NCBI GenBank assembly: GCA_022827625.1
Contig: JAJEIE010000019.1
Location: 62,001-126,000, forward strand
Length of the DNA stretch: 64,000 bases
Reading direction: 5' to 3'
Source of the DNA: Candidatus Poribacteria bacterium
GTDB taxonomy: Bacteria > Poribacteria > WGA-4E > WGA-3G
A program made the position numbers and the translations under genes. The notes beneath the pieces are model-generated. The model was not told the DNA's origin and did not search any database. It saw nothing but the letters and a program-made list of their open reading frames with translations. Of the stretch, positions 1 through 64,000 are shown in pieces (positions within the stretch are counted from its first letter, which is position 1; every line of letters starts with the position of its first letter).

Positions 1-191
1 ACGCGCCGGACAACGCTGAATACCTATATCACGGCAGTTTGGCTGCAATGAAAAATGGTCAGACCTCCCAAGCACTGGAATATCTAAACCGAGCCGTCGC
101 CCTGGATGCGCGCATCAGACAGAGAGTCGAAACCCAGAGCGAATTCGATGCCATCCGTTTTACACCAGCATTCCGTTCTCTCATCCGATGA
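1..191 (+). CDS. TPR-repeat protein, C-terminal fragment
   Basis: The reading frame is open from the window edge (codons begin at base 3) to a TGA at 189-191, giving about 62 residues. The stretch LYHGSLAAMKNGQTSQALEY followed by LNRAVALD has the spacing of a tetratricopeptide repeat, and the tail FDAIRFTPAFRSLIR resembles the usual last helix of TPR proteins. The function depends on the missing N-terminal part. The gene converges on gspD with 14 bp between the two stop codons, so no separate terminator fits there. Confidence 0.7.
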   Translation, partial: APDNAEYLYHGSLAAMKNGQTSQALEYLNRAVALDARIRQRVETQSEFDAIRFTPAFRSLIR

Positions 192-205
192 CAACCGTTC
201 CGGAC

Positions 206-3157
206 CTATTCCTTTGTGCTCTTCGTTTCTTTTTCAATACTACCGTTGTTCTGCCAATCCTGTGCTTTCTCCTTGAGTTTCTCAAGGTCTTCCGGATTGT
301 TGATATCGACGATGTGTGGCGTTATGATGATGACAATCTCCGTATCTTCGACAGCCGTTTCGGTATTTTTGAAGAGTCTACCGATTAAGGGGATGTCGCC
401 TAAGATTGGGAGTTTGTTTTCTATCTCTTTCTGCTTTTTGCGGATAATACCGCCAACGACAATCTGTTGCCCGTCTTCAACATCAATATAGACGCTTATG
501 GCGTTGTCATCGGTGATCGGCGCATTGAAGTCCGTAAACTCAATAAAATTGCTGGCACTGATGTTTTCAATGTCCATACCGATTGTCCGTTTGCCGTCTT
601 CGCTGACTTGCGATTTGGCAATGTAAGGTGTAACTGAAATGTTAATACCCACCGGTGGATCGATAAAATCATAGTTGAAAAGGGGTTGCGAAACAGCCTC
701 CCCTAAAATGCTGGTGGTGTCAACACTTTGGAGATACGGAATTCGGCGACCACTACTCCACGTAGCGTTCCAAGAGTCTCGTGTGAGAAGGGACGGCGTT
801 GAAAGGGTTTGGACCTTGTTTTCACGCATAAGGGCATGGAGGAGCGACATGTATTCCTTCGTTGCTAAGCCGAGGTTAAACCCAGAAATCTCTTGTTCAA
901 GTCCGAGCTGGCTCTCAAATTCACCAATAAGTGGGTTGCCCGGTGCGACGGAGGCACCAAAGATTCTTTTTTCCTGTGCCGTGAGTTCGATACCAAGTTT
1001 AGTGGTTTCGTCGAGGGTGACTTCCAGAATCTGAATATCTATCCAGACCTGTCCGCGAACGAAGTCTAACTTCTCAATGAGTGCCCTGACAGCCGGAAGG
1101 TATCGCTGCCGCGTTGTGACAATCAAGGAATTGGTATCCGCATCAGCAAAGACTGTGACTTTTCCGCGCAGAGAGTTAATATCTTGCTGTTCCTGTCTGC
1201 CACCCGAAGCAAAGAAACGACTGAAACTAAAGCCTCCATCGCCGCCTTCCTCTCCTTCCCAGACCTGCTGAAGGACTTCCTGGAGATGATCGGCATTGCC
1301 ATACTCAAGTCGGATTGCCTCTGTAATCTCCCTTTGCCCCTCTGGCGTCGCGACATCCATAGAGTTGATAAACTCTGTGATGAGATCGAAATTCCGTTGT
1401 GTCGCCGTTGAGACAATAACTGCATTCAGCGTCGGGTACGCTTCAGCAGTAACGTTGCCTGCCAATGAGCCTTGCGTCTGGTTGCGTTGGCGTTCGGCGA
1501 GGAAGAAGAAAAAGTTTCCGCTGTTCCCAGAGCTACCTTGATAGACGTTGTTGATGACGGCTGCAACGTTTTCCGCATCGGCGTATTTGAGTTTATACAT
1601 CCGAGTGCCCCATTCCTGATCGGGCATATTGACATCGAGTTTTTTGATGAGTCCGTCAATCGTTTCAAAGTTCTGTGCACTGGTAGAGATGAGAATGGCA
1701 TTGAGGCGTAAATCCGCGACGATGTGTACCTCACCTTGCACGCCAAATCCGGTGCTACCTTCGCTGAGTTCTCCGCGTCGCGCGCGGCGTTCACGTTCCC
1801 ACCACGGGAGATCTCTATCGGAACCGGCTCCGCCTTCAAACAGGTCCTGTAGACTCGTCACAAGGGTTTCGGCATCGGCGAACTGAAGAAAATAGAGTCG
1901 AATCTCTTCTTGCGTTTGCTCTTGATCGAGCTCGTTAATAACCTTTTCAATAATGGAAAAATTACGAGGATCCGAGGCGACAACGATAATGTTGAGTCGG
2001 TCGTTGTGGGAGACGTTAACGTTGCCAACGATACCTTGGGATTGATCGATCCCCTGTTCGCGTTGCCAATTTCTAAGTTTTGCCCGGTCCCACGCGTCCA
2101 TTCTCCCTTGATTTTGGCTGCGTTCACCGGTGAGTACCTCTTGAAGGGTTTCTGCGACATCTTCGGCGGCTGCGTAGTTGAGACGGAAGGTACGTATCTG
2201 CGTCTGTAAACTCGGTGCGACATCGAGTTCCTTGACGATCTCCTGTAGGAAAACAAGGTTTGCCTCAGAGGCTTTGAGAACGAGTGAATTAGAACTGGTT
2301 TCCGCAACAATCTTGATCGCACCGTCAAGGACTTCATATCCGACACCTTCGGCTTTCATTTCCGCCGCTGCCGCTTTTGCCTCTTCCGCGCTCATCCCCG
2401 GTCCGCTGGCTCTTTGCTGGCGTTCATCATCACGTTCTCCTTGTTGGAAGATGCTCGTGAGTGTTTGCGCTAACGGTCCGGCTTCAGCATACGCGAGCGG
2501 AATAATGAGAATCTTTAACGGAAAACGTTCCCCTTCGTCTGCGATTTGAAGGATAGCGACAATTCGGCGTATATTAGAGGCAACGTCAGTGATGACAAGC
2601 GTGTTTGTTGCGGTGTCTGCGAAGATGTTTGCTTGTTTATTCAGAAGTGGTTTCAGGCGTTCTACCTGTTCGGAAGCGACGACTGTATTTAATTGAATAA
2701 TGTAAGTTTGGATTTCGTCGGTCATATCGACGAGTTCAGGGTCTGGTGTGATGTTTTTAACGGTCCCCTTTGTCACTATCGCGCGGGCAAAGGTCGTAAC
2801 CAAGAGTGTGCTATCGGTTTGGATCAATGTGAGGTCATATTGTGTCAGAACGGTTTTAATTTTTTCGATGACCTCTTCGATGGTTACGTTTCTCAAGTTA
2901 ATGAGTGAGAATCTTTTATCTCGAATATCTTCTTCGCTGGCGATAATCGTGAGATCCGTTTCTCGTGAGAGCCATTCAAAGAGACCTTTGAGTTCTTGGC
3001 TCGTAAAGTTAAAGTCGAAACGGATTGCCCGTCCTTCTTCGTCTGTTTGGGCAACGCGCATTGTCGGCTCTTGTTCTTGGGCATGTAATTCGGTGAACCC
3101 CAAGAGAAGCACGCCTAAACAGAGAAGAGAAGTAAATAAGAATTTTCGTCCTTGCAT
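206..3157 (-). CDS. gspD: Type II secretion secretin GspD, enlarged periplasmic part
   Basis: Outer-membrane channel of a type II secretion system or related type IV pilus machine. Residues 1-26 form a signal peptide (hydrophobic core, cleavage after HA). An STN/N0-like domain follows at about 45-125. Then come six secretin_N-type modules, near 150-208, 212-312, 320-412, 418-508, 517-602 and 612-700; several carry the pattern Y/F-A-D/A-A-E at their start (for example LQFADAETL, LKYADAENV). The secretin domain lies at about 705-950 and includes VEDGQQIVVGGI and LPILGDIPLIGRLF. The protein has 983 residues against roughly 650-700 for a typical GspD, and the excess is in N-modules. An AAGGA-like ribosome site precedes the ATG at 3157. 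It is the last gene of the gspE-to-gspD operon. Confidence 0.93.
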   Translation of the reverse strand: MQGRKFLFTSLLCLGVLLLGFTELHAQEQEPTMRVAQTDEEGRAIRFDFNFTSQELKGLFEWLSRETDLTIIASEEDIRDKRFSLINLRNVTIEEVIEKIKTVLTQYDLTLIQTDSTLLVTTFARAIVTKGTVKNITPDPELVDMTDEIQTYIIQLNTVVASEQVERLKPLLNKQANIFADTATNTLVITDVASNIRRIVAILQIADEGERFPLKILIIPLAYAEAGPLAQTLTSIFQQGERDDERQQRASGPGMSAEEAKAAAAEMKAEGVGYEVLDGAIKIVAETSSNSLVLKASEANLVFLQEIVKELDVAPSLQTQIRTFRLNYAAAEDVAETLQEVLTGERSQNQGRMDAWDRAKLRNWQREQGIDQSQGIVGNVNVSHNDRLNIIVVASDPRNFSIIEKVINELDQEQTQEEIRLYFLQFADAETLVTSLQDLFEGGAGSDRDLPWWERERRARRGELSEGSTGFGVQGEVHIVADLRLNAILISTSAQNFETIDGLIKKLDVNMPDQEWGTRMYKLKYADAENVAAVINNVYQGSSGNSGNFFFFLAERQRNQTQGSLAGNVTAEAYPTLNAVIVSTATQRNFDLITEFINSMDVATPEGQREITEAIRLEYGNADHLQEVLQQVWEGEEGGDGGFSFSRFFASGGRQEQQDINSLRGKVTVFADADTNSLIVTTRQRYLPAVRALIEKLDFVRGQVWIDIQILEVTLDETTKLGIELTAQEKRIFGASVAPGNPLIGEFESQLGLEQEISGFNLGLATKEYMSLLHALMRENKVQTLSTPSLLTRDSWNATWSSGRRIPYLQSVDTTSILGEAVSQPLFNYDFIDPPVGINISVTPYIAKSQVSEDGKRTIGMDIENISASNFIEFTDFNAPITDDNAISVYIDVEDGQQIVVGGIIRKKQKEIENKLPILGDIPLIGRLFKNTETAVEDTEIVIIITPHIVDINNPEDLEKLKEKAQDWQNNGSIEKETKSTKE

Positions 3158-3171
3158 AAATCTAATCCTTT

Positions 3172-3322
3172 TTTAATGGTTATCGGCTATCGGTTATCAG
3201 TCATCAGTTAAGAGTCTCTTTGTAACAATTCACACTATTTTGGAGTGCTCCAAGGCAGCGTAGATTGTTACATCAAAGTCTCTTAACCGACAACCGACAA
3301 CTGACAACCGATAACCATTAAA
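3172..3322. repeat. 150-bp imperfect inverted repeat between gspM-like gene and gspD
   Basis: The arms begin TTTAATGGTTATCGG and end CCGATAACCATTAAA. They continue inward as degenerate GGTTATCAGT/ACTGACAACC blocks and as GTTAAGAG...TAACAAT against ATTGTTA...CTCTTAAC. A small inner hairpin TTGGAG-TG-CTCCAA is at the centre. The outer end overlaps the stop codon of the upstream gene. It could form a very long RNA hairpin between two genes of one operon. It may be a MITE-like element or an attenuator; there is no U-tract. Confidence 0.75.
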
Positions 3323-4598
3323 ATATTCGAGCGATCAGGAATATATCCACATTCAAGTTTCCGCCAGCAGCTTCGGAATTCCTGCCGCGCATGGCTGCTG
3401 GGCGCGATGCTTCCTGTTTATCAGCGGAGATTCGCAAATCACGCACTGTTAGCCATTTGGCACCTGTTTCAATGAGATGGTTTAAGTTTACCAGTTTTTC
3501 GAGATCTGTTTTGAACTTCATTTCAACCGTGTAGACTTCTGTCTGATAAGTCGCCGGTGCTAAAGTGAGTTGATTGACAAGCGTCTTTTGTTGTTCTTGA
3601 ATCTTTTCAATGTATTTGACGAGGGCAGATTGAAGTTCGCCTATGTCTAACGGCTCTTCGATGTATGTCACATCTAACACTTGCGTTAGAAAATTCAAAA
3701 GCGCACTGTTCTTCCGCAATTGGATTTCGACGGTAGCCGGTTTTGCACCGATACCAAAGATACCTGACGACGGAGGCGTTGTGGCTTTGTGAATTTGTGC
3801 TGCAAGGAAGCCTTGTCTGAAATCTGTTGCACCGCGTAGCTGCTGCAGCGTCATAGTTTTGATGAACCCGGCGAGTTTAATGCGGAGTGGGATCGGTATT
3901 GTCTCTGGAAGTGAAGCAAATTTCCAATCTGTCACAGCGTCTCTCGGATTTTCGGGGTGTGCTTTATTCGCTGCTTCATATTTTTCTGTTGCATGTCCTT
4001 TGTCAGAAGATGCGTTATCTGCTTTCTCCATCTTTTCGTCAGTCTCGGTTTCTGAGAGCCACGCATCCATCAGAAGGTTGAAAGTCTCTGCTTCCGTTTC
4101 CGCCTCAACGATTTCTGTGAGTTCTTTTTCTTCTGTCTCTATATGTTTGAAGTAGAGATAGCGGACAAGGTTTTCCCGCGTCTGCAACGTCAATTTCTGT
4201 GTTTGTTTAGCGGTTACCGGTTTCGTCAGAAGTTGATAATTTTGTTGAATACCTGCCCGTTTGACGAGTGCGTCAATGCGTGTTCGGATGACGGTTTCCG
4301 GTGGCTCTGTGTCGAAGAGTGTCGCTGCGCCTTGTGTGCGCGTGTTCACCTGTGGATTTTCTGCAAGTGCCAACCCCGTCGCTTTGTAAATTTCAAATTC
4401 AACGGGTTTGAGGACCGCTGCAGCGTGGACTAAATCTTCGGTTTTTGACAGCTGTTCTTGCTTCGCTTTGGTGCCTTGATTTGAAAACAGACGATAGAAG
4501 ATGGGAGCCCCTTGTAATATGACGACAACCAGCAGCAGGCAACCTAAGATGCCGAGTAAAATTTTGCTACGAGGCGTTAATTCGAGATTTAAGTCCAT
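3318..4598 (-). CDS. PilO/GspM-like inner-membrane secretion protein
   Basis: Likely inner-membrane platform component. Residues 14-33 form a single transmembrane helix after a short N-terminal cytoplasmic segment. Next comes a long charged, helix-rich periplasmic region (about 35-330). The C-terminal alpha/beta segment (about 345-426) includes KTDLEKLVNLNHLIETG and LTVRDLRISA, the arrangement found in PilO and type-b GspM. At 426 residues it is about twice the usual PilO length; the extra part is an acidic, Glu/Lys-rich insert near 150-230. The start at 4598 is preceded by GAGGA at 8 nt. Its place between the PilM-PilN fusion and the secretin supports the call more than sequence similarity does. 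Confidence 0.6.
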   Translation of the reverse strand: MDLNLELTPRSKILLGILGCLLLVVVILQGAPIFYRLFSNQGTKAKQEQLSKTEDLVHAAAVLKPVEFEIYKATGLALAENPQVNTRTQGAATLFDTEPPETVIRTRIDALVKRAGIQQNYQLLTKPVTAKQTQKLTLQTRENLVRYLYFKHIETEEKELTEIVEAETEAETFNLLMDAWLSETETDEKMEKADNASSDKGHATEKYEAANKAHPENPRDAVTDWKFASLPETIPIPLRIKLAGFIKTMTLQQLRGATDFRQGFLAAQIHKATTPPSSGIFGIGAKPATVEIQLRKNSALLNFLTQVLDVTYIEEPLDIGELQSALVKYIEKIQEQQKTLVNQLTLAPATYQTEVYTVEMKFKTDLEKLVNLNHLIETGAKWLTVRDLRISADKQEASRPAAMRGRNSEAAGGNLNVDIFLIARIF

Positions 4599-4652
4599 GT
4601 GTCTGTCCTCTATAAATGAGTGCGTTTATCAAAACCAGTGAAATCCGGTGTT

Positions 4653-6326
4653 TTATTTTTTTTCTTCATTTTTTGGTTTTTCAAGGGTCTCCAACGCAGG
4701 GCGGTCGATGTAAGGTTCAGCATCCGTCGTTTCACGGGTCGGTAGTTCGGGCATCGGATAGCGTTTTTTAGCGAATGCCTGGACAGCGGATGATGTTAGA
4801 TTGCAGCGGACCTGCACTTGGAAAATCTGTTTTCTGTTTTGTGTAGTTGCTGTAACTTCACCCGCTTGAACGTTGGTGAAAACATCAGAACGACTCAGCG
4901 CCCGCAAGAGCGCGTTGATTCCATTATGCGAAGCACTCTCCAAATTAAATGTAATACGTGCCGTCTCAGGCGTGTGAAGATTTGTAATATTGAAGTTCGT
5001 CCAAGCCACCTGTGTTCTATCACGGAACATCTCGCTGAGGGCGTGTAGAATATCCAGAGGCGAGATGTGATGTGTGAGCATCTCAGTAATCGCCAATTCT
5101 CGTCCGAGTTGCGCTTTGGCAATTGCCATAGGTTGCGCATAGTGTGAGAGTTGTGTGTCGAGTGCCTGCGATCGGTACTGCTGTGCGCGTTGGAGTGTAT
5201 AACCGCCAAAGAGGATCCCACCAATTACCAGAACGCCTAATCCAGCAGCGGCGAAGAGTTGGCGTTGTCGTGCGGTTTGGGTCAGCGTTTCAACGGCTTC
5301 TTGCGGTAGCAGCGATACTTTTGTCGCAGGATTCACCGCATTAAGCGCAACACCTAACGGCACAGCGAACGCGTCGCTCCATTCATCGAGGACTGCCTTT
5401 GCTTCTGTGCTCACAAGGTTGGTGTCAATACCTCCGTACTGTTCGATAGCGTGGAGTGGGTTCCATAGTTGTGTTCTGATGTTGAGGGCGGTTTCACAAG
5501 CAGTTGTTAGTTCTCGAATGCGGGCACCGCTGCCACACAACCAGAGTTCAGCTTCGGTTTCCGGTGGCGCGAGGTCTCCAGCATTTTCCGTTGTGTCAAG
5601 GTTGTTAGTTTTTTGGGACGTTTTGGCTGCAGCGATTGAGCGCTGAAGTTCGCTGATGAATTGAGTCGTCCATTGTTCAGATAGATGATTTTCACCGAGT
5701 CGGAAACTCCGTGAGAACCGAAGCGTGCCGTTTTGCATGAAACAGAAGTCCGTCTGTTCAGCACCGATGTCAACGATAAATGTAGGTGCAGTGCATCCAC
5801 TCTTTGCCGCGACTTCGGCAATCGCTATCGTTGAAGGTATGACCGCGGAAGCCGTTACACCGGTCTGTTCAAGCCGGTCAAGATAATCTGTAACTGTCGA
5901 GCGTCTCGTCGATATTAACTCTACTGACATCGCCTCTGAGGTCTGCTGAACGTCGTGGTAGGTAAAGATCGCTTCCTCAATCCGAAAGGGGAGTTCTGTT
6001 TCTGCTGAGATGGCAACAATATTGGCGAGTTGATCATCTGTTGCAACGGGTAGATTCCCTAAGCGTTTGGTACTCACTAAGAATCGTGGAAGCGCGAGTG
6101 CGATCTCTGTCGTATTTCTGCTGAATAACGAAAGGAGGTTCCGTCGTGTGGGTGTGTTCCCCAGCGCAGCCCAAAGCCGTGCAACGGCTTGATGCTGTTC
6201 CGCTGCGTCTGCGTACGTCACAACGTTTGCATTAATGAGATGCACGCCTGTAGACGATAGTTCGAGTTGAACCATTTTCGCTGTGTTTGTGCCGATATCT
6301 ATCGCCACGACTTGATTTTTTGCCAT
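4653..6326 (-). CDS. PilM-PilN fusion protein (GspL-like platform protein)
   Basis: Residues 1-340 look like the actin-fold ATPase PilM: the first phosphate loop is AIDIGTNTAKMVQLE (8-22), a second is FIVDIGAEQTDF (183-194), and the adenosine motif region is LWLCGSGARI (261-270). The segment VSLLPQEA at 337-344 matches the INLLP-type start of PilN. It is followed by a transmembrane helix at 357-378 and a periplasmic domain of about 180 residues. GspL has the same overall plan (cytoplasmic actin-like domain, one membrane helix, periplasmic domain), so this protein can do the job of GspL. It probably couples the GspE ATPase to the pseudopilus platform. No clear ribosome site precedes the ATG. 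Confidence 0.75.
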   Translation of the reverse strand: MAKNQVVAIDIGTNTAKMVQLELSSTGVHLINANVVTYADAAEQHQAVARLWAALGNTPTRRNLLSLFSRNTTEIALALPRFLVSTKRLGNLPVATDDQLANIVAISAETELPFRIEEAIFTYHDVQQTSEAMSVELISTRRSTVTDYLDRLEQTGVTASAVIPSTIAIAEVAAKSGCTAPTFIVDIGAEQTDFCFMQNGTLRFSRSFRLGENHLSEQWTTQFISELQRSIAAAKTSQKTNNLDTTENAGDLAPPETEAELWLCGSGARIRELTTACETALNIRTQLWNPLHAIEQYGGIDTNLVSTEAKAVLDEWSDAFAVPLGVALNAVNPATKVSLLPQEAVETLTQTARQRQLFAAAGLGVLVIGGILFGGYTLQRAQQYRSQALDTQLSHYAQPMAIAKAQLGRELAITEMLTHHISPLDILHALSEMFRDRTQVAWTNFNITNLHTPETARITFNLESASHNGINALLRALSRSDVFTNVQAGEVTATTQNRKQIFQVQVRCNLTSSAVQAFAKKRYPMPELPTRETTDAEPYIDRPALETLEKPKNEEKK

Positions 6327-6513
6327 TTTTTATTTTTAACTATGTGCTTCTGAGCTGCCCTCCACTTCGTTTCGGGCAGGTCTTTGGTAAAGTTAGCAAC
6401 TACTGATAACCTAACGTGAGTTCTCTACTTAGAAAGAAACCACTGTGAAACGAAATTGTGAGTGATTAGCGAACAATTTGTCTTAGCTTTACATTGTGGA
6501 ACAGTGACCATAT

Positions 6514-8025
6514 TTAATAGTTTAAAAACCAATATTGAATGCCGATTTCATTGCCCGTCCGGTCAATAATCCCGATACAGGTTGAGATAACTTTGTCTGC
6601 CGTGTCAACGCCATTTGCTTCAATTCGGTATCCGTGGGAGCGAAAAGTTATCCAATCGACAACTTGATGGAAAGTTTCAAAATCAATTTCTTCTAACTGC
6701 GAAAGTTGTGAGATATTGGTAAACGGATTTCCTTTTATCTCTTCATCGGTAAAGTTCTGTATCTGCGAAGCGTCAGGCGCATCTTCTTCGCGGCGTTCGA
6801 CAATCGCTGATGCCTTTTCCGGGTCCATCCCGGGTAGCAGTGCCAGGATCTCGGAGGGTGCTGTATTTATATTAATAAGTCCGCTGCGGGTCTCTCCATC
6901 TTTTAGCGTGATTTTATCAACAATTCCGATAAAATCTTGCGGTGTTAACATTTTGACATCTTTGATAGCGTCAATGTTCTGAAAAAGTCCTTGTGTGTCG
7001 CGATGATTGACAATCCGTTCAGCAATCCCTTGATCGATATCCGGTAGTGATTCAAAGGTTTCAACATCAGCAGTATTAATATTGACCTGTCCGTCCCCCC
7101 CTTGTTCTTGTGGATTGTTGTTTTCCTCTTCTTCGTTTGTGTTCTCGTTAGTGTCTTCAGTGGTCAGTCGGTCTTGGATGTTGTTAAAAATCTCGTCAGA
7201 GACGGCTTGTACGTCTACGAGTGCAGCAAGGTTGTCAAACTCGCGTTGCTGGATAAGGGATTCCGCTTCACCTTGTGTGAAGACGGGTCGGTTTTGTTGT
7301 CCGGTAATTTTCGTCAGTTCGTCTGCCTCGGCGGTGTTGATATTCACCAACGGCTCCCCGTCCGGCGTTGTACTCGCATCAATTGAATAGATGGTTGCTA
7401 AATCGACGAGTCCGAGTTGATTATCCGTAGCGGTTGCTTGAAGGTTTCCAGTATTTGCCGTTGGACTGGCTTGTGTGAACCCTCCTGTTTGTTGAACACC
7501 GTAAAGGAGTTCGGATGTCATACCCTCAACGCGGGCGAGATCGCGAACAGTCCGGTAAGGACGGCTCTCCACGATTTTGTTGGCGAGTTCTTCAGTCAGT
7601 GCGTCATCTGGATTAGCCCCTACTTGTGCGAGTAAATTGCTGATAAGCCCGACATCCGCAGTGTTTACATTCACTTTTGACGCTTCATCTGTGATTGTCA
7701 CACGATAGTTTAAGAAGTTGCCAACTTGGATCCCGTCTTCCACTTGTCCTATGATGGGTTCAGCCCAACTTTCACCGAGTGAATCGAAGGGTGTCTGATC
7801 ATCACGCATGCGCGCCAAGGTCCATTCAAATCCGGCTCTCGCGGCGTAATGGAACTTCGCTCTATCCAAGAAATTCTGCTGTGTCCGTTGTTCTATGTGG
7901 ATTGAATAGAGCAACTGCGTTGCCAAAATTGAGAGAATCGTCAATATCCAGAGGGTTGAGATGAGCGATAACCCATCCTGCTCCTTGCGGAACGTATGGG
8001 AAATCTGCTTTACAAACTGTGGCAT
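6514..8025 (-). CDS. gspK: Minor pseudopilin GspK with four NINTA motifs
   Basis: Tip pseudopilin of the type II secretion pseudopilus. The prepilin cleavage site is KEQDG|LSLIS at residues 14-22, followed by a hydrophobic helix. Position +5 is Ser instead of Glu, a known mark of GspK. The rest holds four helix-hairpin-helix-like motifs with the core N-V/I-N-T-A, near 119-123, 228-232, 315-319 and 385-389. An acidic Asn/Glu-rich linker sits near 288-312. The 503-residue length exceeds the usual 320-340. The frame is open further, to a GTG at 8121, but that extension lies in a palindromic repeat, so I start at the ATG at 8025, which leaves 13 residues before the cleavage site. Confidence 0.85.
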   Translation of the reverse strand: MPQFVKQISHTFRKEQDGLSLISTLWILTILSILATQLLYSIHIEQRTQQNFLDRAKFHYAARAGFEWTLARMRDDQTPFDSLGESWAEPIIGQVEDGIQVGNFLNYRVTITDEASKVNVNTADVGLISNLLAQVGANPDDALTEELANKIVESRPYRTVRDLARVEGMTSELLYGVQQTGGFTQASPTANTGNLQATATDNQLGLVDLATIYSIDASTTPDGEPLVNINTAEADELTKITGQQNRPVFTQGEAESLIQQREFDNLAALVDVQAVSDEIFNNIQDRLTTEDTNENTNEEEENNNPQEQGGDGQVNINTADVETFESLPDIDQGIAERIVNHRDTQGLFQNIDAIKDVKMLTPQDFIGIVDKITLKDGETRSGLININTAPSEILALLPGMDPEKASAIVERREEDAPDASQIQNFTDEEIKGNPFTNISQLSQLEEIDFETFHQVVDWITFRSHGYRIEANGVDTADKVISTCIGIIDRTGNEIGIQYWFLNY

Positions 8026-8082
8026 ATTTTTCACTATCTGCTCTAAATTTGTTATAGTAAAGCCCAAAAACATGTGAACACT

Positions 8083-8144
8083 TGTAGCACAAACTGTTAG
8101 TTTGTGTATAGGGACTGTCACGCAAACTAACAGTTTGCGGTACG
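8083..8144. repeat. Paired palindromic repeat (CAAACTGTTAGTTTG family)
   Basis: Two palindromes, CACAAACTGTTAGTTTGTG (8088-8106) and CGCAAACTAACAGTTTGCG (8121-8139), stand 14 bp apart. They are flanked outside by TGTAGC and GGTACG, an imperfect inverted end. The unit is repeated, singly or paired, elsewhere in this window. It lies between gspJ and gspK in a 222-bp gap (8026-8247) that holds no other recognisable feature. Confidence 0.9.
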
Positions 8145-8247
8145 ATAGGAGTGTCCAATTAAATTCACTATAAGAACCCGCTTTAGGTTATGAAAGGTTC
8201 GTTAATGATTCTATATCTGCAAGGACAACGGACGCAGCAGCTCAGGT

Positions 8248-9207
8248 TTAATCGTTTAAAATACTGGCAGGTAGGTAGACCATCGTTGATTGGGTCATAC
8301 TGTTTGGCTGCGAAGTCGGTTGATTCTGCACCCCAAGTTGGGTCGTATCCATACTTATTGTCTGCTGTGGTTCACCTTGGACGGTTATAAGGATCTGAAC
8401 AGCACTCGGTAGACTTTCAGTATCATCCCATGCGGTATTCCAATTCTCTGTCTGTCCATCAAAATACTTCAGATCAAAGCTGACGAGCCCAGCGATGAGG
8501 GTCGCTATATCGACATAGATAGGATCACCGTTCTCGTCTGTTTGTGGGACCTCGCCGGTTTGTAACAAGGTGCCGATGACAGATTCAGGATCGAGTGTCG
8601 TCGTTGCAACCCGGAAAAGCGCGTACTCGCCTATCTCTTCAGTGCTTGTGTTATTTGTGAACCCGCCTTGGAAACCTCCTGAACTCAACGCCGATTCACT
8701 CGGTGATAGTTCGGGTCCGACGAAGTAAGCGACACGTTGCACATCGCTTAGCAACGGTGCAGGCACTTGGGCGGTGTTCTGTGCCTGAAAACTCGCAAGC
8801 TGCTCCAGAAACGGATCCGGGTCTGTTTTCGCCAATGTAACGAAACTGAGCAGATCCCTCTCGCCGAGTTGACTCGGTCCGTCTTGTGTATAAAGCGCGA
8901 GTTCTGGTGCCTCCAGTGAAATTTGCATGTTATGTAGATCCGTTACAAGCCGATCCATGGCTACCCGACATCTTTGCGCCGCTAATATCCTTGCCCCTGT
9001 CCTATGGTATGCCTCCACCGCTGTTTTGAAAGCAAAATACGCGGAGCCGCCAATAATAACGAGAATGCTGACTGCCATGAGCATTTCGATGAGTGTTAGT
9101 CCACTTTCTGAATGGTTGTCAGCATTCGGAATGTTCGCTATGAAAGCCGAAGCCATTTTCGGCTGTCGGTTTAGGGTCTGGTATTTACAAACGTTTGTTA
9201 TTGTCAC
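8248..9207 (-). CDS. gspJ: Minor pseudopilin GspJ
   Basis: Prepilin-type protein of the secretion pseudopilus. The cleavage motif is SESG|LTLIEML, with Glu at +5 and the hydrophobic helix MLMAVSILVIIGGSAYFAF after it. A conserved stretch then reads AQRCRVAMDRLVTDL, as in GspJ. At 319 residues it is longer than the typical 200-230. The GTG at 9207 has an AAGAGAA-like site 6 nt upstream; an ATG at 9156 would give a shorter leader but lacks such a site. It lies between gspI and gspK, the usual order. Confidence 0.85.
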   Translation of the reverse strand: MTITNVCKYQTLNRQPKMASAFIANIPNADNHSESGLTLIEMLMAVSILVIIGGSAYFAFKTAVEAYHRTGARILAAQRCRVAMDRLVTDLHNMQISLEAPELALYTQDGPSQLGERDLLSFVTLAKTDPDPFLEQLASFQAQNTAQVPAPLLSDVQRVAYFVGPELSPSESALSSGGFQGGFTNNTSTEEIGEYALFRVATTTLDPESVIGTLLQTGEVPQTDENGDPIYVDIATLIAGLVSFDLKYFDGQTENWNTAWDDTESLPSAVQILITVQGEPQQTISMDTTQLGVQNQPTSQPNSMTQSTMVYLPASILND

Positions 9208-9295
9208 GATGTTCTCTTTACTGACTGTTAGAGCAGACTATTTAAAGTGAGATCGATTTAGAGGTTAAAATTGTTTGAACGGTCATCCACATAGA

Positions 9296-9314
9296 CACAA
9301 ACTAACAGTTTATG
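9296..9314. repeat. Palindromic repeat copy (CAAACTGTTAGTTTG family)
   Basis: CACAAACTAACAGTTTATG followed by CTACAA, in the gap between gspI and gspJ. One arm has diverged by a single base. Confidence 0.85.
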
Positions 9315-9352
9315 CTACAAAGGGATCGCGTTTACTTTCATAAGGAAGCCAG

Positions 9353-9402
9353 AATCTTGACCGCTGACTGCTGACCGCTGATAGCCGACTGCTGACGGCT
9401 AT
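9353..9402. repeat. Degenerate CTGACNGCTGA repeat tract
   Basis: Successive units of the type GACCGCTGACTGCTGACCG and CGACTGCTGACGGCTA run up to the end of gspI. Related tracts lie at 3175-3319, 11063-11190, 17363-17401 and 48429-48475. Confidence 0.7.
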
Positions 9403-9806
9403 TGCTCCATTTGGCGGTCTGCCATGAAGGTGCTCATAGACATTGAGCGTTCTCTATTCTTATGTTGCCATCTGACGGTTACCGTAACCTGTCGGATATT
9501 TTCTACTTCTTCAGACTCGATATCTTCGACGACAGAACGCCAGAGGTAGCGCGTGTTTTCACCGAATTCGCCTGACTCCTGTCCGACATCCGGGTAACCC
9601 TCCATCTCAATCTCCGCCATCCGAAACTTAAGCAGGTAGAGCGCGGTCGTACTGTTGTCTGAAAGGGCTTGGTTACGTGTGGCGGTGGTGAACGCCTGCA
9701 AAAGTGCTGGGAGCGCAGCCGCCAAGATCGTTAACGTTACAAGTATTTCGACGAGCGTAAAACCGTCTTTTTCTTTTCGCATTGCGTATTTGATTGGGAG
9801 TTGCAT
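9399..9806 (-). CDS. gspI: Minor pseudopilin GspI
   Basis: Short prepilin-like protein of 135 residues, the usual GspI size. The cleavage site is KEKDG|FTLVEILV, with Glu at +5, followed by a hydrophobic helix rich in Ala and Leu. The C-terminal part has the GspI pattern of a basic beta strand (VTVTVRWQHKNRERSM). The stop codon overlaps the CTGACNGCTGA repeat tract. It sits between gspH and gspJ. Confidence 0.85.
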   Translation of the reverse strand: MQLPIKYAMRKEKDGFTLVEILVTLTILAAALPALLQAFTTATRNQALSDNSTTALYLLKFRMAEIEMEGYPDVGQESGEFGENTRYLWRSVVEDIESEEVENIRQVTVTVRWQHKNRERSMSMSTFMADRQMEQ

Positions 9807-9842
9807 GTTTTTTGGTGCCTTCGGTCAGAAGTTAGAGATGCG

Positions 9843-10523
9843 CTAATTTTCGGGCGTAAATCCTAACATTTCGATCTCTGCAGGGACAAGCTGTCGCGTG
9901 CGAACGCGTCCACTCGCCGCTTCGACAGTAACGGACATTATCTGACTGCGTGAGTTTCGGAGGTACACAAGTGTCTCTTCGGATGTCGCGTGAGGCGAGA
10001 AATAGATGTACGCTACGCCTGAATCGGCTTGAACGGCTCTCCCGTTGGCGTTGGTTACTATTGCAGCCAAGGTTACATTCTGTTCCACTGAGTGAGGCAC
10101 ACCGAGGATGCCGCTGGTACGTGACAAGGGATTCTGTTGAACAGTATTTCCAGTTGTAGTCGTTGTAGCGGTGGTGATATTTATGTTGCTCTGGATGGCG
10201 GCTAAGGCTGTAGAGTTTTGGGCAGTGAGGGCTGACCTAAGCGGGGTCCCCGGGTTAAACGTTTCACTGGAGGCGAGCCAGTATAGATCGTTATCGAGGT
10301 CAAAGACCACAAGGTACGTTGTCCGATCTGTTATTGCCATGTCTCGTGCGAATGTGAGAAGGCTCCGGAGTGTCGCGGCAGATGCTTTTAACCGACGTGT
10401 TGCTGCAAACCCTTTCAGTGCTGGCATTGAGATTGCCGAGAGCACACCGATGAGCGTCAAAACGAGCAATAACTCCGTGACTGTGAAGCCTGGAGATCGT
10501 GTGCCGATTGGCGTGCGGAACAT
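9843..10523 (-). CDS. gspH: Minor pseudopilin GspH
   Basis: Prepilin-like protein of 226 residues with the cleavage site RSPG|FTVTELLLVL, Glu at +5, and a helix that continues through SAISMPAL. The segment TLRSLLTFARDMAITDRTTY matches the GspH helix that follows. The frame is open upstream to 10721, inside gspG. I use the ATG at 10523 because it leaves a 13-residue leader before the cleavage site and avoids the overlap; no strong ribosome site is visible. Confidence 0.8.
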   Translation of the reverse strand: MFRTPIGTRSPGFTVTELLLVLTLIGVLSAISMPALKGFAATRRLKASAATLRSLLTFARDMAITDRTTYLVVFDLDNDLYWLASSETFNPGTPLRSALTAQNSTALAAIQSNINITTATTTTTGNTVQQNPLSRTSGILGVPHSVEQNVTLAAIVTNANGRAVQADSGVAYIYFSPHATSEETLVYLRNSRSQIMSVTVEAASGRVRTRQLVPAEIEMLGFTPEN

Positions 10524-10584
10524 CTGAGGTTGAGAAAGTAGGGCGCCCTGTCGATCGCGCCTGTCTTTGGTTTGCAGCACTGTT

Positions 10585-11040
10585 TTAATAGACTCCCGTT
10601 GTCTCTTCAACCCAATTCGTGATGTCGGCATCCAGATCCGTTCCACCTTCTTTGCCATCTTTTCCCATCGAGTAGAGATCGTAATCGTAACCATAATGAC
10701 TACTCGGTTGGCGATAGACATAAGGATTGTCCCACGGATCCATAAAGCTTGGGCTATCTACATAAGGACCATCCCAGTTCGGCGGTGTTGGACTCGGAGC
10801 ACGCCACAAGGCACTGAGTCCCTGTTCAGTTGTTGGGTATTCGCCTGTTGTTATTGCGTATTGTTCTAAGGCGGTTTTAATGCTATTAATTTCTGTTTGT
10901 GCCTTCGCAACTTTCGCCTGCTGCGGTGCGTTTATAACGCGAGGGGCGATGAAGGCTGCGAGGATACCTAAGATGACAATCACGATTGTCAGTTCTATTA
11001 GGGTTAATCCAGATTCATCGGATTTCAGGTGCATAAGCAT
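10585..11040 (-). CDS. gspG: Major pseudopilin GspG
   Basis: Main subunit of the secretion pseudopilus. The cleavage site is DESG|LTLIELTIVIV, with Glu at +5. The C-terminal region has the GspG signature: YPTTEQGLSAL near the middle, then WDNPYVY and SMGKDGKEGGTDLDADITNW, which form the calcium-binding loop. The length of 151 residues is typical. It follows gspF by about 150 bp that contain repeats. Confidence 0.95.
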   Translation of the reverse strand: MLMHLKSDESGLTLIELTIVIVILGILAAFIAPRVINAPQQAKVAKAQTEINSIKTALEQYAITTGEYPTTEQGLSALWRAPSPTPPNWDGPYVDSPSFMDPWDNPYVYRQPSSHYGYDYDLYSMGKDGKEGGTDLDADITNWVEETTGVY

Positions 11041-11062
11041 TTTATTTTCTCCTGTATTGGTT

Positions 11063-11190
11063 GGCTATCAGCGGTCAGTACGGAAATCTGCTCAGCAGAT
11101 TTCCTTTCGGCTTTCGGCAAAGAGAAATTTGGTTTAAACCGACTGCTGAGAGTGGAGCGTTAGCGGAACGCCCTAACTGCTAACAGCCAA
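11063..11190. repeat. Repeat-rich gap with perfect hairpin between gspF and gspG
   Basis: The 153-bp gap 11041-11193 holds degenerate CAGCGGTCAG/CTGCTGA units. It also holds a perfect 11-bp-arm hairpin at 11082-11104 (GGAAATCTGCT, one central base, AGCAGATTTCC) and a GCGTT-AGCGG-AACGC hairpin near 11158. In the operon transcript these would fold just upstream of gspG. They could stabilise or process the mRNA. Confidence 0.7.
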
Positions 11191-11193
11191 TTG

Positions 11194-12438
11194 CTAATTG
11201 CTAAGCAGTTGATTCGCTTCAAAGATCGGCAGGATCATCGCAACAGCGATAAACCCTATAATGATACCCATCAGTAAGATAACGAGAGGACCGATGGAAC
11301 TCGTTAAACGTTCAAGACTCTTTTTTATTTCTAAATCGTAGTATTCAGAGAGTTTGCTGAGCATGTGAACAGGTTCGCCGGATTCTTCACCGACAGCGAC
11401 CATGTGCGTGACAAATTCAGGGAAATCCTGACTCCTACCGAGTTCACGCGAGAGTGTTGACCCTTGTTCAACCTCTACTTCTGCTGCCGCAATGACATTA
11501 CTGTAAACCTTGTTTCCTATCGTGTCTTTTACGACTTGAAGCGCCGGGAGCATACGTACGCCGTTTTCTAAAAGCGTCGCCATTGTCCGTGTGAAACGAA
11601 CAATCGCAAACGTGCTAAATATCGGACCAATAAGCGGCAATTTGAGTTTCAACCTGTCAAACCAGACTTGACCGGTTTCATGTTGAAGATATTGTCTTAA
11701 CCCTGCGCCACCTATAATAACAATCAGAAGTCCTATCCACCAATAGGTTTGAAAGGCAGCCGTTGCGTTAATAAGTATCTGGGTTGGAAGTGGCAACGCG
11801 ACGCCCAAATCGTTGAACATTGCAGTGAATTGTGGTATGACAAAGATCATAAGGACGGTAACGGCAGTGACGCTAAGCGTTAGCAAAATGATTGGATAGA
11901 AGAGTGCTGAAATAACATCGTTTTTCAGGAGTCTTTGCCGTTCTGCGAATTCTGCAAGGCGTTCTAAGACTAAACCGAGCACACCGCCGCTCTCGCCAGC
12001 GCGGACCATGTTGATGTATAGATTTGAAAATGCTTTTGGGTGTTGACTGAGGGCATCGTGAAAGGTCGCACCGTGTTCGACATCGTATTTGACTTGTGAA
12101 ACGATGCGGTGGAGTGCGGGACTCTCAATTTGTCCGAGGGTGACCTCTAAGGCGCGCGGCAACGGAACGTATGCGTTTACCAACGTTGCCAACTGGTAGG
12201 TAAAAAATTCGACATCTGCCGCTTTGACCCCACGCCGACCCATCTGAAGCCATCGGTGTATGTCTGTTGGCGCAGCGTCTTCCGTTTCCTCAACGATATT
12301 CGTGGGCCAATAGCCCATCTGTCGTAATCGGGAAATAAGTTCGGCTTTGGATTCGGCTTCCAGCGTATTATTAACGGTGCCGCCGCTGTGGGTGAGGGCT
12401 TCATATCGGAATGTCGGCACAATCAACCTCTCCGTCAT
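11194..12438 (-). CDS. gspF: Type II secretion inner-membrane protein GspF
   Basis: Polytopic platform protein that contacts the GspE motor. The 414-residue length is normal. Two T2SSF domains are visible, at about 75-195 and 275-400, each followed by hydrophobic segments. Motifs include MVRAGESGGVLGLVLERLAE (first domain) and MVAVGEESGEPVHMLSKLSE (second), the repeated G-E-x-S-G signature. The N-terminus FRYEALTHSGGTV is the usual GspF/PilC start. It lies 75 bp downstream of gspE. Confidence 0.95.
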   Translation of the reverse strand: MTERLIVPTFRYEALTHSGGTVNNTLEAESKAELISRLRQMGYWPTNIVEETEDAAPTDIHRWLQMGRRGVKAADVEFFTYQLATLVNAYVPLPRALEVTLGQIESPALHRIVSQVKYDVEHGATFHDALSQHPKAFSNLYINMVRAGESGGVLGLVLERLAEFAERQRLLKNDVISALFYPIILLTLSVTAVTVLMIFVIPQFTAMFNDLGVALPLPTQILINATAAFQTYWWIGLLIVIIGGAGLRQYLQHETGQVWFDRLKLKLPLIGPIFSTFAIVRFTRTMATLLENGVRMLPALQVVKDTIGNKVYSNVIAAAEVEVEQGSTLSRELGRSQDFPEFVTHMVAVGEESGEPVHMLSKLSEYYDLEIKKSLERLTSSIGPLVILLMGIIIGFIAVAMILPIFEANQLLSN

Positions 12439-12513
12439 AATTTCGGATGATACGAGTGCCTTAAAGCCGCTTCAGCCTTGCGCCACCCGTAGTGGAAAAC
12501 GGTATAGGAATCC

Positions 12514-14277
12514 CTACACAACTTCTCCGAAATCGAATGCATCTTCCTGTGTTAACCGGATGACTTCTTCAACGGTTGTCAAACCCGCAGCGACTTTGCG
12601 CCAACCGTCTTCTCGTAAACTTTTCATTCCTAATTGGATTGCAAGCCGACGGATTTCACTCGTTGATGCTTGTTTAAGTGCCATCGCTCGGATTTCTTCG
12701 GTCATGAACAGGACTTCAAAGATGCCGATTCTACCGCTGTAACCGCGGCCTCGACATTCCTTACAGCCAACGGCTCTCGGAATCTTCAGATCGTACGGGA
12801 TTGGAGATGTGCTGCCGTTCCCCATAAGTCCCTCCAATTCGCGCATTTCAGGTAGATACATTTCGCAACATGCTTTGCAAACGCGTCGGGCAAGCCTTTG
12901 TGCGATGATTCCTTCCACCGTAGAGGCGACGAGATACGGTTCAACTTCCATATCAACAAGCCTTGTAATAGCCCCAGGTGCGTCGTTTGTATGAAGGGTG
13001 CTGAAGACAAGGTGACCTGTCAGAGATGTGTGAATCGCCATCTCCGCGGTTTCGTAGTCCCGAATCTCACCGACCAGGACCTTGTCTGGGTCCTGACGTA
13101 AAATGTGACGCAGTCCATCGGCAAAAGTGAAGTCGATATCTGGATTAACTTGGATTTGGTTGATACCCTCTAATTCATATTCGACCGGGTCTTCAAGGGT
13201 GATAATTTTTACATCCGGTGAGTTAATCTCTTTCAGACAGGCGTAAAGTGAGGTCGTCTTGCCGCTCCCCGTGGGACCAGTGGCGAGAATAATGCCGTGC
13301 GGTTTGCGAATCATGCGATGGAAGAGTTCGAGGTTGTCTTCGGTCAGTCCAAGTTCTTCGAGTCCGAATTCAATAGACTGGCGGTCAAGAATACGGAGGA
13401 CAACGCTCTCACCGTGCAGTGTTGCCACCGTTGGAACGGTAGAGACACGGAGATCTATCTGTCGGTTACCGACGCTCCCAATCTGTCGGCTGATTTTCCC
13501 ATCTTGGGGCCGTCTCCGTTCCGCAACGTCCATACCTGCCATAATTTTGATACGGGAGGTAATCGCTGATTGTAGGTAGGCGGGCGGTTGCGGTTGATCT
13601 TCCAGCACACCGTCAACACGGAATCGAATCTTCAATTGCGTCGGATACGGTTCGATATGGATATCGCTTGCCCCTATCCGCACTGCATCGATGATCATCT
13701 GGTCAACGGCGTGGATGACGGTCGGGTCTTGGCTGAGGTCCTTTTCGTCAATGCCGAAGTCTTCAATCGTTTCACGCTCAAGCGTGGCGGTTGCACCCAC
13801 GGGCCCCTTAATCCCTGCGCTCAGGAGACTCTCTGCTGTGCGCCCATAGAGACGGACAATCGCTTCATCAATATCTGTTTCATCGGCGAGAACGGGGATA
13901 ATCTGGCAATTTGTGATGAGTTGGAGCTCGTCGATAAGCACGACATTCAGAACATCTGACATGGCGACCGTGAGTGCGTCATCTACTAACTCGATAGGCA
14001 CAATTTTATTGCGGTATGCGAACCCAGGGGAGACCTTCTCAAGGACGGTGGGTTCAGGGAAAATGCCTTCCAATTGCGTAAAAGGTGTTCCATATTCGAC
14101 GCTCTTTGTAGCAAGCGCGAGGATATCGGAAGGCACACCGTGCTTGGAGAGCACAGCGGCTTCGGAGGCACCTGTCTGTTGGATTTCGGCAATGATGTCT
14201 TTATAGTCTTGCTCAGAGATAGCGGATGCCTGTCGTACTAACTCAACAAGCGAGGATGTGTTCAGCGTCTGTTGCAT
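12514..14277 (-). CDS. gspE: Type II secretion ATPase GspE
   Basis: Cytoplasmic AAA+ motor that drives pseudopilus assembly. An MshEN-type N-terminal domain (about 1-150) is followed by the ATPase. Walker A is GPTGSGKTTS, the Asp/His boxes include ITLEDPVEYE and TSLTGHLVFSTLHTNDA, and Walker B is KVLVGEIRD. A four-cysteine zinc module (CKACCEMYL... CKECRGRGYSGR) precedes the C-terminal GRIGIFEVL segment; this module is typical of GspE and PilB. The 587 residues are normal. It is the first gene of the operon. Confidence 0.95.
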   Translation of the reverse strand: MQQTLNTSSLVELVRQASAISEQDYKDIIAEIQQTGASEAAVLSKHGVPSDILALATKSVEYGTPFTQLEGIFPEPTVLEKVSPGFAYRNKIVPIELVDDALTVAMSDVLNVVLIDELQLITNCQIIPVLADETDIDEAIVRLYGRTAESLLSAGIKGPVGATATLERETIEDFGIDEKDLSQDPTVIHAVDQMIIDAVRIGASDIHIEPYPTQLKIRFRVDGVLEDQPQPPAYLQSAITSRIKIMAGMDVAERRRPQDGKISRQIGSVGNRQIDLRVSTVPTVATLHGESVVLRILDRQSIEFGLEELGLTEDNLELFHRMIRKPHGIILATGPTGSGKTTSLYACLKEINSPDVKIITLEDPVEYELEGINQIQVNPDIDFTFADGLRHILRQDPDKVLVGEIRDYETAEMAIHTSLTGHLVFSTLHTNDAPGAITRLVDMEVEPYLVASTVEGIIAQRLARRVCKACCEMYLPEMRELEGLMGNGSTSPIPYDLKIPRAVGCKECRGRGYSGRIGIFEVLFMTEEIRAMALKQASTSEIRRLAIQLGMKSLREDGWRKVAAGLTTVEEVIRLTQEDAFDFGEVV

Positions 14278-14430
14278 GGTGTGAACGCTCTGGGGCCAGT
14301 ATACCTAACAAGAGCGATCTCCCTGTTTTGTGTTTTTTCTCGGTTCGTTTGATGGTTTCTGTTTCTATGATTAAGACGCAGCAATCCTGAATAAGTTTAA
14401 GAAAGTCGCCCGCAATTTACGTGTGGTGTT

Positions 14431-14454
14431 TGTAGCGCAAACTTTCAGTTTGCG
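14431..14454. repeat. Palindromic repeat copy upstream of gspE
   Basis: TGTAGC followed by the palindrome CGCAAACTTTCAGTTTGCG at 14436-14454. It lies in the 189-bp gap between gspE and the HEAT-repeat gene. I see no convincing promoter in that gap. Confidence 0.88.
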
Positions 14455-14466
14455 CCTTATGATTCA

Positions 14467-15615
14467 CTATTTCGTCCTTTCGATCCGTTGGATCGCTTTT
14501 TGCGCAGCGTTACGGACCTTTTTAGAGCTGTCATTGCGGGCGTTCGTCAATGCGGTAAGCACATCGGGCGAAGCCGCACGCATTTCACCGAGCTCATCCG
14601 CAGCGTTCCGACGAACGTTCTCGTCAGTATCTTGCAACGCTACGAGAAGGCTTTGTACAATCCGTTCATGATCATCTTCAGTTATTTTGCCTTTTTCACC
14701 GATTGCGCCTAAGACATCGACAATGTGTCCACGGGGCACCGGTGATGTGCTGGTCCCCAACGCGTCCGCCAATATCGGAATGACAGTTGTCGCAGCACCT
14801 TTACCAAGTTGAATCAGTTCATCTTCAGCGCGGTTTCGGACAGACTTGGATCTATCAGTCAAAGCATTTGTCAGGGCAGTGAAGGTCTCTGAAGAAGCTG
14901 CTCGTATATCAGACAACTCCTCTATAGCGTTTGTTCGGACGTTTGAAGCGTCATCTGCCAAGCCAGCAATTAGGGCATCGCGGATGGTGTCGGTAGGTTC
15001 CCCGTTTTTTGCGAGGCTTTCGCCGATGAGTCCTAATACATTCAGCACATCAGAGCGGGCTCCCGATGACCCTCTCGTCCGGACTGCGATCAGTGCCGGC
15101 ACAACGACTGCAACCGATTCCGGGGAGGTTGAGCGCACGTCGTCTAATTCTTGGAGTGCTTCACGGAAAACTTTGTCGGCGGGGTCGTTGAGTGCTGTTG
15201 CAAGTCCGATAGCGATGGCATCAACATTGCGTTTCGCCTTTCTCTCGCGTTCGCCGATTGCCCCTAACTTATCGGCAGCCTTTTGTCGAATTTGTACAGA
15301 TGGATCCTCGAGCATAGCGATGAGTGCAGCCGCGCCCGGTTTCCCAAGGTCCTCTAAGAAGTCGACAAATTGACGCTTCACTTTCTCGGATTCGTCAGCC
15401 AAAGTCGGCACAACTTGTGCGAGCAACTCGGCTTGCCATTCTGCTTGCAGTGCGCGTTGTTTTGCTTTCAGTGCGTTGAGTTCCGTCTTGAGTTGGGCAA
15501 AGCCTTCCTGTGGTTCTGCCGTTGCTTCCTGAAATTGCACCATCTGACCGATTCCCAAACCGAGCAACACACCAATGACAGTTGCTATCACCCAAAAAAA
15601 TCGTTTCTGATTCAC
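14467..15615 (-). CDS. Membrane-anchored HEAT-repeat protein
   Basis: Residues 5-26 form a signal anchor (FFWVIATVIGVLLGLGIG). A coiled segment follows at about 38-70, then at least six HEAT-type repeats: for example VVPTLADESEKVKRQFVDFL, the paired LADDASNVRTNAIEELSDI and LQDTDENVRRNAADELGEM. The last two repeats read I/MRAASS/PE/DxxTALTNA almost identically, so part of the array arose by recent duplication. Such proteins are scaffolds for protein contacts. No enzymatic motif is seen. It is 34 bp from the next gene upstream and probably co-transcribed with it. Confidence 0.75.
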   Translation of the reverse strand: MNQKRFFWVIATVIGVLLGLGIGQMVQFQEATAEPQEGFAQLKTELNALKAKQRALQAEWQAELLAQVVPTLADESEKVKRQFVDFLEDLGKPGAAALIAMLEDPSVQIRQKAADKLGAIGERERKAKRNVDAIAIGLATALNDPADKVFREALQELDDVRSTSPESVAVVVPALIAVRTRGSSGARSDVLNVLGLIGESLAKNGEPTDTIRDALIAGLADDASNVRTNAIEELSDIRAASSETFTALTNALTDRSKSVRNRAEDELIQLGKGAATTVIPILADALGTSTSPVPRGHIVDVLGAIGEKGKITEDDHERIVQSLLVALQDTDENVRRNAADELGEMRAASPDVLTALTNARNDSSKKVRNAAQKAIQRIERTK

Positions 15616-15649
15616 GGTTTTGCCTCCTTGACTTTTTTAATTTGATAAC

Positions 15650-17344
15650 CTATTGTTGTTCCACGTTCCAGACGAGAAATGGCACCAATCTCGCGAGTGC
15701 CTCTAAGCCAGTGCCTCTGCGCGATAGCGTCATTTGTAGCAAGGCTTCGCCATCTTTAACCGAAATCCACGCCGCCACTGGCGAAATCTCACTGGAATTG
15801 ACGAGAGTCCTATCGGAAGGTGGGGCTCCCTTCTCAAGTTCCAAAGCCCGCGCCACATTCAGCTGCGCGATGGCTATAGGTGTTTGCGGCGGCTCCTTGA
15901 AGTAAGCTGGACTCTTACCGTTTCTGATTTCGTCAATAAGGGCATACATCTGTTCTTCTGAAGCACCCACTAAGAATAGTCCGTCTACCGTGCTATAGTG
16001 GATGTTCGTCGCAAATGTAGACACGATTACCCCATTGTGCTCTGTTTGGGAGACGGAAAGATTTTGCAAGTTAGAAACGCTATTGCCCAACTGGTTCCAT
16101 TTCAGTGGATTACTGGAATTAAAAATTAGAGTGCCTTGTGTTTCCACGCCGCCAGCATCCATTGAAAACGCGCCGTCAAACTCGATTTCCAAACTTTCTA
16201 AGGCACTTGGGTCAAACTCGGCTAAGTCGTGGACCGATATAGCGAGTTCACCCGTTAGACTTGGAAAAATATCGCCTTCCAGATTCAAGTTCAAGAGCCC
16301 TTCAAAAAAAGAGATCCCCGCATAAACATCGTCATCTGCCTCTTCAGCGATGAATTGGCTAATGCCTTGCCAAAGAACTTCAGAGACTACCGGTGCGGTG
16401 GCGATGAAGAGATCTTCATCTGCGGATACCGCTTTGATTGTTTTGAAAGGATTTTTTTCTTTTGTGAAGCGTTCAGGATTTGGAACGAACGCATGGTATT
16501 GTTCGATGGCCTTCTGCGTAAGTTGCGCGTGCAACGTGAGAAACTCGCCAGTCTCTAACAAATTGAATTCTCCCAACATAACTTCGCAGAAATCAAGTTC
16601 ATCCAATGCGGCTATAAGTTTCTCTAAGTCATTTGGCTCTTCTTGGTCTTTATCTATCGGAAAATCCGCTAAAGTTTGCTGTACGTTACAGAAAAGTGAA
16701 ACCTGTCCAGAGCCTGACTTCTTAGATATTTTAGTATAGTCGGTGTTTTCCGATATTGAGGGGGCTTTCTTTCGGAAGGTATCCAGCAATTTCTCAAAAG
16801 CCCTTTTCCCCACACCGAGTACAAGGAACTCGTCCACAAACCCATACTTGATAGTCTGCCGGTTCAACTTCAGCATATTGTAGCGAACCCGTTGGTATTT
16901 GCCTGCGTCTATGTGAAGGACGTTTGGGCCACTCATCCCTATGAACCCTTCCACAATTTTGGTAAACCGTTTGAGTTCGCTGAGATTTCCACCTGAATGT
17001 ATAACAGCCCCAATTTGTGGAGAATTGTCTGTATTTGACCATACGGCTAACGCCGTTCGGTATCCTATCGTCTCCATTATGCTCAGCACGTCTGTGCCAA
17101 GAAGTCCTTGTATCAGCACAAACCCTTGCCGCAGCTCTTCAAACTCTGGCACTTCTGATAATTGACCAAAAACTTTCTCCCAACTTTCAGAAGTCTCAAT
17201 CTCGCTATAGACTTCATCTATATCCTGAAGTGTTACATAGACACCACTTTCCTGTGGTATGAAGTCTTCTACCTTCGCTGCGTCCGCAACAGAGGCGGTG
17301 AGCAGTAGTAAAGACAGACAGCACGTTAAAAATCTTGCCTTCAT
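15650..17344 (-). CDS. Exported protein of unknown function (DUF3352-like)
   Basis: A signal peptide covers residues 1-22 (CCLSLLLLTASVADA). The mature 540-residue protein starts with VEDFIPQESGVYVTLQDIDE and alternates beta-rich and helical stretches, with NLEGDIFPSLTGELAISVHD in the middle. This layout (periplasmic proteins that begin with a statement like P-x-x-x-x-V-Y/F and contain L-x-x-D-I-x-P-x-L-x-G-E) recalls DUF3352, but I cannot confirm the family. It probably forms a two-gene operon with the downstream HEAT-repeat gene. Confidence 0.6.
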   Translation of the reverse strand: MKARFLTCCLSLLLLTASVADAAKVEDFIPQESGVYVTLQDIDEVYSEIETSESWEKVFGQLSEVPEFEELRQGFVLIQGLLGTDVLSIMETIGYRTALAVWSNTDNSPQIGAVIHSGGNLSELKRFTKIVEGFIGMSGPNVLHIDAGKYQRVRYNMLKLNRQTIKYGFVDEFLVLGVGKRAFEKLLDTFRKKAPSISENTDYTKISKKSGSGQVSLFCNVQQTLADFPIDKDQEEPNDLEKLIAALDELDFCEVMLGEFNLLETGEFLTLHAQLTQKAIEQYHAFVPNPERFTKEKNPFKTIKAVSADEDLFIATAPVVSEVLWQGISQFIAEEADDDVYAGISFFEGLLNLNLEGDIFPSLTGELAISVHDLAEFDPSALESLEIEFDGAFSMDAGGVETQGTLIFNSSNPLKWNQLGNSVSNLQNLSVSQTEHNGVIVSTFATNIHYSTVDGLFLVGASEEQMYALIDEIRNGKSPAYFKEPPQTPIAIAQLNVARALELEKGAPPSDRTLVNSSEISPVAAWISVKDGEALLQMTLSRRGTGLEALARLVPFLVWNVEQQ

Positions 17345-17357
17345 TAAAAACCTCCTG

Positions 17358-17401
17358 TTGGCTTAATGGCTGACGGCTATGCCGCTGACTCCCGACGGCT
17401 A
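17358..17401. repeat. GCTGACGGCTA repeat tract
   Basis: The units GGCTGACGGCTATGCCG and CCGACGGCTA fill the 61-bp gap between the symporter gene and the exported-protein gene. They are related to the tracts at 9353 and 48429. Confidence 0.6.
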
Positions 17402-17405
17402 TTTT

Positions 17406-19103
17406 CTATGGAACCCGAATGTCGTCAACGAGTGCTTGTACCTCGTCCGGTGGTGGCGAAGTCAGTGCCGACACACTCAAAGAAACAATAAAGTTTAGGA
17501 CCATACCAACGGTGCCGATACCTTCCGGTGAGATCCCCCATAACCAGTGATCGGGCGTGTTGAGTTCCGGGCTGATAAATTTGAAGAAAATGATATACGC
17601 AGCAGTGAAGGTAATACCGACGATCATACCACTAATCGCGCCTTCCTTGTTCATCCGTTTGGAGAAGATACCCATGACAATTGCTGGAAAAAATGAACTC
17701 GCCGCGAGCCCAAAGGCGAAGGCGACGACTTGTCCGACAAAACCGGGTGGGTTTATCCCGAAGTAACCCGCTATGCAGATGGCGACCCCCGCTGCAATGC
17801 GTGCCGCGGTCAATTCTTGTTTTTCTTGGAGCGTTGGCATGATAGCACCCTTCAGGAGATCGTGTGCAACCGCCGTCGAGATGACCAAGAGTAGACCTGC
17901 TGCGGTTGAGAGGGCAGCGGCTAAGCCACCCGCTGCGACTAATCCAACAATCCAGTTCGGAAGTTTCGCAATCTCAGGGTTCGCTAATACCATGATGTCT
18001 GGATCGATTGTCAACTCGTTCTCTATATCTGAATTGGGCCCTCGGTATTGAATCGCGCCATCCTCGTTTTTGTCCTCAAACGTGATGAGACCTGTCGCTT
18101 CCCAATTCTTAAACCACGATGGTACATCCTCGTATCTGACATCTGTGCGTTCACCGTTCTGTTCGTATCTGACGGTTTTAAATAAATTCGTTCTGGCAAA
18201 CGCCGCGACGGCGGGTGCTGTTGTATAGAGGATCGCGATGAACAGTAAAGCCCAACCCGCGGAAATTCGTGCTTCAGAGGCTTTTCGGACGGTATAGAAT
18301 CGGATAATCACGTGCGGGAGTCCGGCTGTTCCCAACATCAGTGCCGCTGTAATAAAAAACACGTCAATCGTGCTTTTACTGCCATCTGTATAGAGGTTAA
18401 ACCCCAACTCTTCGCTCAAGCCGTTGAGTCGGTCGAGGAGATAGAGTCCTGACCCGTCCGCCACCTTGCCCATCAATCCTAACTGCGGGATAGCGTTGCC
18501 TGTAATCAGGATAGAGATAAAAATCGCAGGGACAAGGAATGCGAAAATGAGTACGCAATACTGCGCGACCTGTGTGTAAGTAATGCCTTTCATCCCCCCG
18601 AGTACCGCATAAAAGAACACGATCCCCATGCCGATGAAGACCCCGATTTCGATGTTGACGTTCAGGAATCGGGAAAAGACAATACCAACGCCGCGCATCT
18701 GTCCCGCAACGTAGGTAAACGAGACGAAGACGGCACACACAACAGCGACAATTCGTGCGACTTGCGAGTAATACCGGTCACCCACGAAATCAGGAACCGT
18801 ATATTTACCGAATTTACGGAGATAGGGTGCTAAAAGCAACGCCAGCAGGACATAGCCACCTGTCCATCCGAGTAGATAGACGGAACCGTCGCGTCCCATG
18901 AACGAGATAAGTCCTGCCATAGAGATGAAAGAGGCGGCACTCATCCAATCCGCTGCGGTTGCCATTCCGTTGACGACGGGATGCACATTGCTGCCAGCAA
19001 CGTAAAAATCGCCAGTCGAACGCGCTTTCGACCAGAGCGCAACGCCGATGTATAAGGCAAAGGAGAGGCCGACCATCACAAATGTCCAGACTTGTACGTT
19101 CAT
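17406..19103 (-). CDS. Sodium:solute symporter large subunit (ActP-like)
   Basis: Inner-membrane transporter of the SSS family with about 13-14 membrane helices in 565 residues. The start TGDFYVAGSNVHPVVNGMAT followed by AADWMSAASFISMAG is the ActP-type signature, and AALSTAAGLLLVISTAVAHDL carries the family sodium-binding serine/threonine helix. A soluble loop of about 90 residues near 300-390 is as expected for the subclass paired with DUF4212. The substrate is likely a carboxylate such as acetate, but cannot be read from sequence. It overlaps the DUF4212 gene by 4 bp. Confidence 0.85.
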   Translation of the reverse strand: MNVQVWTFVMVGLSFALYIGVALWSKARSTGDFYVAGSNVHPVVNGMATAADWMSAASFISMAGLISFMGRDGSVYLLGWTGGYVLLALLLAPYLRKFGKYTVPDFVGDRYYSQVARIVAVVCAVFVSFTYVAGQMRGVGIVFSRFLNVNIEIGVFIGMGIVFFYAVLGGMKGITYTQVAQYCVLIFAFLVPAIFISILITGNAIPQLGLMGKVADGSGLYLLDRLNGLSEELGFNLYTDGSKSTIDVFFITAALMLGTAGLPHVIIRFYTVRKASEARISAGWALLFIAILYTTAPAVAAFARTNLFKTVRYEQNGERTDVRYEDVPSWFKNWEATGLITFEDKNEDGAIQYRGPNSDIENELTIDPDIMVLANPEIAKLPNWIVGLVAAGGLAAALSTAAGLLLVISTAVAHDLLKGAIMPTLQEKQELTAARIAAGVAICIAGYFGINPPGFVGQVVAFAFGLAASSFFPAIVMGIFSKRMNKEGAISGMIVGITFTAAYIIFFKFISPELNTPDHWLWGISPEGIGTVGMVLNFIVSLSVSALTSPPPDEVQALVDDIRVP

Positions 19104-19381
19104 GGTTGTTCGGTCTCCTCTGTTTCCGCGTCTGTTCGGTATTTTTTTTCTAAGCGGTTCATCAACCAGGCATAGACGAAGATGAGTTCAACAAAAATCC
19201 AGATAGATGCCTGTTGGGCGAAATAGAAGCCGAGTCGATACCCACCGAACCGAATCTTATCGAGTTGCTCTACAAATACGATTGAGCATAGGTACGAGGT
19301 GATAAACCAGATACTCAATAGGATCGCAAGGTATTGCAGATTTTTCCGCCAGTATGCTTTATTTTTCGCTGATGTATCCAT
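19100..19381 (-). CDS. DUF4212 symporter small subunit
   Basis: A 93-residue membrane protein with two hydrophobic helices (about 19-38 and 54-77) separated by FVEQLDKIRFGGYRLGFYFA. The FGGYRLGFYFAQQ-S pattern and a YAWLMNRLE-K end are characteristic of DUF4212, the small partner of ActP-like symporters. The frame is open to 19459, but the ATG at 19381 has GGAGG 7 nt upstream and fits the family start (K-x-YW-x-K-N). The stop overlaps the start of the large subunit, so the two are translationally coupled. Confidence 0.88.
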   Translation of the reverse strand: MDTSAKNKAYWRKNLQYLAILLSIWFITSYLCSIVFVEQLDKIRFGGYRLGFYFAQQASIWIFVELIFVYAWLMNRLEKKYRTDAETEETEQP

Positions 19382-19455
19382 AAATTGTCCTCCAAGGGTT
19401 GGCGCGTCAAAGTTGGAAAGCCAATATGACATAGTAGCAGGGATTTCTGTCTCTG

Positions 19456-20043
19456 TCAATAGTTCTCAGGAAACATCAATCGCTCGACATGCTCTATCAG
19501 AATGTGCAACACCTTAATGTGGATCTCTTGGATGCGGTCTGCGGTGTTGCCTGGGGCAATGAGGGAAGTATCGCAGTGGTGTTTGAGTTTTCCGCCATCT
19601 TTACCGAGTAATCCAAATACGTGTATGCCGCGCTGCTTTGCTGTCTCGGCTGCCCGAACAACATTCGCGGAATTTCCGCTTGTTGAGAGTACTACCAATA
19701 AGTCCCCGGGGTGTCCGAGTGCTGATAATGGACGGGCAAAAATTTCTTCAAAACCGAAATCGTTTGCTGTACAGGTAATATGTCCGGCATCACTAAGGGC
19801 AATCGCTGGTAGTGGTCTCCGATTGTCTCGAAACTTCCCCGTGCATTCTTCAGCGAAATGGATTGCGTCACACAGGCTGCCGCCATTTCCGCATGTGAAG
19901 ATTCTACCTTGCCGTTCAAACACGCCTCGCATCATTTCTGCTGTTTTCGCGAGGGTTGCAATATTTTCGGGATTTTGCGTAAACCGATTCAACGCCTCCT
20001 GCGCTTCTAACAACGCATTGCGGATGGTATCCAAAATGTCCAT
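19456..20043 (-). CDS. gmhA: SIS-domain sugar isomerase, GmhA-like
   Basis: Probably converts sedoheptulose 7-phosphate to D-glycero-manno-heptose 7-phosphate, an early step of heptose synthesis for lipopolysaccharide. The SIS domain fills most of the 195 residues. Motifs include TCGNGGSLCDAIHFAEECTG and LVVLSTSGNSANVV, which form the sugar-phosphate site, and QEIHIKVLHILIEHVE at the C-terminus. The ATG at 20043 has AAGGA upstream, while the longer frame starts with GTG at 20067. No other heptose genes are nearby, so a related SIS isomerase cannot be excluded. It is 74 bp upstream of the DUF4212 gene. Confidence 0.8.
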   Translation of the reverse strand: MDILDTIRNALLEAQEALNRFTQNPENIATLAKTAEMMRGVFERQGRIFTCGNGGSLCDAIHFAEECTGKFRDNRRPLPAIALSDAGHITCTANDFGFEEIFARPLSALGHPGDLLVVLSTSGNSANVVRAAETAKQRGIHVFGLLGKDGGKLKHHCDTSLIAPGNTADRIQEIHIKVLHILIEHVERLMFPENY

Positions 20044-20195
20044 TATATTTCCTTTTTCTTGTAGCACTGGTTTGTGGTCGCGCCTTTATCGGTTTTTAAG
20101 AATACCACCGAATCTATCAGATGTCAAAGTTTTTCCAAAAACCCATAGCATTTCCCGAGCAGTCCCTTTGGCGGCATTGCCTAAGGAATTTTTTC

Positions 20196-20225
20196 TTGAC
20201 GCATCACTTTAATTTGTGTTACAAT
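20196..20225 (+). promoter_or_regulatory. Sigma70-like promoter for hicAB
   Basis: A -35 element TTGACG, an 18-bp spacer and a -10 element TACAAT stand 28 bp upstream of the hicA start, in the divergent gap between gmhA and hicA. HicB commonly represses its own promoter; I see no obvious operator palindrome here. Confidence 0.6.
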
Positions 20226-20252
20226 TCCCGAAAAGCAGGATAGTGTTGGAAT

Positions 20253-20582
20253 ATGGCAATTTCAAGTCGAGAAGTCATTAAAAGACTTAAGAAAGAGGGC
20301 TGGATGTTAGTCCATGTTGTTGGAAGTCACCACCACTACAAACATCCGAAAAAGATGGGTAGAGTGACTGTTCCGCATCCTAAAAAAGACCTGCGAAAAC
20401 AGACCTTGTTGAGTATATGTGGACAAGCAGGTTGGGATGGTTGGAATCCAGATTGGAAGAAAAAAAGAAAGCGGGACAGAAGGACGCGAGGTGTTCTATG
20501 CGAAGATATTACCCTATTGTTATTCACAAAGATTCGGATAGTGACTACTGTGTCGTTGTCCCCGATCTGCCCGGTTGCATAA
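20253..20582 (+). CDS. hicA: HicA toxin with out-of-frame overlap into hicB
   Basis: Small dsRBD-fold mRNA interferase of a type II toxin-antitoxin pair. Residues 5-60 match HicA: SREVIKRLKKEGW, then the catalytic-histidine motif GSHHHYKHP, and a strand VTVPHPKKDLRKQTLLSI. Most HicA proteins end soon after this point (60-80 residues). Here the frame runs on through a Lys/Arg-rich tail to 109 residues and overlaps hicB by 85 bp in another frame. The tail begins at a run of seven A (20460-20466); a -1 slip there would join HicA to HicB in one polypeptide. Either the original stop was lost or the overlap has a purpose. Confidence 0.85.
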   Translation: MAISSREVIKRLKKEGWMLVHVVGSHHHYKHPKKMGRVTVPHPKKDLRKQTLLSICGQAGWDGWNPDWKKKRKRDRRTRGVLCEDITLLLFTKIRIVTTVSLSPICPVA

Positions 20583-20845
20583 CTGCTGGGATTACGCTTG
20601 ACGACGCACAAAATCAAGCCTCAGAAGCTATTCAATGTCATATTGAGGGCATGCTGCTTGATGGCGAGCCGGTCCCGGAAGCCAGGGATATTACGTTCCA
20701 TAAAAATAATCCGGATTATGCGGATGGCACATGGAAATCAGTAGCGGTCACACTGCGTGATGTTTCCCAAATTCGGGGCGGCCAGCACAGCCCAATTCAG
20801 AAGTTTTTTCGATGGTTCAGTCGAACCACTCAAGTTATTCGATAA
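20498..20845 (+). CDS. hicB: HicB antitoxin
   Basis: Antitoxin partner of HicA, 115 residues. The N-terminal partial RNase H-like fold is clear: YYPIVIHKDSDSDYCVVVPD, then LPGCITAGITLDDAQNQASE, and IQCHIEGMLLDGEPVPEA. The C-terminal part has no obvious helix-turn-helix or ribbon-helix-helix, and ends in a basic segment, so DNA binding is uncertain. The start is the ATG at 20498, with GAGG 8 nt upstream, since it gives the family N-terminus M-x-x-Y-P-I-V-I. Confidence 0.88.
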   Translation: MRRYYPIVIHKDSDSDYCVVVPDLPGCITAGITLDDAQNQASEAIQCHIEGMLLDGEPVPEARDITFHKNNPDYADGTWKSVAVTLRDVSQIRGGQHSPIQKFFRWFSRTTQVIR

Positions 20846-20879
20846 GAGCAATCTGGAATCATGATTTGCTTGCCTCTTA
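20843..20879. terminator. Possible hairpin between convergent hicB and permease genes
   Basis: TAAGAGCAA...TTGCTTGCCTCTTA forms an imperfect stem over the 40-bp convergent gap. It has no U-tract in either direction, so the role is uncertain. Confidence 0.35.
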
Positions 20880-20885
20880 CAACCG

Positions 20886-22685
20886 CTAAATCCGAAAAAT
20901 CTCTCCTAATTTCCCGCCAAGGACGCGTCCAGCACCCAGCAGACACGCGATTAAAATTAACATCCCCACCACACCAAGAGCACTCGCTGTATAGGGACCG
21001 TGGTCAGGACGTTGAGAGAGTGCCCAAATCGCTTTTGTAATCGGATAGTGTTGATCCTTCATTGCCAAGATTAAGCTGTCGCTTACTTCAAGCATCGAAA
21101 AGGAGAACACAAGAATCGCACCGGCGAGAATATTCGCGATAACCAGAGGCAAGGTAATTTTATACAACGTCCGAATCGGGGTCGCTCCCATATTTTGTGA
21201 GGCTTCTTCGTACGTCACACTTGTCTGTTGAAGTCCGGCGTAGATGGAACGCAGCATATACGGTAATCTCCGCACCGCATAACTGATAATTAAAAGGAAG
21301 GTCGGGTTCTGTCTCGGATCAATCACAGAGATGAGTCCGTCCGGCAGATGCCGTAGGAGAAGCGTTGTATCGGAGAAACTTCCGAGGTAGCCGAACGCAA
21401 TCGCAACCCCCGGTAATGCTAATGGTAACATTGCAACAGCGTCCAACAAATTTTGGAACGGAAGGCGTTTGCGGGTCAATAGATACGACACCACGATCCC
21501 GACAATAAGTGCCAACAATGTACTAAAAATACTGTATTTCAGGCTGTTGAGAATACTCGGTAGCGTATCAGAATGCGTAAAAGTTTCTATGTAGTGTGCA
21601 AACGTCCACGATTTCGGCAGTACACTCAATCGCCATTGGCTTACGTCCGGCGTTAAGGAGACCATAATAACACTGATATGGGGTAGCAACGCCATGAGTG
21701 TCAATCCGCCAATAAAGAAATAGATGACTGTACGCATGATCCAGTTCGTATCGGTTTCACGTGAAGTCACGTGTCCTCTGCCGAGCATTTCGTAATGTTT
21801 GCTTCCCGTCCACCGCTTGGAAACGTAAAAAGCCAATGCCGTCAGGACGATAATGAGAACGACAAGGGCATATCCCATCGGGTTCGCATTCGCTTCGGTG
21901 ACTTGCCGGAAAATACGCACGGCAATGACTTCGTTGTAATTAAAAATCAGCGGCGTGCCGAGGTCCGTGAAAGCCCAGATGAAGACGAGAATCGCGCCAG
22001 CGAAGTAACCGGGCATCATGAGCGGGAGTGTTATCTGACGGAAGACTTGGAAGCGCGAGGCTCCCATATTTTCTGCGGCTTCCTCCAGACTGGGATCTAC
22101 GTTTGCGAGTGCTGCGACGATGTTGAGATACATTATTGGATAGAGGTGTAGTGTTGACAGCATCACGACACCCCAGAAGCCGCCACGGAACCAGTCGATG
22201 GTTTGGGTTATATCAATCAGGTTCAGTTTCACGAGGAGCATATTAACGCTCCCGTATAAGCCGAAGAACTGCTGCATGCCGATTGCCCCCACGAAAGGCG
22301 GCATAATCATCGGAATCAGAATGATGGCGCGCAAGGTATCACGCCCAGGGTATCGGAATCGCGTTAAAAAATACGCCAGTGGCAGACTCACAACGCTCGT
22401 TATCAGTGTAACCATCACACCGATTTTAAAACTGTTGATAACCAATTTCCGAATATTCGGGTCGGTTCCCATCAATTTGAAGTATGTGAGGTCAAATGTG
22501 TTTTCAATCCAGAACGCTTCTTTGAAAACATAGAGAAGGGGATATATGAGGAAGACAAGAAAAAACAGCGTCGTTAGTCCCAAGACTACCGTGATGGAGG
22601 GTGTTAAGTCATATTGTCTTCTGAGTTTGTCTATTAGAGACAGATTTCTTTGAGGGTTCTGTTCTGCCTCTTGGCGATCCAGCAT
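20886..22685 (-). CDS. ABC transporter fused permease (FbpB/ThiP type)
   Basis: Inner-membrane permease with about 12 helices in 599 residues, made of two fused halves. Each half carries its own EAA loop for ATPase contact: EAAENMGASRFQVFRQITLP and EASQNMGATPIRTLYKITLP. Fused permeases of this type serve iron(III), putrescine-like or thiamine importers; the substrate cannot be assigned because no binding protein is in the window. The frame opens at 22709, but that ATG lies inside a palindromic repeat. The ATG at 22685 has GGAG about 8 nt upstream and is preferred. It is divergent from the ATPase gene at 22951. Confidence 0.85.
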   Translation of the reverse strand: MLDRQEAEQNPQRNLSLIDKLRRQYDLTPSITVVLGLTTLFFLVFLIYPLLYVFKEAFWIENTFDLTYFKLMGTDPNIRKLVINSFKIGVMVTLITSVVSLPLAYFLTRFRYPGRDTLRAIILIPMIMPPFVGAIGMQQFFGLYGSVNMLLVKLNLIDITQTIDWFRGGFWGVVMLSTLHLYPIMYLNIVAALANVDPSLEEAAENMGASRFQVFRQITLPLMMPGYFAGAILVFIWAFTDLGTPLIFNYNEVIAVRIFRQVTEANANPMGYALVVLIIVLTALAFYVSKRWTGSKHYEMLGRGHVTSRETDTNWIMRTVIYFFIGGLTLMALLPHISVIMVSLTPDVSQWRLSVLPKSWTFAHYIETFTHSDTLPSILNSLKYSIFSTLLALIVGIVVSYLLTRKRLPFQNLLDAVAMLPLALPGVAIAFGYLGSFSDTTLLLRHLPDGLISVIDPRQNPTFLLIISYAVRRLPYMLRSIYAGLQQTSVTYEEASQNMGATPIRTLYKITLPLVIANILAGAILVFSFSMLEVSDSLILAMKDQHYPITKAIWALSQRPDHGPYTASALGVVGMLILIACLLGAGRVLGGKLGEIFRI

Positions 22686-22704
22686 CTTTTTCTCCAACCT
22701 TTGT

Positions 22705-22727
22705 GCCATAAACTGTTAGTTTGTGGC
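22705..22727. repeat. Palindromic repeat copy at the permease 5' end
   Basis: GCCATAAACTG-TTAGTTTGTGGC palindrome. The ATG of the longer permease frame (22707-22709) is part of it, which shows how the repeat creates false start codons. Confidence 0.88.
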
Positions 22728-22818
22728 ATTCGGGTATAACCTATCAGCATCTTCAACCTTTAAATCGGACTCATGTTTAATTATACCCTATACACCACTG
22801 AATTGCATACATTTTTTC

Positions 22819-22845
22819 TGTAGGAGGGATTTCCAAATCCCGACT
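22819..22845. repeat. GGGATTT-AAATCCC repeat copy
   Basis: CTGTAGGAGGGATTT, CC, AAATCCCGACT. The core is a 7-bp perfect palindrome (22826-22841). It is the same family as the copies at 24074 and 60364. Confidence 0.75.
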
Positions 22846-22884
22846 CTTAACCTAACAACCAAAAAATCCGAAAATCAATTCCTT

Positions 22885-22914
22885 TTGACCCCTAAACGCA
22901 ATTCATGCTATATT
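22885..22914 (+). promoter_or_regulatory. Candidate promoter for the UgpC/MalK-like ATPase
   Basis: TTGACC, an 18-bp spacer and TATATT, 36 bp before the ATG at 22951. Confidence 0.5.
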
Positions 22915-22950
22915 ATAACAATACCTAAATACAGAATTGTAGCATCCTCT

Positions 22951-24078
22951 ATGGCAACTGTAAAACTCGAAAACATTACAAAACGGTTCGGCGACCTCAC
23001 CGCCCTTGACGACATCACTCTTGATATCCGAGATGAAGAATTCTTCGTGCTCCTCGGGCAGACGGGTGCAGGAAAAACCACGACGCTTCGCTGTATCGCA
23101 GGCTTGGACAGGCCCGAAGAGGGTACAATCTACTTAGACGGTGTTAGCGTCAACGACAAGACTCCCGCAGAACGCGATGTCGCTTTCGTCTTTCAATCGC
23201 ATATCCTCTATCCGCACCTGAGTGTTTACGAGAACATGGCGTTCCCACTACATCCGAGAAAGCTTTCCAGTGAGGAGATTGACCGACGCGTCAGAGACAT
23301 CGCACAGATGCTCCATATTGAACATCTGCTCATGCGTACACCGAATCAGTTGAGCGGCGGTGAAACGCAACGGGTCGGGCTGGGAAGGGCGATGGTCCGT
23401 CGTCCGCAAGTCTTCCTCATGGACGAACCCATCTCCAACCTCGATGCGAAACTCCGCACCGAAATGCGCGCCGAAATCCGTTGGCGGCAGCGCGACCTCG
23501 GCACAACCACTTTCTATGTGACACACGATCAAGTTGAAGCCATGTCGATGGCGGATCGGATTGCTATCCTTGAGGCAGGCAAAATCCAGCAGCTCGGAAC
23601 ACCCGCTGACATCTATAACCACCCGGCAAACCTCTTGGTCGCTGGCTTCGTTGGCAATCCAAGCATGAACTGTATCCCGTCTGACCTCTCCGCTGCTAAT
23701 GGCGAACTTCGTTTGACTTTGACAAGCAATGGAGGTAGCGACAATTCGATAGCAATTCAGGATGAAAAGATTACGAAAGCCTTGAACGACACCCATCCAG
23801 ATCGGGAGGTCGTTTTCGGCGTGCATCCTGAAGATGTTATTGTGAGCCATCAGTCCATCTCAAATGCTTTTCAGGCTGAGGTTTATAGTGTTGAACCGCT
23901 GGGTGCGGAAACAATCGTTGAAGTGACGCTCGGAACGGATGAAACCGGTTCGCATACGATTCTGAAGGCATGCACAGCACCCAACTTTGCAGCGGAAATT
24001 GGACAACATCTGTACGTCACATTCGTCGCGGATCGGATGCATTTTTTCGATAAAACCACGGGTAACGCTCTCTTGTAG
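22951..24078 (+). CDS. ABC transporter ATP-binding protein (UgpC/MalK type)
   Basis: Cytoplasmic ATPase of an importer, 375 residues. Walker A is GQTGAGKTT, the Q-loop FVFQSHILYPHLSV, the signature LSGGETQRVGLGRAMV, Walker B VFLMDEPISNLD, and the H-loop FYVTHDQVEAM. A TOBE-type C-terminal domain (about 240-375) includes GVHPEDVIV and VEPLGAETIVEVTL, typical of the MalK/UgpC/PotA group. The open frame begins at 22723, but the ATG at 22951 gives the normal N-terminus (M-x-x-V-x-L-E-N-I-T-K). It is probably the partner of the divergent permease. The stop codon falls inside a repeat. Confidence 0.92.
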   Translation: MATVKLENITKRFGDLTALDDITLDIRDEEFFVLLGQTGAGKTTTLRCIAGLDRPEEGTIYLDGVSVNDKTPAERDVAFVFQSHILYPHLSVYENMAFPLHPRKLSSEEIDRRVRDIAQMLHIEHLLMRTPNQLSGGETQRVGLGRAMVRRPQVFLMDEPISNLDAKLRTEMRAEIRWRQRDLGTTTFYVTHDQVEAMSMADRIAILEAGKIQQLGTPADIYNHPANLLVAGFVGNPSMNCIPSDLSAANGELRLTLTSNGGSDNSIAIQDEKITKALNDTHPDREVVFGVHPEDVIVSHQSISNAFQAEVYSVEPLGAETIVEVTLGTDETGSHTILKACTAPNFAAEIGQHLYVTFVADRMHFFDKTTGNALL

Positions 24079-24100
24079 GAGGGATTTGTAATCCTGACTT
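24074..24100. repeat. GGATTTGTAATCC repeat overlapping a stop codon
   Basis: TTGTAGGAGGGATTTGTAAT continued by CCTGACT. The ATPase gene stops at the TAG of this repeat (24076-24078), so the insertion set the present C-terminus. Confidence 0.72.
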
Positions 24101-24110
24101 CTTAACGATT

Positions 24111-24245
24111 ATGGACTGGCGACTCAAACTCTTTAACCTCATCCCGAATTTCCTCAAACGTATCGGATGTCAATTGCTACGTCGCTTCGGATATGACCCC
24201 GATGCATGGCTGGAAAATTTTCTCAGAGAACACAAAGGAGATTAA
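24111..24245 (+). CDS. Small ORF, 44 residues, coupled to the TPP enzyme gene
   Basis: ATG at 24111 to TAA at 24243-24245. The predicted peptide starts MDWRLKLFNLIPNFLKRIG and ends DPDAWLENFLREHKGD: a basic amphipathic N-terminal helix and an acidic tail. The stop codon is 3 bp before the GTG of the next gene, and the ribosome site of that gene (GGAG, 24237-24240) lies within the last codons, so translation of the two would be coupled. It has no clear ribosome site of its own. I do not recognise it; it may be a leader peptide or a small protein. Confidence 0.4.
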   Translation: MDWRLKLFNLIPNFLKRIGCQLLRRFGYDPDAWLENFLREHKGD

Positions 24246-24248
24246 TAC

Positions 24249-25883
24249 GTGAAAGGCGGAGATATTCTCGTTGAATGTTTAAAAGCGCAAGGGGTCTCAG
24301 CAGTTTTCGGAATGCCCGGCACGCAGAACATCCAAATTTACGATGCGCTGCTGCGGCGGGGTAGCGGTGTGATTGACCACTACCTCGTCCGGCATGAGTA
24401 TGCCGCAACACAGATGGCGGACGGTTTCGCTCGCGCAACAGGGGAACCTGGTGTCGCTATCACGGTGCCAGGACCCGGTGCGAGCAACGCATCAACGGGC
24501 ATTTTAGAGGCATTCACTGACTGCGCCCCTGTCCTTTTGATTACTGGGCAGAGCGATTCCAGTCTCTATAGCAAACATCCGAGTAAGATGTTCCACGGCT
24601 TAGATCAGATGCACTTTTTTGAGTCGATCACCAAATACTGCGCCATCGCCCACACGGTCGCCGAGATTCCTGTCGTTGTTGAAAACGCCTTTAAAGCGAT
24701 GCGGAACGGGAGACCCGGACCCACGATGTTGGAGTTCCCGATGGATGTCGTTACTGGGGAGGGAGATGTCCGAATTCCACCCCGTGTCGAACGCGCCGAA
24801 TTATCGCCACCCGACAACGCAGATCTCAGCACGGCTGTTGAAACAATCCGTAACGCCAAGATGCCCTTAATCTTCGCCGGTTCTGCTGTCTTCCACTCGA
24901 ATGCCCGGAACGAATTGCGGCTCCTCGCTGAGAAATTGAACGCACCCGTTATTGTCACTCGTAATGGCAAAGGTGTTTTGTCGGAGGATCATCCCTTAGC
25001 ACTCCAAATCTGCTACGGCTACCTCGGACGCGAGGCACTCGAACGATCAGACTGTTTAATCGGTATCGGACCGCGCTTCACCTCTATTGATAGTCGCAAT
25101 TGGAGCCTGGAACTGCCGCAACCCTTCGTCCAGATTGATGAGGATCCGAACGAGATTGGGCTTGAATATCCGTGTGATGTGGGGGTTGTCGGGGATTTGA
25201 AACTGACGCTGCAGGCACTCATTGAGGATGTCGCCCCGGGCGAGAATGGGTGGGACGCGGTACTGACAGAGCTTCGAGCCAAGTTTGACACGCAGCCGCC
25301 ACTCCCTGTTATTCACGAATTACAAGATGTACTCCCGCGCGACACCATCTATGCGATTGATGTTCATTCCCTTGGTTACGCTTCTTTTGCAGAATTTCCT
25401 ATCTATGATCCGAGGACTTTCCTCTACCCGAATATCGGTGTTGCGTTGGGACATGCCTATCCTGCCGCTATTGGTGCCAAGGTAGCGTATCCTGACCGTC
25501 CTGTTATCTGTTTCAGTGGCGATGGTGGATTTCTGATGGGAGCCGTAGAGATGGCAACCGCTATGAAATACGGCATAAACGTCGTGGCGATTGTTGTCAA
25601 TGACGGTGCATTGTCAGCGATTAAAGGATCTCAGATAAAGGGATGTGAAGGTCGCACGATTGATACGGACTTGTTAAATCCAGATTTTGTCGAGTTCGCA
25701 CAGTCTTTCGGTGCGTATGCCAAAAGGGTAGAAGATTTGGCGGGCTTTAAGGATGCCCTACGGGACGCGCTCGCTGCTGAGAAACCGGCACTCATTGAAG
25801 TGATGCTGCAAGAAAAACAGGACGACATTATGAACGTAATCGGGTGGTTGCAGACCGAACCGCTCCGAACAACCGGTCTTTAA
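24249..25883 (+). CDS. Thiamine-diphosphate enzyme, acetolactate synthase-like
   Basis: Homologue of the large subunit of acetolactate synthase and of benzoylformate decarboxylase-type enzymes, 544 residues. The N-terminal TPP domain has the catalytic glutamate in VRHEYAATQMADG and the GMPGTQNI loop. The middle domain lies at about 190-320. The C-terminal TPP domain carries the cofactor motif GDGGFLMGAVEMATAMKY...VVNDG. The reaction (2-oxoacid decarboxylation or condensation) cannot be fixed from sequence. There is no small regulatory subunit nearby, which argues against a normal branched-chain synthase. The GTG start has GGAG at 8 nt. Confidence 0.85.
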   Translation: MKGGDILVECLKAQGVSAVFGMPGTQNIQIYDALLRRGSGVIDHYLVRHEYAATQMADGFARATGEPGVAITVPGPGASNASTGILEAFTDCAPVLLITGQSDSSLYSKHPSKMFHGLDQMHFFESITKYCAIAHTVAEIPVVVENAFKAMRNGRPGPTMLEFPMDVVTGEGDVRIPPRVERAELSPPDNADLSTAVETIRNAKMPLIFAGSAVFHSNARNELRLLAEKLNAPVIVTRNGKGVLSEDHPLALQICYGYLGREALERSDCLIGIGPRFTSIDSRNWSLELPQPFVQIDEDPNEIGLEYPCDVGVVGDLKLTLQALIEDVAPGENGWDAVLTELRAKFDTQPPLPVIHELQDVLPRDTIYAIDVHSLGYASFAEFPIYDPRTFLYPNIGVALGHAYPAAIGAKVAYPDRPVICFSGDGGFLMGAVEMATAMKYGINVVAIVVNDGALSAIKGSQIKGCEGRTIDTDLLNPDFVEFAQSFGAYAKRVEDLAGFKDALRDALAAEKPALIEVMLQEKQDDIMNVIGWLQTEPLRTTGL

Positions 25884-25902
25884 CGAACTATTCGTGAATA
25901 AG

Positions 25903-26727
25903 TTAATACTCACCGCGAGCGTTCCAACCCGGATACTGTTCTTCCAACGCCTGAAGCGTCTGTGGCGTGTAGTAAGGGTGTCCAGCGGGTGGGAACCGAA
26001 AGACTTCGCGTTCTGCTGCTGTTAGTGTGCCGATGAACTTCGAGAATGTCGGGTTCCGACCTTTGTCGGTATAATGCCTGAAACCTTCCCAATAGTGGTC
26101 TGCCCGTCCCAAACCGAACCCCCACGTGAAGCGTTGTCCATCTTCCCGTAGATAGTCGCTTGCTGAGTGCAAGGTATAGTTGTTGAAGATACAAACGGTT
26201 CCGCCTTTACAGACAAGCGGTTCATATTTAGAGGTATCCCGTCCATGTTCCTTAGCAAGCAATCTCAGCGGTGCTTGATCTTCGTCAACATCTTCAAGGT
26301 GTACCCAGAAGCCGATTTGTCCGAACTCAGGCGCACTCTCAGACTGTGGTAACAGTGAGTTGTTGCCGTTATCGATGTGCAAGTTGCTTGGATCGCTATC
26401 GACACCGGGACCTTTGAATCCAGGATAGCGCGCAATCATACACCCCGCACGAAAGTGAATATGCTCGGTTTTCAGAAATTTACGTGCGAATTCCCACGCA
26501 TAGTGGTCTACAATTCCGCGTAACAGTGCCATTTCAGCGGGTGGAAATTCCGTTAGAGTCGCCCTGCCGGGGGGTGGGTCGTCTTTGACCTCTTCCCATG
26601 TTGGGAGTACACGGCGTTGGGCGGCTTGCATCTCCGCAAGTTGTTCCCCTGAATAGTAGTCGGGTACGATTAGGTAGCCTTTCGCTAAAAGTTCATCCAG
26701 CTGTGCGTCAGTAAATTGCTTTGGCAT
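25903..26727 (-). CDS. Phytanoyl-CoA dioxygenase family protein
   Basis: Fe(II)/2-oxoglutarate-dependent oxygenase, 274 residues. The metal triad is visible as H117-x-D119 (NLHIDNGN) and H187 (YTLHSAS), with an Arg at 199 (GQRFTWG) placed to bind 2-oxoglutarate. The N-terminal LAKGYLIVPDYYSGEQL is the typical PhyH opening. The family hydroxylates varied small molecules, and the substrate is unknown. It converges on the TPP enzyme gene with 19 bp between stops. Confidence 0.88.
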   Translation of the reverse strand: MPKQFTDAQLDELLAKGYLIVPDYYSGEQLAEMQAAQRRVLPTWEEVKDDPPPGRATLTEFPPAEMALLRGIVDHYAWEFARKFLKTEHIHFRAGCMIARYPGFKGPGVDSDPSNLHIDNGNNSLLPQSESAPEFGQIGFWVHLEDVDEDQAPLRLLAKEHGRDTSKYEPLVCKGGTVCIFNNYTLHSASDYLREDGQRFTWGFGLGRADHYWEGFRHYTDKGRNPTFSKFIGTLTAAEREVFRFPPAGHPYYTPQTLQALEEQYPGWNARGEY

Positions 26728-26841
26728 GCGTTACCTCCATTGGAGAAGTGGAGTAGATGTAAAAAGAAACAGATTAAAAATTTTTGCTGACGAACCTTGA
26801 CAATCAAAATGAGTGGCAAAGCCCGTCAGCAAAATTGAGAA

Positions 26842-26914
26842 CTCCCCCAGACGGACTCGAACCGCCGACACGATGGTTAACAGCCATCTGCTCTACCGAC
26901 TGAGCTATGGGGGA
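26842..26914 (-). tRNA. tRNA-Asn (anticodon GTT)
   Basis: Read on the minus strand, TCCCCCA pairs with TGGGGGA to form the acceptor stem, with G as discriminator base. The D-arm contains AGCTCAGTCGGTAGAGC, the anticodon arm is GATGG-CTGTTAA-CCATC, and the T-arm is GGCGG-TTCGAGT-CCGTC. The 73-nt gene encodes no CCA end. The loop places GTT as anticodon. Confidence 0.96.
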
Positions 26915-26926
26915 ATGTTGATGTTA

Positions 26927-26955
26927 ATTATAACCTATCTCGTCAGCAATTGCAA
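26927..26955 (-). promoter_or_regulatory. Promoter of tRNA-Asn
   Basis: On the minus strand, TTGCAA, a 17-bp spacer and a perfect TATAAT end 12 bp upstream of the tRNA 5' end. Confidence 0.8.
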
Positions 26956-26990
26956 ATTAAATTACATTTTTTGGATTTTGCCGTTTCACC

Positions 26991-27359
26991 CTATTTTCTC
27001 AACCATCTCCGCACATCTAACTTGCCTTGCAAAAAGCCCCAGAGAACACCGACAGCTAACCATACCCAGAAACCTATCAACCCAATCTGTAAAACAGTGG
27101 GATAAGCCTTGCCTGCCGTGCCACGGTAGCGGAACTCTCGGGGAGGGTCAGCGTATTCTTCGTAGAAGTAATCAGGAATATCAAAAATAGACAGATGGCC
27201 GGAACCGATAGGTGGAGATATAGCAGGATTACCCACTGCTATATGAAAAATAACTGCTACCGCGAACGTCCATAACAGCCCCGCCACGAATCCGAGTAGC
27301 ACTCTCAAAAATAGAATTCCGAGAAACCGGAGACCGGCTTTGAATTTCCTCAGAAACAT
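26991..27359 (-). CDS. Small membrane protein, unknown function
   Basis: A 122-residue protein with two hydrophobic segments, 14-44 (LGILFLRVLLGFVAGLLWTF onwards) and 89-110 (VLQIGLIGFWVWLAVGVLWG). They are joined by a polar, Tyr/Asp/Pro-rich loop that probably faces the periplasm. I do not recognise the family. It begins 3 bp after the rhodanese stop, so it is the last gene of the BolA-like/rhodanese operon. Confidence 0.6.
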   Translation of the reverse strand: MFLRKFKAGLRFLGILFLRVLLGFVAGLLWTFAVAVIFHIAVGNPAISPPIGSGHLSIFDIPDYFYEEYADPPREFRYRGTAGKAYPTVLQIGLIGFWVWLAVGVLWGFLQGKLDVRRWLRK

Positions 27360-27362
27360 AAT

Positions 27363-27752
27363 TTAGCACCCACATACGACTTGCGAACCCGGAACCCCTT
27401 TCTTGCCGTTCGTTTCGTATCCATCACGTTTCCACCAATCCAAGCCACCCATCAGTTCCTTGACTCGAAATCCCAGTTTTGACATGTTCAGAGCACCTTT
27501 GGTAGAAGCGTTACAGCCGATACCATCGCAGTAGGTTACATATAACTTGGATCTATCGAGTTCACCCGTAGTCGCCTCGGACATTGTGCGATGCGGGATA
27601 TTTATTGATGTCGGTATATGTTCAATTTCATAAGCCTCTGGCGAGCGAGCGTCTATGACGACGACAGGATTGCCGTTATTGAGTGCTTCAAAGAGATCCC
27701 AAGAATCTGTTTCGTAATTAAGTTTTGCTTGATAAAATTCAGCCTGATTCAT
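27363..27752 (-). CDS. Rhodanese-domain protein
   Basis: Single rhodanese domain, 129 residues. It has DARSPEAYEIEHIPTSINIP (34-53) and the active-site loop YCDGIGCNASTKGA, with the catalytic Cys75 and a second Cys80. This loop is the CxGxGCNxS/T variant. LMGGLDWWKRDGY closes the fold, and the protein ends with a CGC motif. It probably carries sulfur as a persulfide. It lies 19 bp downstream of two BolA-like genes, which suggests a role in sulfur or iron-sulfur handling. Confidence 0.85.
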   Translation of the reverse strand: MNQAEFYQAKLNYETDSWDLFEALNNGNPVVVIDARSPEAYEIEHIPTSINIPHRTMSEATTGELDRSKLYVTYCDGIGCNASTKGALNMSKLGFRVKELMGGLDWWKRDGYETNGKKGVPGSQVVCGC

Positions 27753-27771
27753 AATTTTCCTTGTCGCGGCA

Positions 27772-28047
27772 TTAGGTATAGATTTTAATTTCTTCAGGGT
27801 TTATAGCAACGATACGAGAAATGTGTTCAAGTTCGTCTTCGGATAGCACTTGGACGATATCTTCCCAGACTCGGTCCTCCCGTTCCGAACGTTTATATTC
27901 ATAGATGTCAAATTTACGACTGATAACAAGAATGCGGATATGTTCCTTGTCATCATCGTCAAAAACATCAACGAAATAGTCTGGATCTGGGAAAGAGCCT
28001 GATTTTAGCGTGTCATGAATTTTCTGTTTTAGCGTTTCAGATGCCAT
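27772..28047 (-). CDS. BolA-like small protein, copy 2
   Basis: A 91-residue protein whose layout matches BolA/IbaG. An N-terminal helix (LKQKIHDTLKSG) leads into an acidic beta hairpin. Next is a strand with HIRILVISRKFD in the place of the BolA V-x-S-x-x-F motif, then a helix that begins near RVWEDIVQVL and a last strand that ends in PEEIKIY. In true BolA the helix starts with RHRxV; here the sequence is REDRVW, so the family assignment is by layout. It is clearly a paralogue of the upstream gene (copy 1), 13 bp away. GAGG precedes the ATG by 7 nt. Confidence 0.5.
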   Translation of the reverse strand: MASETLKQKIHDTLKSGSFPDPDYFVDVFDDDDKEHIRILVISRKFDIYEYKRSEREDRVWEDIVQVLSEDELEHISRIVAINPEEIKIYT

Positions 28048-28060
28048 ATCTCTACCTCAA

Positions 28061-28324
28061 TTACCAAAGTTGGACCTCTTCAGGAATGGCACCAATTAAT
28101 AAGGAGACGTGTCCCCATTCTTCATCTGAAAGATGCTTTAAGAGTTCGTCCCAGATGATGTCACTTCTATCTATCATTGTGTGTCCGTTAAATTTTCGGC
28201 TGACAACGACAACGTGGATGAAATCGGCAGCTCCATCAGATACATCAACAAAATCTTTTGTATCGCTGAAGTAGCCTGTTTTGAGCAGATTCTGAATTTT
28301 TTGCTTTAACATTTTGCACGCCAT
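28061..28324 (-). CDS. BolA-like small protein, copy 1
   Basis: An 87-residue paralogue of copy 2: LKQKIQNLLKTGYFSD, then FIHVVVVSRKFNGHTMIDRS and IWDELLKHLSDEEWGHVSLL, ending IPEEVQLW. The segment VVVVSRKFNGHTMIDR is closer to the canonical BolA core than copy 2. It lacks the conserved Cys/His ligand pair of iron-sulfur BolA partners as far as I can judge. I start at the ATG at 28324 (AAGGA at 8 nt); the frame is open to 28375. First gene of the operon. Confidence 0.5.
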   Translation of the reverse strand: MACKMLKQKIQNLLKTGYFSDTKDFVDVSDGAADFIHVVVVSRKFNGHTMIDRSDIIWDELLKHLSDEEWGHVSLLIGAIPEEVQLW

Positions 28325-28452
28325 TACGTAAGTCCTTAAACCGTTTGTGTAGATAGAGATAGCGAAACCCAACACTTCAAACGTTACTCACGTTATGCTA
28401 TACCACCTTGTGTTTTCAACGACATCTAAAACCCAATAATTTTATACCGATT

Positions 28453-30021
28453 TCACCTCAAGACCTGAAGCCCGCGAGTAGTTATGCGATAATAGCCCGT
28501 TCTCGTTCGTTCTATCAATCCTTTGTTCATCAAGTGCTTTTCTGCCTGTCCAGTTTTGCTTAAGTAACTCCTTTCATCATCGGTCAGGGAAAAGTGTTCG
28601 GTAAGGAGATTGATAAACTCCAACCGACGATGTTCCTTTTCGTCCGCAAGAAGTTCAAGCACAGGTTGCTCCATTTCTCTACCTGTAGGTAGCGTTGTTC
28701 TTTCATAAACAGGTTGGACAGGCTGTGGTGAAAGTTCTTGATTCCGTGAAGAGTTGAACAGTTTACTTAATTCTGTTACTTCATGCTCTATCCACGCTTG
28801 AAAATCTTCGGAGGAAATTGTTATTTCCCAATCGCCATCTACTCTCTCAACACTCCATCCTGCCTGTCTCATCTTTTCCTTACCGTCGGGGCCTTGGGCA
28901 TGCCAGTAGTGCCAGAAACTTTGGGTAATATCGTCTCCCTCAGCATAATACTCGTCTGAATGCAGCATAAAGGTCGTCCCTTGAAAAGTGATAGAATTAG
29001 GCTCTAACTCGGACTCGGTTAACTCGATCCCTGTAAGTACCTCAAGTTTACCGGAGTATTCCCAACCCTCTTCCGAGGCTTTAAGCGATTTGATACGCTC
29101 AATCACGGCTGTCCGGTAGCCCGGGGATAATCGAATAACCTTGTGGAATTGGTCATTCTTGAGCCCCAATTTCTCGCGGATGCGACGCCAGCTAAGGGGT
29201 TTAGAACCTGAGGCGTTTATACGAAGTTTGGCCACTTTTACCGCTACCTCGTTGCGTTCATCCTCGGTTGTGTCCGTTGTGTAACGCTCCGAGACCGACG
29301 ACTTCTTTTTCAGTTGTTTGCGGACTTCGACTTGCGCTAAAGCGGTGTGAGGTTCAGGCTTTGTTTTCTCAGCATTCGCTGCTTCTAACTGGTCTGAAAT
29401 AGTCTCTATGCGTTTCTTATACGCGGCATTTTCCCTCTTTAACTGATCTAACATAGTTTTGAGACGTTTTTCCATCTCAGTCTTCTCTATTTCCACGTCT
29501 TCTAATTGATTTGATATGTCTGATAAGCGTTTTTCAGCGGTAGCCTTCTCTGCTATTACTGCTGCTAACTGGCTGGATATAGTTGTAAGACGTTTCTTGT
29601 AAACAGCAATCTGTTCTACTTCAGTTTGTTGTTTGTCAATATTATCAGAAAAGAGTTGATCTCGAATTGTCTCAATACTACGTTTAGCATCCGCCCTGTC
29701 GATTTTTTCAAGGACCCTGGCAATGAGGAAAAGATGCGCTCGGGTGAATTCGGGATCCAAATCCCATGGTGGGTGTGAGGCGCGATTTCGACTCTCTACT
29801 ATCTGCCACGCAGCACTCCGGGCTTCGTAGTATGGATCAACATTCTCAAACCACCGTTTGAAAGAATTGAACCAGTTATTTGTGATAATACGGGCAATGT
29901 CAGAAATGTCTATTTCCCCGTTGATTTCCTCCAAGGTGTGATTAGTAACGAATGGACGCATAGCATTCAAATATATATCGTGTGCCGCGCGGAGAGCGTC
30001 ACGATTAGGATAACTCATCAT
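28453..30021 (-). CDS. Swt1-type HEPN coiled-coil protein
   Basis: The N-terminal HEPN domain (about 1-120) starts MSYPNRDALRAAHDIYLNAM and holds the HEPN ribonuclease motif R-x4-H as R78NRASH83. A long coiled coil follows (about 130-245), built of repeats such as KKRLTTISSQLAAVIAEKAT and TEKRLSDISNQLEDVEIEK. Then come a helical domain (about 265-330), a beta-rich domain (about 340-420) and a C-terminal winged-helix-like segment (EHRRLEFINLLTEHFSL... GYYRITTRGLQVL). HEPN proteins of this class are often linked to defence or RNA decay; the function here is not known. The frame runs on to 30084, but that part lies inside an inserted element. The ATG at 30021 gives the natural N-terminus, with AAGGAGG 15 nt upstream. 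Confidence 0.7.
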   Translation of the reverse strand: MMSYPNRDALRAAHDIYLNAMRPFVTNHTLEEINGEIDISDIARIITNNWFNSFKRWFENVDPYYEARSAAWQIVESRNRASHPPWDLDPEFTRAHLFLIARVLEKIDRADAKRSIETIRDQLFSDNIDKQQTEVEQIAVYKKRLTTISSQLAAVIAEKATAEKRLSDISNQLEDVEIEKTEMEKRLKTMLDQLKRENAAYKKRIETISDQLEAANAEKTKPEPHTALAQVEVRKQLKKKSSVSERYTTDTTEDERNEVAVKVAKLRINASGSKPLSWRRIREKLGLKNDQFHKVIRLSPGYRTAVIERIKSLKASEEGWEYSGKLEVLTGIELTESELEPNSITFQGTTFMLHSDEYYAEGDDITQSFWHYWHAQGPDGKEKMRQAGWSVERVDGDWEITISSEDFQAWIEHEVTELSKLFNSSRNQELSPQPVQPVYERTTLPTGREMEQPVLELLADEKEHRRLEFINLLTEHFSLTDDERSYLSKTGQAEKHLMNKGLIERTRTGYYRITTRGLQVLR

Positions 30022-30050
30022 GTTTCTACTTACAAACCTCCTTATAGATA

Positions 30051-30297
30051 CTAAATTTTGGACAATTTCAAGGGCAATAGACATTTCGCCCCGCTGGGGC
30101 TTATATTTTGGAGGGGTCCGACGTTTCTATAGACATTTCGCCCCGCTGGGGCTGCGCATCTGATGATACTACAACGCCTCTTTTCTCAGGTGTTTCTGTA
30201 AAACGAAACCGCAGAATATTAAACACCTTCGTGAGAGAGACAATACCAATACTTGATAGAAAAGCCTGAAATATTATCCAAATTGTCCAAACTTTAG
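30051..30297. mobile_element. 247-bp MITE-like element with 9-bp target duplication
   Basis: The ends are CTAAATTTTGGACAATTT (30051-30068) and, inverted, CTAAAGTTTGGACAATTT (complement of 30280-30297); 17 of 18 bases match. The identical 9-bp sequence TTATAGATA flanks both sides (30042-30050 and 30298-30306), as expected for a target-site duplication. The inside has no coding capacity and includes two copies of a 25-bp repeat. This explains most of the 331-bp gap between the HEPN gene and the next gene. Confidence 0.82.
30077..30153. repeat. Two direct 25-bp GCCCCGCTGGGGC repeats
   Basis: ATAGACATTTCGCCCCGCTG-GGGCT occurs at 30077-30101 and 30129-30153, 27 bp apart. Each copy holds the palindrome GCCCCGCTGGGGC. 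On the minus strand the first copy supplies an ATG that opens the longer HEPN frame. Confidence 0.88.
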
Positions 30298-30316
30298 TTA
30301 TAGATAAATTACCGAA

Positions 30317-30345
30317 AGTATATCACGTTTTCACATTCCTACCAA
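30317..30345 (-). promoter_or_regulatory. Candidate promoter of the HEPN gene, separated by the insertion
   Basis: On the minus strand, TTGGTA (30340-30345), a 17-bp spacer and TATACT (30317-30322). With the element and one target copy removed, this promoter would lie about 50 bp from the ATG at 30021. The element now separates it from the ribosome site at 30037-30043. Confidence 0.5.
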
Positions 30346-30352
30346 CTGCAAA

Positions 30353-32719
30353 TTACGGTGTCACAGAAAACGCCTCAACCTTACCCGTCTCAAGCCACCG
30401 TGCAACCACACTTCGCCCCGAAACCACCACTTTTTTATCCTCAAAAGACTCTGTCCCAAAGTTCGCGAACATCTCAACCGTATCCGCAAACATCGTGCGC
30501 TGAACGAGTTTATCCTCGGTCAACCACTCAAAATCCGTCATCGCTTTTCCCCCAATCTGCCGATGCAATGGTGAAAAGAAGGCGTAGTGCTGTTTTATCC
30601 AATCTTTATGCTTTGCAAATCTTGCTGTGTTCAGATGATACAACGGCGGGACATTATAGAGCAACTCTAAGAGTGCTACTGTCTCTACTGCATTTGTAAA
30701 TTTGAGACTACTATATCCCCAATGATGCGTCGTCACCACCGAATCGTGAAACACAATCTGGTAGAGCGGTAACCGAAAACGTGGATCGTAATAAAGATAG
30801 AAATAATGCTCTTTGAGAGGAACTTGTTTAACGTGAATCGCAGGGGCTTCGGGGGGCCAGTACCCACCTATGTAGTAAGGCGAGGCTTTATCCTTCATAT
30901 CTGGATCACTCCACCCGATGACAGGAGTCATCATACCGTGTGCGAAATGGATCGTCCCTGCAGCATAAGCGGAACCGCCTTCTGAACCGATGACCATAGC
31001 ATGGGTATCCCGAATCCACGCCATACGCGCAAGTCTCGCATTCATATCATCTAACTGCGTCGCAGGGTGCGATGGTGCGTAATCGTCAAAGAGTTCTCCG
31101 TAAGCGTCACAATCAATGAACCACGAATTAAAATCCGTTGGCATTTGCGTGAGGATACCGTTGACGCGATCTTCGACGTAAGGTTGCGCGACGAGGGGAC
31201 TTAAGTGATACCCCTTCTTTTTAAATCCCCCGCTCTTTGTTCCATCGGCGTTGACAATCCCGCCGCTCTCATAAAGCGATAGGTCAAACTGTGCTGTCTC
31301 CCATGTATTCTTTTCGTTCGGATGATGGATGCTATGGTAGGAGTCATAGGGTCCAACCAGATAACCGAGTTCTCTCGCTTTCGCAACGGCAGTCGGATGC
31401 CGAAACCCGTCCTGCCACGAATCCGCACCGAGCCAGAGTCTATCCAGTCCATTTTTCGCAAACCGTTCCAGCAGTTTCACAGACAGACCGTCCCCCCATT
31501 CATTCGGATGTCGTAGCATATTTGAAAACGCTGCGTAGAGCAGTAGGCAGTTGCGTCGATAGAGTTCCGTAGGTGATAGCGTAGCCGGATTTCGGAAAAG
31601 CAGCTTCTCCGCTTCTGGCATGAGCGGAATCCCTATCCAAGCGGTGGGATTGTAAAAATTCGGCCTCTCAAGCTGCCTACTTATTGCACGACTTACAACC
31701 CGTCGGACGTAATTGGACGGATGGTCTGACTGGGCGATCTCTCGGATGGCGTTCTGTGTTTCTATGTTTAATCGTGAAAAAATATGTCCTTCGATGGTCT
31801 CTGCTGCGCGTTCATTACTGCCACGACTAAGTCTTGAGGCGAACGTTTTCCAATCTGTTACATCGTATTGACTGATCATTTTGCCGCCCCAGAGGTAGGC
31901 GTGCGCCGCACCGAGTAATTTCTCTGCTTCAGGGGTCTGTTTAATCTTTTCGGCGAAGGAGACGAACTCACCGTTTTGCTGTAGCCAACGTCGATACTGT
32001 TTGGCGGGTTCAACGGGTGATGCTTCGCCGAGCGAGAGACGTACCCCGTATTTTTTCTCTTTCCAGTTCGGTGTGAAGGTATGGGACACCTGCATGCCTA
32101 AAGCAGACGCTTCGGTCTTACTGAACAGAATTTTGTTGTTGAAGGGATTTGTTAAAATATAGGTGAGTGTCCTATCGCCAAGGTCGAGTCCCCAAAACGG
32201 CATGGAGAGACCCGCTGTTGTGTTTATCGGTCCCCGTTTAGATAGAAAGTCCTGCCACGTAGCGTCATCTTTTGGCACGTAACTCCCTTCAAAAAAAGGG
32301 AGAATATAGCCTTGAATAGCATCTGTGTTTTCAATAATCGGCCAGGTTAAACTTTGTGTGTCGCTTATAGACGCATCTTGAATGAATTCAGAGGTTAGCG
32401 TGTTTTCTATCAATTCAATACGAACAGTGAGGTGTCTTTCAGGCAATTTCCAACTAAATACGATGCCCTCATCAGAAAGATCATGAGAAAAATCTGTTAC
32501 AGTCCCGAGTCCCTTCTGTCCCGATGAAATCCGTACTGTTATGTTCGTATCTTCAGGATAGGCATTCACCGCGAGCGATTGTGGAAAGATTTCAACTGTC
32601 CAGGTTGTACCGCTGGCGGTTGTACTGCTATGGCGAATTGATTCAAGCGTATCACCCATACTGAGAGAAGCCAAGAGAAATACCCCTATAGATAAGATAT
32701 AAAATCGCAATCTGGACAC
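30353..32719 (-). CDS. Secreted glycoside hydrolase-like protein
   Basis: A signal peptide (residues 1-22: FYILSIGVFLLASLSMGD) is followed by a beta-sandwich region (about 25-260) and a barrel-like region (about 380-690). The latter contains LGYLVGPYDSYHSIH, FNSWFIDCDAYGELFDDYAP and a SEGGSAYAAGTIHFAHGM segment. Asp residues on predicted strand ends (IDCDAYG) could be catalytic. The plan resembles GH101 or DUF5696-type alpha-N-acetylgalactosaminidase-like enzymes, but the family is not certain. It would act on extracellular or periplasmic glycans. No polysaccharide locus surrounds it. Confidence 0.6.
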   Translation of the reverse strand: MSRLRFYILSIGVFLLASLSMGDTLESIRHSSTTASGTTWTVEIFPQSLAVNAYPEDTNITVRISSGQKGLGTVTDFSHDLSDEGIVFSWKLPERHLTVRIELIENTLTSEFIQDASISDTQSLTWPIIENTDAIQGYILPFFEGSYVPKDDATWQDFLSKRGPINTTAGLSMPFWGLDLGDRTLTYILTNPFNNKILFSKTEASALGMQVSHTFTPNWKEKKYGVRLSLGEASPVEPAKQYRRWLQQNGEFVSFAEKIKQTPEAEKLLGAAHAYLWGGKMISQYDVTDWKTFASRLSRGSNERAAETIEGHIFSRLNIETQNAIREIAQSDHPSNYVRRVVSRAISRQLERPNFYNPTAWIGIPLMPEAEKLLFRNPATLSPTELYRRNCLLLYAAFSNMLRHPNEWGDGLSVKLLERFAKNGLDRLWLGADSWQDGFRHPTAVAKARELGYLVGPYDSYHSIHHPNEKNTWETAQFDLSLYESGGIVNADGTKSGGFKKKGYHLSPLVAQPYVEDRVNGILTQMPTDFNSWFIDCDAYGELFDDYAPSHPATQLDDMNARLARMAWIRDTHAMVIGSEGGSAYAAGTIHFAHGMMTPVIGWSDPDMKDKASPYYIGGYWPPEAPAIHVKQVPLKEHYFYLYYDPRFRLPLYQIVFHDSVVTTHHWGYSSLKFTNAVETVALLELLYNVPPLYHLNTARFAKHKDWIKQHYAFFSPLHRQIGGKAMTDFEWLTEDKLVQRTMFADTVEMFANFGTESFEDKKVVVSGRSVVARWLETGKVEAFSVTP

Positions 32720-32731
32720 TGGTTTCTATCC

Positions 32732-32905
32732 TCATTCAAAAAGTTGTGAGACTTGACACGAAAAGCCTTCGACGACATCTTCACCCGTAAGCGTATTTTC
32801 GCGCGTAAACGTTTCGATATCTGTCTCCGAACGATACACCGTCTCGGTTTCTATCGGAGTGGGAGGGATTGCCACCTGTTCCGGTTCAGCTTTTAGCATA
32901 CTCAT
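32732..32905 (-). pseudogene. Uma2-family remnant with internal deletion
   Basis: The 57-residue frame consists of an N-terminal Uma2 leader (MSMLKAEPEQVAIPPTPIET) joined directly to the last 37 residues (TVYRSETDI ... GEDVVEGFSCQVSQLFE) of the family. The central catalytic region, present in the two Uma2 genes at 33688 and 34303, is missing. The frame is kept and a strong ribosome site (AAGGAGG, 7 nt) precedes the ATG at 32905, so a short product may still be made. It starts 14 bp after the stop of the isomerase-like gene. Confidence 0.8.
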
Positions 32906-32919
32906 CAGAATGCCTCCTT

Positions 32920-33678
32920 TTATTTTCTTAATTCTTCCCATAATGCTCGATAAAAGTTCATCACGCGCAGAGGGTCAGAACTTCCGGCGATTTCCGCAAG
33001 GGTGTACCCCGTATACCCAGATTCTTTTAAGGATGTAAAGAGTTCTCGCCACGGGTACTCGCGTCGGTGGAGTTCCGTGATATGCACCAAACCGATTCTA
33101 CCCTTTACAAGATTAAAGTTGTTCTGGATGGAGCCGTTTTCTACCTCACCGAAGTTGGAGTTCCAACAGACGTAGACGTTGTCGTGGTCAGCGACATCAA
33201 TAATCGTTCGGATGTGTGGGAGTTCAGAGGTGCCGCCACCGTGTACTTCTAACCGAATCTGCACGCCGAGATTGGCAGCGAATTCGCCACACTCTCGCAA
33301 TGACAATCCAATTTGCTCCAACGTCTTTTCAACAGGCACTTCCTCAGGAAGTCCGTTCGGACGTACCTTGACCCCTGGTGCCCCGACATCTGCTGCCAAT
33401 TGGGAGTATAACTTTGTCCCTTCTATATTCTGGCGAACCGCATCTTGATCGACGGAATGATAGTCAAATGCTGAACCCAAACCCGCAATCTCAATCGGAG
33501 CGTCATCGAATTGTTGTTTTACGACTGCGCGTTCGCTTGCCGAGAGTTCGACTTCAACGCCGTGGGCATGCGTTGTCCGTAATTCCACACCCGCAAATCC
33601 TGTTTCCACACAATTTTCAATAATTGTGGGGATATCCCAATCTTTTGCCATATTATATGTAACTAAACCAAGTTTCAT
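32920..33678 (-). CDS. Sugar phosphate isomerase/epimerase (TIM barrel)
   Basis: AP-endonuclease-2-fold TIM barrel, 252 residues. It opens with KLGLVTYNMAKDWDIPTIIE. Metal-ligand positions are suggested by ENCVETGFAGVELR, IRLEVHGGG (E and H), VYVCWNSNFGE and LVHITELHRRE, and it ends YTGYTLAEIAGSSDP. Members isomerise or epimerise sugars or inositols. The usual H-x-H/D ligands are partly replaced (WNSN for the common WDxxH), so activity is uncertain. It is flanked on both sides by Uma2-family genes and is 9 bp from the nearer one. Confidence 0.8.
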   Translation of the reverse strand: MKLGLVTYNMAKDWDIPTIIENCVETGFAGVELRTTHAHGVEVELSASERAVVKQQFDDAPIEIAGLGSAFDYHSVDQDAVRQNIEGTKLYSQLAADVGAPGVKVRPNGLPEEVPVEKTLEQIGLSLRECGEFAANLGVQIRLEVHGGGTSELPHIRTIIDVADHDNVYVCWNSNFGEVENGSIQNNFNLVKGRIGLVHITELHRREYPWRELFTSLKESGYTGYTLAEIAGSSDPLRVMNFYRALWEELRK

Positions 33679-33687
33679 AGGGTCTCC

Positions 33688-34254
33688 TTATTCAAAAAGT
33701 TGTGCGACCTGACACGAAAATCCTTCAACGACATCCTCACCGGTGAGTGTATGGTTGCGTGTAAGCAACTTAATGTCAGTTTCAGAACGATATACCGTCA
33801 CCGTTTTTGACCTCGGTTCGAGAATCCAGACGAGTCTCACCCCTGCGCTTAGGTAGGCAAATGCCTTTTCAATGACTCTGGATTGAGTGTCTGTCCGTGA
33901 AACGACTTCAACGGCGAGGTCTGGGGGAATAGCAAACGCTGTGCTTAAATCCTCAGGCATTCGTGCTGTTGACACAAACGCAATGTCTGGCATCAGTACC
34001 CGATCACCGATCTGGAAACCTGTGTCTGGTGCATAGACATCCCCGAGTTGATTCTCACGTACATACACACCTAAAGGTAAAATGAGATTTATACTAATTT
34101 TACCGTGTTCGCCTGAAGTTGGTGGCATCGGTATTAATTCTCCTTTGACATATTCATATCCCTCTAAATCGCTCTCAAGAAATTCTTGCAACGTCATCTT
34201 CTCGGGATGTGGAAGCATCTCTTGGGCGACTTCACTAACGTCTTGTTGATTCAT
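33688..34254 (-). CDS. Uma2 family endonuclease-like protein, copy 1
   Basis: A 188-residue PD-(D/E)xK-fold protein of the Uma2 (DUF820) family. The signature runs MTLQEFLESDLEGYEYVKGE, then SGEHGKISINL, MPDIAFVS (Asp), PPDLAVEVVS (Glu) and the KAFAYLSAGVRLVWILEP end strand. These proteins resemble restriction nucleases and are common in large copy numbers; their role is unknown. The C-terminal 40 residues are nearly identical to those of the neighbouring Uma2 genes. Confidence 0.88.
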   Translation of the reverse strand: MNQQDVSEVAQEMLPHPEKMTLQEFLESDLEGYEYVKGELIPMPPTSGEHGKISINLILPLGVYVRENQLGDVYAPDTGFQIGDRVLMPDIAFVSTARMPEDLSTAFAIPPDLAVEVVSRTDTQSRVIEKAFAYLSAGVRLVWILEPRSKTVTVYRSETDIKLLTRNHTLTGEDVVEGFSCQVAQLFE

Positions 34255-34302
34255 TTTTTAGCCCTCCGTAATTAGTTTACCATGTCTCAACGCTATCTAT
34301 TC

Positions 34303-34878
34303 CTATTCAAAAAGTTCTGCGACCTGGCACGTAAATCCTTCAACGACATCCTCGCCGCTAAGGGTATCGTTACTGGTGAGCGTTTTGATGTCTGTTTTGG
34401 AGCGATACACCGTTACCGTCTTCCCCACAGGTTCGACAACCCACACGAGACGGGTCCCCGCATCAAGATAGGCAAATGCCTTTTCAGCAACACGGTACTG
34501 AATATCTGACGGTGAGACGACTTCAACGGCGAGGTCTGGTGCCACAGGGGATGCTTGGCGTTTGTTCTCAGGCAGCCTTGCTGTTGAAACGAAGGCAATA
34601 TCCGGCTTAACCAATCGATCTCCCAATTTAAAATCTGTATCCGCGGGATACACACGTCCCAGCTGATTCTCGCGAACATGTAAACTCAAAAGAAAACTGA
34701 GATTCATGCTGATTTCACCGTGCTCCATTGTCGGTGGTGCCATCGGGATTAATTTTCCTTTTACATATTCGTAGCCTTCTAAATCAGATTCGCAAAATTC
34801 ATCTAAGGTCATATCTGTTTCTATGGGAGCCAAGGATATTGCTGCCTGTTCAGAACCGTTCTTTAGAATGTCCATCAA
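34303..34878 (-). CDS. Uma2 family endonuclease-like protein, copy 2
   Basis: A 191-residue paralogue of copy 1, with the same motifs: MTLDEFCESDLEGYEYVKGK, KPDIAFVSTARL, APDLAVEVVSPSD and KAFAYLDAGTRLVWVVEP. Catalytic Asp and Glu positions are kept, so the fold and possibly the activity are intact. It is 48 bp upstream of copy 1 and divergent from the HTH/metallo-beta-lactamase gene. Confidence 0.88.
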   Translation of the reverse strand: MMDILKNGSEQAAISLAPIETDMTLDEFCESDLEGYEYVKGKLIPMAPPTMEHGEISMNLSFLLSLHVRENQLGRVYPADTDFKLGDRLVKPDIAFVSTARLPENKRQASPVAPDLAVEVVSPSDIQYRVAEKAFAYLDAGTRLVWVVEPVGKTVTVYRSKTDIKTLTSNDTLSGEDVVEGFTCQVAELFE

Positions 34879-34909
34879 AACCTCCTTCTCTGTCCCTTGC
34901 CGTTTTCAA

Positions 34910-34938
34910 TTGTATTATACCGAATTTTTTGCTATAAT
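34910..34938 (+). promoter_or_regulatory. Promoter of the HTH/metallo-beta-lactamase gene
   Basis: TTGTAT, a 17-bp spacer and a perfect TATAAT, followed 35 bp later by the ATG with AAGGAG as ribosome site. Confidence 0.7.
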
Positions 34939-34973
34939 GTTCCTCAAATCAAAAAGTTAAGGAGAACACCACT

Positions 34974-35801
34974 ATGGCTTATGCACTTGAAGACGAATTT
35001 GGTGATATTATTGGTAAAGCCCGACGCGGACAGAACATCTCTCAGAGCCAGATCGCTACCGCCGCCGGTATTACAGAGGCGGAACTCGCTCGTATGGAAC
35101 AGTATACCTTAAAACCGACAGAATCGCAAGTCTTTCGTCTCGCAGAAATACTCAATTTAGACGGTGCCAAATTGCTCGATATTGCGACAGAGCGGTGGGA
35201 ACCAGAATCCCCTCAACAGATAAGCGACGCAGCACTTGCGGTTATCACAATTAGCGCACCCGTCGGTGGGTGGCCCGTCAATGCCTATCTCTTGGTATGC
35301 AAAGCCACCGATGACGCTGCGATTATTGACACTGCTGCACATCCAGACCTCGTTTTGGAACAGGTAGATGCCCATAACGTGAATCCGACGGCGATCCTTT
35401 TGACGCATGCCCACAGCGATCATACCGATGGGTTACCGCAGCTCCAAACCGCCACCGGTTGCGAAACTTACATCCATAGGGACGAACCGAAACCTCGGAG
35501 TAATACACAACTCCGTGAGGTTGCACACGACGATGTCCTCTCCGTCGGTGAACTCATGGTAACGGTTGTCAATACACCTGGACATACACCCGGCGGCTGT
35601 AGTTTCCTCACGCAGAACGCAGCGTTTGTCGGTGATGCGATTTTCGCCGGTTCTGTCGGGGGTCCTAACATCTCTTATCAGGCTGAAATTGAGAGTGTCC
35701 GTGACAATCTACTTTCGCTTCCTGACACGGTTAGACTCTATCCAGGACACGGTCCCTCCACAACCGTCGGTGAGGAGAAATCACACAACCCGTTCTTTTA
35801 A
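34974..35801 (+). CDS. HTH (XRE) and metallo-beta-lactamase fusion protein
   Basis: The N-terminal XRE helix-turn-helix (about 10-66) includes GQNISQSQIATAAGITEAEL and SQVFRLAEILNLDGAKL. A linker leads to a metallo-beta-lactamase/glyoxalase II-type domain (about 85-265). The metal motif H145-A-H-S-D-H150, H204 (TPGHTPGG), D221 (VGDAIFAG) and H259 (YPGHGP) are all present, so a di-metal hydrolase site is intact. Such domains hydrolyse thioesters or oxidise persulfides. The fusion could be a ligand-sensing regulator with enzymatic activity. AAGGAG lies 9 nt before the ATG. Confidence 0.85.
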   Translation: MAYALEDEFGDIIGKARRGQNISQSQIATAAGITEAELARMEQYTLKPTESQVFRLAEILNLDGAKLLDIATERWEPESPQQISDAALAVITISAPVGGWPVNAYLLVCKATDDAAIIDTAAHPDLVLEQVDAHNVNPTAILLTHAHSDHTDGLPQLQTATGCETYIHRDEPKPRSNTQLREVAHDDVLSVGELMVTVVNTPGHTPGGCSFLTQNAAFVGDAIFAGSVGGPNISYQAEIESVRDNLLSLPDTVRLYPGHGPSTTVGEEKSHNPFF

Positions 35802-35803
35802 CC

Positions 35804-35949
35804 TTTTAACGATTGTTTCTGAGCTGCTGTGTCCGTTGGTTTTGCGGTATTTCAATTGTTAAAAAAGGATTTTAAACCTAACACGCCTTTCTTACCAATT
35901 TAAGGTCGGGGTTGACAACGGAAACCCCGCCCAGACATAATCGTTAAAA
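35804..35949. repeat. 146-bp element with 11-bp inverted ends
   Basis: TTTTAACGATT (35804-35814) and its exact complement AATCGTTAAAA (35939-35949) bound the gap between the HTH/metallo-beta-lactamase gene and the permease. Inside is a GGCGGGGTT-type hairpin (GTCGGGGTT, 9 bp, AACCCCGCC), similar in plan to the GCGAGGT family. No flanking duplication was seen. Confidence 0.6.
35912..35941 (+). promoter_or_regulatory. Candidate promoter of the dppBC-like operon
   Basis: TTGACA, an 18-bp spacer and CATAAT. The expected start of transcription is only about 3 bp before the ATG at 35951, and there is no ribosome site, so the transcript may be leaderless. The promoter lies inside the 146-bp element. 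Confidence 0.5.
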
Positions 35950-35950
35950 A

Positions 35951-36973
35951 ATGGTCTCGTATCTGGTTCAACGTTTCCTTTCAATCGGTCTCTCTCTCTT
36001 AGCGGTATCGCTCCTTGTCTTTTTGATGGTGCATCTCATCCCGGGCGATGCCGCTGTCGCTATTTTGGGAGAACGTGCTACCGAAAGAGCACTCACCGAA
36101 CTTCGAGAGGAGATGGGACTGGATAAGCCGCTTTATTATCAATACGCCAAGTTCTTGTGGGATATCGCGCATCTTGACTTCGGACGCTCCTTTAAAACCA
36201 AACAACCCGTTATCGACGAGATCAAACGTTATTTCCCAGCGACTGTTGAGTTAACCCTCGCGGCGATGGCTTTTTCGATGCTGTTCGGCATCGCTGCGGG
36301 GGTTATTGCTGCCGTCTCGCGTGGAACGTTTTGGGACTATTTTTCCATGTCCGTCTCCCTTGCTGGGATCTCTATGCCGATCTTCTGGCTGGGGTTGATG
36401 CTTATCCTCCTCTTCTCCTATTTTTTTCCGATCCTTCCGAGCACGGGACGCTTGGATGTCGTCTTAGATTTAGACATCCAAACCCGTACAGGTCTTTATC
36501 TCATTGATACGCTGCTTGCCAGAAACTTTACGGCTTTTCGGAACGCTATTGCCCATTTAATCCTTCCGGCGATTACGTTGGGGACCATTCCATTAGCGAT
36601 TATCGCTCGGATGACCCGTTCGAGTCTACTTGAAGTCCTGAATCAACCGTATATTACAACGGCGTATGCGAAAGGTTTGTCGCGGTGGAAGGTTATCAGC
36701 AAACACGCCATGAAGAATAGTATGGTGCCTGTTTTAACGATTATCGGATTGGAATTCGGTTACCTCATGGGGGGTGCTATTTTAACCGAGCATATCTTCT
36801 CGTGGCCCGGACTCGGTTCGTGGCTGCGTGCTGCCGTTGAGGCGCGCGATGTCCGTGCGGTACAAGGCGGCGTGCTTTTCGTCGCAACCGTCTTTATGTT
36901 CGTCAATCTTATCGTCGATATGTTGTATGCCTATTTCGACCCGCGTATCCGAGTAGAGGACACCGCCAGATGA
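35951..36973 (+). CDS. ABC transporter permease, DppB type
   Basis: Inner-membrane permease of a peptide/nickel-type importer, 340 residues with six helices. It begins VSYLVQRFLSIGLSLLAVSL and has the family motif VHLIPGDAAVAILGERA. The EAA-like loop is TAYAKGLSRWKVISKHAMKN, followed by MGGAILTEHIFSWPGLGSW. It overlaps the next permease by 4 bp. Neither the binding protein nor the ATPases are in the window. Confidence 0.9.
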   Translation: MVSYLVQRFLSIGLSLLAVSLLVFLMVHLIPGDAAVAILGERATERALTELREEMGLDKPLYYQYAKFLWDIAHLDFGRSFKTKQPVIDEIKRYFPATVELTLAAMAFSMLFGIAAGVIAAVSRGTFWDYFSMSVSLAGISMPIFWLGLMLILLFSYFFPILPSTGRLDVVLDLDIQTRTGLYLIDTLLARNFTAFRNAIAHLILPAITLGTIPLAIIARMTRSSLLEVLNQPYITTAYAKGLSRWKVISKHAMKNSMVPVLTIIGLEFGYLMGGAILTEHIFSWPGLGSWLRAAVEARDVRAVQGGVLFVATVFMFVNLIVDMLYAYFDPRIRVEDTAR

Positions 36974-37824
36974 ATACGCCGGGAACTGGCACCAGCCAAG
37001 GACACGTCTTACGGAAGCTGCTACGACACCGTTCTGCGACTATCGGTGCCTCGATTATCCTATTTTTTATTGTTGTCGCAATCTTTGCGCCACTCATTGC
37101 AACGCACGATCCGAGACAGGCGAACGTTGTTGAACGTCTCAGCGGTTGGTCGGCAACGCACTATCTCGGCACCGATGGTGTCGGACGGGACATCTTCAGC
37201 AGGATCGTCTACGGCACTCGGATCTCTCTACGGGTCGGACTGATCGCCATGACCTTTTCGATCGGGTTCGGTACGTTGTTCGGCGCAATCGCCGGTTATT
37301 ACGGGGGTAGACTTGATAACGCGGTTATGCGCCTCATGGATATGATGCTTGCGATGCCGAGTATCCTGCTCGCGATGGTGATTGTCACGATTTTGGGACA
37401 GAGTCTTACGAATGCGATTATCGCCGTTTCGATTGTCTATATTCCCCAATACGCCCGAATTCTACGGGCTGCCGTTCTCAAGGTGCGCGAGTTAGATTAC
37501 GTCGTTGCCGCGAAGGTGATTGGTGCGCGTGACAGTCGTATCCTGCTGACGACTGTGCTGCCGAATTGTATTGCCCCGCTGATTGTCCAAGCCACCCTGG
37601 GTATCGGTGCGGCGATTTTAGATGCGGCGGGTCTGAGTTTTTTAGGACTCGGCGCAGAGATTGGCGAACCCGAATGGGGTGCGATGCTCAATGAGAACAG
37701 AAAATTTATCCGCCGTGCACCTCTGACTGTCACCGCTCCCGGTATCGCTATTTTCCTGATTGTCTTGGGTTTCAATCTCCTCGGCGACGCACTCCGAGAC
37801 GCACTTGATCCACAAATAGATTGA
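36970..37824 (+). CDS. ABC transporter permease, DppC type
   Basis: Second permease of the same importer, 284 residues. The N-terminal cytoplasmic part and first helix (ATIGASIILFFIVVAIFAPL) are followed by THDPRQANVVERL and the LGTDGVGRDIFSRIVYGTR signature, the usual DppC motif. The EAA loop region is VVAAKVIGARDSRILLTTVL. Start and upstream stop overlap, so the two permeases are coupled. No third gene follows. Confidence 0.9.
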   Translation: MNTPGTGTSQGHVLRKLLRHRSATIGASIILFFIVVAIFAPLIATHDPRQANVVERLSGWSATHYLGTDGVGRDIFSRIVYGTRISLRVGLIAMTFSIGFGTLFGAIAGYYGGRLDNAVMRLMDMMLAMPSILLAMVIVTILGQSLTNAIIAVSIVYIPQYARILRAAVLKVRELDYVVAAKVIGARDSRILLTTVLPNCIAPLIVQATLGIGAAILDAAGLSFLGLGAEIGEPEWGAMLNENRKFIRRAPLTVTAPGIAIFLIVLGFNLLGDALRDALDPQID

Positions 37825-37854
37825 GACTTTTAACATCGGATTCCCGAAAAACCT

Positions 37855-37883
37855 TTGCAAATTTTTCTAATCCGTTGTATACT
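37855..37883 (+). promoter_or_regulatory. Promoter of aroQ
   Basis: TTGCAA, a 17-bp spacer and TATACT. The aroQ start follows about 45 bp downstream with AAGGA as ribosome site. Confidence 0.7.
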
Positions 37884-37927
37884 CTCTACGGCAAAGGCAA
37901 TAGATCAGGAAAAAGGAACACACTCAC

Positions 37928-38374
37928 ATGAATATACTCGTCCTTCACGGACCAAACCTACATCTCTTGGGGAAACGCCAACCGGAGATCTATGGACACC
38001 AAACACTATCAGACATCAACGCCACGCTCGATCGGCACGCTGCAGCATCACCGCATGAGATTACACTCAAAATCTTCCAGTCTAATCACGAAGGCGAACT
38101 CGTCTCTATCATCGGAGACCACATCGACTGGGCAGACGGTATTCTAATCAACCCCGCTGCCTATACGCATACCAGTGTCGCCATCCGGGATGCCCTCTCT
38201 ACCGTCGCACGTCCCGTTATTGAGATTCACCTCTCCAACATCTATGCCCGCGAAGCATTTCGGCATCATTCTTATATATCTGCGGTCGCTGTCGGGGTCA
38301 TCGGCGGTTTCGGAACCCATAGTTATACCCTCGCCCTTGAGGCAATGGTCCAGATTTTGCAACAAACAAACTGA
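37928..38374 (+). CDS. aroQ: Type II 3-dehydroquinate dehydratase AroQ
   Basis: Third enzyme of the shikimate pathway, 148 residues, the usual size; it forms dodecamers in known members. The motif VLHGPNLHLLGKRQPEIYG carries the catalytic Arg-Tyr loop. FQSNHEGELV (His), LINPAAYTHTSVAIRDAL and PVIEIHLSNIYAREAFRHHS complete the active site. It has its own promoter and no other shikimate genes around it. Confidence 0.95.
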   Translation: MNILVLHGPNLHLLGKRQPEIYGHQTLSDINATLDRHAAASPHEITLKIFQSNHEGELVSIIGDHIDWADGILINPAAYTHTSVAIRDALSTVARPVIEIHLSNIYAREAFRHHSYISAVAVGVIGGFGTHSYTLALEAMVQILQQTN

Positions 38375-38501
38375 AGGAAATTAAAAAACGCGTCGCTTGA
38401 AACGAAGTGGAAAGGTTTTTGCTTGGGTGTTTCTTCAGATATACGGAGACACTCCTGAAATCCGAGATGAACCGCACCGAACCGCAAGGAAAAATAAAGA
38501 T

Positions 38502-39644
38502 ATGGCAAAAAATCCGTTCATACCGTTTAGTCGTCCTTGGATTGATGACGCCGAAATCGAAGCCGTGAGTCAAGTGCTCGCCTCCAAATGGATTAGCACC
38601 GGCACGAGAACGCGCGAGTTTGAGCGTGCCTTTGCCGAATATCTCGGTGTCAAGCACGCAATCGCTGTCAGTTCCTGCACCGCAGCGTTACATCTGAGTC
38701 TCGTTGTAGCCGAGGTCGGGAACGGCGACGAAGTCATCACGACACCCTATACCTTCACCGCAACCGCCGAGGCGATCCGCTATGTCGGCGCGAAGCCTGT
38801 TTTTGTGGACATTCAGCCCGATACCTTGAACATTGACGTAACCCGAATTGAAGCGGCGATAACACGGCGTACGAAGGCAATAATGCCCGTCCATTTTGCT
38901 GGACTCCCGTGTGATATGGATGCCCTACAGACCATCTGCCAAAGCCACAATCTCACACTCATTGACGATGCTGCCCACGCTATTCCGACTGAATACAAAG
39001 GGCAATACATCGGCAACATCGGCGACCTATCTGCTTTTAGTTTCTATGCGAATAAGAATCTCACGACAGGCGAGGGTGGTATGATTACCACCAACAACGA
39101 CGCATTCGCTAAACCGCTCCGCACGATGCGGCTCCACGGGATCGACAAAGACGCTTGGGCGCGTCAATCCGAGCGCGACATCTGGCGATATGACATCGCT
39201 ACCGAGGGATATAAGTACAACATGACCGATATTCAAGCGGCGATGGGATTGTGCCAACTCATGAAACTCAACAAGCAGCATGAACGCCGCCGAGATCTCG
39301 CCCAGATCTATCAAAAGGAACTCGCGGATTTTTCGCAAATCAGTACACCCGTAGTCCCTGATGATCCCAAGGGGCATTCATGGCATCTTTATATCATCCA
39401 GCTCCCGCCCGGTGAACGCGAAGGGTTTATCGGAGCCTTACGTGAGGCAAATATTGAATGCAGCGTCCACTATATCCCCTTACATCTCTTCGAGTTTTAT
39501 CAGGAGCAATACGGCTATCGCATAGGTGATTTCCCGTGTGCTGAGGCAGCGTTTGAACGCGTCGTGAGTCTTCCTCTCCATCCCGGGTTAACCGAAGAGG
39601 AGATTCATATTGTAATTGATGAGATCGGGAGAATTGTGGGATAA
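38502..39644 (+). CDS. DegT/DnrJ/EryC1/StrS aminotransferase
   Basis: PLP-dependent sugar aminotransferase, 380 residues. The start PFIPFSRPWIDDAEIEAVSQ, the substrate region SKWISTGTRTREFERAFAEY and the SSCTAALHLSL loop match the family. The Schiff-base lysine is in FYANKNLTTGEGGM, and the PLP Asp is in IDDAAHA. Such enzymes transfer an amino group from glutamate to a keto sugar nucleotide. The frame opens at 38397, but the ATG at 38502 gives the normal N-terminus and has AAGGA upstream. Confidence 0.92.
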   Translation: MAKNPFIPFSRPWIDDAEIEAVSQVLASKWISTGTRTREFERAFAEYLGVKHAIAVSSCTAALHLSLVVAEVGNGDEVITTPYTFTATAEAIRYVGAKPVFVDIQPDTLNIDVTRIEAAITRRTKAIMPVHFAGLPCDMDALQTICQSHNLTLIDDAAHAIPTEYKGQYIGNIGDLSAFSFYANKNLTTGEGGMITTNNDAFAKPLRTMRLHGIDKDAWARQSERDIWRYDIATEGYKYNMTDIQAAMGLCQLMKLNKQHERRRDLAQIYQKELADFSQISTPVVPDDPKGHSWHLYIIQLPPGEREGFIGALREANIECSVHYIPLHLFEFYQEQYGYRIGDFPCAEAAFERVVSLPLHPGLTEEEIHIVIDEIGRIVG

Positions 39645-39691
39645 GAGTCCACCGTCAGATATGCTTTCTTGGCTTCCGTTAAAAGTAGGTA

Positions 39692-39712
39692 GGCGAGGTT
39701 TGCAACCTCGCC
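39692..39712. repeat. GCGAGGT-ACCTCGC palindromic repeat
   Basis: GGCGAGGTT, TGC, AACCTCGCC: a perfect 9-bp-arm palindrome in the gap between the aminotransferase and cysteine-cluster genes. Other copies lie at 40374 and 61786. Confidence 0.85.
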
Positions 39713-39743
39713 GGTTTAGACTGTGTATTCACCATGACAAAAG

Positions 39744-40313
39744 ATGGAAACGTCTAACTCCGCAAACACCACACTCTCCCAAATTATCCCCGCTGAGGTC
39801 TGTTTCTCGTGTGATGTCTGTTGTCGATTTTTGGAGGCGGACAGTCCACTCGCACCCATCTTCACAGCGGTGGAAACGGAAAAGGTTATAGCAGCTGGTG
39901 CGGACCCCTCGCTATTCCGTCCACAAGCCGATGGAAGAAGCACGCAGATTCAACTAAAACCCTACAAAGATTTCTACATCTGTCCCTTTTTTGACCCAGA
40001 AACGAGCCACTGCACTATCTATCCAATCCGCCCACTTGATTGCCAACTCTATCCTTTTGCCCTGATGCGCAGTGAGGATGGAAGCGCGGTTGTCCTCGGT
40101 GTGGATACCCTCTGTCCGTTTGGTGAGGAACATCTCGAAACAGAGGCCTTCCAGCGACACATCCGTGATGTCATCAATTACATTGAATCCGAAGAGGTTA
40201 GGACGCAGATCGCCGCGAACTGGCGTATCATCGGCGATTACCAAGATACCGTGAGGGTTGTCCACAGGCTTCGTAACAGTAATTCCCTGATTGCTATGCT
40301 TCAGACCAACTGA
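39744..40313 (+). CDS. YkgJ-type cysteine cluster protein
   Basis: A 189-residue protein with CFSCDVCC near 20-27 and CPFFDPETSHCTIYPIRPLD-C near 80-100. This is the pattern of the zinc- or iron-chelating CxxCC family (YkgJ). The function of the family is unclear; members are often next to protein-modification or redox genes. It is only 3 bp from the DUF2156 gene, which argues for a shared transcript and role. Confidence 0.82.
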   Translation: METSNSANTTLSQIIPAEVCFSCDVCCRFLEADSPLAPIFTAVETEKVIAAGADPSLFRPQADGRSTQIQLKPYKDFYICPFFDPETSHCTIYPIRPLDCQLYPFALMRSEDGSAVVLGVDTLCPFGEEHLETEAFQRHIRDVINYIESEEVRTQIAANWRIIGDYQDTVRVVHRLRNSNSLIAMLQTN

Positions 40314-40316
40314 GAG

Positions 40317-41267
40317 ATGCAACTGCAACCGCTGACCCTCAATGATAAGCCAATGTTTGACTTATATGCACAGAGCGAGGTGGGGAAACCTCGCCAACAC
40401 ACGCGCTTGTCAAGTTATGCGTTTGCGCCGCTGTATATATGGCGGGATCACTTCACATTTTATTGGGGACAGTTGGAGGAATATCTGTGTGTTTTCGCAA
40501 AGCAGAACGACGACTATTTTATGCCAATTTTGCCGATACCATACCGAGTTGGGAGTTGCGGTTATTTGAATGTGGTGCGTCAGGCATATCAATTTATGTT
40601 GGAATCGAGTCGAAACCCGTACATCGTCCGAATCGAAAATGTTCCGAAGGAGATGCTCTCTTTCTTTAAAGAAAATGGGTTTTCTGCGACTTTGAAGGAG
40701 ACGGAATATCTCTATGAAACGAAGGCACTTTGCCGGTTAAGTGGGAACCGCTACAAGAGCAAACGGAGTGCCTATAACGCGTTTGTTGCACAGCACCCGT
40801 CGGCAACACTTACGCCTTATTGTTTTACCGACCGTGATGCCTGTTTTACTCTCTATGACGCATGGCGAACTGAACGTGGGTCACAATCTAAAGATGTGGT
40901 CTATTGTGCCATGCTTGATGATTCGCGGACTGCACACCGAACTGCTATTACATACGCAGACGCGCTCGGGCTTATTGGGAGGGTTGTTCGTGTCAATGGT
41001 GAAATTAAAGGTTATACCTTCGGTTATCCGCTAAACACCGATACATTCTGTGTCTTGTTTGAAGTTACAGACCTCTGTACGAAAGGACTGGCACAATTCA
41101 TCTATCGCGAATTCTGTCGTGAGTTAATGGGAACTTATAAGTGGATTAATGCTATGGACGATTCTGGGTTAGAAAACCTGAGGCGCGTCAAACACTCTTA
41201 TCACCCAACTCGACTGATGCTATCGTATAATATCATGCAAGTTGTTCCTTTTATTGCTGTAGCATAG
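40317..41267 (+). CDS. DUF2156 protein (lysyltransferase C-terminal-like)
   Basis: GNAT-related fold, 316 residues, related to the C-terminal domain of phosphatidylglycerol lysyltransferase MprF. It has LSSYAFAPLYIWRDHFTFYW at the N-terminus, a LSGNRYKSKRSAYNAF motif in the middle and ITYADALGLIGRVVRVNGEI as acyl-CoA-like core. The N-terminus contains an extra segment, SEVGKPRQ, encoded by the palindrome at 40374-40395, and the last three codons and the stop fall in another palindrome. It could transfer an aminoacyl or acyl group. The starting ATG is 3 bp after the preceding stop. Confidence 0.78.
   Translation: MQLQPLTLNDKPMFDLYAQSEVGKPRQHTRLSSYAFAPLYIWRDHFTFYWGQLEEYLCVFAKQNDDYFMPILPIPYRVGSCGYLNVVRQAYQFMLESSRNPYIVRIENVPKEMLSFFKENGFSATLKETEYLYETKALCRLSGNRYKSKRSAYNAFVAQHPSATLTPYCFTDRDACFTLYDAWRTERGSQSKDVVYCAMLDDSRTAHRTAITYADALGLIGRVVRVNGEIKGYTFGYPLNTDTFCVLFEVTDLCTKGLAQFIYREFCRELMGTYKWINAMDDSGLENLRRVKHSYHPTRLMLSYNIMQVVPFIAVA
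40374..40395. repeat. GCGAGGT-ACCTCGC repeat inside a coding sequence
   Basis: AGCGAGGT, GGGGAA, ACCTCGCC lies in frame in the DUF2156 gene near codon 20 and encodes SEVGKPRQ. It shares the 7-bp arms with the intergenic copies at 39692 and 61786. Confidence 0.8.
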
Positions 41268-41314
41268 ACTGTTAGTCTGTGCGTGTGCATCCGCAAACTA
41301 ACAGTTTGCGCTAC
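41257..41314. repeat. 58-bp paired palindrome element, CAAACTGTTAGTTTG family
   Basis: TGTAGC (41257-41262), CATAGACTGTTAGTCTGTG, a 10-bp spacer, CGCAAACTAACAGTTTGCG, then CTACA closing the inverted end GCTACA (41309-41314). It is the most complete copy. The stop TAG of the DUF2156 gene (41265-41267) is part of it. The rest of the gap to the next gene (41315-41404) shows nothing recognisable. Confidence 0.88.
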
Positions 41315-41404
41315 AAAAACACAAGTTCACAGCGAAAATCTTGTTAGGCACAACTTGGGTTAATATAGTAAATTCCGTGACCTCCTAAACAGCGAGCAAG
41401 AGAT

Positions 41405-42130
41405 ATGAAGGCATCACTCATTTTCCTCAACGGCTATTACGACCTACGCTATCTCGATTTTTATCGTTCCGAGATTGAAAGCGCAATAGAAAACCGTTTT
41501 CCGCTTATCTGTGCTGACGGCGGCATCCGTATCTTTGACGAATTAAATCGCCGTTCAGAGGTGCTTCTTGTCCCGGATGTACACATCGGAGATATGGACT
41601 CGGTCTCGGATCGGGGTTCCGAACCGCTCTCACAAGCAAAACAGACTGTTCAGAAGTGGGTTGGGCAGACGGACAAAGATTGGACAGATGGGCAGCTCGC
41701 TGTGGATTACGCACTGGAAAAATACGGATGCCGACATATTATCATCTACGGCGGCTTACCGCGTCCACAAGAATATGAAACCGACCAGTTTCTTGGAAAC
41801 TTGAAACTGATGCGTTTTGGGCGTTACCGGCTTTCCTCGGACGAACCCTACAAAGCCGAGATGCGGGATCCGAGACAGACAATCCACTATGTCCTATCAG
41901 CAGTGAGGTTAGCGCGAAAAAGCAGTGGGTTACAACGCGTTTCGCTTATCGCGGAAGTCTCCAACGTTGTTGTGGAAAGCAGCGAAAATCTGCGTTGGGA
42001 CTTGGCGTCGTTACACATCCATCCCGACTTAACAAACGCCCTCCGCAACGAATTTAGAGAAGGCGCGGCGTGGGCAACGCTCAAGCTGATTGACGACTCC
42101 GCACCTGTTTATGTGATTCATAATTGGTAG
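41405..42130 (+). CDS. Divergent thiamine pyrophosphokinase-like protein
   Basis: A 241-residue protein with the thiamine pyrophosphokinase pattern: CADGG (36-40), GDMDS (62-66), DKDWTDGQLAVDYALEKYG (90-108) and IYGGLPRPQEYETDQFLGN (114-132), the Asp-rich metal and thiamine sites. Typical enzymes have GGxGxRxDHxLAN where this one has GGLPRPQEYETDQFLGN. It could make thiamine diphosphate for the TPP enzymes in this window; that link is inference. The C-terminus overlaps the convergent threonine dehydratase-like gene by 13 bp. Confidence 0.65.
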   Translation: MKASLIFLNGYYDLRYLDFYRSEIESAIENRFPLICADGGIRIFDELNRRSEVLLVPDVHIGDMDSVSDRGSEPLSQAKQTVQKWVGQTDKDWTDGQLAVDYALEKYGCRHIIIYGGLPRPQEYETDQFLGNLKLMRFGRYRLSSDEPYKAEMRDPRQTIHYVLSAVRLARKSSGLQRVSLIAEVSNVVVESSENLRWDLASLHIHPDLTNALRNEFREGAAWATLKLIDDSAPVYVIHNW

Positions 42131-43083
42131 CAAAGGACTTTCTTGAGCGTCTCTGTGTCCAGATTCCCACCACTCATCACCATCACCACATTTTTCCCGA
42201 CTAATGTATCGGTGAGTTTATACGCAGCTGCTATTGGAGCGGCACCTGCGCCTTCTGCCAAATTATGTGTCCAGCGCAATGCCGAACGGATGCCCTCCTT
42301 GAGTTCCGCTTCACTGAGTAGTACTATGTCGTGCACCCCTTCTTTAATGATGGAAAGTGGTAACGGGAAGGGGGCACGTGTTGCGATTCCGTCTGCAATG
42401 GTATCGCAGGAATCAGTTTCTATACGCCGTCCGGCTTTCCACGATTGGTAGATAGCGGGTGCGTTTTCTGCTTGCACACCGATGACTTTGGCATTTGGGT
42501 TAATCGCTTTGGAGACTGTAATAGCGCCACAACAACCGCTCCCGCCGCCGATAGGGACAATGATCGCATCTACATCCGGGAGGTCCTCGAAGATCTCAAG
42601 CGAATAGGTGCCGACACCGTGAAAGAGTGCCGGTTCCATGCACGGATGAACGTAGTAGAGTCCGCGTTCCTGTTGAAGTTTTTCGCACAATTCGAGTGCT
42701 TCGTCAAAGTCTGCACCGTGCTCAATGAGTTCTGCACCGAAGGCGCGCATCGCACTGTTCTTCTCTGGATTGTTCCCGTACGGCACAACAACCGTTGCTT
42801 TGACGCCAAACTGTGCTGCAGCGTAAGCAATGGACTGACCGTGATTCCCACGCGTCGCTGTAATTACCCCTTTTTCGCGTTGTGTTTGTGGCAGGTGCTG
42901 CATGAAATTCAGTCCACCGCGGACCTTAAAACTACCTGTTGGATGATGATTTTCGTGCTTGATGTACGCTTGGAATCCGAGGTGCTTGGACAATTCGGGA
43001 TAATGGATTAAAGGTGTCTGTTTTAAAAATCGTGCCACGACCTTTCTCGCAGCAATGATGTCTTGGAATGTAAGAGTTTTCAC
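42118..43083 (-). CDS. Threonine/serine dehydratase-like PLP enzyme
   Basis: Fold-type II PLP enzyme, 321 residues, close in size to catabolic threonine dehydratase and serine racemase. The Schiff-base lysine is in HENHHPTGSFKVRGG, and the phosphate loop is GGGSGCCGA. ATRGNHGQSIAYAAAQFGVK provides the substrate loop, and VMSGGNLD ends the fold. It has no C-terminal ACT-like regulatory domain, which argues against feedback by isoleucine. The product is likely 2-oxobutyrate or pyruvate. GGAG lies just upstream of the ATG. Confidence 0.9.
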   Translation of the reverse strand: MKTLTFQDIIAARKVVARFLKQTPLIHYPELSKHLGFQAYIKHENHHPTGSFKVRGGLNFMQHLPQTQREKGVITATRGNHGQSIAYAAAQFGVKATVVVPYGNNPEKNSAMRAFGAELIEHGADFDEALELCEKLQQERGLYYVHPCMEPALFHGVGTYSLEIFEDLPDVDAIIVPIGGGSGCCGAITVSKAINPNAKVIGVQAENAPAIYQSWKAGRRIETDSCDTIADGIATRAPFPLPLSIIKEGVHDIVLLSEAELKEGIRSALRWTHNLAEGAGAAPIAAAYKLTDTLVGKNVVMVMSGGNLDTETLKKVLCYQL

Positions 43084-43191
43084 ATTTGCTCCTTAAAAAA
43101 TGGCATCTTGCCAACCTAAAAAATCTATGCTACTATAATAACATACCTTAAACGGGCATATCAAACTTAATTGCAGCGGAAGGAAATATCT

Positions 43192-44133
43192 ATGGCACAG
43201 GACTGGCACTCCACACAATTAGAGATTAATGAAACCGAGGATCTCATTGAGATTTGTTATGAAAATGGATGGACAGACGGACTTCCGGTCGTTCCACCAA
43301 CGCCCGAACGCGTTGAACGCATGCTCCGTGGGACAGATAGAGATCCAAACGAACTTATCGCCGCAGTTCCGCCGAAATGGGGCAGAGCCACCGTCGAAAA
43401 GGTCGCTATTAACGCCGTCATGGCGGGTTGCAAACCGGCATATCTGCCACTGATCCTCACCGCAGTCGAGGCGGTAACTGCCGAGCAGTTCAACCTGCAC
43501 GGCGTTCAGGTCACGACCTCTCATGTTTCCCCCATGCTCATTGTCAACGGACCGATTCGGAGGCAGTTAGATATTAACGATGGGTTTAATCTCTTCGGAC
43601 AAGGGTGGCGGGCGAATGCGACGATCGGACGCGCCCTGCGTCTCGTCTGTACGAATATCGGTGGCGGCTTACCGGGTGAACTGGATCGGTCAGCGTTTGG
43701 GCACGCTGGGAAGTATACCTGCTGCATCGCCGAGAAAGAGGAAGAAAGCCCTTGGGATCCGTTGCATGTCAACCGTGGATTCAAACCCGACGATAGTACC
43801 GTCACGATCTTTGCGGGTGCCGGTCCCCAAACCGTCAATGATCACGGCAACAACACCGCAGAAGGTATCCTCAACACAATCGCACAGAACATCGCTGCCC
43901 CCGGCAACAGCGTCGGTGAAACGATACTCGTGATTGGCGTTGAACACGCAAAAACGATCTCAGCGGACGGGTTTGACAAGAACGATGTCCGACAATACAT
44001 CGCTGATGCCACTAAGCAATATGCAGCGGACGATCTGATGCTTATGGTAGCAGGTGGACCCGCCGGGAGATGGACGATTGTTGTGCCGGGATGGGGTTCC
44101 CGGTCCTCTCGCGCCATTACACTTCGACTATAG
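43192..44133 (+). CDS. Conserved protein of unknown function
   Basis: A 313-residue protein that opens with NETEDLIEICYENGWTDGLP followed by VVPPTPERVERML. The other striking segments are GCKPAYLPLILTAVEAVTAE, NGPIRRQLDINDGFNLFGQG and ANATIGRALRLVCTNIGGG. No transmembrane helix or signal peptide is seen. I have seen this pattern in proteins next to short UGSC-type selenoprotein genes, but no such gene is here and I do not name a function. The ATG at 43192 has AAGGAAA at 8 nt. The stop lies at the edge of an inverted repeat. Confidence 0.6.
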   Translation: MAQDWHSTQLEINETEDLIEICYENGWTDGLPVVPPTPERVERMLRGTDRDPNELIAAVPPKWGRATVEKVAINAVMAGCKPAYLPLILTAVEAVTAEQFNLHGVQVTTSHVSPMLIVNGPIRRQLDINDGFNLFGQGWRANATIGRALRLVCTNIGGGLPGELDRSAFGHAGKYTCCIAEKEEESPWDPLHVNRGFKPDDSTVTIFAGAGPQTVNDHGNNTAEGILNTIAQNIAAPGNSVGETILVIGVEHAKTISADGFDKNDVRQYIADATKQYAADDLMLMVAGGPAGRWTIVVPGWGSRSSRAITLRL

Positions 44134-44216
44134 CGATTCGCGGTTCGCTGTTAGTAAAGAAATTGTTGAGGCGCATCAGACTGCTTTTTGCTAACGGCTA
44201 TTTGCGAATCGCGAAC
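44131..44216. repeat. Imperfect inverted repeat after the unknown gene
   Basis: The left arm TAGCGATTCGCGGTTCGC and TGTTAG pairs with CTAACGGCTATTTGCG and AATCGCGAAC, separated by about 30 bp. It includes the TAG stop at 44131. It could serve as a terminator-like hairpin, but no U-tract follows. Confidence 0.6.
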
Positions 44217-44326
44217 TACCAACGAGAAAATGTACTTGCAAGTTGGCAAAAAATGTGGTATCCTTAAATACACAAAATAGGAAACCAGAATCTGTTTTTT
44301 GACGTTATACTAAAGGAATATGTGCG

Positions 44327-44755
44327 ATGGACGCAAGAACGCTGTCTCTACCAATTAGCACCCTCGATTACAAGCAACCTGACACCGTGCAGATCGGTTC
44401 TCCGGTCTCTGCTGCCATTGATATGATGCAAAAAGGCGGGCGCGGCTGCGTCCTCGTTGTTGATGAGGATGAACAATTGGCGGGAATCATCACTGAGCGC
44501 GACCTGCTCCGTCACGTGAGTGGACAACGCGCTGCAGCCGCAGATTTTAAGGTCGAACGGGTGATGACTGCGGATCCGGAGACGCTTCGCGCCAGTGACC
44601 CGATCGCCTTTGCATTAAACTTGATGCACTTCGGACATTTCCGGCATTTACCTCTCTGCGTCTGGGACGACCAAGGCGAAGCATACCCCATCGGAATAAT
44701 TTCAACCCGTGATATTCTCGAGCACATCGCTATATTCATAGAAAATCAAGAGTAG
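44327..44755 (+). CDS. CBS-pair protein 1
   Basis: A 142-residue protein made of two CBS domains (about 10-65 and 75-140). The first holds PVSAAIDMMQKGGRGCVLVV, the second VMTADPETLRASDPIAFALN; both end in a G-I-I-T/S-x-R-D-L/I motif, as usual for adenosine-nucleotide binding. It is 11 bp from the second CBS gene and lies upstream of the 2-oxoacid oxidoreductase genes, which suggests a regulatory link. Confidence 0.88.
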   Translation: MDARTLSLPISTLDYKQPDTVQIGSPVSAAIDMMQKGGRGCVLVVDEDEQLAGIITERDLLRHVSGQRAAAADFKVERVMTADPETLRASDPIAFALNLMHFGHFRHLPLCVWDDQGEAYPIGIISTRDILEHIAIFIENQE

Positions 44756-44766
44756 GAGAACCCACC

Positions 44767-45300
44767 GTGCTTTATGACTTAGCAATCGATGAAGAATTAG
44801 AACAGATGGACGAAAACGCTGCGTTAAAGGCATGGAGCGCACAAGAAATTCACGTTTCGCTAAAAGATTTGATGCGGCCTATCGTCACTATTGACATCAG
44901 CTGCAGTGTGAATGAAGCGATTGACCTACTCTTGGCGAACAATATCGGGGCAGCACCTGTCGTCGAAGACGGCTATCTCTGTGGGATTTTTAGTGAGAGA
45001 GATGTCCTGAACAAGATTCTAAATAAAGAGGTGGGGGACCTCGACCGTGTTGGTGTTAGACAATTCATGATAACTGATCCGCAGGCAGCGAAACCCGAAG
45101 ATTCTCTGAACGCCGCTATTCTCTACATGGCACATGGCAGCTACCGACACGTCCCGATTGTTGATACGGAGAACCGGCCGATTGGCATGGTTTCGATTCG
45201 CGATGTTATCTCTTATCTCGTTGAGGAATTTCCCCAAGAAGTTTTAGCACTACCGCCGCGGCCCGTACGAGATGCCATGAAAGCCCGAGAAGGTGCGTAG
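44767..45300 (+). CDS. CBS-pair protein 2
   Basis: A 177-residue protein with an acidic N-terminus (LAIDEELEQMDENAALKAW) and two CBS domains (about 35-95 and 100-160). SCSVNEAIDLLLANNIGAAP followed by VVEDGYLCGIFSERDVL, and GSYRHVPIVDTENRPIGMVS followed by IRD, are the CBS cores. The GTG start has GGAG at 9 nt. The pair may form a heterodimer that senses AMP, ATP or another nucleotide. 70 bp separate it from the next gene. Confidence 0.88.
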   Translation: MLYDLAIDEELEQMDENAALKAWSAQEIHVSLKDLMRPIVTIDISCSVNEAIDLLLANNIGAAPVVEDGYLCGIFSERDVLNKILNKEVGDLDRVGVRQFMITDPQAAKPEDSLNAAILYMAHGSYRHVPIVDTENRPIGMVSIRDVISYLVEEFPQEVLALPPRPVRDAMKAREGA

Positions 45301-45323
45301 ATGTTTAGCACTTTTCATATTGT

Positions 45324-45351
45324 GTAGGCGCACTTTTTAGACGTGCCCCTA
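45324..45351. repeat. GTAGGCGCACTTT repeat copy
   Basis: GTAGGCGCACTTTTTAGACG and TGCCCCTA, in the 70-bp gap before the oxidoreductase gene. A related copy in reverse orientation is at 48513. Confidence 0.5.
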
Positions 45352-45373
45352 TCAGAAAAAGGAAGCGATTGTG

Positions 45374-47230
45374 ATGCGCAAGCCAGTAGAGCAAATCGAG
45401 GAAGCGACTATCCTGTTTGCTGGCGACTCCGGTGATGGGTCGCAGACCATTGGCACACAAATGACAGAAACCACTGCCCTCATTGGCAATGATGTCGCTA
45501 CGCTACCCGATTATCCCGCTGAGATTCGCGCACCCGCTGGATCGTTAGCCGGGGTCTCCGGGTTCCAACTCCACTTCTCAAGCGAACAAATTCATACACC
45601 CGGCGATCTCTGTGATGTCCTCGTAGCAATGAACCCCGCCGCTTTGAAAGTTCACCTTCACAAACTCAGACCCAACGGCATTCTTATTGTTAATATTGAT
45701 AACTTCGCACGTCGTTCGCTACGTCTCGCCGGATACGAGGCGAATCCGCTTGAGGATGGCACTGTCGCCAAATATCAGGTCTTCCAAGTTGAACTCACGC
45801 GCCTCACCCGAAAAGCACTCGAAAATACAGATTTAACAACTCGAGAAATCGATCGGTGTAAAAACTTTTTTGCGCTCGGTATGATCTTATGGCTCTATAA
45901 CCGCCCAATGGACTATACGATGCGGTGGGTTAAGACAAAATTCGCGACAAAGCCGCAGTATGTTGAGGCGAACATTCTCGCGCTCCGTGCGGGTAATATC
46001 TACTGTGAAGCTACCGAACAGTTTGCTGTCTCTTACGATGTTAAACCCGCTGTTTTTGAACCCGGTACTTACCGAAACATTGAAGGCAACATGGCAACTG
46101 TCCTTGGATTAATAGCGGCTTCGCATCAGTCTGGATTGCCCCTCGTTTACGGCAGTTATCCAATAACACCGGCAAGCGATATCCTACACGGTCTCGCTCA
46201 ATACCGAAATTTTGGGGTCATCACGATGCAGATGGAAGATGAGATTGCGGCTGTTGGGGTCGCAATCGGTGCCGCATTTAGTGGTGCACTCGGTGTTACG
46301 GGCAGTAGCGGACCGGGACTCGCCCTCAAATCGGAAGCGATTAATCTCGCAATGATTGCTGAACTCCCGCTTGTCATCTGCAATATCCAACGTGCAGGTC
46401 CGTCAACGGGAATGCCGACAAAGACGGAACAGTCGGATCTCTTACAAATGTTTTATGGAAGAAACGGTGAATCTCCGATTCCGATTGTTGCGCCTTCGCG
46501 TCCGTATGACTGTTTTGAGGCGGTTTATGAAGCCTGCCGGATCGCCGTGAGGTATAGGACACCGGTAATTTTCCTCTCAGACCTCTACATTGGGATGGGG
46601 GCTGAACCGTGGAAAATCCCGAAACTTTCTGAGTTACCGGAGATTAAAGCGGATTTTGCGGGGCGGGATCAGGCACATGGCAACGGATTTGAACCGTACC
46701 AACGCGACCCAGAGACCTTGGCGCGTCCGTGGGCGAAACCCGGCACGCCTGGTTTGGAACACCGTATCGGTGGCTTGGAGAAATCTGATATAACGGGACA
46801 TGTGAGTTATGATGCTGAGAACCACCAGCGGATGGTAGAAATCCGAGCCGAAAAGGTCGCGCGTATCGCTAACGATCTACCGCCAACAGAGGTCTTTGGG
46901 GCACAAGAGGGCGACATTCTCTTGCTCGGATGGGGCGGCACTTACGGTGCTATCCGAACAGCAGTGGAACAATGCGTCGAAGAGAGGCTCTCCATCGCAC
47001 ACGTACATCTCCGACACCTCAACCCGTTCCCTAACGATTTAGTTGACATCCTAAAAAGATTTAAGAGAGTTTTAATCCCTGAACTAAACACCGGTCAGCT
47101 CCGTCAACTCATCCGTAGCACTTATCTGATTGATGCAATCGGACTTAACAAGGTCCAAGGACAACCGTTCCACGTGTTTGAGTTGCAATCTAAAATTGAC
47201 GAGATACTTAAAGAATTAGGACACTTTTAG
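45374..47230 (+). CDS. korA: 2-oxoacid:ferredoxin oxidoreductase, gamma-alpha fusion subunit
   Basis: Oxidises a 2-oxoacid (most likely 2-oxoglutarate) to acyl-CoA with transfer of electrons to ferredoxin. The N-terminal gamma domain (about 1-200) starts ATILFAGDSGDGSQTIGTQM. The alpha domain (about 220-600) has GNMATVLGLIAASHQSGLPL, then YPITPASDILHGLAQ and GVTGSSGPGLALKSEAINLA. Fused gamma-alpha subunits of about 600 residues are typical of KorA. A GTG at 45371 precedes the ATG, and GGAAG is 8 nt upstream of the ATG. It pairs with korB, 128 bp downstream. Confidence 0.88.
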   Translation: MRKPVEQIEEATILFAGDSGDGSQTIGTQMTETTALIGNDVATLPDYPAEIRAPAGSLAGVSGFQLHFSSEQIHTPGDLCDVLVAMNPAALKVHLHKLRPNGILIVNIDNFARRSLRLAGYEANPLEDGTVAKYQVFQVELTRLTRKALENTDLTTREIDRCKNFFALGMILWLYNRPMDYTMRWVKTKFATKPQYVEANILALRAGNIYCEATEQFAVSYDVKPAVFEPGTYRNIEGNMATVLGLIAASHQSGLPLVYGSYPITPASDILHGLAQYRNFGVITMQMEDEIAAVGVAIGAAFSGALGVTGSSGPGLALKSEAINLAMIAELPLVICNIQRAGPSTGMPTKTEQSDLLQMFYGRNGESPIPIVAPSRPYDCFEAVYEACRIAVRYRTPVIFLSDLYIGMGAEPWKIPKLSELPEIKADFAGRDQAHGNGFEPYQRDPETLARPWAKPGTPGLEHRIGGLEKSDITGHVSYDAENHQRMVEIRAEKVARIANDLPPTEVFGAQEGDILLLGWGGTYGAIRTAVEQCVEERLSIAHVHLRHLNPFPNDLVDILKRFKRVLIPELNTGQLRQLIRSTYLIDAIGLNKVQGQPFHVFELQSKIDEILKELGHF

Positions 47231-47252
47231 CCTACCATATCTGAAATACCTT

Positions 47253-47311
47253 TTGCTGGTGAAGAAGAAGTGTGTTTAGCATTCCAAAGTAATTGCAGAT
47301 GTCACCAGCAA
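47253..47311. repeat. Inverted repeat between korA and korB
   Basis: TTGCTGGTGA (47253-47262) and the exact complement TCACCAGCAA (47302-47311), 39 bp apart, in the 128-bp gap. In the mRNA this would form a stem between the two subunit genes and could tune their relative expression. Confidence 0.65.
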
Positions 47312-47358
47312 CGATATATCCTTAGTTATCGGCTTTACTTGTAAAAGGCGGTAAAATT

Positions 47359-48429
47359 ATGAAAAGAGAAAGAACTCCACGCGTTAAAAGACAAAGAACC
47401 TCACGCATTCCCGTCGGTGTGCCCACCCTCTCGAAAAAGGATTTTGAATCCGACCAAGATACGCGCTGGTGCCCCGGCTGCGGTGATTACTCCATCCTGG
47501 CACAGACGCAACGCATTATGCCTGAGCTCGGCATCCCCCGCGAGAACATCGTCTTTATCTCCGGCATCGGGTGTTCAAGTCGGTTCCCGTACTATATGAA
47601 CACCTACGGCTTCCATACCATTCACGGTAGAGCTCCGACGATTGCTTCAGGTGTAAAAATGGCGAACCCGGACCTCTCTGTCTGGGTAATCACAGGTGAT
47701 GGCGATGCCCTCTCAATCGGTGGTAACCACTTTATCCATGCAATGCGTCGTAATTTCGACATCAACGTCTTGCTCTTCAACAACCGCATCTACGGACTCA
47801 CTAAAGGTCAGTACTCACCGACTTCGGAACAAGGGAAAAAGACCACATCGACACCGCTCGGTTCCCTTGAGACCCCTTTTAATCCGATTAGCCTTGCTTT
47901 GGCGTCAGGCGCGACCTTCGTGGCGCGCTCGCTTGACCGGGATCCGGATCATTTGCGGCTGATGATTAAGTCAGCGTTTGAGCATAAAGGCACTTCCTTC
48001 ATTGAAATCTATCAGAACTGCAACATCTTTAACGATGGCACTTTCTTTCAATACACAGAGAAGGACACAAAGGCTAACAATACTGTCTTCTTGGAGCACG
48101 GCGAACCTCTCGTTTTTGGTGCGGAGCGCGGCAAGGGTATCCGACTGAACGGGTTCCAACCCGAAGTCGTCGAAACTACAAACGGCGATTACACCACCGA
48201 CGACCTCATCGTCCACGACCAATACGCCGAAGACACCACCTTAGCGAACTTTCTGGCGGGGATGAGTGACACGCTTGATATGCCGCATCCTGTTGGTATT
48301 TTCCGCAGTGTCCGGCACCCCTGTTATGAAGATGCGATGACCAACCAGATCGAAAGTGCAAAAGATCGGGTCGGCGAAGGCGACCTTGAGGCGTTACTCA
48401 ACGCTGGTGAAACGTGGACTGTATCATAA
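47359..48429 (+). CDS. korB: 2-oxoacid:ferredoxin oxidoreductase beta subunit
   Basis: TPP-binding subunit, 356 residues. DTRWCPGCGDYSIL holds two of the cysteines for the Fe-S cluster, and GIGCSSRFPYYMNTYGFHTI follows. The TPP motif is GDGDALSIGGNHFIHAMRRN and NNRIYGLTKGQ. The usual KorB length is 290-340. With the gamma-alpha subunit it forms a two-subunit enzyme; no ferredoxin-type delta subunit is here. A basic N-terminal extension (KRERTPRVKRQRTSRI) of about 20 residues is unusual. Confidence 0.9.
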   Translation: MKRERTPRVKRQRTSRIPVGVPTLSKKDFESDQDTRWCPGCGDYSILAQTQRIMPELGIPRENIVFISGIGCSSRFPYYMNTYGFHTIHGRAPTIASGVKMANPDLSVWVITGDGDALSIGGNHFIHAMRRNFDINVLLFNNRIYGLTKGQYSPTSEQGKKTTSTPLGSLETPFNPISLALASGATFVARSLDRDPDHLRLMIKSAFEHKGTSFIEIYQNCNIFNDGTFFQYTEKDTKANNTVFLEHGEPLVFGAERGKGIRLNGFQPEVVETTNGDYTTDDLIVHDQYAEDTTLANFLAGMSDTLDMPHPVGIFRSVRHPCYEDAMTNQIESAKDRVGEGDLEALLNAGETWTVS

Positions 48430-48475
48430 TGGCGGTCAGCGGTCAGGGCGCTGCGCTCTCAGCGGTCAGTAGTCG
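48429..48475. repeat. GCGGTCAG repeat tract
   Basis: GGCGGTCAGCGGTCAGG, a GCGCTGCGC palindrome, then TCAGCGGTCAGTAG. It lies immediately after the korB stop. Confidence 0.6.
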
Positions 48476-48512
48476 GGATTTTGAGCAGGATGGCGGTAGA
48501 ACGCCGAACCAA

Positions 48513-48539
48513 GGTGGGCGCGGTTTGAAAGTGCGCCTA
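48513..48539. repeat. GTAGGCGCACTTT repeat copy, reverse orientation
   Basis: Complement reads TAGGCGCACTTTCAAACCGC followed by GCCCACC. It precedes the M55 peptidase gene. Confidence 0.5.
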
Positions 48540-48563
48540 TAAAATTAAGATGGGGAAGCACTC

Positions 48564-49337
48564 ATGAAGATTTACATTTTAACCGACTTAGAAGGGGTTG
48601 CAATGGTATCCCGCTTCAGTCAAACCCGTGAGGAGGGTCCCCAGAAACAGGCAGCCATGAAACTATTGACGCAGGAAGTTAATGCTGCTGTTGATGGCAT
48701 TCTGGATATGGACGCGAACGCGGAAATTGTCGTCTGGGATGGACACGGGACTGGGGGGATTGATGCCCTTGCGTTTCATCCGAAGGCGAAGCTCATCGCG
48801 CGGGGTCCGATTCGTCCACCCTACTATCTTGATGAGGGGTACGATGCCCTTTTTTTCGTGGGGCAGCACGCCATGGCGGGAACACCCAACGCCCCGTTAA
48901 GTCATACGTATTCTTCCTTGTCAATTGAATATTACAAGCTCAATGGGAAAATGATCGGGGAATTCGGATGCCGTGCTGCCTTAGCAGGCACTTTCGATGT
49001 GCCAACGGTTTTCATCTCTGGCGACGATAAGGCGGTTGCGGAAGCGAAGCAACTTATCCCCAGTATTTACGGTGTTGAAACCAAACAAGGTCTCGGACAG
49101 GAACTGGCGTTACATCTATCCCCGCAACGGTCGCGCGAACTGATTCGAGAAACTGCTGCGACTGCTTGCCGAAATATTACTGAGATCCCACCCTTTAAAA
49201 TCGACCCTCCTTATGAATTTGAAGTCCGGGTCCTGGAAGGCAAATCAATTGACAGGTATCTGGAACGCGGTGCCGAGAAAATTGATGAGCGCACGGTTCG
49301 CTGGCAGAGTGATGACCTGTGTGCGTTGTCTATTTAA
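48564..49337 (+). CDS. M55 family D-aminopeptidase (DppA-like)
   Basis: Zinc-dependent D-aminopeptidase of the DppA type, 257 residues. Metal ligands are suggested by TDLEGVAM (D8, E10), VVWDGHGTGG (D and H), FVGQHAMAGT (H) and the IGEFGCRAALAG motif with a conserved Glu. Such enzymes form decamers in known cases and may recycle D-amino-acid peptides. GGGGAAG is upstream of the ATG. It is not next to a dipeptide permease, although the DppBC-type genes lie 11 kb away. Confidence 0.88.
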   Translation: MKIYILTDLEGVAMVSRFSQTREEGPQKQAAMKLLTQEVNAAVDGILDMDANAEIVVWDGHGTGGIDALAFHPKAKLIARGPIRPPYYLDEGYDALFFVGQHAMAGTPNAPLSHTYSSLSIEYYKLNGKMIGEFGCRAALAGTFDVPTVFISGDDKAVAEAKQLIPSIYGVETKQGLGQELALHLSPQRSRELIRETAATACRNITEIPPFKIDPPYEFEVRVLEGKSIDRYLERGAEKIDERTVRWQSDDLCALSI

Positions 49338-49370
49338 CCCGAGTTGCTACCTAACAGGTTCTGTAGTCCC

Positions 49371-49718
49371 ATGCAAATCAACGTCCAAACCAGAAATTTC
49401 ACACGCTTTGAAATCCAAGGAAACGTCATCGGAGAAGATGCCCTCGTACTAAAAACGATGCTGGATCAACACATCGAAGCACTTGAGAAGCAGGAAGCAA
49501 CGCCGTTGCTCGTTTTTGATATGGCGAACGCCAAAACGATGGATAGTGCAGGCTTAGGGGTCCTTATCACGACCAGCACGCAGATCCGTCAAATGGGTGG
49601 ACGGACAGTCCTGCTCAGCGTCAACAGAAGCATCAGACGGATGTTAATCCGGACAAATCTCACATCGCTGTTCGATTTTCCGAAGAGCCTTGCCGACGCG
49701 CTGACCAGTTCACTTTAA
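49371..49718 (+). CDS. STAS-domain anti-sigma factor antagonist
   Basis: A 115-residue STAS protein of the SpoIIAA/RsbV class. FEIQGNVIGEDALVLKTMLD is followed by VFDMANAKTMDSAGLGVLIT, where the Ser in D-S-A-G is the phosphorylation site. GGRTVLLSVNRSIRRML ends the fold. Such proteins are switched by partner kinases, but no kinase or anti-sigma factor is nearby. The frame opens with TTG at 49344; the ATG at 49371 gives the normal N-terminus. Confidence 0.85.
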   Translation: MQINVQTRNFTRFEIQGNVIGEDALVLKTMLDQHIEALEKQEATPLLVFDMANAKTMDSAGLGVLITTSTQIRQMGGRTVLLSVNRSIRRMLIRTNLTSLFDFPKSLADALTSSL

Positions 49719-49729
49719 CCTTTATGTGC

Positions 49730-51097
49730 CTATTCCTTATATCCCGTCCTATCCGTATTCCCCCCATATTTCAGGGCATAAATTAGTAGGTTCGACATAA
49801 ACCGATAGACATCCGTAGAACGCCGGAGCCGCAACATCGTACGACTCTCAATCTCCGCAGTTTCCATCGCGCACATATAGTCCTTACGATTGTAGACTAC
49901 CGCTAACCGCTTATCAATCGTAATCCCTTTCTGATACGGGAATTGTGTGGGTTGTGCGTTGTTCTCATTTCCCCAGAACACATCGCCACCTGTCGGGGGT
50001 TTCGGCAATTGATAGTAGAGGGTATAGAGTTCGTGATCGTGTGGGATGATTTCGAGGGGGTATTCAGGAAAGATTGTTTTGAGTTCGTCAGCGACAATGT
50101 GCGCAAATAAGCCGTTGAAACCACAGTCGTCGAAAAAGAGCATCCCACCCTTTTCTACGATATATTTCCGAAGTGCTGCACGCTCTTGCGGCGTAAAACC
50201 CGTCTGTAAGGGACCGTCTTTTGCAAGCCCACGCCCGACAGTGATATCTTTATCGTGTCCGGTCATTATGATGAGAGGGGCATCCATGATTTGCGGATCC
50301 GTGATCGGTAAAGCACCGCCTTGAAAATTCATATCCGCTCGGATTGAGGTGTAATCCTCCAACCACTTGATGAGCGCGGGGATAGCCGTCGGATCTTGCC
50401 ACCAGTCCGAGAGCGAGTGTTTGAGCCGAATTAACCGGATATGCCCTCGAATCTCGCTGCCGGTGCCTGCAAGAATACCGCCCAATTGTCCCTTCGGTAG
50501 CTGCACAAGTTCCTTCAAGTCCGTATCAAACCCATCGCCTAAACCCGCTGTCGGCAGCGATCCATCGAGGAATTCCGATAGCCCACTATGGGTTGCGCCT
50601 GTAGTACCTCTCTGGATCAGCGGCGACGTGCTTTTTTCAAGTGTTGGGACTTCCGTAACGGGAGCACCGACGAGGGCTGCCGATGAACGGTTCGATTGTT
50701 CAACGCTGGGCAATGTCGGCGACACCGCAGCCACCTCAGGATTAAGAACGTCCGGGTCAACCTTCAGTTCCGGTATCTGCCGCACAACCGTTGTCCGCTC
50801 AGTCGGCAGCTGCGTGAAATTCGACATCTGTTTCGGTGCAGTAACCGCAGTTGTTACCTGTGGTGTACTAACCGTCACATTTCGGCGTGTCGGACGGGCG
50901 GGGGTGTCTATCCGTGTTGGAGTGAGTGTGACGAATGCCGCCTCAAACGTATCTTTGTTCAATTCCCGTTGCCCTGAGAACAGAAACGCTGCAAGGACGA
51001 CGAAAAGCAGATGCAAGCCAATCGAAGCGATAGCTGCTCGACGATTATGTCGCAAGTTTTGGCTTGCAAGCTGCGGCAAAAAAGGTCTCTGTCTCAT
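49730..51097 (-). CDS. DUF4159 protein with N-terminal membrane anchor
   Basis: A 455-residue protein. A cytoplasmic basic start precedes one transmembrane helix (about 22-42: AAIASIGLHLLFVVLAAFLF). A Thr/Pro-rich, TonB-like stretch then spans the periplasm (about 50-190). The C-terminal DUF4159 domain (about 215-440) has LKHSLSDWWQDPTAIPALIK, DAPLIIMTGHDKD and GGMLFFDDCGFNGLFA. This domain resembles the glutamine-amidotransferase-like fold of ThuA-type proteins and may be non-catalytic. It is the last gene of a four-gene operon, 8 bp after the DUF1854 gene. Confidence 0.78.
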   Translation of the reverse strand: MRQRPFLPQLASQNLRHNRRAAIASIGLHLLFVVLAAFLFSGQRELNKDTFEAAFVTLTPTRIDTPARPTRRNVTVSTPQVTTAVTAPKQMSNFTQLPTERTTVVRQIPELKVDPDVLNPEVAAVSPTLPSVEQSNRSSAALVGAPVTEVPTLEKSTSPLIQRGTTGATHSGLSEFLDGSLPTAGLGDGFDTDLKELVQLPKGQLGGILAGTGSEIRGHIRLIRLKHSLSDWWQDPTAIPALIKWLEDYTSIRADMNFQGGALPITDPQIMDAPLIIMTGHDKDITVGRGLAKDGPLQTGFTPQERAALRKYIVEKGGMLFFDDCGFNGLFAHIVADELKTIFPEYPLEIIPHDHELYTLYYQLPKPPTGGDVFWGNENNAQPTQFPYQKGITIDKRLAVVYNRKDYMCAMETAEIESRTMLRLRRSTDVYRFMSNLLIYALKYGGNTDRTGYKE

Positions 51098-51105
51098 GGC
51101 AATCT

Positions 51106-51675
51106 TTAGAGATGCCGCTGGATGTGTAGGTAACTCTGGGCATCTAACTCCCGATAATCCGGAATGTCGTACCGATTCCCCCGGACATCCGTTATGAAAA
51201 GCCGGGCAGGGGGTACCTGTTTAATGTTCTGATTCAACCCGCGTACCGAGAATGTCACACGACCCCGCTCGGTTTCGACCTCCCATTCATGGATACCGAA
51301 TTGCTCTTTCACGCGGTAAATTTTCTGGATTGTCGGTGTGAAGTAGCGTTTATCCAACTCCTCTTGGAGAATCTCCAGACTCTTTGAATCGAGTTCCGAC
51401 GGGTTAACGAGGATTCCGATTTCGGTATCTTCATCGGCTGCGATGGAGATGTATTGGTTCGGGTCGCTAAGTGGCATAAGCCGCCGCACGACTACGCGTA
51501 GGTAGCACGCCTCTTTCCGAATTTCCAGCCGCGGTGCTCCGACCTCAGAACGCGTGAAAGTCAGCGTCGCTGGCTCCAGATAACGCGGTGTAAAGTCATC
51601 CGATTCAGAAGATCCAGGCTTCGCTGTCGGTGCTGCGGCAAGGGTGCCTTGTTTTGCTGTGTTTTCGTTCTGCAT
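51106..51675 (-). CDS. DUF1854 protein
   Basis: A 189-residue protein of the DUF1854 family, with AEDTEIGILVNPSELDSKSL-like and REKEQFGIHEWEVETERGRV-like segments (here the text is ADEDTEIGILVNPSELDSKS and RVKEQFGIHEWEVETERGRV) and the end TDVRGNRYDIPDYRELDAQS. DUF1854 genes next to ABC exporters are known; in some bacteria they lie near cyanophycin metabolism. Here the ABC gene is 2 bp upstream. I start at the ATG at 51675 (GGAGAG upstream); the longer frame to 51789 overlaps the ABC gene. Confidence 0.8.
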   Translation of the reverse strand: MQNENTAKQGTLAAAPTAKPGSSESDDFTPRYLEPATLTFTRSEVGAPRLEIRKEACYLRVVVRRLMPLSDPNQYISIAADEDTEIGILVNPSELDSKSLEILQEELDKRYFTPTIQKIYRVKEQFGIHEWEVETERGRVTFSVRGLNQNIKQVPPARLFITDVRGNRYDIPDYRELDAQSYLHIQRHL

Positions 51676-51677
51676 AT

Positions 51678-53999
51678 CTATCTCTCCACTGCTTGTGCTG
51701 CGGCGCGGACGTTCGCGGCTTCGCGTTGGGTTTCTACGAGTTTGTAGTATATACCTTTTTGCGCCATGAGTTCCTCGTGAGAGCCACACTCAACACCTTT
51801 GCCCTTTTCAATCACGAAGAGCCGATCGGCGTTTCGGAGTGTTGAAAGCCTGTGGGCAATCGCGAAGGTCGTCCGGTTCTGCACCAGTCTATCAATTGCC
51901 TGTTGAATCTTCTTCTCGGTTTCCACGTCCACAGACGAGGTGGCTTCGTCGAGAATCAAGATACGCGGATTGTGTAAAATCGCTCGGGCGATGGAGATGC
52001 GTTGGCGTTCCCCGCCGGACAAGCGTCCGCCGCGTTCCCCGACTTCTGAATCGTAGCCGTCTGGGAATTTGACGATAAATTCGTGGGCGTTTGCGGCTTT
52101 CGCTGCCGTGATAATGTCCTCCATCGTGGCATCCGGATGTGCATAGGCGATGTTCTCGGCGATAGTGCCGCTGAACAGATACGGTTCTTGCAGTACGACC
52201 CCAATCTGGCGACGCAAATCTTTGAGATCAATCTCTTTAATATCTTCGCCATCAACCTCTAAGCGTCCGGAATCGGGCGTATAGAACCGACAAATCAGAT
52301 TGATCAGCGTCGATTTCCCTGCCCCTGAATGTCCAACGAGTCCGATCATCTCACCGGGTTTGACGTGCAGGTTAATATCCCGAAGCACGGGTTTGTGTGA
52401 GTCGTAGCCGAATGTCATGTTGTGGAACTTGACTTCGCCTGTGATGTTCGGCATCGCTTTAAGCGTGCCGTCGTCAAACTGCTCGGGTTGCGAGTCTATG
52501 ACTTCAAAGAGCCTTTCCGCTGCTGTCATCGAACGAGAAGCCCAGTTAATCAACGGACTAATATAGCGTAACGGTTCGTAGAACATCATCAGGTATGCGT
52601 TAAAAGCCATCAGTGTGCCGAGCGTCATACTTCCAGCGATAATGTTGAGACCGCCGGCGTACCAGACAATCAGAGACCCCAACTGCACTGCGAACATCAG
52701 TGGTGGGTAGTAGGTTGCCCAGATTAATTCGGCATTCGTTTCATAGTCCCGTGCGTCGATGTTGGCATCAGCGAACCGGTTGACTTCGCTCCGTTGTTGT
52801 CCGAACGCGCGGACAACTCGGATACCCGATACAGAGTCGTTGACGACATCAAACAACTTTGAGCGACGCCGCCATGCACGGTGCCAAAGGCTTCGCACCT
52901 TCTTCCAGAACCAACCGGCGCCAAAGACGATTATCGGAATCGGGATTAAGATGAAGCACGCCAATTGCCAGTTCATCAAGAAAAGGGCTGTCCCAATACC
53001 AAAGAAGAGCAGCAACTCTACCGCGAGGAACGACAGGCCCTCTAACATGAAGTCTTGCAGCCGTTCACTGTCCTCGGTGATGTGTGAGATAACCGTCCCC
53101 GTTTTCCGTTTATCAAAAAAGCGGATCGACAGGTTGTGCAAATGCTGATAGACATGCGACCGGATATTCGCTGCGACGCGGAACGTCAGCCATGCACCTA
53201 AACGCAACCGGAAAACTGTGAAAATTTCTCGGATGATCTGTATCGTTAATAGTGTGCCTACAGCGATGGACAAAGCCACTGCTGCCGGTTGAATGGTGCG
53301 GAACATATTTCCTAAACGTGTACCGGATGTTTCTTGTACGGCAACAGTGGGATCGTTTAGGAGAAGGATATCGTCAATCAGAATTTTGTTGAAGTAGGGT
53401 GGCACAAGCGAAATGAGCGTGCCAGCAATCACAAATAGCATGAACAGGATTGCCCGACCCCGATAGGGGCGGATATAGGACAAAATCCGTAGCATGACTT
53501 TGTGTTTTTTCGTGCATGCCGGACACGGTGAAAACTCATCTGGCAAGAGCAAGCCGCACGATTGGCAGAATTGTTCTTCTGGTTTATAGTCCCATATTGG
53601 TGCTTCATCGCGTTTGCCTTTTCGGAACTCAATCTCGTCTCCGATAAATCGGGCGACGAACCCGAACTTTGAGGCACAACCGTTTGAATAACGGATGAGA
53701 TCCACAGTTCCTGTCTCTGTTTCCAGTACCAAGAGACCGGCATCCACAACGGCTTCCGCGCGGATACCTAAGACGTTCTCGTATGGGATGTAGTGTAGCA
53801 CCTCGCCTTCGCCTGTTACGGTAAAAATTGCTGCATCTGTTAGCACGAACCACTCTTCACCGTAAGTGCCGGCTGCGTTTACATCGCTTTGAACGGCGAA
53901 TCGAATCTGTTCTGGACGAATTTCTAATTTATTCAGTGTTACTTTAACTAAATCGGGTATCGGGTCAAGCGTACCCGTTGGTGTCTCTGCAGTTGACAT
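51678..53999 (-). CDS. ABC exporter with N-terminal PH-like domain and zinc ribbon
   Basis: MsbA-type half exporter, 773 residues. The N-terminal 130 residues form a beta-rich PH-like domain that includes RYSNGCASKFGFVARFI. A zinc ribbon, CQSCGLLLPDEFSPCPACTK, sits at about 145-165. Six membrane helices follow, then the ATPase: Walker A GHSGAGKST, signature LSGGERQRISIARAIL, Walker B ILILDEATSSVD. The substrate may be a lipid or a peptide-like compound. The N-terminal addition is shared with exporters found next to DUF1854. It is co-transcribed with the DUF1854 and DUF4159 genes, 21 bp after a second zinc-ribbon protein. Confidence 0.88.
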   Translation of the reverse strand: MSTAETPTGTLDPIPDLVKVTLNKLEIRPEQIRFAVQSDVNAAGTYGEEWFVLTDAAIFTVTGEGEVLHYIPYENVLGIRAEAVVDAGLLVLETETGTVDLIRYSNGCASKFGFVARFIGDEIEFRKGKRDEAPIWDYKPEEQFCQSCGLLLPDEFSPCPACTKKHKVMLRILSYIRPYRGRAILFMLFVIAGTLISLVPPYFNKILIDDILLLNDPTVAVQETSGTRLGNMFRTIQPAAVALSIAVGTLLTIQIIREIFTVFRLRLGAWLTFRVAANIRSHVYQHLHNLSIRFFDKRKTGTVISHITEDSERLQDFMLEGLSFLAVELLLFFGIGTALFLMNWQLACFILIPIPIIVFGAGWFWKKVRSLWHRAWRRRSKLFDVVNDSVSGIRVVRAFGQQRSEVNRFADANIDARDYETNAELIWATYYPPLMFAVQLGSLIVWYAGGLNIIAGSMTLGTLMAFNAYLMMFYEPLRYISPLINWASRSMTAAERLFEVIDSQPEQFDDGTLKAMPNITGEVKFHNMTFGYDSHKPVLRDINLHVKPGEMIGLVGHSGAGKSTLINLICRFYTPDSGRLEVDGEDIKEIDLKDLRRQIGVVLQEPYLFSGTIAENIAYAHPDATMEDIITAAKAANAHEFIVKFPDGYDSEVGERGGRLSGGERQRISIARAILHNPRILILDEATSSVDVETEKKIQQAIDRLVQNRTTFAIAHRLSTLRNADRLFVIEKGKGVECGSHEELMAQKGIYYKLVETQREAANVRAAAQAVER

Positions 54000-54020
54000 T
54001 CCTTTTCTCTACCTCCGTTC

Positions 54021-54242
54021 TTATTTCCCAGGTGTACGTGCGTCGGGATACTTCCACAGGTCTTTACGATCAATAGATTTCCAACGCGTGGCATCCACAC
54101 GTTGGACGGCGTATATCTTCCGACCGCACCTGCACTGGACATCGTGAACGTGCCCGTTTGAGCAGGTCTTGCGCTCAACAAAGTCAATACTCTCTTGATG
54201 GACGCGGTAACCGCACCTACACGAATAGCAAACCAAGTACAT
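54021..54242 (-). CDS. Small zinc-ribbon-like protein
   Basis: A 73-residue protein with CYSCRCGY near 5-12, CSNGH and CRCGRKIY; the six cysteines suggest one or two zinc knuckles. The C-terminal part is basic. It starts at the ATG at 54242 (GAGG at 6 nt). It lies 21 bp upstream of the ABC exporter gene, so it is the first gene of that operon. I do not recognise the family. Confidence 0.6.
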   Translation of the reverse strand: MYLVCYSCRCGYRVHQESIDFVERKTCSNGHVHDVQCRCGRKIYAVQRVDATRWKSIDRKDLWKYPDARTPGK

Positions 54243-54337
54243 CACAAACCTCACTATCTACTGCATTTTTGAATATTGGATACTCACCTTTATAAAAACC
54301 CGTTTCTCGCAATTTAATTCAAAAAAATGTAACACAG

Positions 54338-55456
54338 TTAAACGCTAACAGCGTGCTTCTCCAAAACCGCATCGTTCAACGTAACACCGAGTCCTGGCTT
54401 CGTTGACGGAATGATATACCCATCTTCCCACTGCAGCGGCTCTTTGAGGATATCAGCGTGGAAGCCGTCCCATGTATGGATACCTTCCTGAATCAGGAAA
54501 TTCGGGCTACAGACATCCAACTGAATATTCGCCGCGCCCCCGATCGGACCGCCATACAGATGCGGTGCTATCTGCGCATAGTGTGCCTCACCCATAGATG
54601 CGATTTTCTTCGCTTCGAGGATACCCCCCGTGATTGTCAAATCCATCTGCAGTATAGATGCTGCCTGTTGTTCCAACAGATCCACAAACTCATATTTCGT
54701 TAGCAACCGCTCTCCAGTCGCAATCGGGATACTCGTGGATTGTGCGACGCGTGCCATCTCTTTAATATTTTCAGGAGGCAGTGGTTCTTCAAACCAGAGC
54801 GGATCGTACGGCTCAACGCGTTTTGCGAAACGGATTGCGCTGTTCGTGTTGAACTGTCCGTGGGTTCCAATCAGAATATCACATCTATCGCCAACGGCAT
54901 CTCGGATCCCTCGGATAACGCTCTCTGCGTAGTCCAGCGTCTCCAGCCTATCGGCGGTGTTCGGATCGACAGGATCGAATTTGACGGCAGTGAACCCTTT
55001 TTCGACATAAGAGAGTGCGAGTTCCCCGGTTTTCTCTGGAGAGTCGCCGCGCCGCCATTGCAGCAGATAGGAATAGGCGCGCAATTTCTCATGGAACATT
55101 CCGCCTAATAGGTTATAGATCGGCTGATTTAGTGCCTTTCCGACAATATCCCAACACGCCATCTCAATCGCGCTCATCGCTGGGCTTGTCAGGGGACCGG
55201 AATGCCGCACACACGGTCCTTCGTAAAGCGTAGACCAAATCCGCTCAATCCGAAAGGGATCTACACCCATCAGGTAGCGTTCTACCCAATCTTTAATCAG
55301 CTCGATAACGACATGGTTCAATTGGGTATGATAGGTACATTCGCCTACCCCCTCAATGCCTTCATCCGTTATCAGTTTGACGAAAATCCAACGCCTTCCA
55401 CCCCAATGCGGTGGCGGTACATCAACGAGATAAGTCTTCACATCAACAATCTTCAT
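54338..55456 (-). CDS. Mandelate racemase/muconate lactonizing enzyme family dehydratase
   Basis: Enolase-superfamily enzyme, 372 residues. It has the N-terminal capping domain KIVDVKTYLVDVPPPHWGGR and the barrel motifs FTAVKFDPVDPN, DILIGTHGQFNTNSAIRFAK, LWFEEPLPPENI, ATGERLL and IAPHLYGGP. These fit the D-galactonate/D-arabinonate dehydratase group. Metal ligands would be Asp, Glu and Glu at the ends of strands 3 to 5. It probably dehydrates an acid sugar; the exact substrate is unknown. It stands alone on the minus strand. Confidence 0.88.
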   Translation of the reverse strand: MKIVDVKTYLVDVPPPHWGGRRWIFVKLITDEGIEGVGECTYHTQLNHVVIELIKDWVERYLMGVDPFRIERIWSTLYEGPCVRHSGPLTSPAMSAIEMACWDIVGKALNQPIYNLLGGMFHEKLRAYSYLLQWRRGDSPEKTGELALSYVEKGFTAVKFDPVDPNTADRLETLDYAESVIRGIRDAVGDRCDILIGTHGQFNTNSAIRFAKRVEPYDPLWFEEPLPPENIKEMARVAQSTSIPIATGERLLTKYEFVDLLEQQAASILQMDLTITGGILEAKKIASMGEAHYAQIAPHLYGGPIGGAANIQLDVCSPNFLIQEGIHTWDGFHADILKEPLQWEDGYIIPSTKPGLGVTLNDAVLEKHAVSV

Positions 55457-55605
55457 CTTTTTAACTTTCCTTGCGGTTCGTTAAGGGTGCATTTGTAGTT
55501 TGACACCCTTTCCGTAGAGCTAAAGAAATACCCCAGCAAAAACCCTTCCACTTCGTTTCAGACTACAGTTTTGAGGCTAATTTTAAGTTGTCCACTCGGA
55601 AAACA

Positions 55606-57840
55606 TTAAGGATTCCACCAATAGGTTACTTTGCCAACTAAGGTCGTATCCAACAACCCTGTTGATACGCTGTCTGTCCCGTAAGTTTGGTTGAAAACAA
55701 AATAGAAGTCGCTACCGGGTTGGTAGACATAGTTAACTAAGAAATTTGTTGTAACGAGGTTCCGATCACTGTTCCATTGGACGTAGAGTTTGGTGAAGAG
55801 GTCTGTCGAAAAGGAATAGACGATACGTCCCCCAAAGACATTCGTATTGAAGGATCCTTCTGGAAGGGTGACGCGGTTAAACTCGTATCTCGGTTCCACA
55901 CTAAAGCGTCCAGCGAACCGAAGGTCGAGACGCAGGTCAAATCCACGACGGGTGCCGTTGTAGAAATCCCCGATATTGAACCCAAACCGTCCGTTGAAAA
56001 TCTGACCTTCAGCGTTGAACATGAGGCTATAGTTGTTGTAACTATACCTACCCGGTGGAATGACAATTCCGTCTCGAATTTCAAAGTCCTCGGTGAGGTG
56101 CTCAAAGTTCCGGTAGACTCGGAGGCCGCCCCACCCATTCGTCTCCAACTCAAGCCACGTGCTCCAAATAAAAGTGCGTGTCTCTAATTCATTCTCTGAA
56201 TTGAAGATGAGATCGAGTTCCGGTCCAGTCCACAACCGACGAAACCCGAACCAGTGGAGGTAAGGCGTGGCGCGCGCTTCACCCCGGAACCAGCGTGAAC
56301 CTGTCCGATAGACGTAGCCGACCTCGGGGTTGAAATCATCCCCGATATCCGTATAGGAGGCGTTCAGGCGCCCGACTTCGCTCTGCCAATTTCCGCCGAA
56401 ATACAAAGCATTCGCGTTTCCGTTTGGCAACGTACTATTGTTAGCGGCGGTTTGTCCGTTGCGTGGGTCGTCCTGAATTTCACTCGGTTCAAAAGTGCGT
56501 GCCCAGAGTCCGCGGAAGGTCATATTATCGATGGGGCGATAGATAAAATCCAAACCTGTCGCGCGGTTGTGCCTGTCGAAGTCTTGTTTGTTAATCGCGA
56601 TCATACCGACACTTGAGCCAGTGAAAAGATCGCGTCTCAGGCGCAGCACCGAATAGTTGGTTCTATCAAGGTCTACCGCGTCCGTATCCTCCGTGGCGTC
56701 CGCTCCATACTTATCTGTGAGAACATTCAGCAGCCCTACGCCGAAACCTCCCACTTTACCGGTAACTTTTCCGCCCCCTATGATTGGGATGGCGTGTCCT
56801 TCTTCAATACCGATGCGGCGACTGTAGAAAAGGAGGAGTGGCGGTGGTGCGTTGAAACTCGTGCGTGGGATACCGAAATCGAAGATTCCGGCGCCTTCCA
56901 AAAAGAATTGCCGTTTCTCAGGAAAAAAGAGGCTGAACCGTGTTAAGTTCGCTTCCTCCTGATCCGCCTCGACCTGTGCGAAATCTGTGTTAACGGTGAG
57001 GTCTGCGGTGAGATTTGAGGTGAGACCCACCTTCATGTCTGCCCCTAAGTCAAACACACCAAACGTTCCTTCTTCCTCTGTTCGAGCGACACCGGGGAGG
57101 AAATAGGGCAGAAACTCGATATTTCGGCGTTGTGAGATCCCGGATAAACCCGTTAGGGTTCCGAGATTGGTTGTCCGATAACGTGCCATGAAACTATAGG
57201 CTGCTGGTACGGGTGCCCACGTGCCTTCTTCCTGGCTTTTCTGAATCCTGCGTCCGAGATTCAGACCCCATGTTAACGCCTCTTCGTCCTTAAATCTCAA
57301 CTGACTGAAGGGGATGGCGATTTCTGTCGTCCAGTTATCGCCGTTAATTTTTGCTCGACTGTCCCAGACTGCGTTCCAGTTTTCGTTTCGGCTGTCCCCA
57401 CTGTCCATTATCGCGACATCTTCCCGCGCACCGAGCGGATTCACCCGAAAAAAGAACCCACTGCGTCGATCGTTATAGGTGTCCAACATCACGAAGACGT
57501 TGTCATTATCATATAACATCGCATCGCGCCGCATCTTATTCGCAACAATCTTGGCGCGTTCCGGTTCGCTACAGACAAAACCGAAATAGATGTATCTGTC
57601 ATCATAAAGGATCCGAACCTCCGTCGCTTCCGTCAGTGCCGCGCCCGCATCGGGTTCATATTGGATAAATTGGCGAATAGGTGTCGCTTTCTGCCAATCG
57701 GACTCTGTAAGTTCGCCATCAATCTCGACGCTTTCATAAGTACGATACGCCTCTGCCTGAAGTGCTTCCGTTTCAGCGTATACGCCAGCACTGAGGCAAA
57801 AAAGGAGTAGCATCGATAGCCATCTACATAGATAATCCAT
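55606..57840 (-). CDS. DUF5916 outer-membrane barrel with CBM9-like domain
   Basis: A 744-residue exported protein. The signal peptide covers about 1-23 (LSMLLLFCLSAGVYA). A CBM9-like sandwich at about 35-215 starts VEIDGELTESDWQKATPIRQ, and the rest (about 230-740) forms the DUF5916 beta barrel, rich in Tyr and Phe and ending with strands such as VSTGLLDTTLVGKVTYWW. It probably sits in the outer membrane and binds a sugar or a polymer. The TTG at 57849 opens the frame, and the ATG at 57840 is preferred. It is divergent from katG. Confidence 0.85.
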   Translation of the reverse strand: MDYLCRWLSMLLLFCLSAGVYAETEALQAEAYRTYESVEIDGELTESDWQKATPIRQFIQYEPDAGAALTEATEVRILYDDRYIYFGFVCSEPERAKIVANKMRRDAMLYDNDNVFVMLDTYNDRRSGFFFRVNPLGAREDVAIMDSGDSRNENWNAVWDSRAKINGDNWTTEIAIPFSQLRFKDEEALTWGLNLGRRIQKSQEEGTWAPVPAAYSFMARYRTTNLGTLTGLSGISQRRNIEFLPYFLPGVARTEEEGTFGVFDLGADMKVGLTSNLTADLTVNTDFAQVEADQEEANLTRFSLFFPEKRQFFLEGAGIFDFGIPRTSFNAPPPLLLFYSRRIGIEEGHAIPIIGGGKVTGKVGGFGVGLLNVLTDKYGADATEDTDAVDLDRTNYSVLRLRRDLFTGSSVGMIAINKQDFDRHNRATGLDFIYRPIDNMTFRGLWARTFEPSEIQDDPRNGQTAANNSTLPNGNANALYFGGNWQSEVGRLNASYTDIGDDFNPEVGYVYRTGSRWFRGEARATPYLHWFGFRRLWTGPELDLIFNSENELETRTFIWSTWLELETNGWGGLRVYRNFEHLTEDFEIRDGIVIPPGRYSYNNYSLMFNAEGQIFNGRFGFNIGDFYNGTRRGFDLRLDLRFAGRFSVEPRYEFNRVTLPEGSFNTNVFGGRIVYSFSTDLFTKLYVQWNSDRNLVTTNFLVNYVYQPGSDFYFVFNQTYGTDSVSTGLLDTTLVGKVTYWWNP

Positions 57841-57982
57841 GGTATACAAGGTAGGCGTTTATACTGCAAGCGTTGACTTGCAAGTCTCGCCAAAAATAAC
57901 CTCCGTGCTAATCTTAAGTTTTCTCTATTATACCACATCTTTTCAAATTCTGCATATCTAATCTATGGGTGTTTCGGAATAT

Positions 57983-58011
57983 TTGATGTCTTTTCCAATT
58001 TATGATATACT
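57983..58011 (+). promoter_or_regulatory. Promoter of katG
   Basis: TTGATG, a 17-bp spacer and TATACT, 95 bp before the ATG of katG. The rest of the 265-bp divergent gap (57841-58105) shows no obvious operator. Confidence 0.65.
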
Positions 58012-58078
58012 ATTTCAGATATCCATTTGGAGTTTTCAAACATACGTTTACAACGGATGATGTCAAAGAATAAGTTGA

Positions 58079-60295
<2,217 letters not shown>

Positions 60296-60312
60296 TCTTG
60301 GCGAAGTTTGAA

Positions 60313-60345
60313 CAGTAGGCGCGTGGCATCCTCACGTGCCTACTG
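60313..60345 (+). terminator. Hairpin after katG
   Basis: CAGTAGGCGCGTG, GCATCCT, CACGTGCCTACTG: a 13-bp stem with one G-T pair and a 7-base loop, 18 bp after the stop. There is no U-tract, so it may act with a factor or as an mRNA stabiliser. Confidence 0.55.
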
Positions 60346-60363
60346 CCTTCCAATCTACTCTCC

Positions 60364-60388
60364 TGTAATAAGGATTTCCTAATCCCAA
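60364..60388. repeat. GGATTT-AATCC repeat copy
   Basis: TGTAATAAGGATTTCCTAAT followed by CCCAA, degenerate copy of the repeats at 22819 and 24074. The rest of the gap to the transporter gene shows nothing recognisable. Confidence 0.5.
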
Positions 60389-60457
60389 AACTGGATAACC
60401 CTACCTAATACAGAATCTTGTTGATTTCCTTTCCAAGGTATGCGAAAATAGGGAACT

Positions 60458-61777
60458 ATGAAGAATGATAAGAAGACAATCTTCGGTTGGTGCATGTACG
60501 ACTGGGCGAATTCAGCCTATATCACCACTGTGATCGCCGCTATATTGCCGAATTACTTTGCGAAAGCCATTGTAGGCGAAGCCGGTATTGATATCCTCGG
60601 TATGAATATGTCCGCTACAACATTATGGGGCTATATGTTGGGAACAGCGGCGTTCTGCGTCTTCCTCTTTGCACCCGTACTTGGGGCGATTGCGGATTTC
60701 TCTTCAGCCAAGAAAAGATTCCTCATGGGCTTTGCGTATATGGGGAGTCTCTTCGCAATGATGCTCTATTTTTGCAAGTCTGGTGATGTCGGACTAACGG
60801 TTGTGCTGTTTCTCGGTTCTCAAATCTGCTTTGTCGGCGGGAACGTTTTCTACGATGCGTTCTTACCAGGGATCGCCTCTGAAGACAAAATGGATTCTGT
60901 CTCTGCGAGAGGCTATGCGTTTGGATATGTCGGCGGCGCGCTCCAGTTTTCCATTGCCCTCGCGCTCGTCGCTATGCAAAAAACACCCGCGGACCAAGCG
61001 ATGGCAGCGCGGATCGGAATGGCGATGACAGGCGCATGGTGGGCAGGCTGGACGCTATTGACGATGAAATACCTGAAGGAAGAGAAAATGCCATACCAAC
61101 TGCCAGAAGCCTACCGCAACCGACCAAAAGTTTTGGCATATCTCACCCTCGGTATCAGTCGGACGGTTTCAACAGCGAAAAGGGTTGGACGCTTTAAACA
61201 TCTTACCCTCTTCCTCGTCGCCTATATGATTTACAACGACGGCATACACACCGTCACAAGCATGGCGACAATTTACGGCACTGAGGAGTTAGGACTTTCG
61301 ACAACAGCACTGATGGTAACGCTCCTGCTGGTCCAAGTTGTCGCAATCGGGGGCGCGTTGATATTCAGTCGATTGGCGGGTCGTATCGGCGCGAAACGGT
61401 CTGTGATGTTTGCCTTAGTCCTATGGAGCGGGGTCGTTACTTACGGCTATTTCATCCACACCGCAACAGAATTCTTCGTTTTGGGGATGATTGTTGGGAT
61501 CGTCCTGGGTGGAACGCAGGCTTTGAGTCGTTCCCTATATGGCGCGATGATTCCAGAAAACGCAAGTGCCGAGTTTTATGGGTTCTATTCTGTTTTTAGT
61601 AAGTTTTCATCCATTTGGGGTCCCGTAACTTTCGGTGTTATCAAACAGATTACCGGCAGTGCCCGCCTCTCGATTATTTCGTTGATGATCTTCTTTATCG
61701 TCGGGTTAATTCTCTTAGGATTTGTGGATGAGGAAAAAGCGAAAGCGGATAAACTGGCGTTCCAGTTTAGCGATTAA
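60458..61777 (+). CDS. MFS transporter, UMF1 family
   Basis: A 439-residue permease with about 11-12 helices. The motif IFGWCMYDWANSAYITTVIA near the N-terminus is the mark of the UMF1/Atg22-like branch of the major facilitator superfamily. A second motif, FVGGNVFYDAFLPGIASEDK, is typical too. Atg22 exports amino acids from fungal vacuoles; bacterial substrates are unknown. AGGGA is 5 nt upstream of the ATG. It converges on the tonB-like gene with palindromes in the gap. Confidence 0.88.
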   Translation: MKNDKKTIFGWCMYDWANSAYITTVIAAILPNYFAKAIVGEAGIDILGMNMSATTLWGYMLGTAAFCVFLFAPVLGAIADFSSAKKRFLMGFAYMGSLFAMMLYFCKSGDVGLTVVLFLGSQICFVGGNVFYDAFLPGIASEDKMDSVSARGYAFGYVGGALQFSIALALVAMQKTPADQAMAARIGMAMTGAWWAGWTLLTMKYLKEEKMPYQLPEAYRNRPKVLAYLTLGISRTVSTAKRVGRFKHLTLFLVAYMIYNDGIHTVTSMATIYGTEELGLSTTALMVTLLLVQVVAIGGALIFSRLAGRIGAKRSVMFALVLWSGVVTYGYFIHTATEFFVLGMIVGIVLGGTQALSRSLYGAMIPENASAEFYGFYSVFSKFSSIWGPVTFGVIKQITGSARLSIISLMIFFIVGLILLGFVDEEKAKADKLAFQFSD

Positions 61778-61785
61778 AATAGAAA

Positions 61786-61806
61786 GGCGAGGTTAGAAAC
61801 CTCGCC
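61786..61806. repeat. GCGAGGT-ACCTCGC palindrome
   Basis: GGCGAGGTT, AGA, AACCTCGCC, 9 bp after the transporter stop in a convergent gap, where it may act as a terminator hairpin in both directions. Confidence 0.85.
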
Positions 61807-61811
61807 AGCGT

Positions 61812-61830
61812 CACAAACTAACAGTTTGTG
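61812..61830. repeat. Palindromic repeat copy (CAAACTGTTAGTTTG family)
   Basis: CACAAACTAACAGTTTGTG, 5 bp from the previous palindrome. The two families share this 66-bp convergent gap. Confidence 0.9.
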
Positions 61831-61843
61831 GCACAACTAACCA

Positions 61844-62713
61844 CTAATTCGCCAACTCAAAGATAATCGGAAGTTCAAGTCGTAAACTGGTTCCCTCTTG
61901 TCCATCGGGGAACGGTGGATAAGGCACGGCATTTCGGACGGCAGCAAGCGCGGCATTGTCGAGTGCTTTCGATCCAGACGAGATGGTGACCTCTGGATTC
62001 CGAACAGTCCCATCTTTGAAGAGCGTAAACCGGATCGTTGCAGCGGCACCCGCATCCAGACTTCGGACGCGTGGTGGGAAGCGTTGAACCTGTTTAATGC
62101 GATCCCGGACGGCTTTTAGGAACTCGTTAAACGACTGTTTCGCATCTCCGAGGTTCATGGAAGCGAGTTCAAGATTTCCGGGGTCATTGAATTCCGTCTG
62201 CGCGAGATTTGTTCCCATATCCAGCCTTGAAACTAAACTCGTGTTTTCAAACTTCGGCACCTCAAATTTCGGCATAGTCGTAACAATGGTCGCCTGTCGG
62301 GAGCCCGAGAATAGATCGCGACCGATCCCTGCTGTACTGGGTGCCATTACCGGACGTGTAGGTACGTCGCTTGCGGGCAGTGTAAATCGGGCATTGCCTA
62401 CTGGGATTTTCGCACTCGTTGTAACGGCTTGTCCCTTGGGGGCACGAACTTGGGAGAACTTCGGTTTTGTTGGTTTTCGTGTTGCCCGAGGTGGTGTTCG
62501 GCGTTTCGGCTCCGGTTTCGATGCTTCCAGAACGACACTGTCTACTTTGTCCTTGTTTGGATTTAACACAGTTTTTTGAATGAAGTAGATCGCCCCGGCG
62601 ATAATTCCGATGACGTGCAGTCCGATTGCGAAGGTACTCGCAATCCGCATCGCTTTCTTTTTCCGTTTTTGAGAGGCTTCGCGATTTTGGCGTTGGAGAT
62701 CAGCAATGTTCAT
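61844..62713 (-). CDS. TonB family protein
   Basis: Energy-transducing periplasmic protein, 289 residues. A basic start (LQRQNREASQKRKKKAMRIA) precedes one membrane helix (about 25-46). A Pro/Lys-rich linker follows (KPEPKRRTPPRATRKPTKPK), and the C-terminal TonB domain (about 205-285) has VRDRIKQVQRFPPRVR, AAATIRFTLFKDGTVRNPEV and PYPPFPDGQEGTSLRLELPI. It would transmit the proton-motive force to an outer-membrane receptor; no ExbB/ExbD or receptor gene is here. AAGGAGG is 10 nt upstream. It probably shares a transcript with the two upstream genes. Confidence 0.88.
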   Translation of the reverse strand: MNIADLQRQNREASQKRKKKAMRIASTFAIGLHVIGIIAGAIYFIQKTVLNPNKDKVDSVVLEASKPEPKRRTPPRATRKPTKPKFSQVRAPKGQAVTTSAKIPVGNARFTLPASDVPTRPVMAPSTAGIGRDLFSGSRQATIVTTMPKFEVPKFENTSLVSRLDMGTNLAQTEFNDPGNLELASMNLGDAKQSFNEFLKAVRDRIKQVQRFPPRVRSLDAGAAATIRFTLFKDGTVRNPEVTISSGSKALDNAALAAVRNAVPYPPFPDGQEGTSLRLELPIIFELAN

Positions 62714-62746
62714 AAAAATTTAATCCTCCTTATAGTTTTCGACCCC

Positions 62747-63268
62747 TTAATCCTCGTAGCTCAGCAATTTGTATCTGTCATCCTTAACAATCACCGAGCC
62801 GAGTATTTCCAGTTCCTGTTTTTCCCCGGCGGCGTTCTGTAGCGTCAAAACGGTTCCACGCAAAAGGTGGAATCCGTCATAATTTTCCTGCGGTTGATCG
62901 AAGCGGATACTCACAAATTGTAGGTTACGCCCACCGTAGCGATTGATCCACTTTTTCATACCGATGTTACATTTCGTATTCAAGTTTGACCAAGCGAAAT
63001 CACCTGGAAAATTGCTCGGTGGACGGCTCGCGGGGAATGCGGGCCAAATCCACGCAAGATATGCTTGGCGTTGTACCCGTAGGCGGTTCAACTGCGCAAT
63101 GTCTTTTCGGTTTAGCGCGTCAACGACCGCCAGACCGAGTTGGTCTGGCGAGTCGAGACTCTCTTTCCATACGGGTTTCTCACACCCAACCGAGCTGCTC
63201 CAAACGAACAGCAGGGTTAGGAAGATGTAAACTGAAGAAAAAACAGTGTGTTTCCTAATTCTGGGCAC
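62747..63268 (-). CDS. Lipoprotein-like protein of unknown function
   Basis: A 173-residue protein with an N-terminal hydrophobic stretch (about 9-24) and a lipobox-like SSSVGC ending at Cys29; the -3 residue is Ser, so the lipobox is imperfect. The rest resembles a small periplasmic domain with WIWPAFPASRPPSNFPGDFA and a beta-rich end (LRGTVLTLQNAAGEKQELEI). The start overlaps the end of the upstream gene by 14 bp, and the tonB-like gene is 33 bp downstream. Confidence 0.6.
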   Translation of the reverse strand: MPRIRKHTVFSSVYIFLTLLFVWSSSVGCEKPVWKESLDSPDQLGLAVVDALNRKDIAQLNRLRVQRQAYLAWIWPAFPASRPPSNFPGDFAWSNLNTKCNIGMKKWINRYGGRNLQFVSIRFDQPQENYDGFHLLRGTVLTLQNAAGEKQELEILGSVIVKDDRYKLLSYED

Positions 63269-64000
63269 TCGTTGTCCATCCGGTTGTCCAGTTATTGGAC
63301 GGGCTCACGCCACCGATGAAGTTAACGTTTTCAAAGAAACCATCAGCGGGTGGGGCTGCGGGAGAAACCGCGGTGGCACCGGCACCGGGTGTGAAATTGG
63401 GGGCACTCTTATTGAACGGTGCTGCCAAGTTCGGATCCGTCTCTTCGTTGCCGTTGGCGGCTGCGAAAGCGGCTTCATCAAAACCGTCGTCGTCTTTTTC
63501 GTCGCCGAAATTGCTTTTGCTGTTCTCAAAGAAGATACTGTTTTTTACAACCAGTTTGCCACTATCCGCTTGGGCGTGCGTCGCTTCGTTGTTGATATCA
63601 AGACCGACTTTATTGAAGCCAGTAACAATGAAGTTTGCGAATGTGCCAGCGGCACCTTCACGAATCAGCATACCGTTGTCGCTCTCTGGACCTGCTGGGT
63701 CCCCGACGAGCGTTACGTTGTAGATCGTCGCAGCGGAACGGGGTGTCGCTTCGTTATCTTTACTGCTATTATCAACCTCAAAACCGTTATCGGCATCGTC
63801 ACCATACTGCTGTACCACGAGGAATTGCGCTTTACCTGTCCAACCGTCCGTCCAGTCGAAGGAGTCATCCCGCGCACCTGTAACAAGGACGTATTTCAGG
63901 TTGACAGTGCCGCCGAACATTTCAACGCCGTCGTCTTGGTTCATGTGGACTTGGACGTTCTCAACGATCGTACCGGACCCAACGCCTTGAAAGGCGATGC
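63255..64000 (-). CDS. Beta-helix-like exported protein, C-terminal part
   Basis: The frame is open to the window edge, so the N-terminus is missing. About 248 residues are visible. GVGSGTIVENVQVHMNQDDG leads into VEMFGGTVNLKYVLVTGARD, DSFDWTDGWTGKAQFLVVQQ and NGFEVDNSSKDNEATPRSA. These repeated short turns and Asn/Asp/Gly-rich loops suggest a right-handed beta helix. The protein is probably at the cell surface; the role is unknown. It precedes the lipoprotein-like gene and overlaps it by 14 bp. Confidence 0.6.
   Translation of the reverse strand, partial: IAFQGVGSGTIVENVQVHMNQDDGVEMFGGTVNLKYVLVTGARDDSFDWTDGWTGKAQFLVVQQYGDDADNGFEVDNSSKDNEATPRSAATIYNVTLVGDPAGPESDNGMLIREGAAGTFANFIVTGFNKVGLDINNEATHAQADSGKLVVKNSIFFENSKSNFGDEKDDDGFDEAAFAAANGNEETDPNLAAPFNKSAPNFTPGAGATAVSPAAPPADGFFENVNFIGGVSPSNNWTTGWTTSAQN

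Follow-up and report, generated by a model that had tools for sequence, protein, structure and literature searches.

Introduction

Several described systems resemble the locus reported here. The closest are the Correia elements, or NEMIS, which are MITEs of Neisseria and, like our element, are short, non-coding and bounded by terminal inverted repeats (TIRs). One Correia element lies just downstream of the mtrCDE promoter and is subject to RNase III cleavage at its TIRs, and sigma-70 promoters inside MITEs are also known (PMC10969869). For elements that carry a transposase, the IS701 family is relevant. Its members usually make 4–5-bp target duplications, and ISGka1 and ISGka2 of Geobacillus are reported exceptions with duplications of 4–9 bp (PMC8024623). 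A third relevant system is formed by the RAYT transposases and REP sequences, the latter being hairpins associated with IS200/IS605-type transposases.

Here we analyze a 64-kb window (C26:62001-126000) of a 5.0-Mb Candidatus Poribacteria genome, in which a short element separates a gene from its predicted promoter. With a probability of about 90%, we consider this element to be a non-coding MITE inserted in the 5' leader of a putative HEPN/Mrr-type gene. As with Correia at mtrCDE, it is located immediately downstream of a promoter and in a transcribed leader, transcription being predicted for the Poribacteria MITE. The two differ in that the ends and parent of the Poribacteria MITE are unrelated to those of Correia elements, and in that neither an IHF site nor an internal promoter is demonstrated for it. 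Among the papers listed by our literature searches on Poribacteria MITEs and insertion sequences, none concerns this MITE family.

Results

The element spans 247 bp (30051–30297, plus strand in the family-consensus orientation, which places its hairpin doublet at the left). Its left TIR CTAAATTTTGGACAATTT (30051–30068, plus strand) and right TIR CTAAAGTTTGGACAATTT (30280–30297, minus strand) match at 17 of 18 positions, and both flanks carry a perfect copy of the 9-bp target-site duplication TTATAGATA (30042–30050 on the left and 30298–30306 on the right, neither assigned a strand). On size, inverted ends and duplication, the preliminary description of this DNA was correct to the base. The 64-kb window was scanned for inverted arms matching at 17 of 18 positions or better, within 100–450 bp, with an exact 9-bp repeat immediately on either side; the element is the sole match. 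We used MITE to mean an element of about 70–300 bp that has TIRs and no transposase gene, which describes this one: its longest ORF starting with ATG, GTG or TTG encodes 53 aa, and no transposase gene is present.

The gene downstream of the insertion (28453–30021, minus strand, starting at 30021 or 30018) has an intact reading frame and encodes a weak Swt1-like HEPN domain, a coiled coil and an Mrr_N winged helix. Of the domain labels, the HEPN assignment made in the preliminary description is weakly supported (Pfam HEPN_Swt1, E=0.003, under the curated cut-off), and the C-terminal Mrr_N match is solid (Pfam, E=2.5e-12). PADLOC matches of the protein, weak and lying over the coiled-coil part, were rejected. 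A sigma-70 promoter of the form TTGGTA-17-TGaTATACT, with TG preceding the -10 box, is predicted at 30317–30345 (minus strand), and the Shine-Dalgarno sequence (SD) AAGGAGG is located at 30037–30043 (minus strand), both where they had first been placed.

Other open reading frames of the neighborhood were noted in passing. Just downstream of the HEPN/Mrr gene, two adjacent ORFs of 91 and 104 aa (27772–28375, minus strand) look paralogous, and similar sequences adjoin the glycoside-hydrolase gene described below in relatives (L087, L099). Elsewhere in the window, a tandem pair of paralogous ORFs (33688–34878; 188 and 191 aa) appears Uma2-like by eye, and a truncated third ORF occurs at 32732–32941.

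In nucleotide searches of 60 relatives, the neighboring glycoside-hydrolase gene (Pfam GH129) turned up in most genomes of the genus; several of these have the HEPN/Mrr-like gene beside it. Once 256 bp, made up of the element and a single target copy, are taken out of the window, the stretch between the -35 box and the SD aligns without a gap to that of six congeners (G006, G018, G021, G022, G033 and G013). The -10 box and the SD are separated by an identical 17 nt in these congeners and in the restored window, compared to 273 nt with the element in place. The six congeneric sites are genuine empty sites. Because the alignment is gapless and the spacing the same, the empty site predicted in the preliminary description was found, and the close promoter-to-ribosome-site arrangement that it proposed is the ancestral one. 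The promoter itself is conserved in the six congeners; its -35 box is TTGACA or a close variant in most relatives and TTGGTA in the window. The same intergenic region holds its own copy of the MITE family in G031 and, elsewhere within it, hairpin repeats in G022; it therefore collects repeats.

The ends of the element (ACTAAA.TTTGGACAATTT) are present in all 38 genus genomes searched, with almost no matches to a reversed control pattern. When paired, they enclose elements of 220–234 bp, some larger ones, or elements of about 1.4 kb. Elements of the 223-bp class can be aligned from one terminus to the other, and a profile built from them (nhmmer) matches the window element over its whole length with 129.6 bits (model positions 1–224). 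Family matches occur in 36 of the 38 genomes of the genus. Within the window's own genome, where copies were counted from searches of loci, a second near full-length copy at C37 scores 151.8 bits with the same profile, and fragments are found in addition. Further copies of the ends, on which the preliminary description had made its reading depend, thus exist both in this genome and across the genus. End motifs that stand alone in the own genome were not accepted as full elements, since most lack a partner within their 1.5-kb flanks. If CTA is taken as the start of the element, most target duplications in the family are 8–9 bp long, with T first and A last. We assign the window copy to the family on its ends, its left half and its profile score, because its right half is strongly diverged.

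This divergence bears on the age of the insertion. The window copy is the most diverged of 22 aligned, at 68% identity to its closest aligned sibling compared to 76–86% for the other copies, and no parental transposase was found in its own genome; the proposal that the insertion is recent is not borne out. The perfect 9-bp duplication would fit a modest age but does not prove it. The comparison supports a lineage-specific insertion, one not shown to be young, because the absence of the element covers only the related species compared.

Full-length insertion sequences with the ends of the MITE, a search for which had been proposed, were found in Poribacteria relatives. These elements of about 1.4 kb have the same TIRs, are flanked by T...A duplications of 8–10 bp and encode a 425-aa DDE transposase that is intact in several relatives. 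One complete MAG contains several near-identical copies with 8–10-bp duplications. The transposase passes the NCBIfam model NF049999 (transpos_IS701_3; E=4e-61, 207 bits, cut-off 170) and also matches Pfam DDE_Tnp_1 and DDE_5; against the IS701 model NF033540, it scores 113 bits, under the cut-off of 150. Transposase matches are found in 28 of 38 congeners, which serve as a control for the search of the window's own assembly (95% complete, fragmented), where no transposase of the parent type was found. As judged from shared ends and duplications, the 1.4-kb insertion sequence is likely the parent of the MITE. Likeness to the IS701 family thus lies in the NF049999-passing transposase encoded by the full-length relative with the MITE's TIRs. 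The differences are that the window MITE has no transposase and that the Poribacteria elements make mostly 8–10-bp T...A duplications instead of the usual 4–5 bp. The family name is provisional because the 4–5-bp duplication was not seen in the parent element, though published exceptions exist.

A separate observation concerns G004:C23 (L104:449-1054), where a full-length insertion sequence of the parent family lies in the 3' part of a gene that, by eye, looks like a paralogue of the HEPN-like gene.

Taken together, the size, TIRs, duplication, empty sites, further copies and ends shared with the 1.4-kb insertion sequence bear out the MITE identity first proposed, and the element is well supported as an ordinary MITE insertion.

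A 25-nt hairpin repeat occurs twice in members of the MITE family, as direct copies offset by 52 nt. In the window, the first copy ATAGACATTTCGCCCCGCTGGGGCT is located at 30077–30101 and the second, in the same orientation, at 30129–30153 (both plus strand). At up to three mismatches, 16 sites in the own genome match this repeat, with no match to the control. Among 140 hairpin heads CTATAGACAT from the loci examined, related copies of which are not independent, 81 have fully paired 5-bp arms compared to about 26 after shuffling of the arms among heads, and arm variants covary (GCCCC/GGGGC, GCTCC/GGAGC, ACTCC/GGAGT, GTCCC/GGGAC).

Related CTATAGACAT hairpins flank, on both sides and in inverted orientation, two IS200-type Y1 transposase genes of the own genome (G000:C20:106865-107209, L226, and G000:C24:58955-59299, L227). 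These two genes are nearly identical, and one has hairpin doublets on both sides. Their proteins pass the IS200 model and score 31.7 and 29.1 bits against the RAYT model REP_Tyr_transpos, under its cut-off of 80. The hairpins accordingly resemble RAYT/REP systems in their covarying stems and inverted placement around Y1 genes. They differ in that the head is CTATAGACAT with no GTAG tag, that the Y1 proteins fail the RAYT cut-off, and that the hairpins form direct repeats inside the MITE. Because hairpins of the MITE type, with covarying arms, flank Y1 genes, the MITE seems to have captured a doublet of hairpins that belongs to a second transposition system. It is a rather speculative extension that the family would spread captured IS200-type, REP-like hairpins, with the unrelated DDE and Y1 HUH systems both acting on one 223-bp element, and that in leaders like the present one it would function in structured RNA control. 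A third Y1 gene (G000:C7:153874-154095, L228) is surrounded by numerous GTAGTAGGGCAATTCATTGCCCGT repeats that have the look of classical GTAG-tagged REPs.

With the predicted sigma-70 promoter intact and the element between it and the SD, the MITE is most likely transcribed as part of the leader, which is predicted to be 256 bases longer with the element. This leader folds better than shuffled sequences (z=-3.5), and the TIRs pair in silico, enclosing the rest of the element. The preliminary description had suggested that the insertion may silence or rewire the gene. Silencing, either by uncoupling the promoter from the ribosome site or by termination of transcription within the element, would draw on the increase in -10 to SD distance and on the strong structure of the leader. 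We nevertheless consider it unlikely: the promoter and the reading frame are intact, the one intrinsic terminator found is on the plus strand, with none on the transcribed minus strand, predicted accessibility of the SD hardly changes (0.57 with the element, 0.60 without), and the start codon is predicted to be more open with the element than without (0.55 vs 0.25).

Less probable still is that a new promoter or start codon for the gene comes from the element. The part of the element at 30051–30084 offers an in-frame ATG, at 30084, which would add 21 residues to the product if used. The frame is open from there into the gene, and sigma-70 promoters within MITEs offer a precedent, but a 63-nt open frame is not unusual, no good SD precedes this ATG, and the scan, at its threshold, detected no promoter-like site within the element on the minus strand. 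A last alternative is that the sequence is not a transposon and that its inverted ends are incidental to a conserved RNA or regulatory element. Solo end-like motifs without a partner in the own genome and the conservation of part of the element in many places might suggest this, but it is highly improbable given the empty sites, target duplications at many independent sites, transposase-bearing full-length relatives that share the ends, and no Rfam match anywhere in 29800–30600.

Discussion

The insertion, its empty site, its family, the parent insertion sequence and the intact predicted promoter are read from the sequences themselves; the start of transcription, mobilization in trans and any effect on expression are inferred. 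We propose that a non-autonomous MITE was mobilized, presumably in trans, by the IS701/IS4-like DDE transposase of its 1.4-kb parent and entered a TTATAGATA target that lies between the HEPN/Mrr-type gene's promoter and its ribosome site, where 9 bp were duplicated. Because the promoter is untouched, transcription of the gene most likely continues; if the predicted transcription start holds, the leader would have gained about 256 nt and would include the whole MITE. In this leader, the TIRs could pair into a long stem, and expression might be modestly tuned after transcription by RNase III cleavage at that stem, or by altered mRNA stability or Rho sensitivity. Because the search for intrinsic terminators found none in the direction of transcription, the SD is predicted to stay accessible and Correia elements provide a parallel, we favor such tuning at the level of the leader over simple silencing; as the most likely effect, it stands at roughly even odds.

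This study documents a MITE and insertion sequence pair in the uncultured phylum Poribacteria, and the exact empty-site comparison dates the insertion to after this lineage had diverged from the related species examined. The hairpin doublet of the MITE could serve the study of how one repeat type captures another. If the leader effect is true, the locus would join other examples in which a transposon sits between a promoter and its coding region; the gene concerned here may function in defense.
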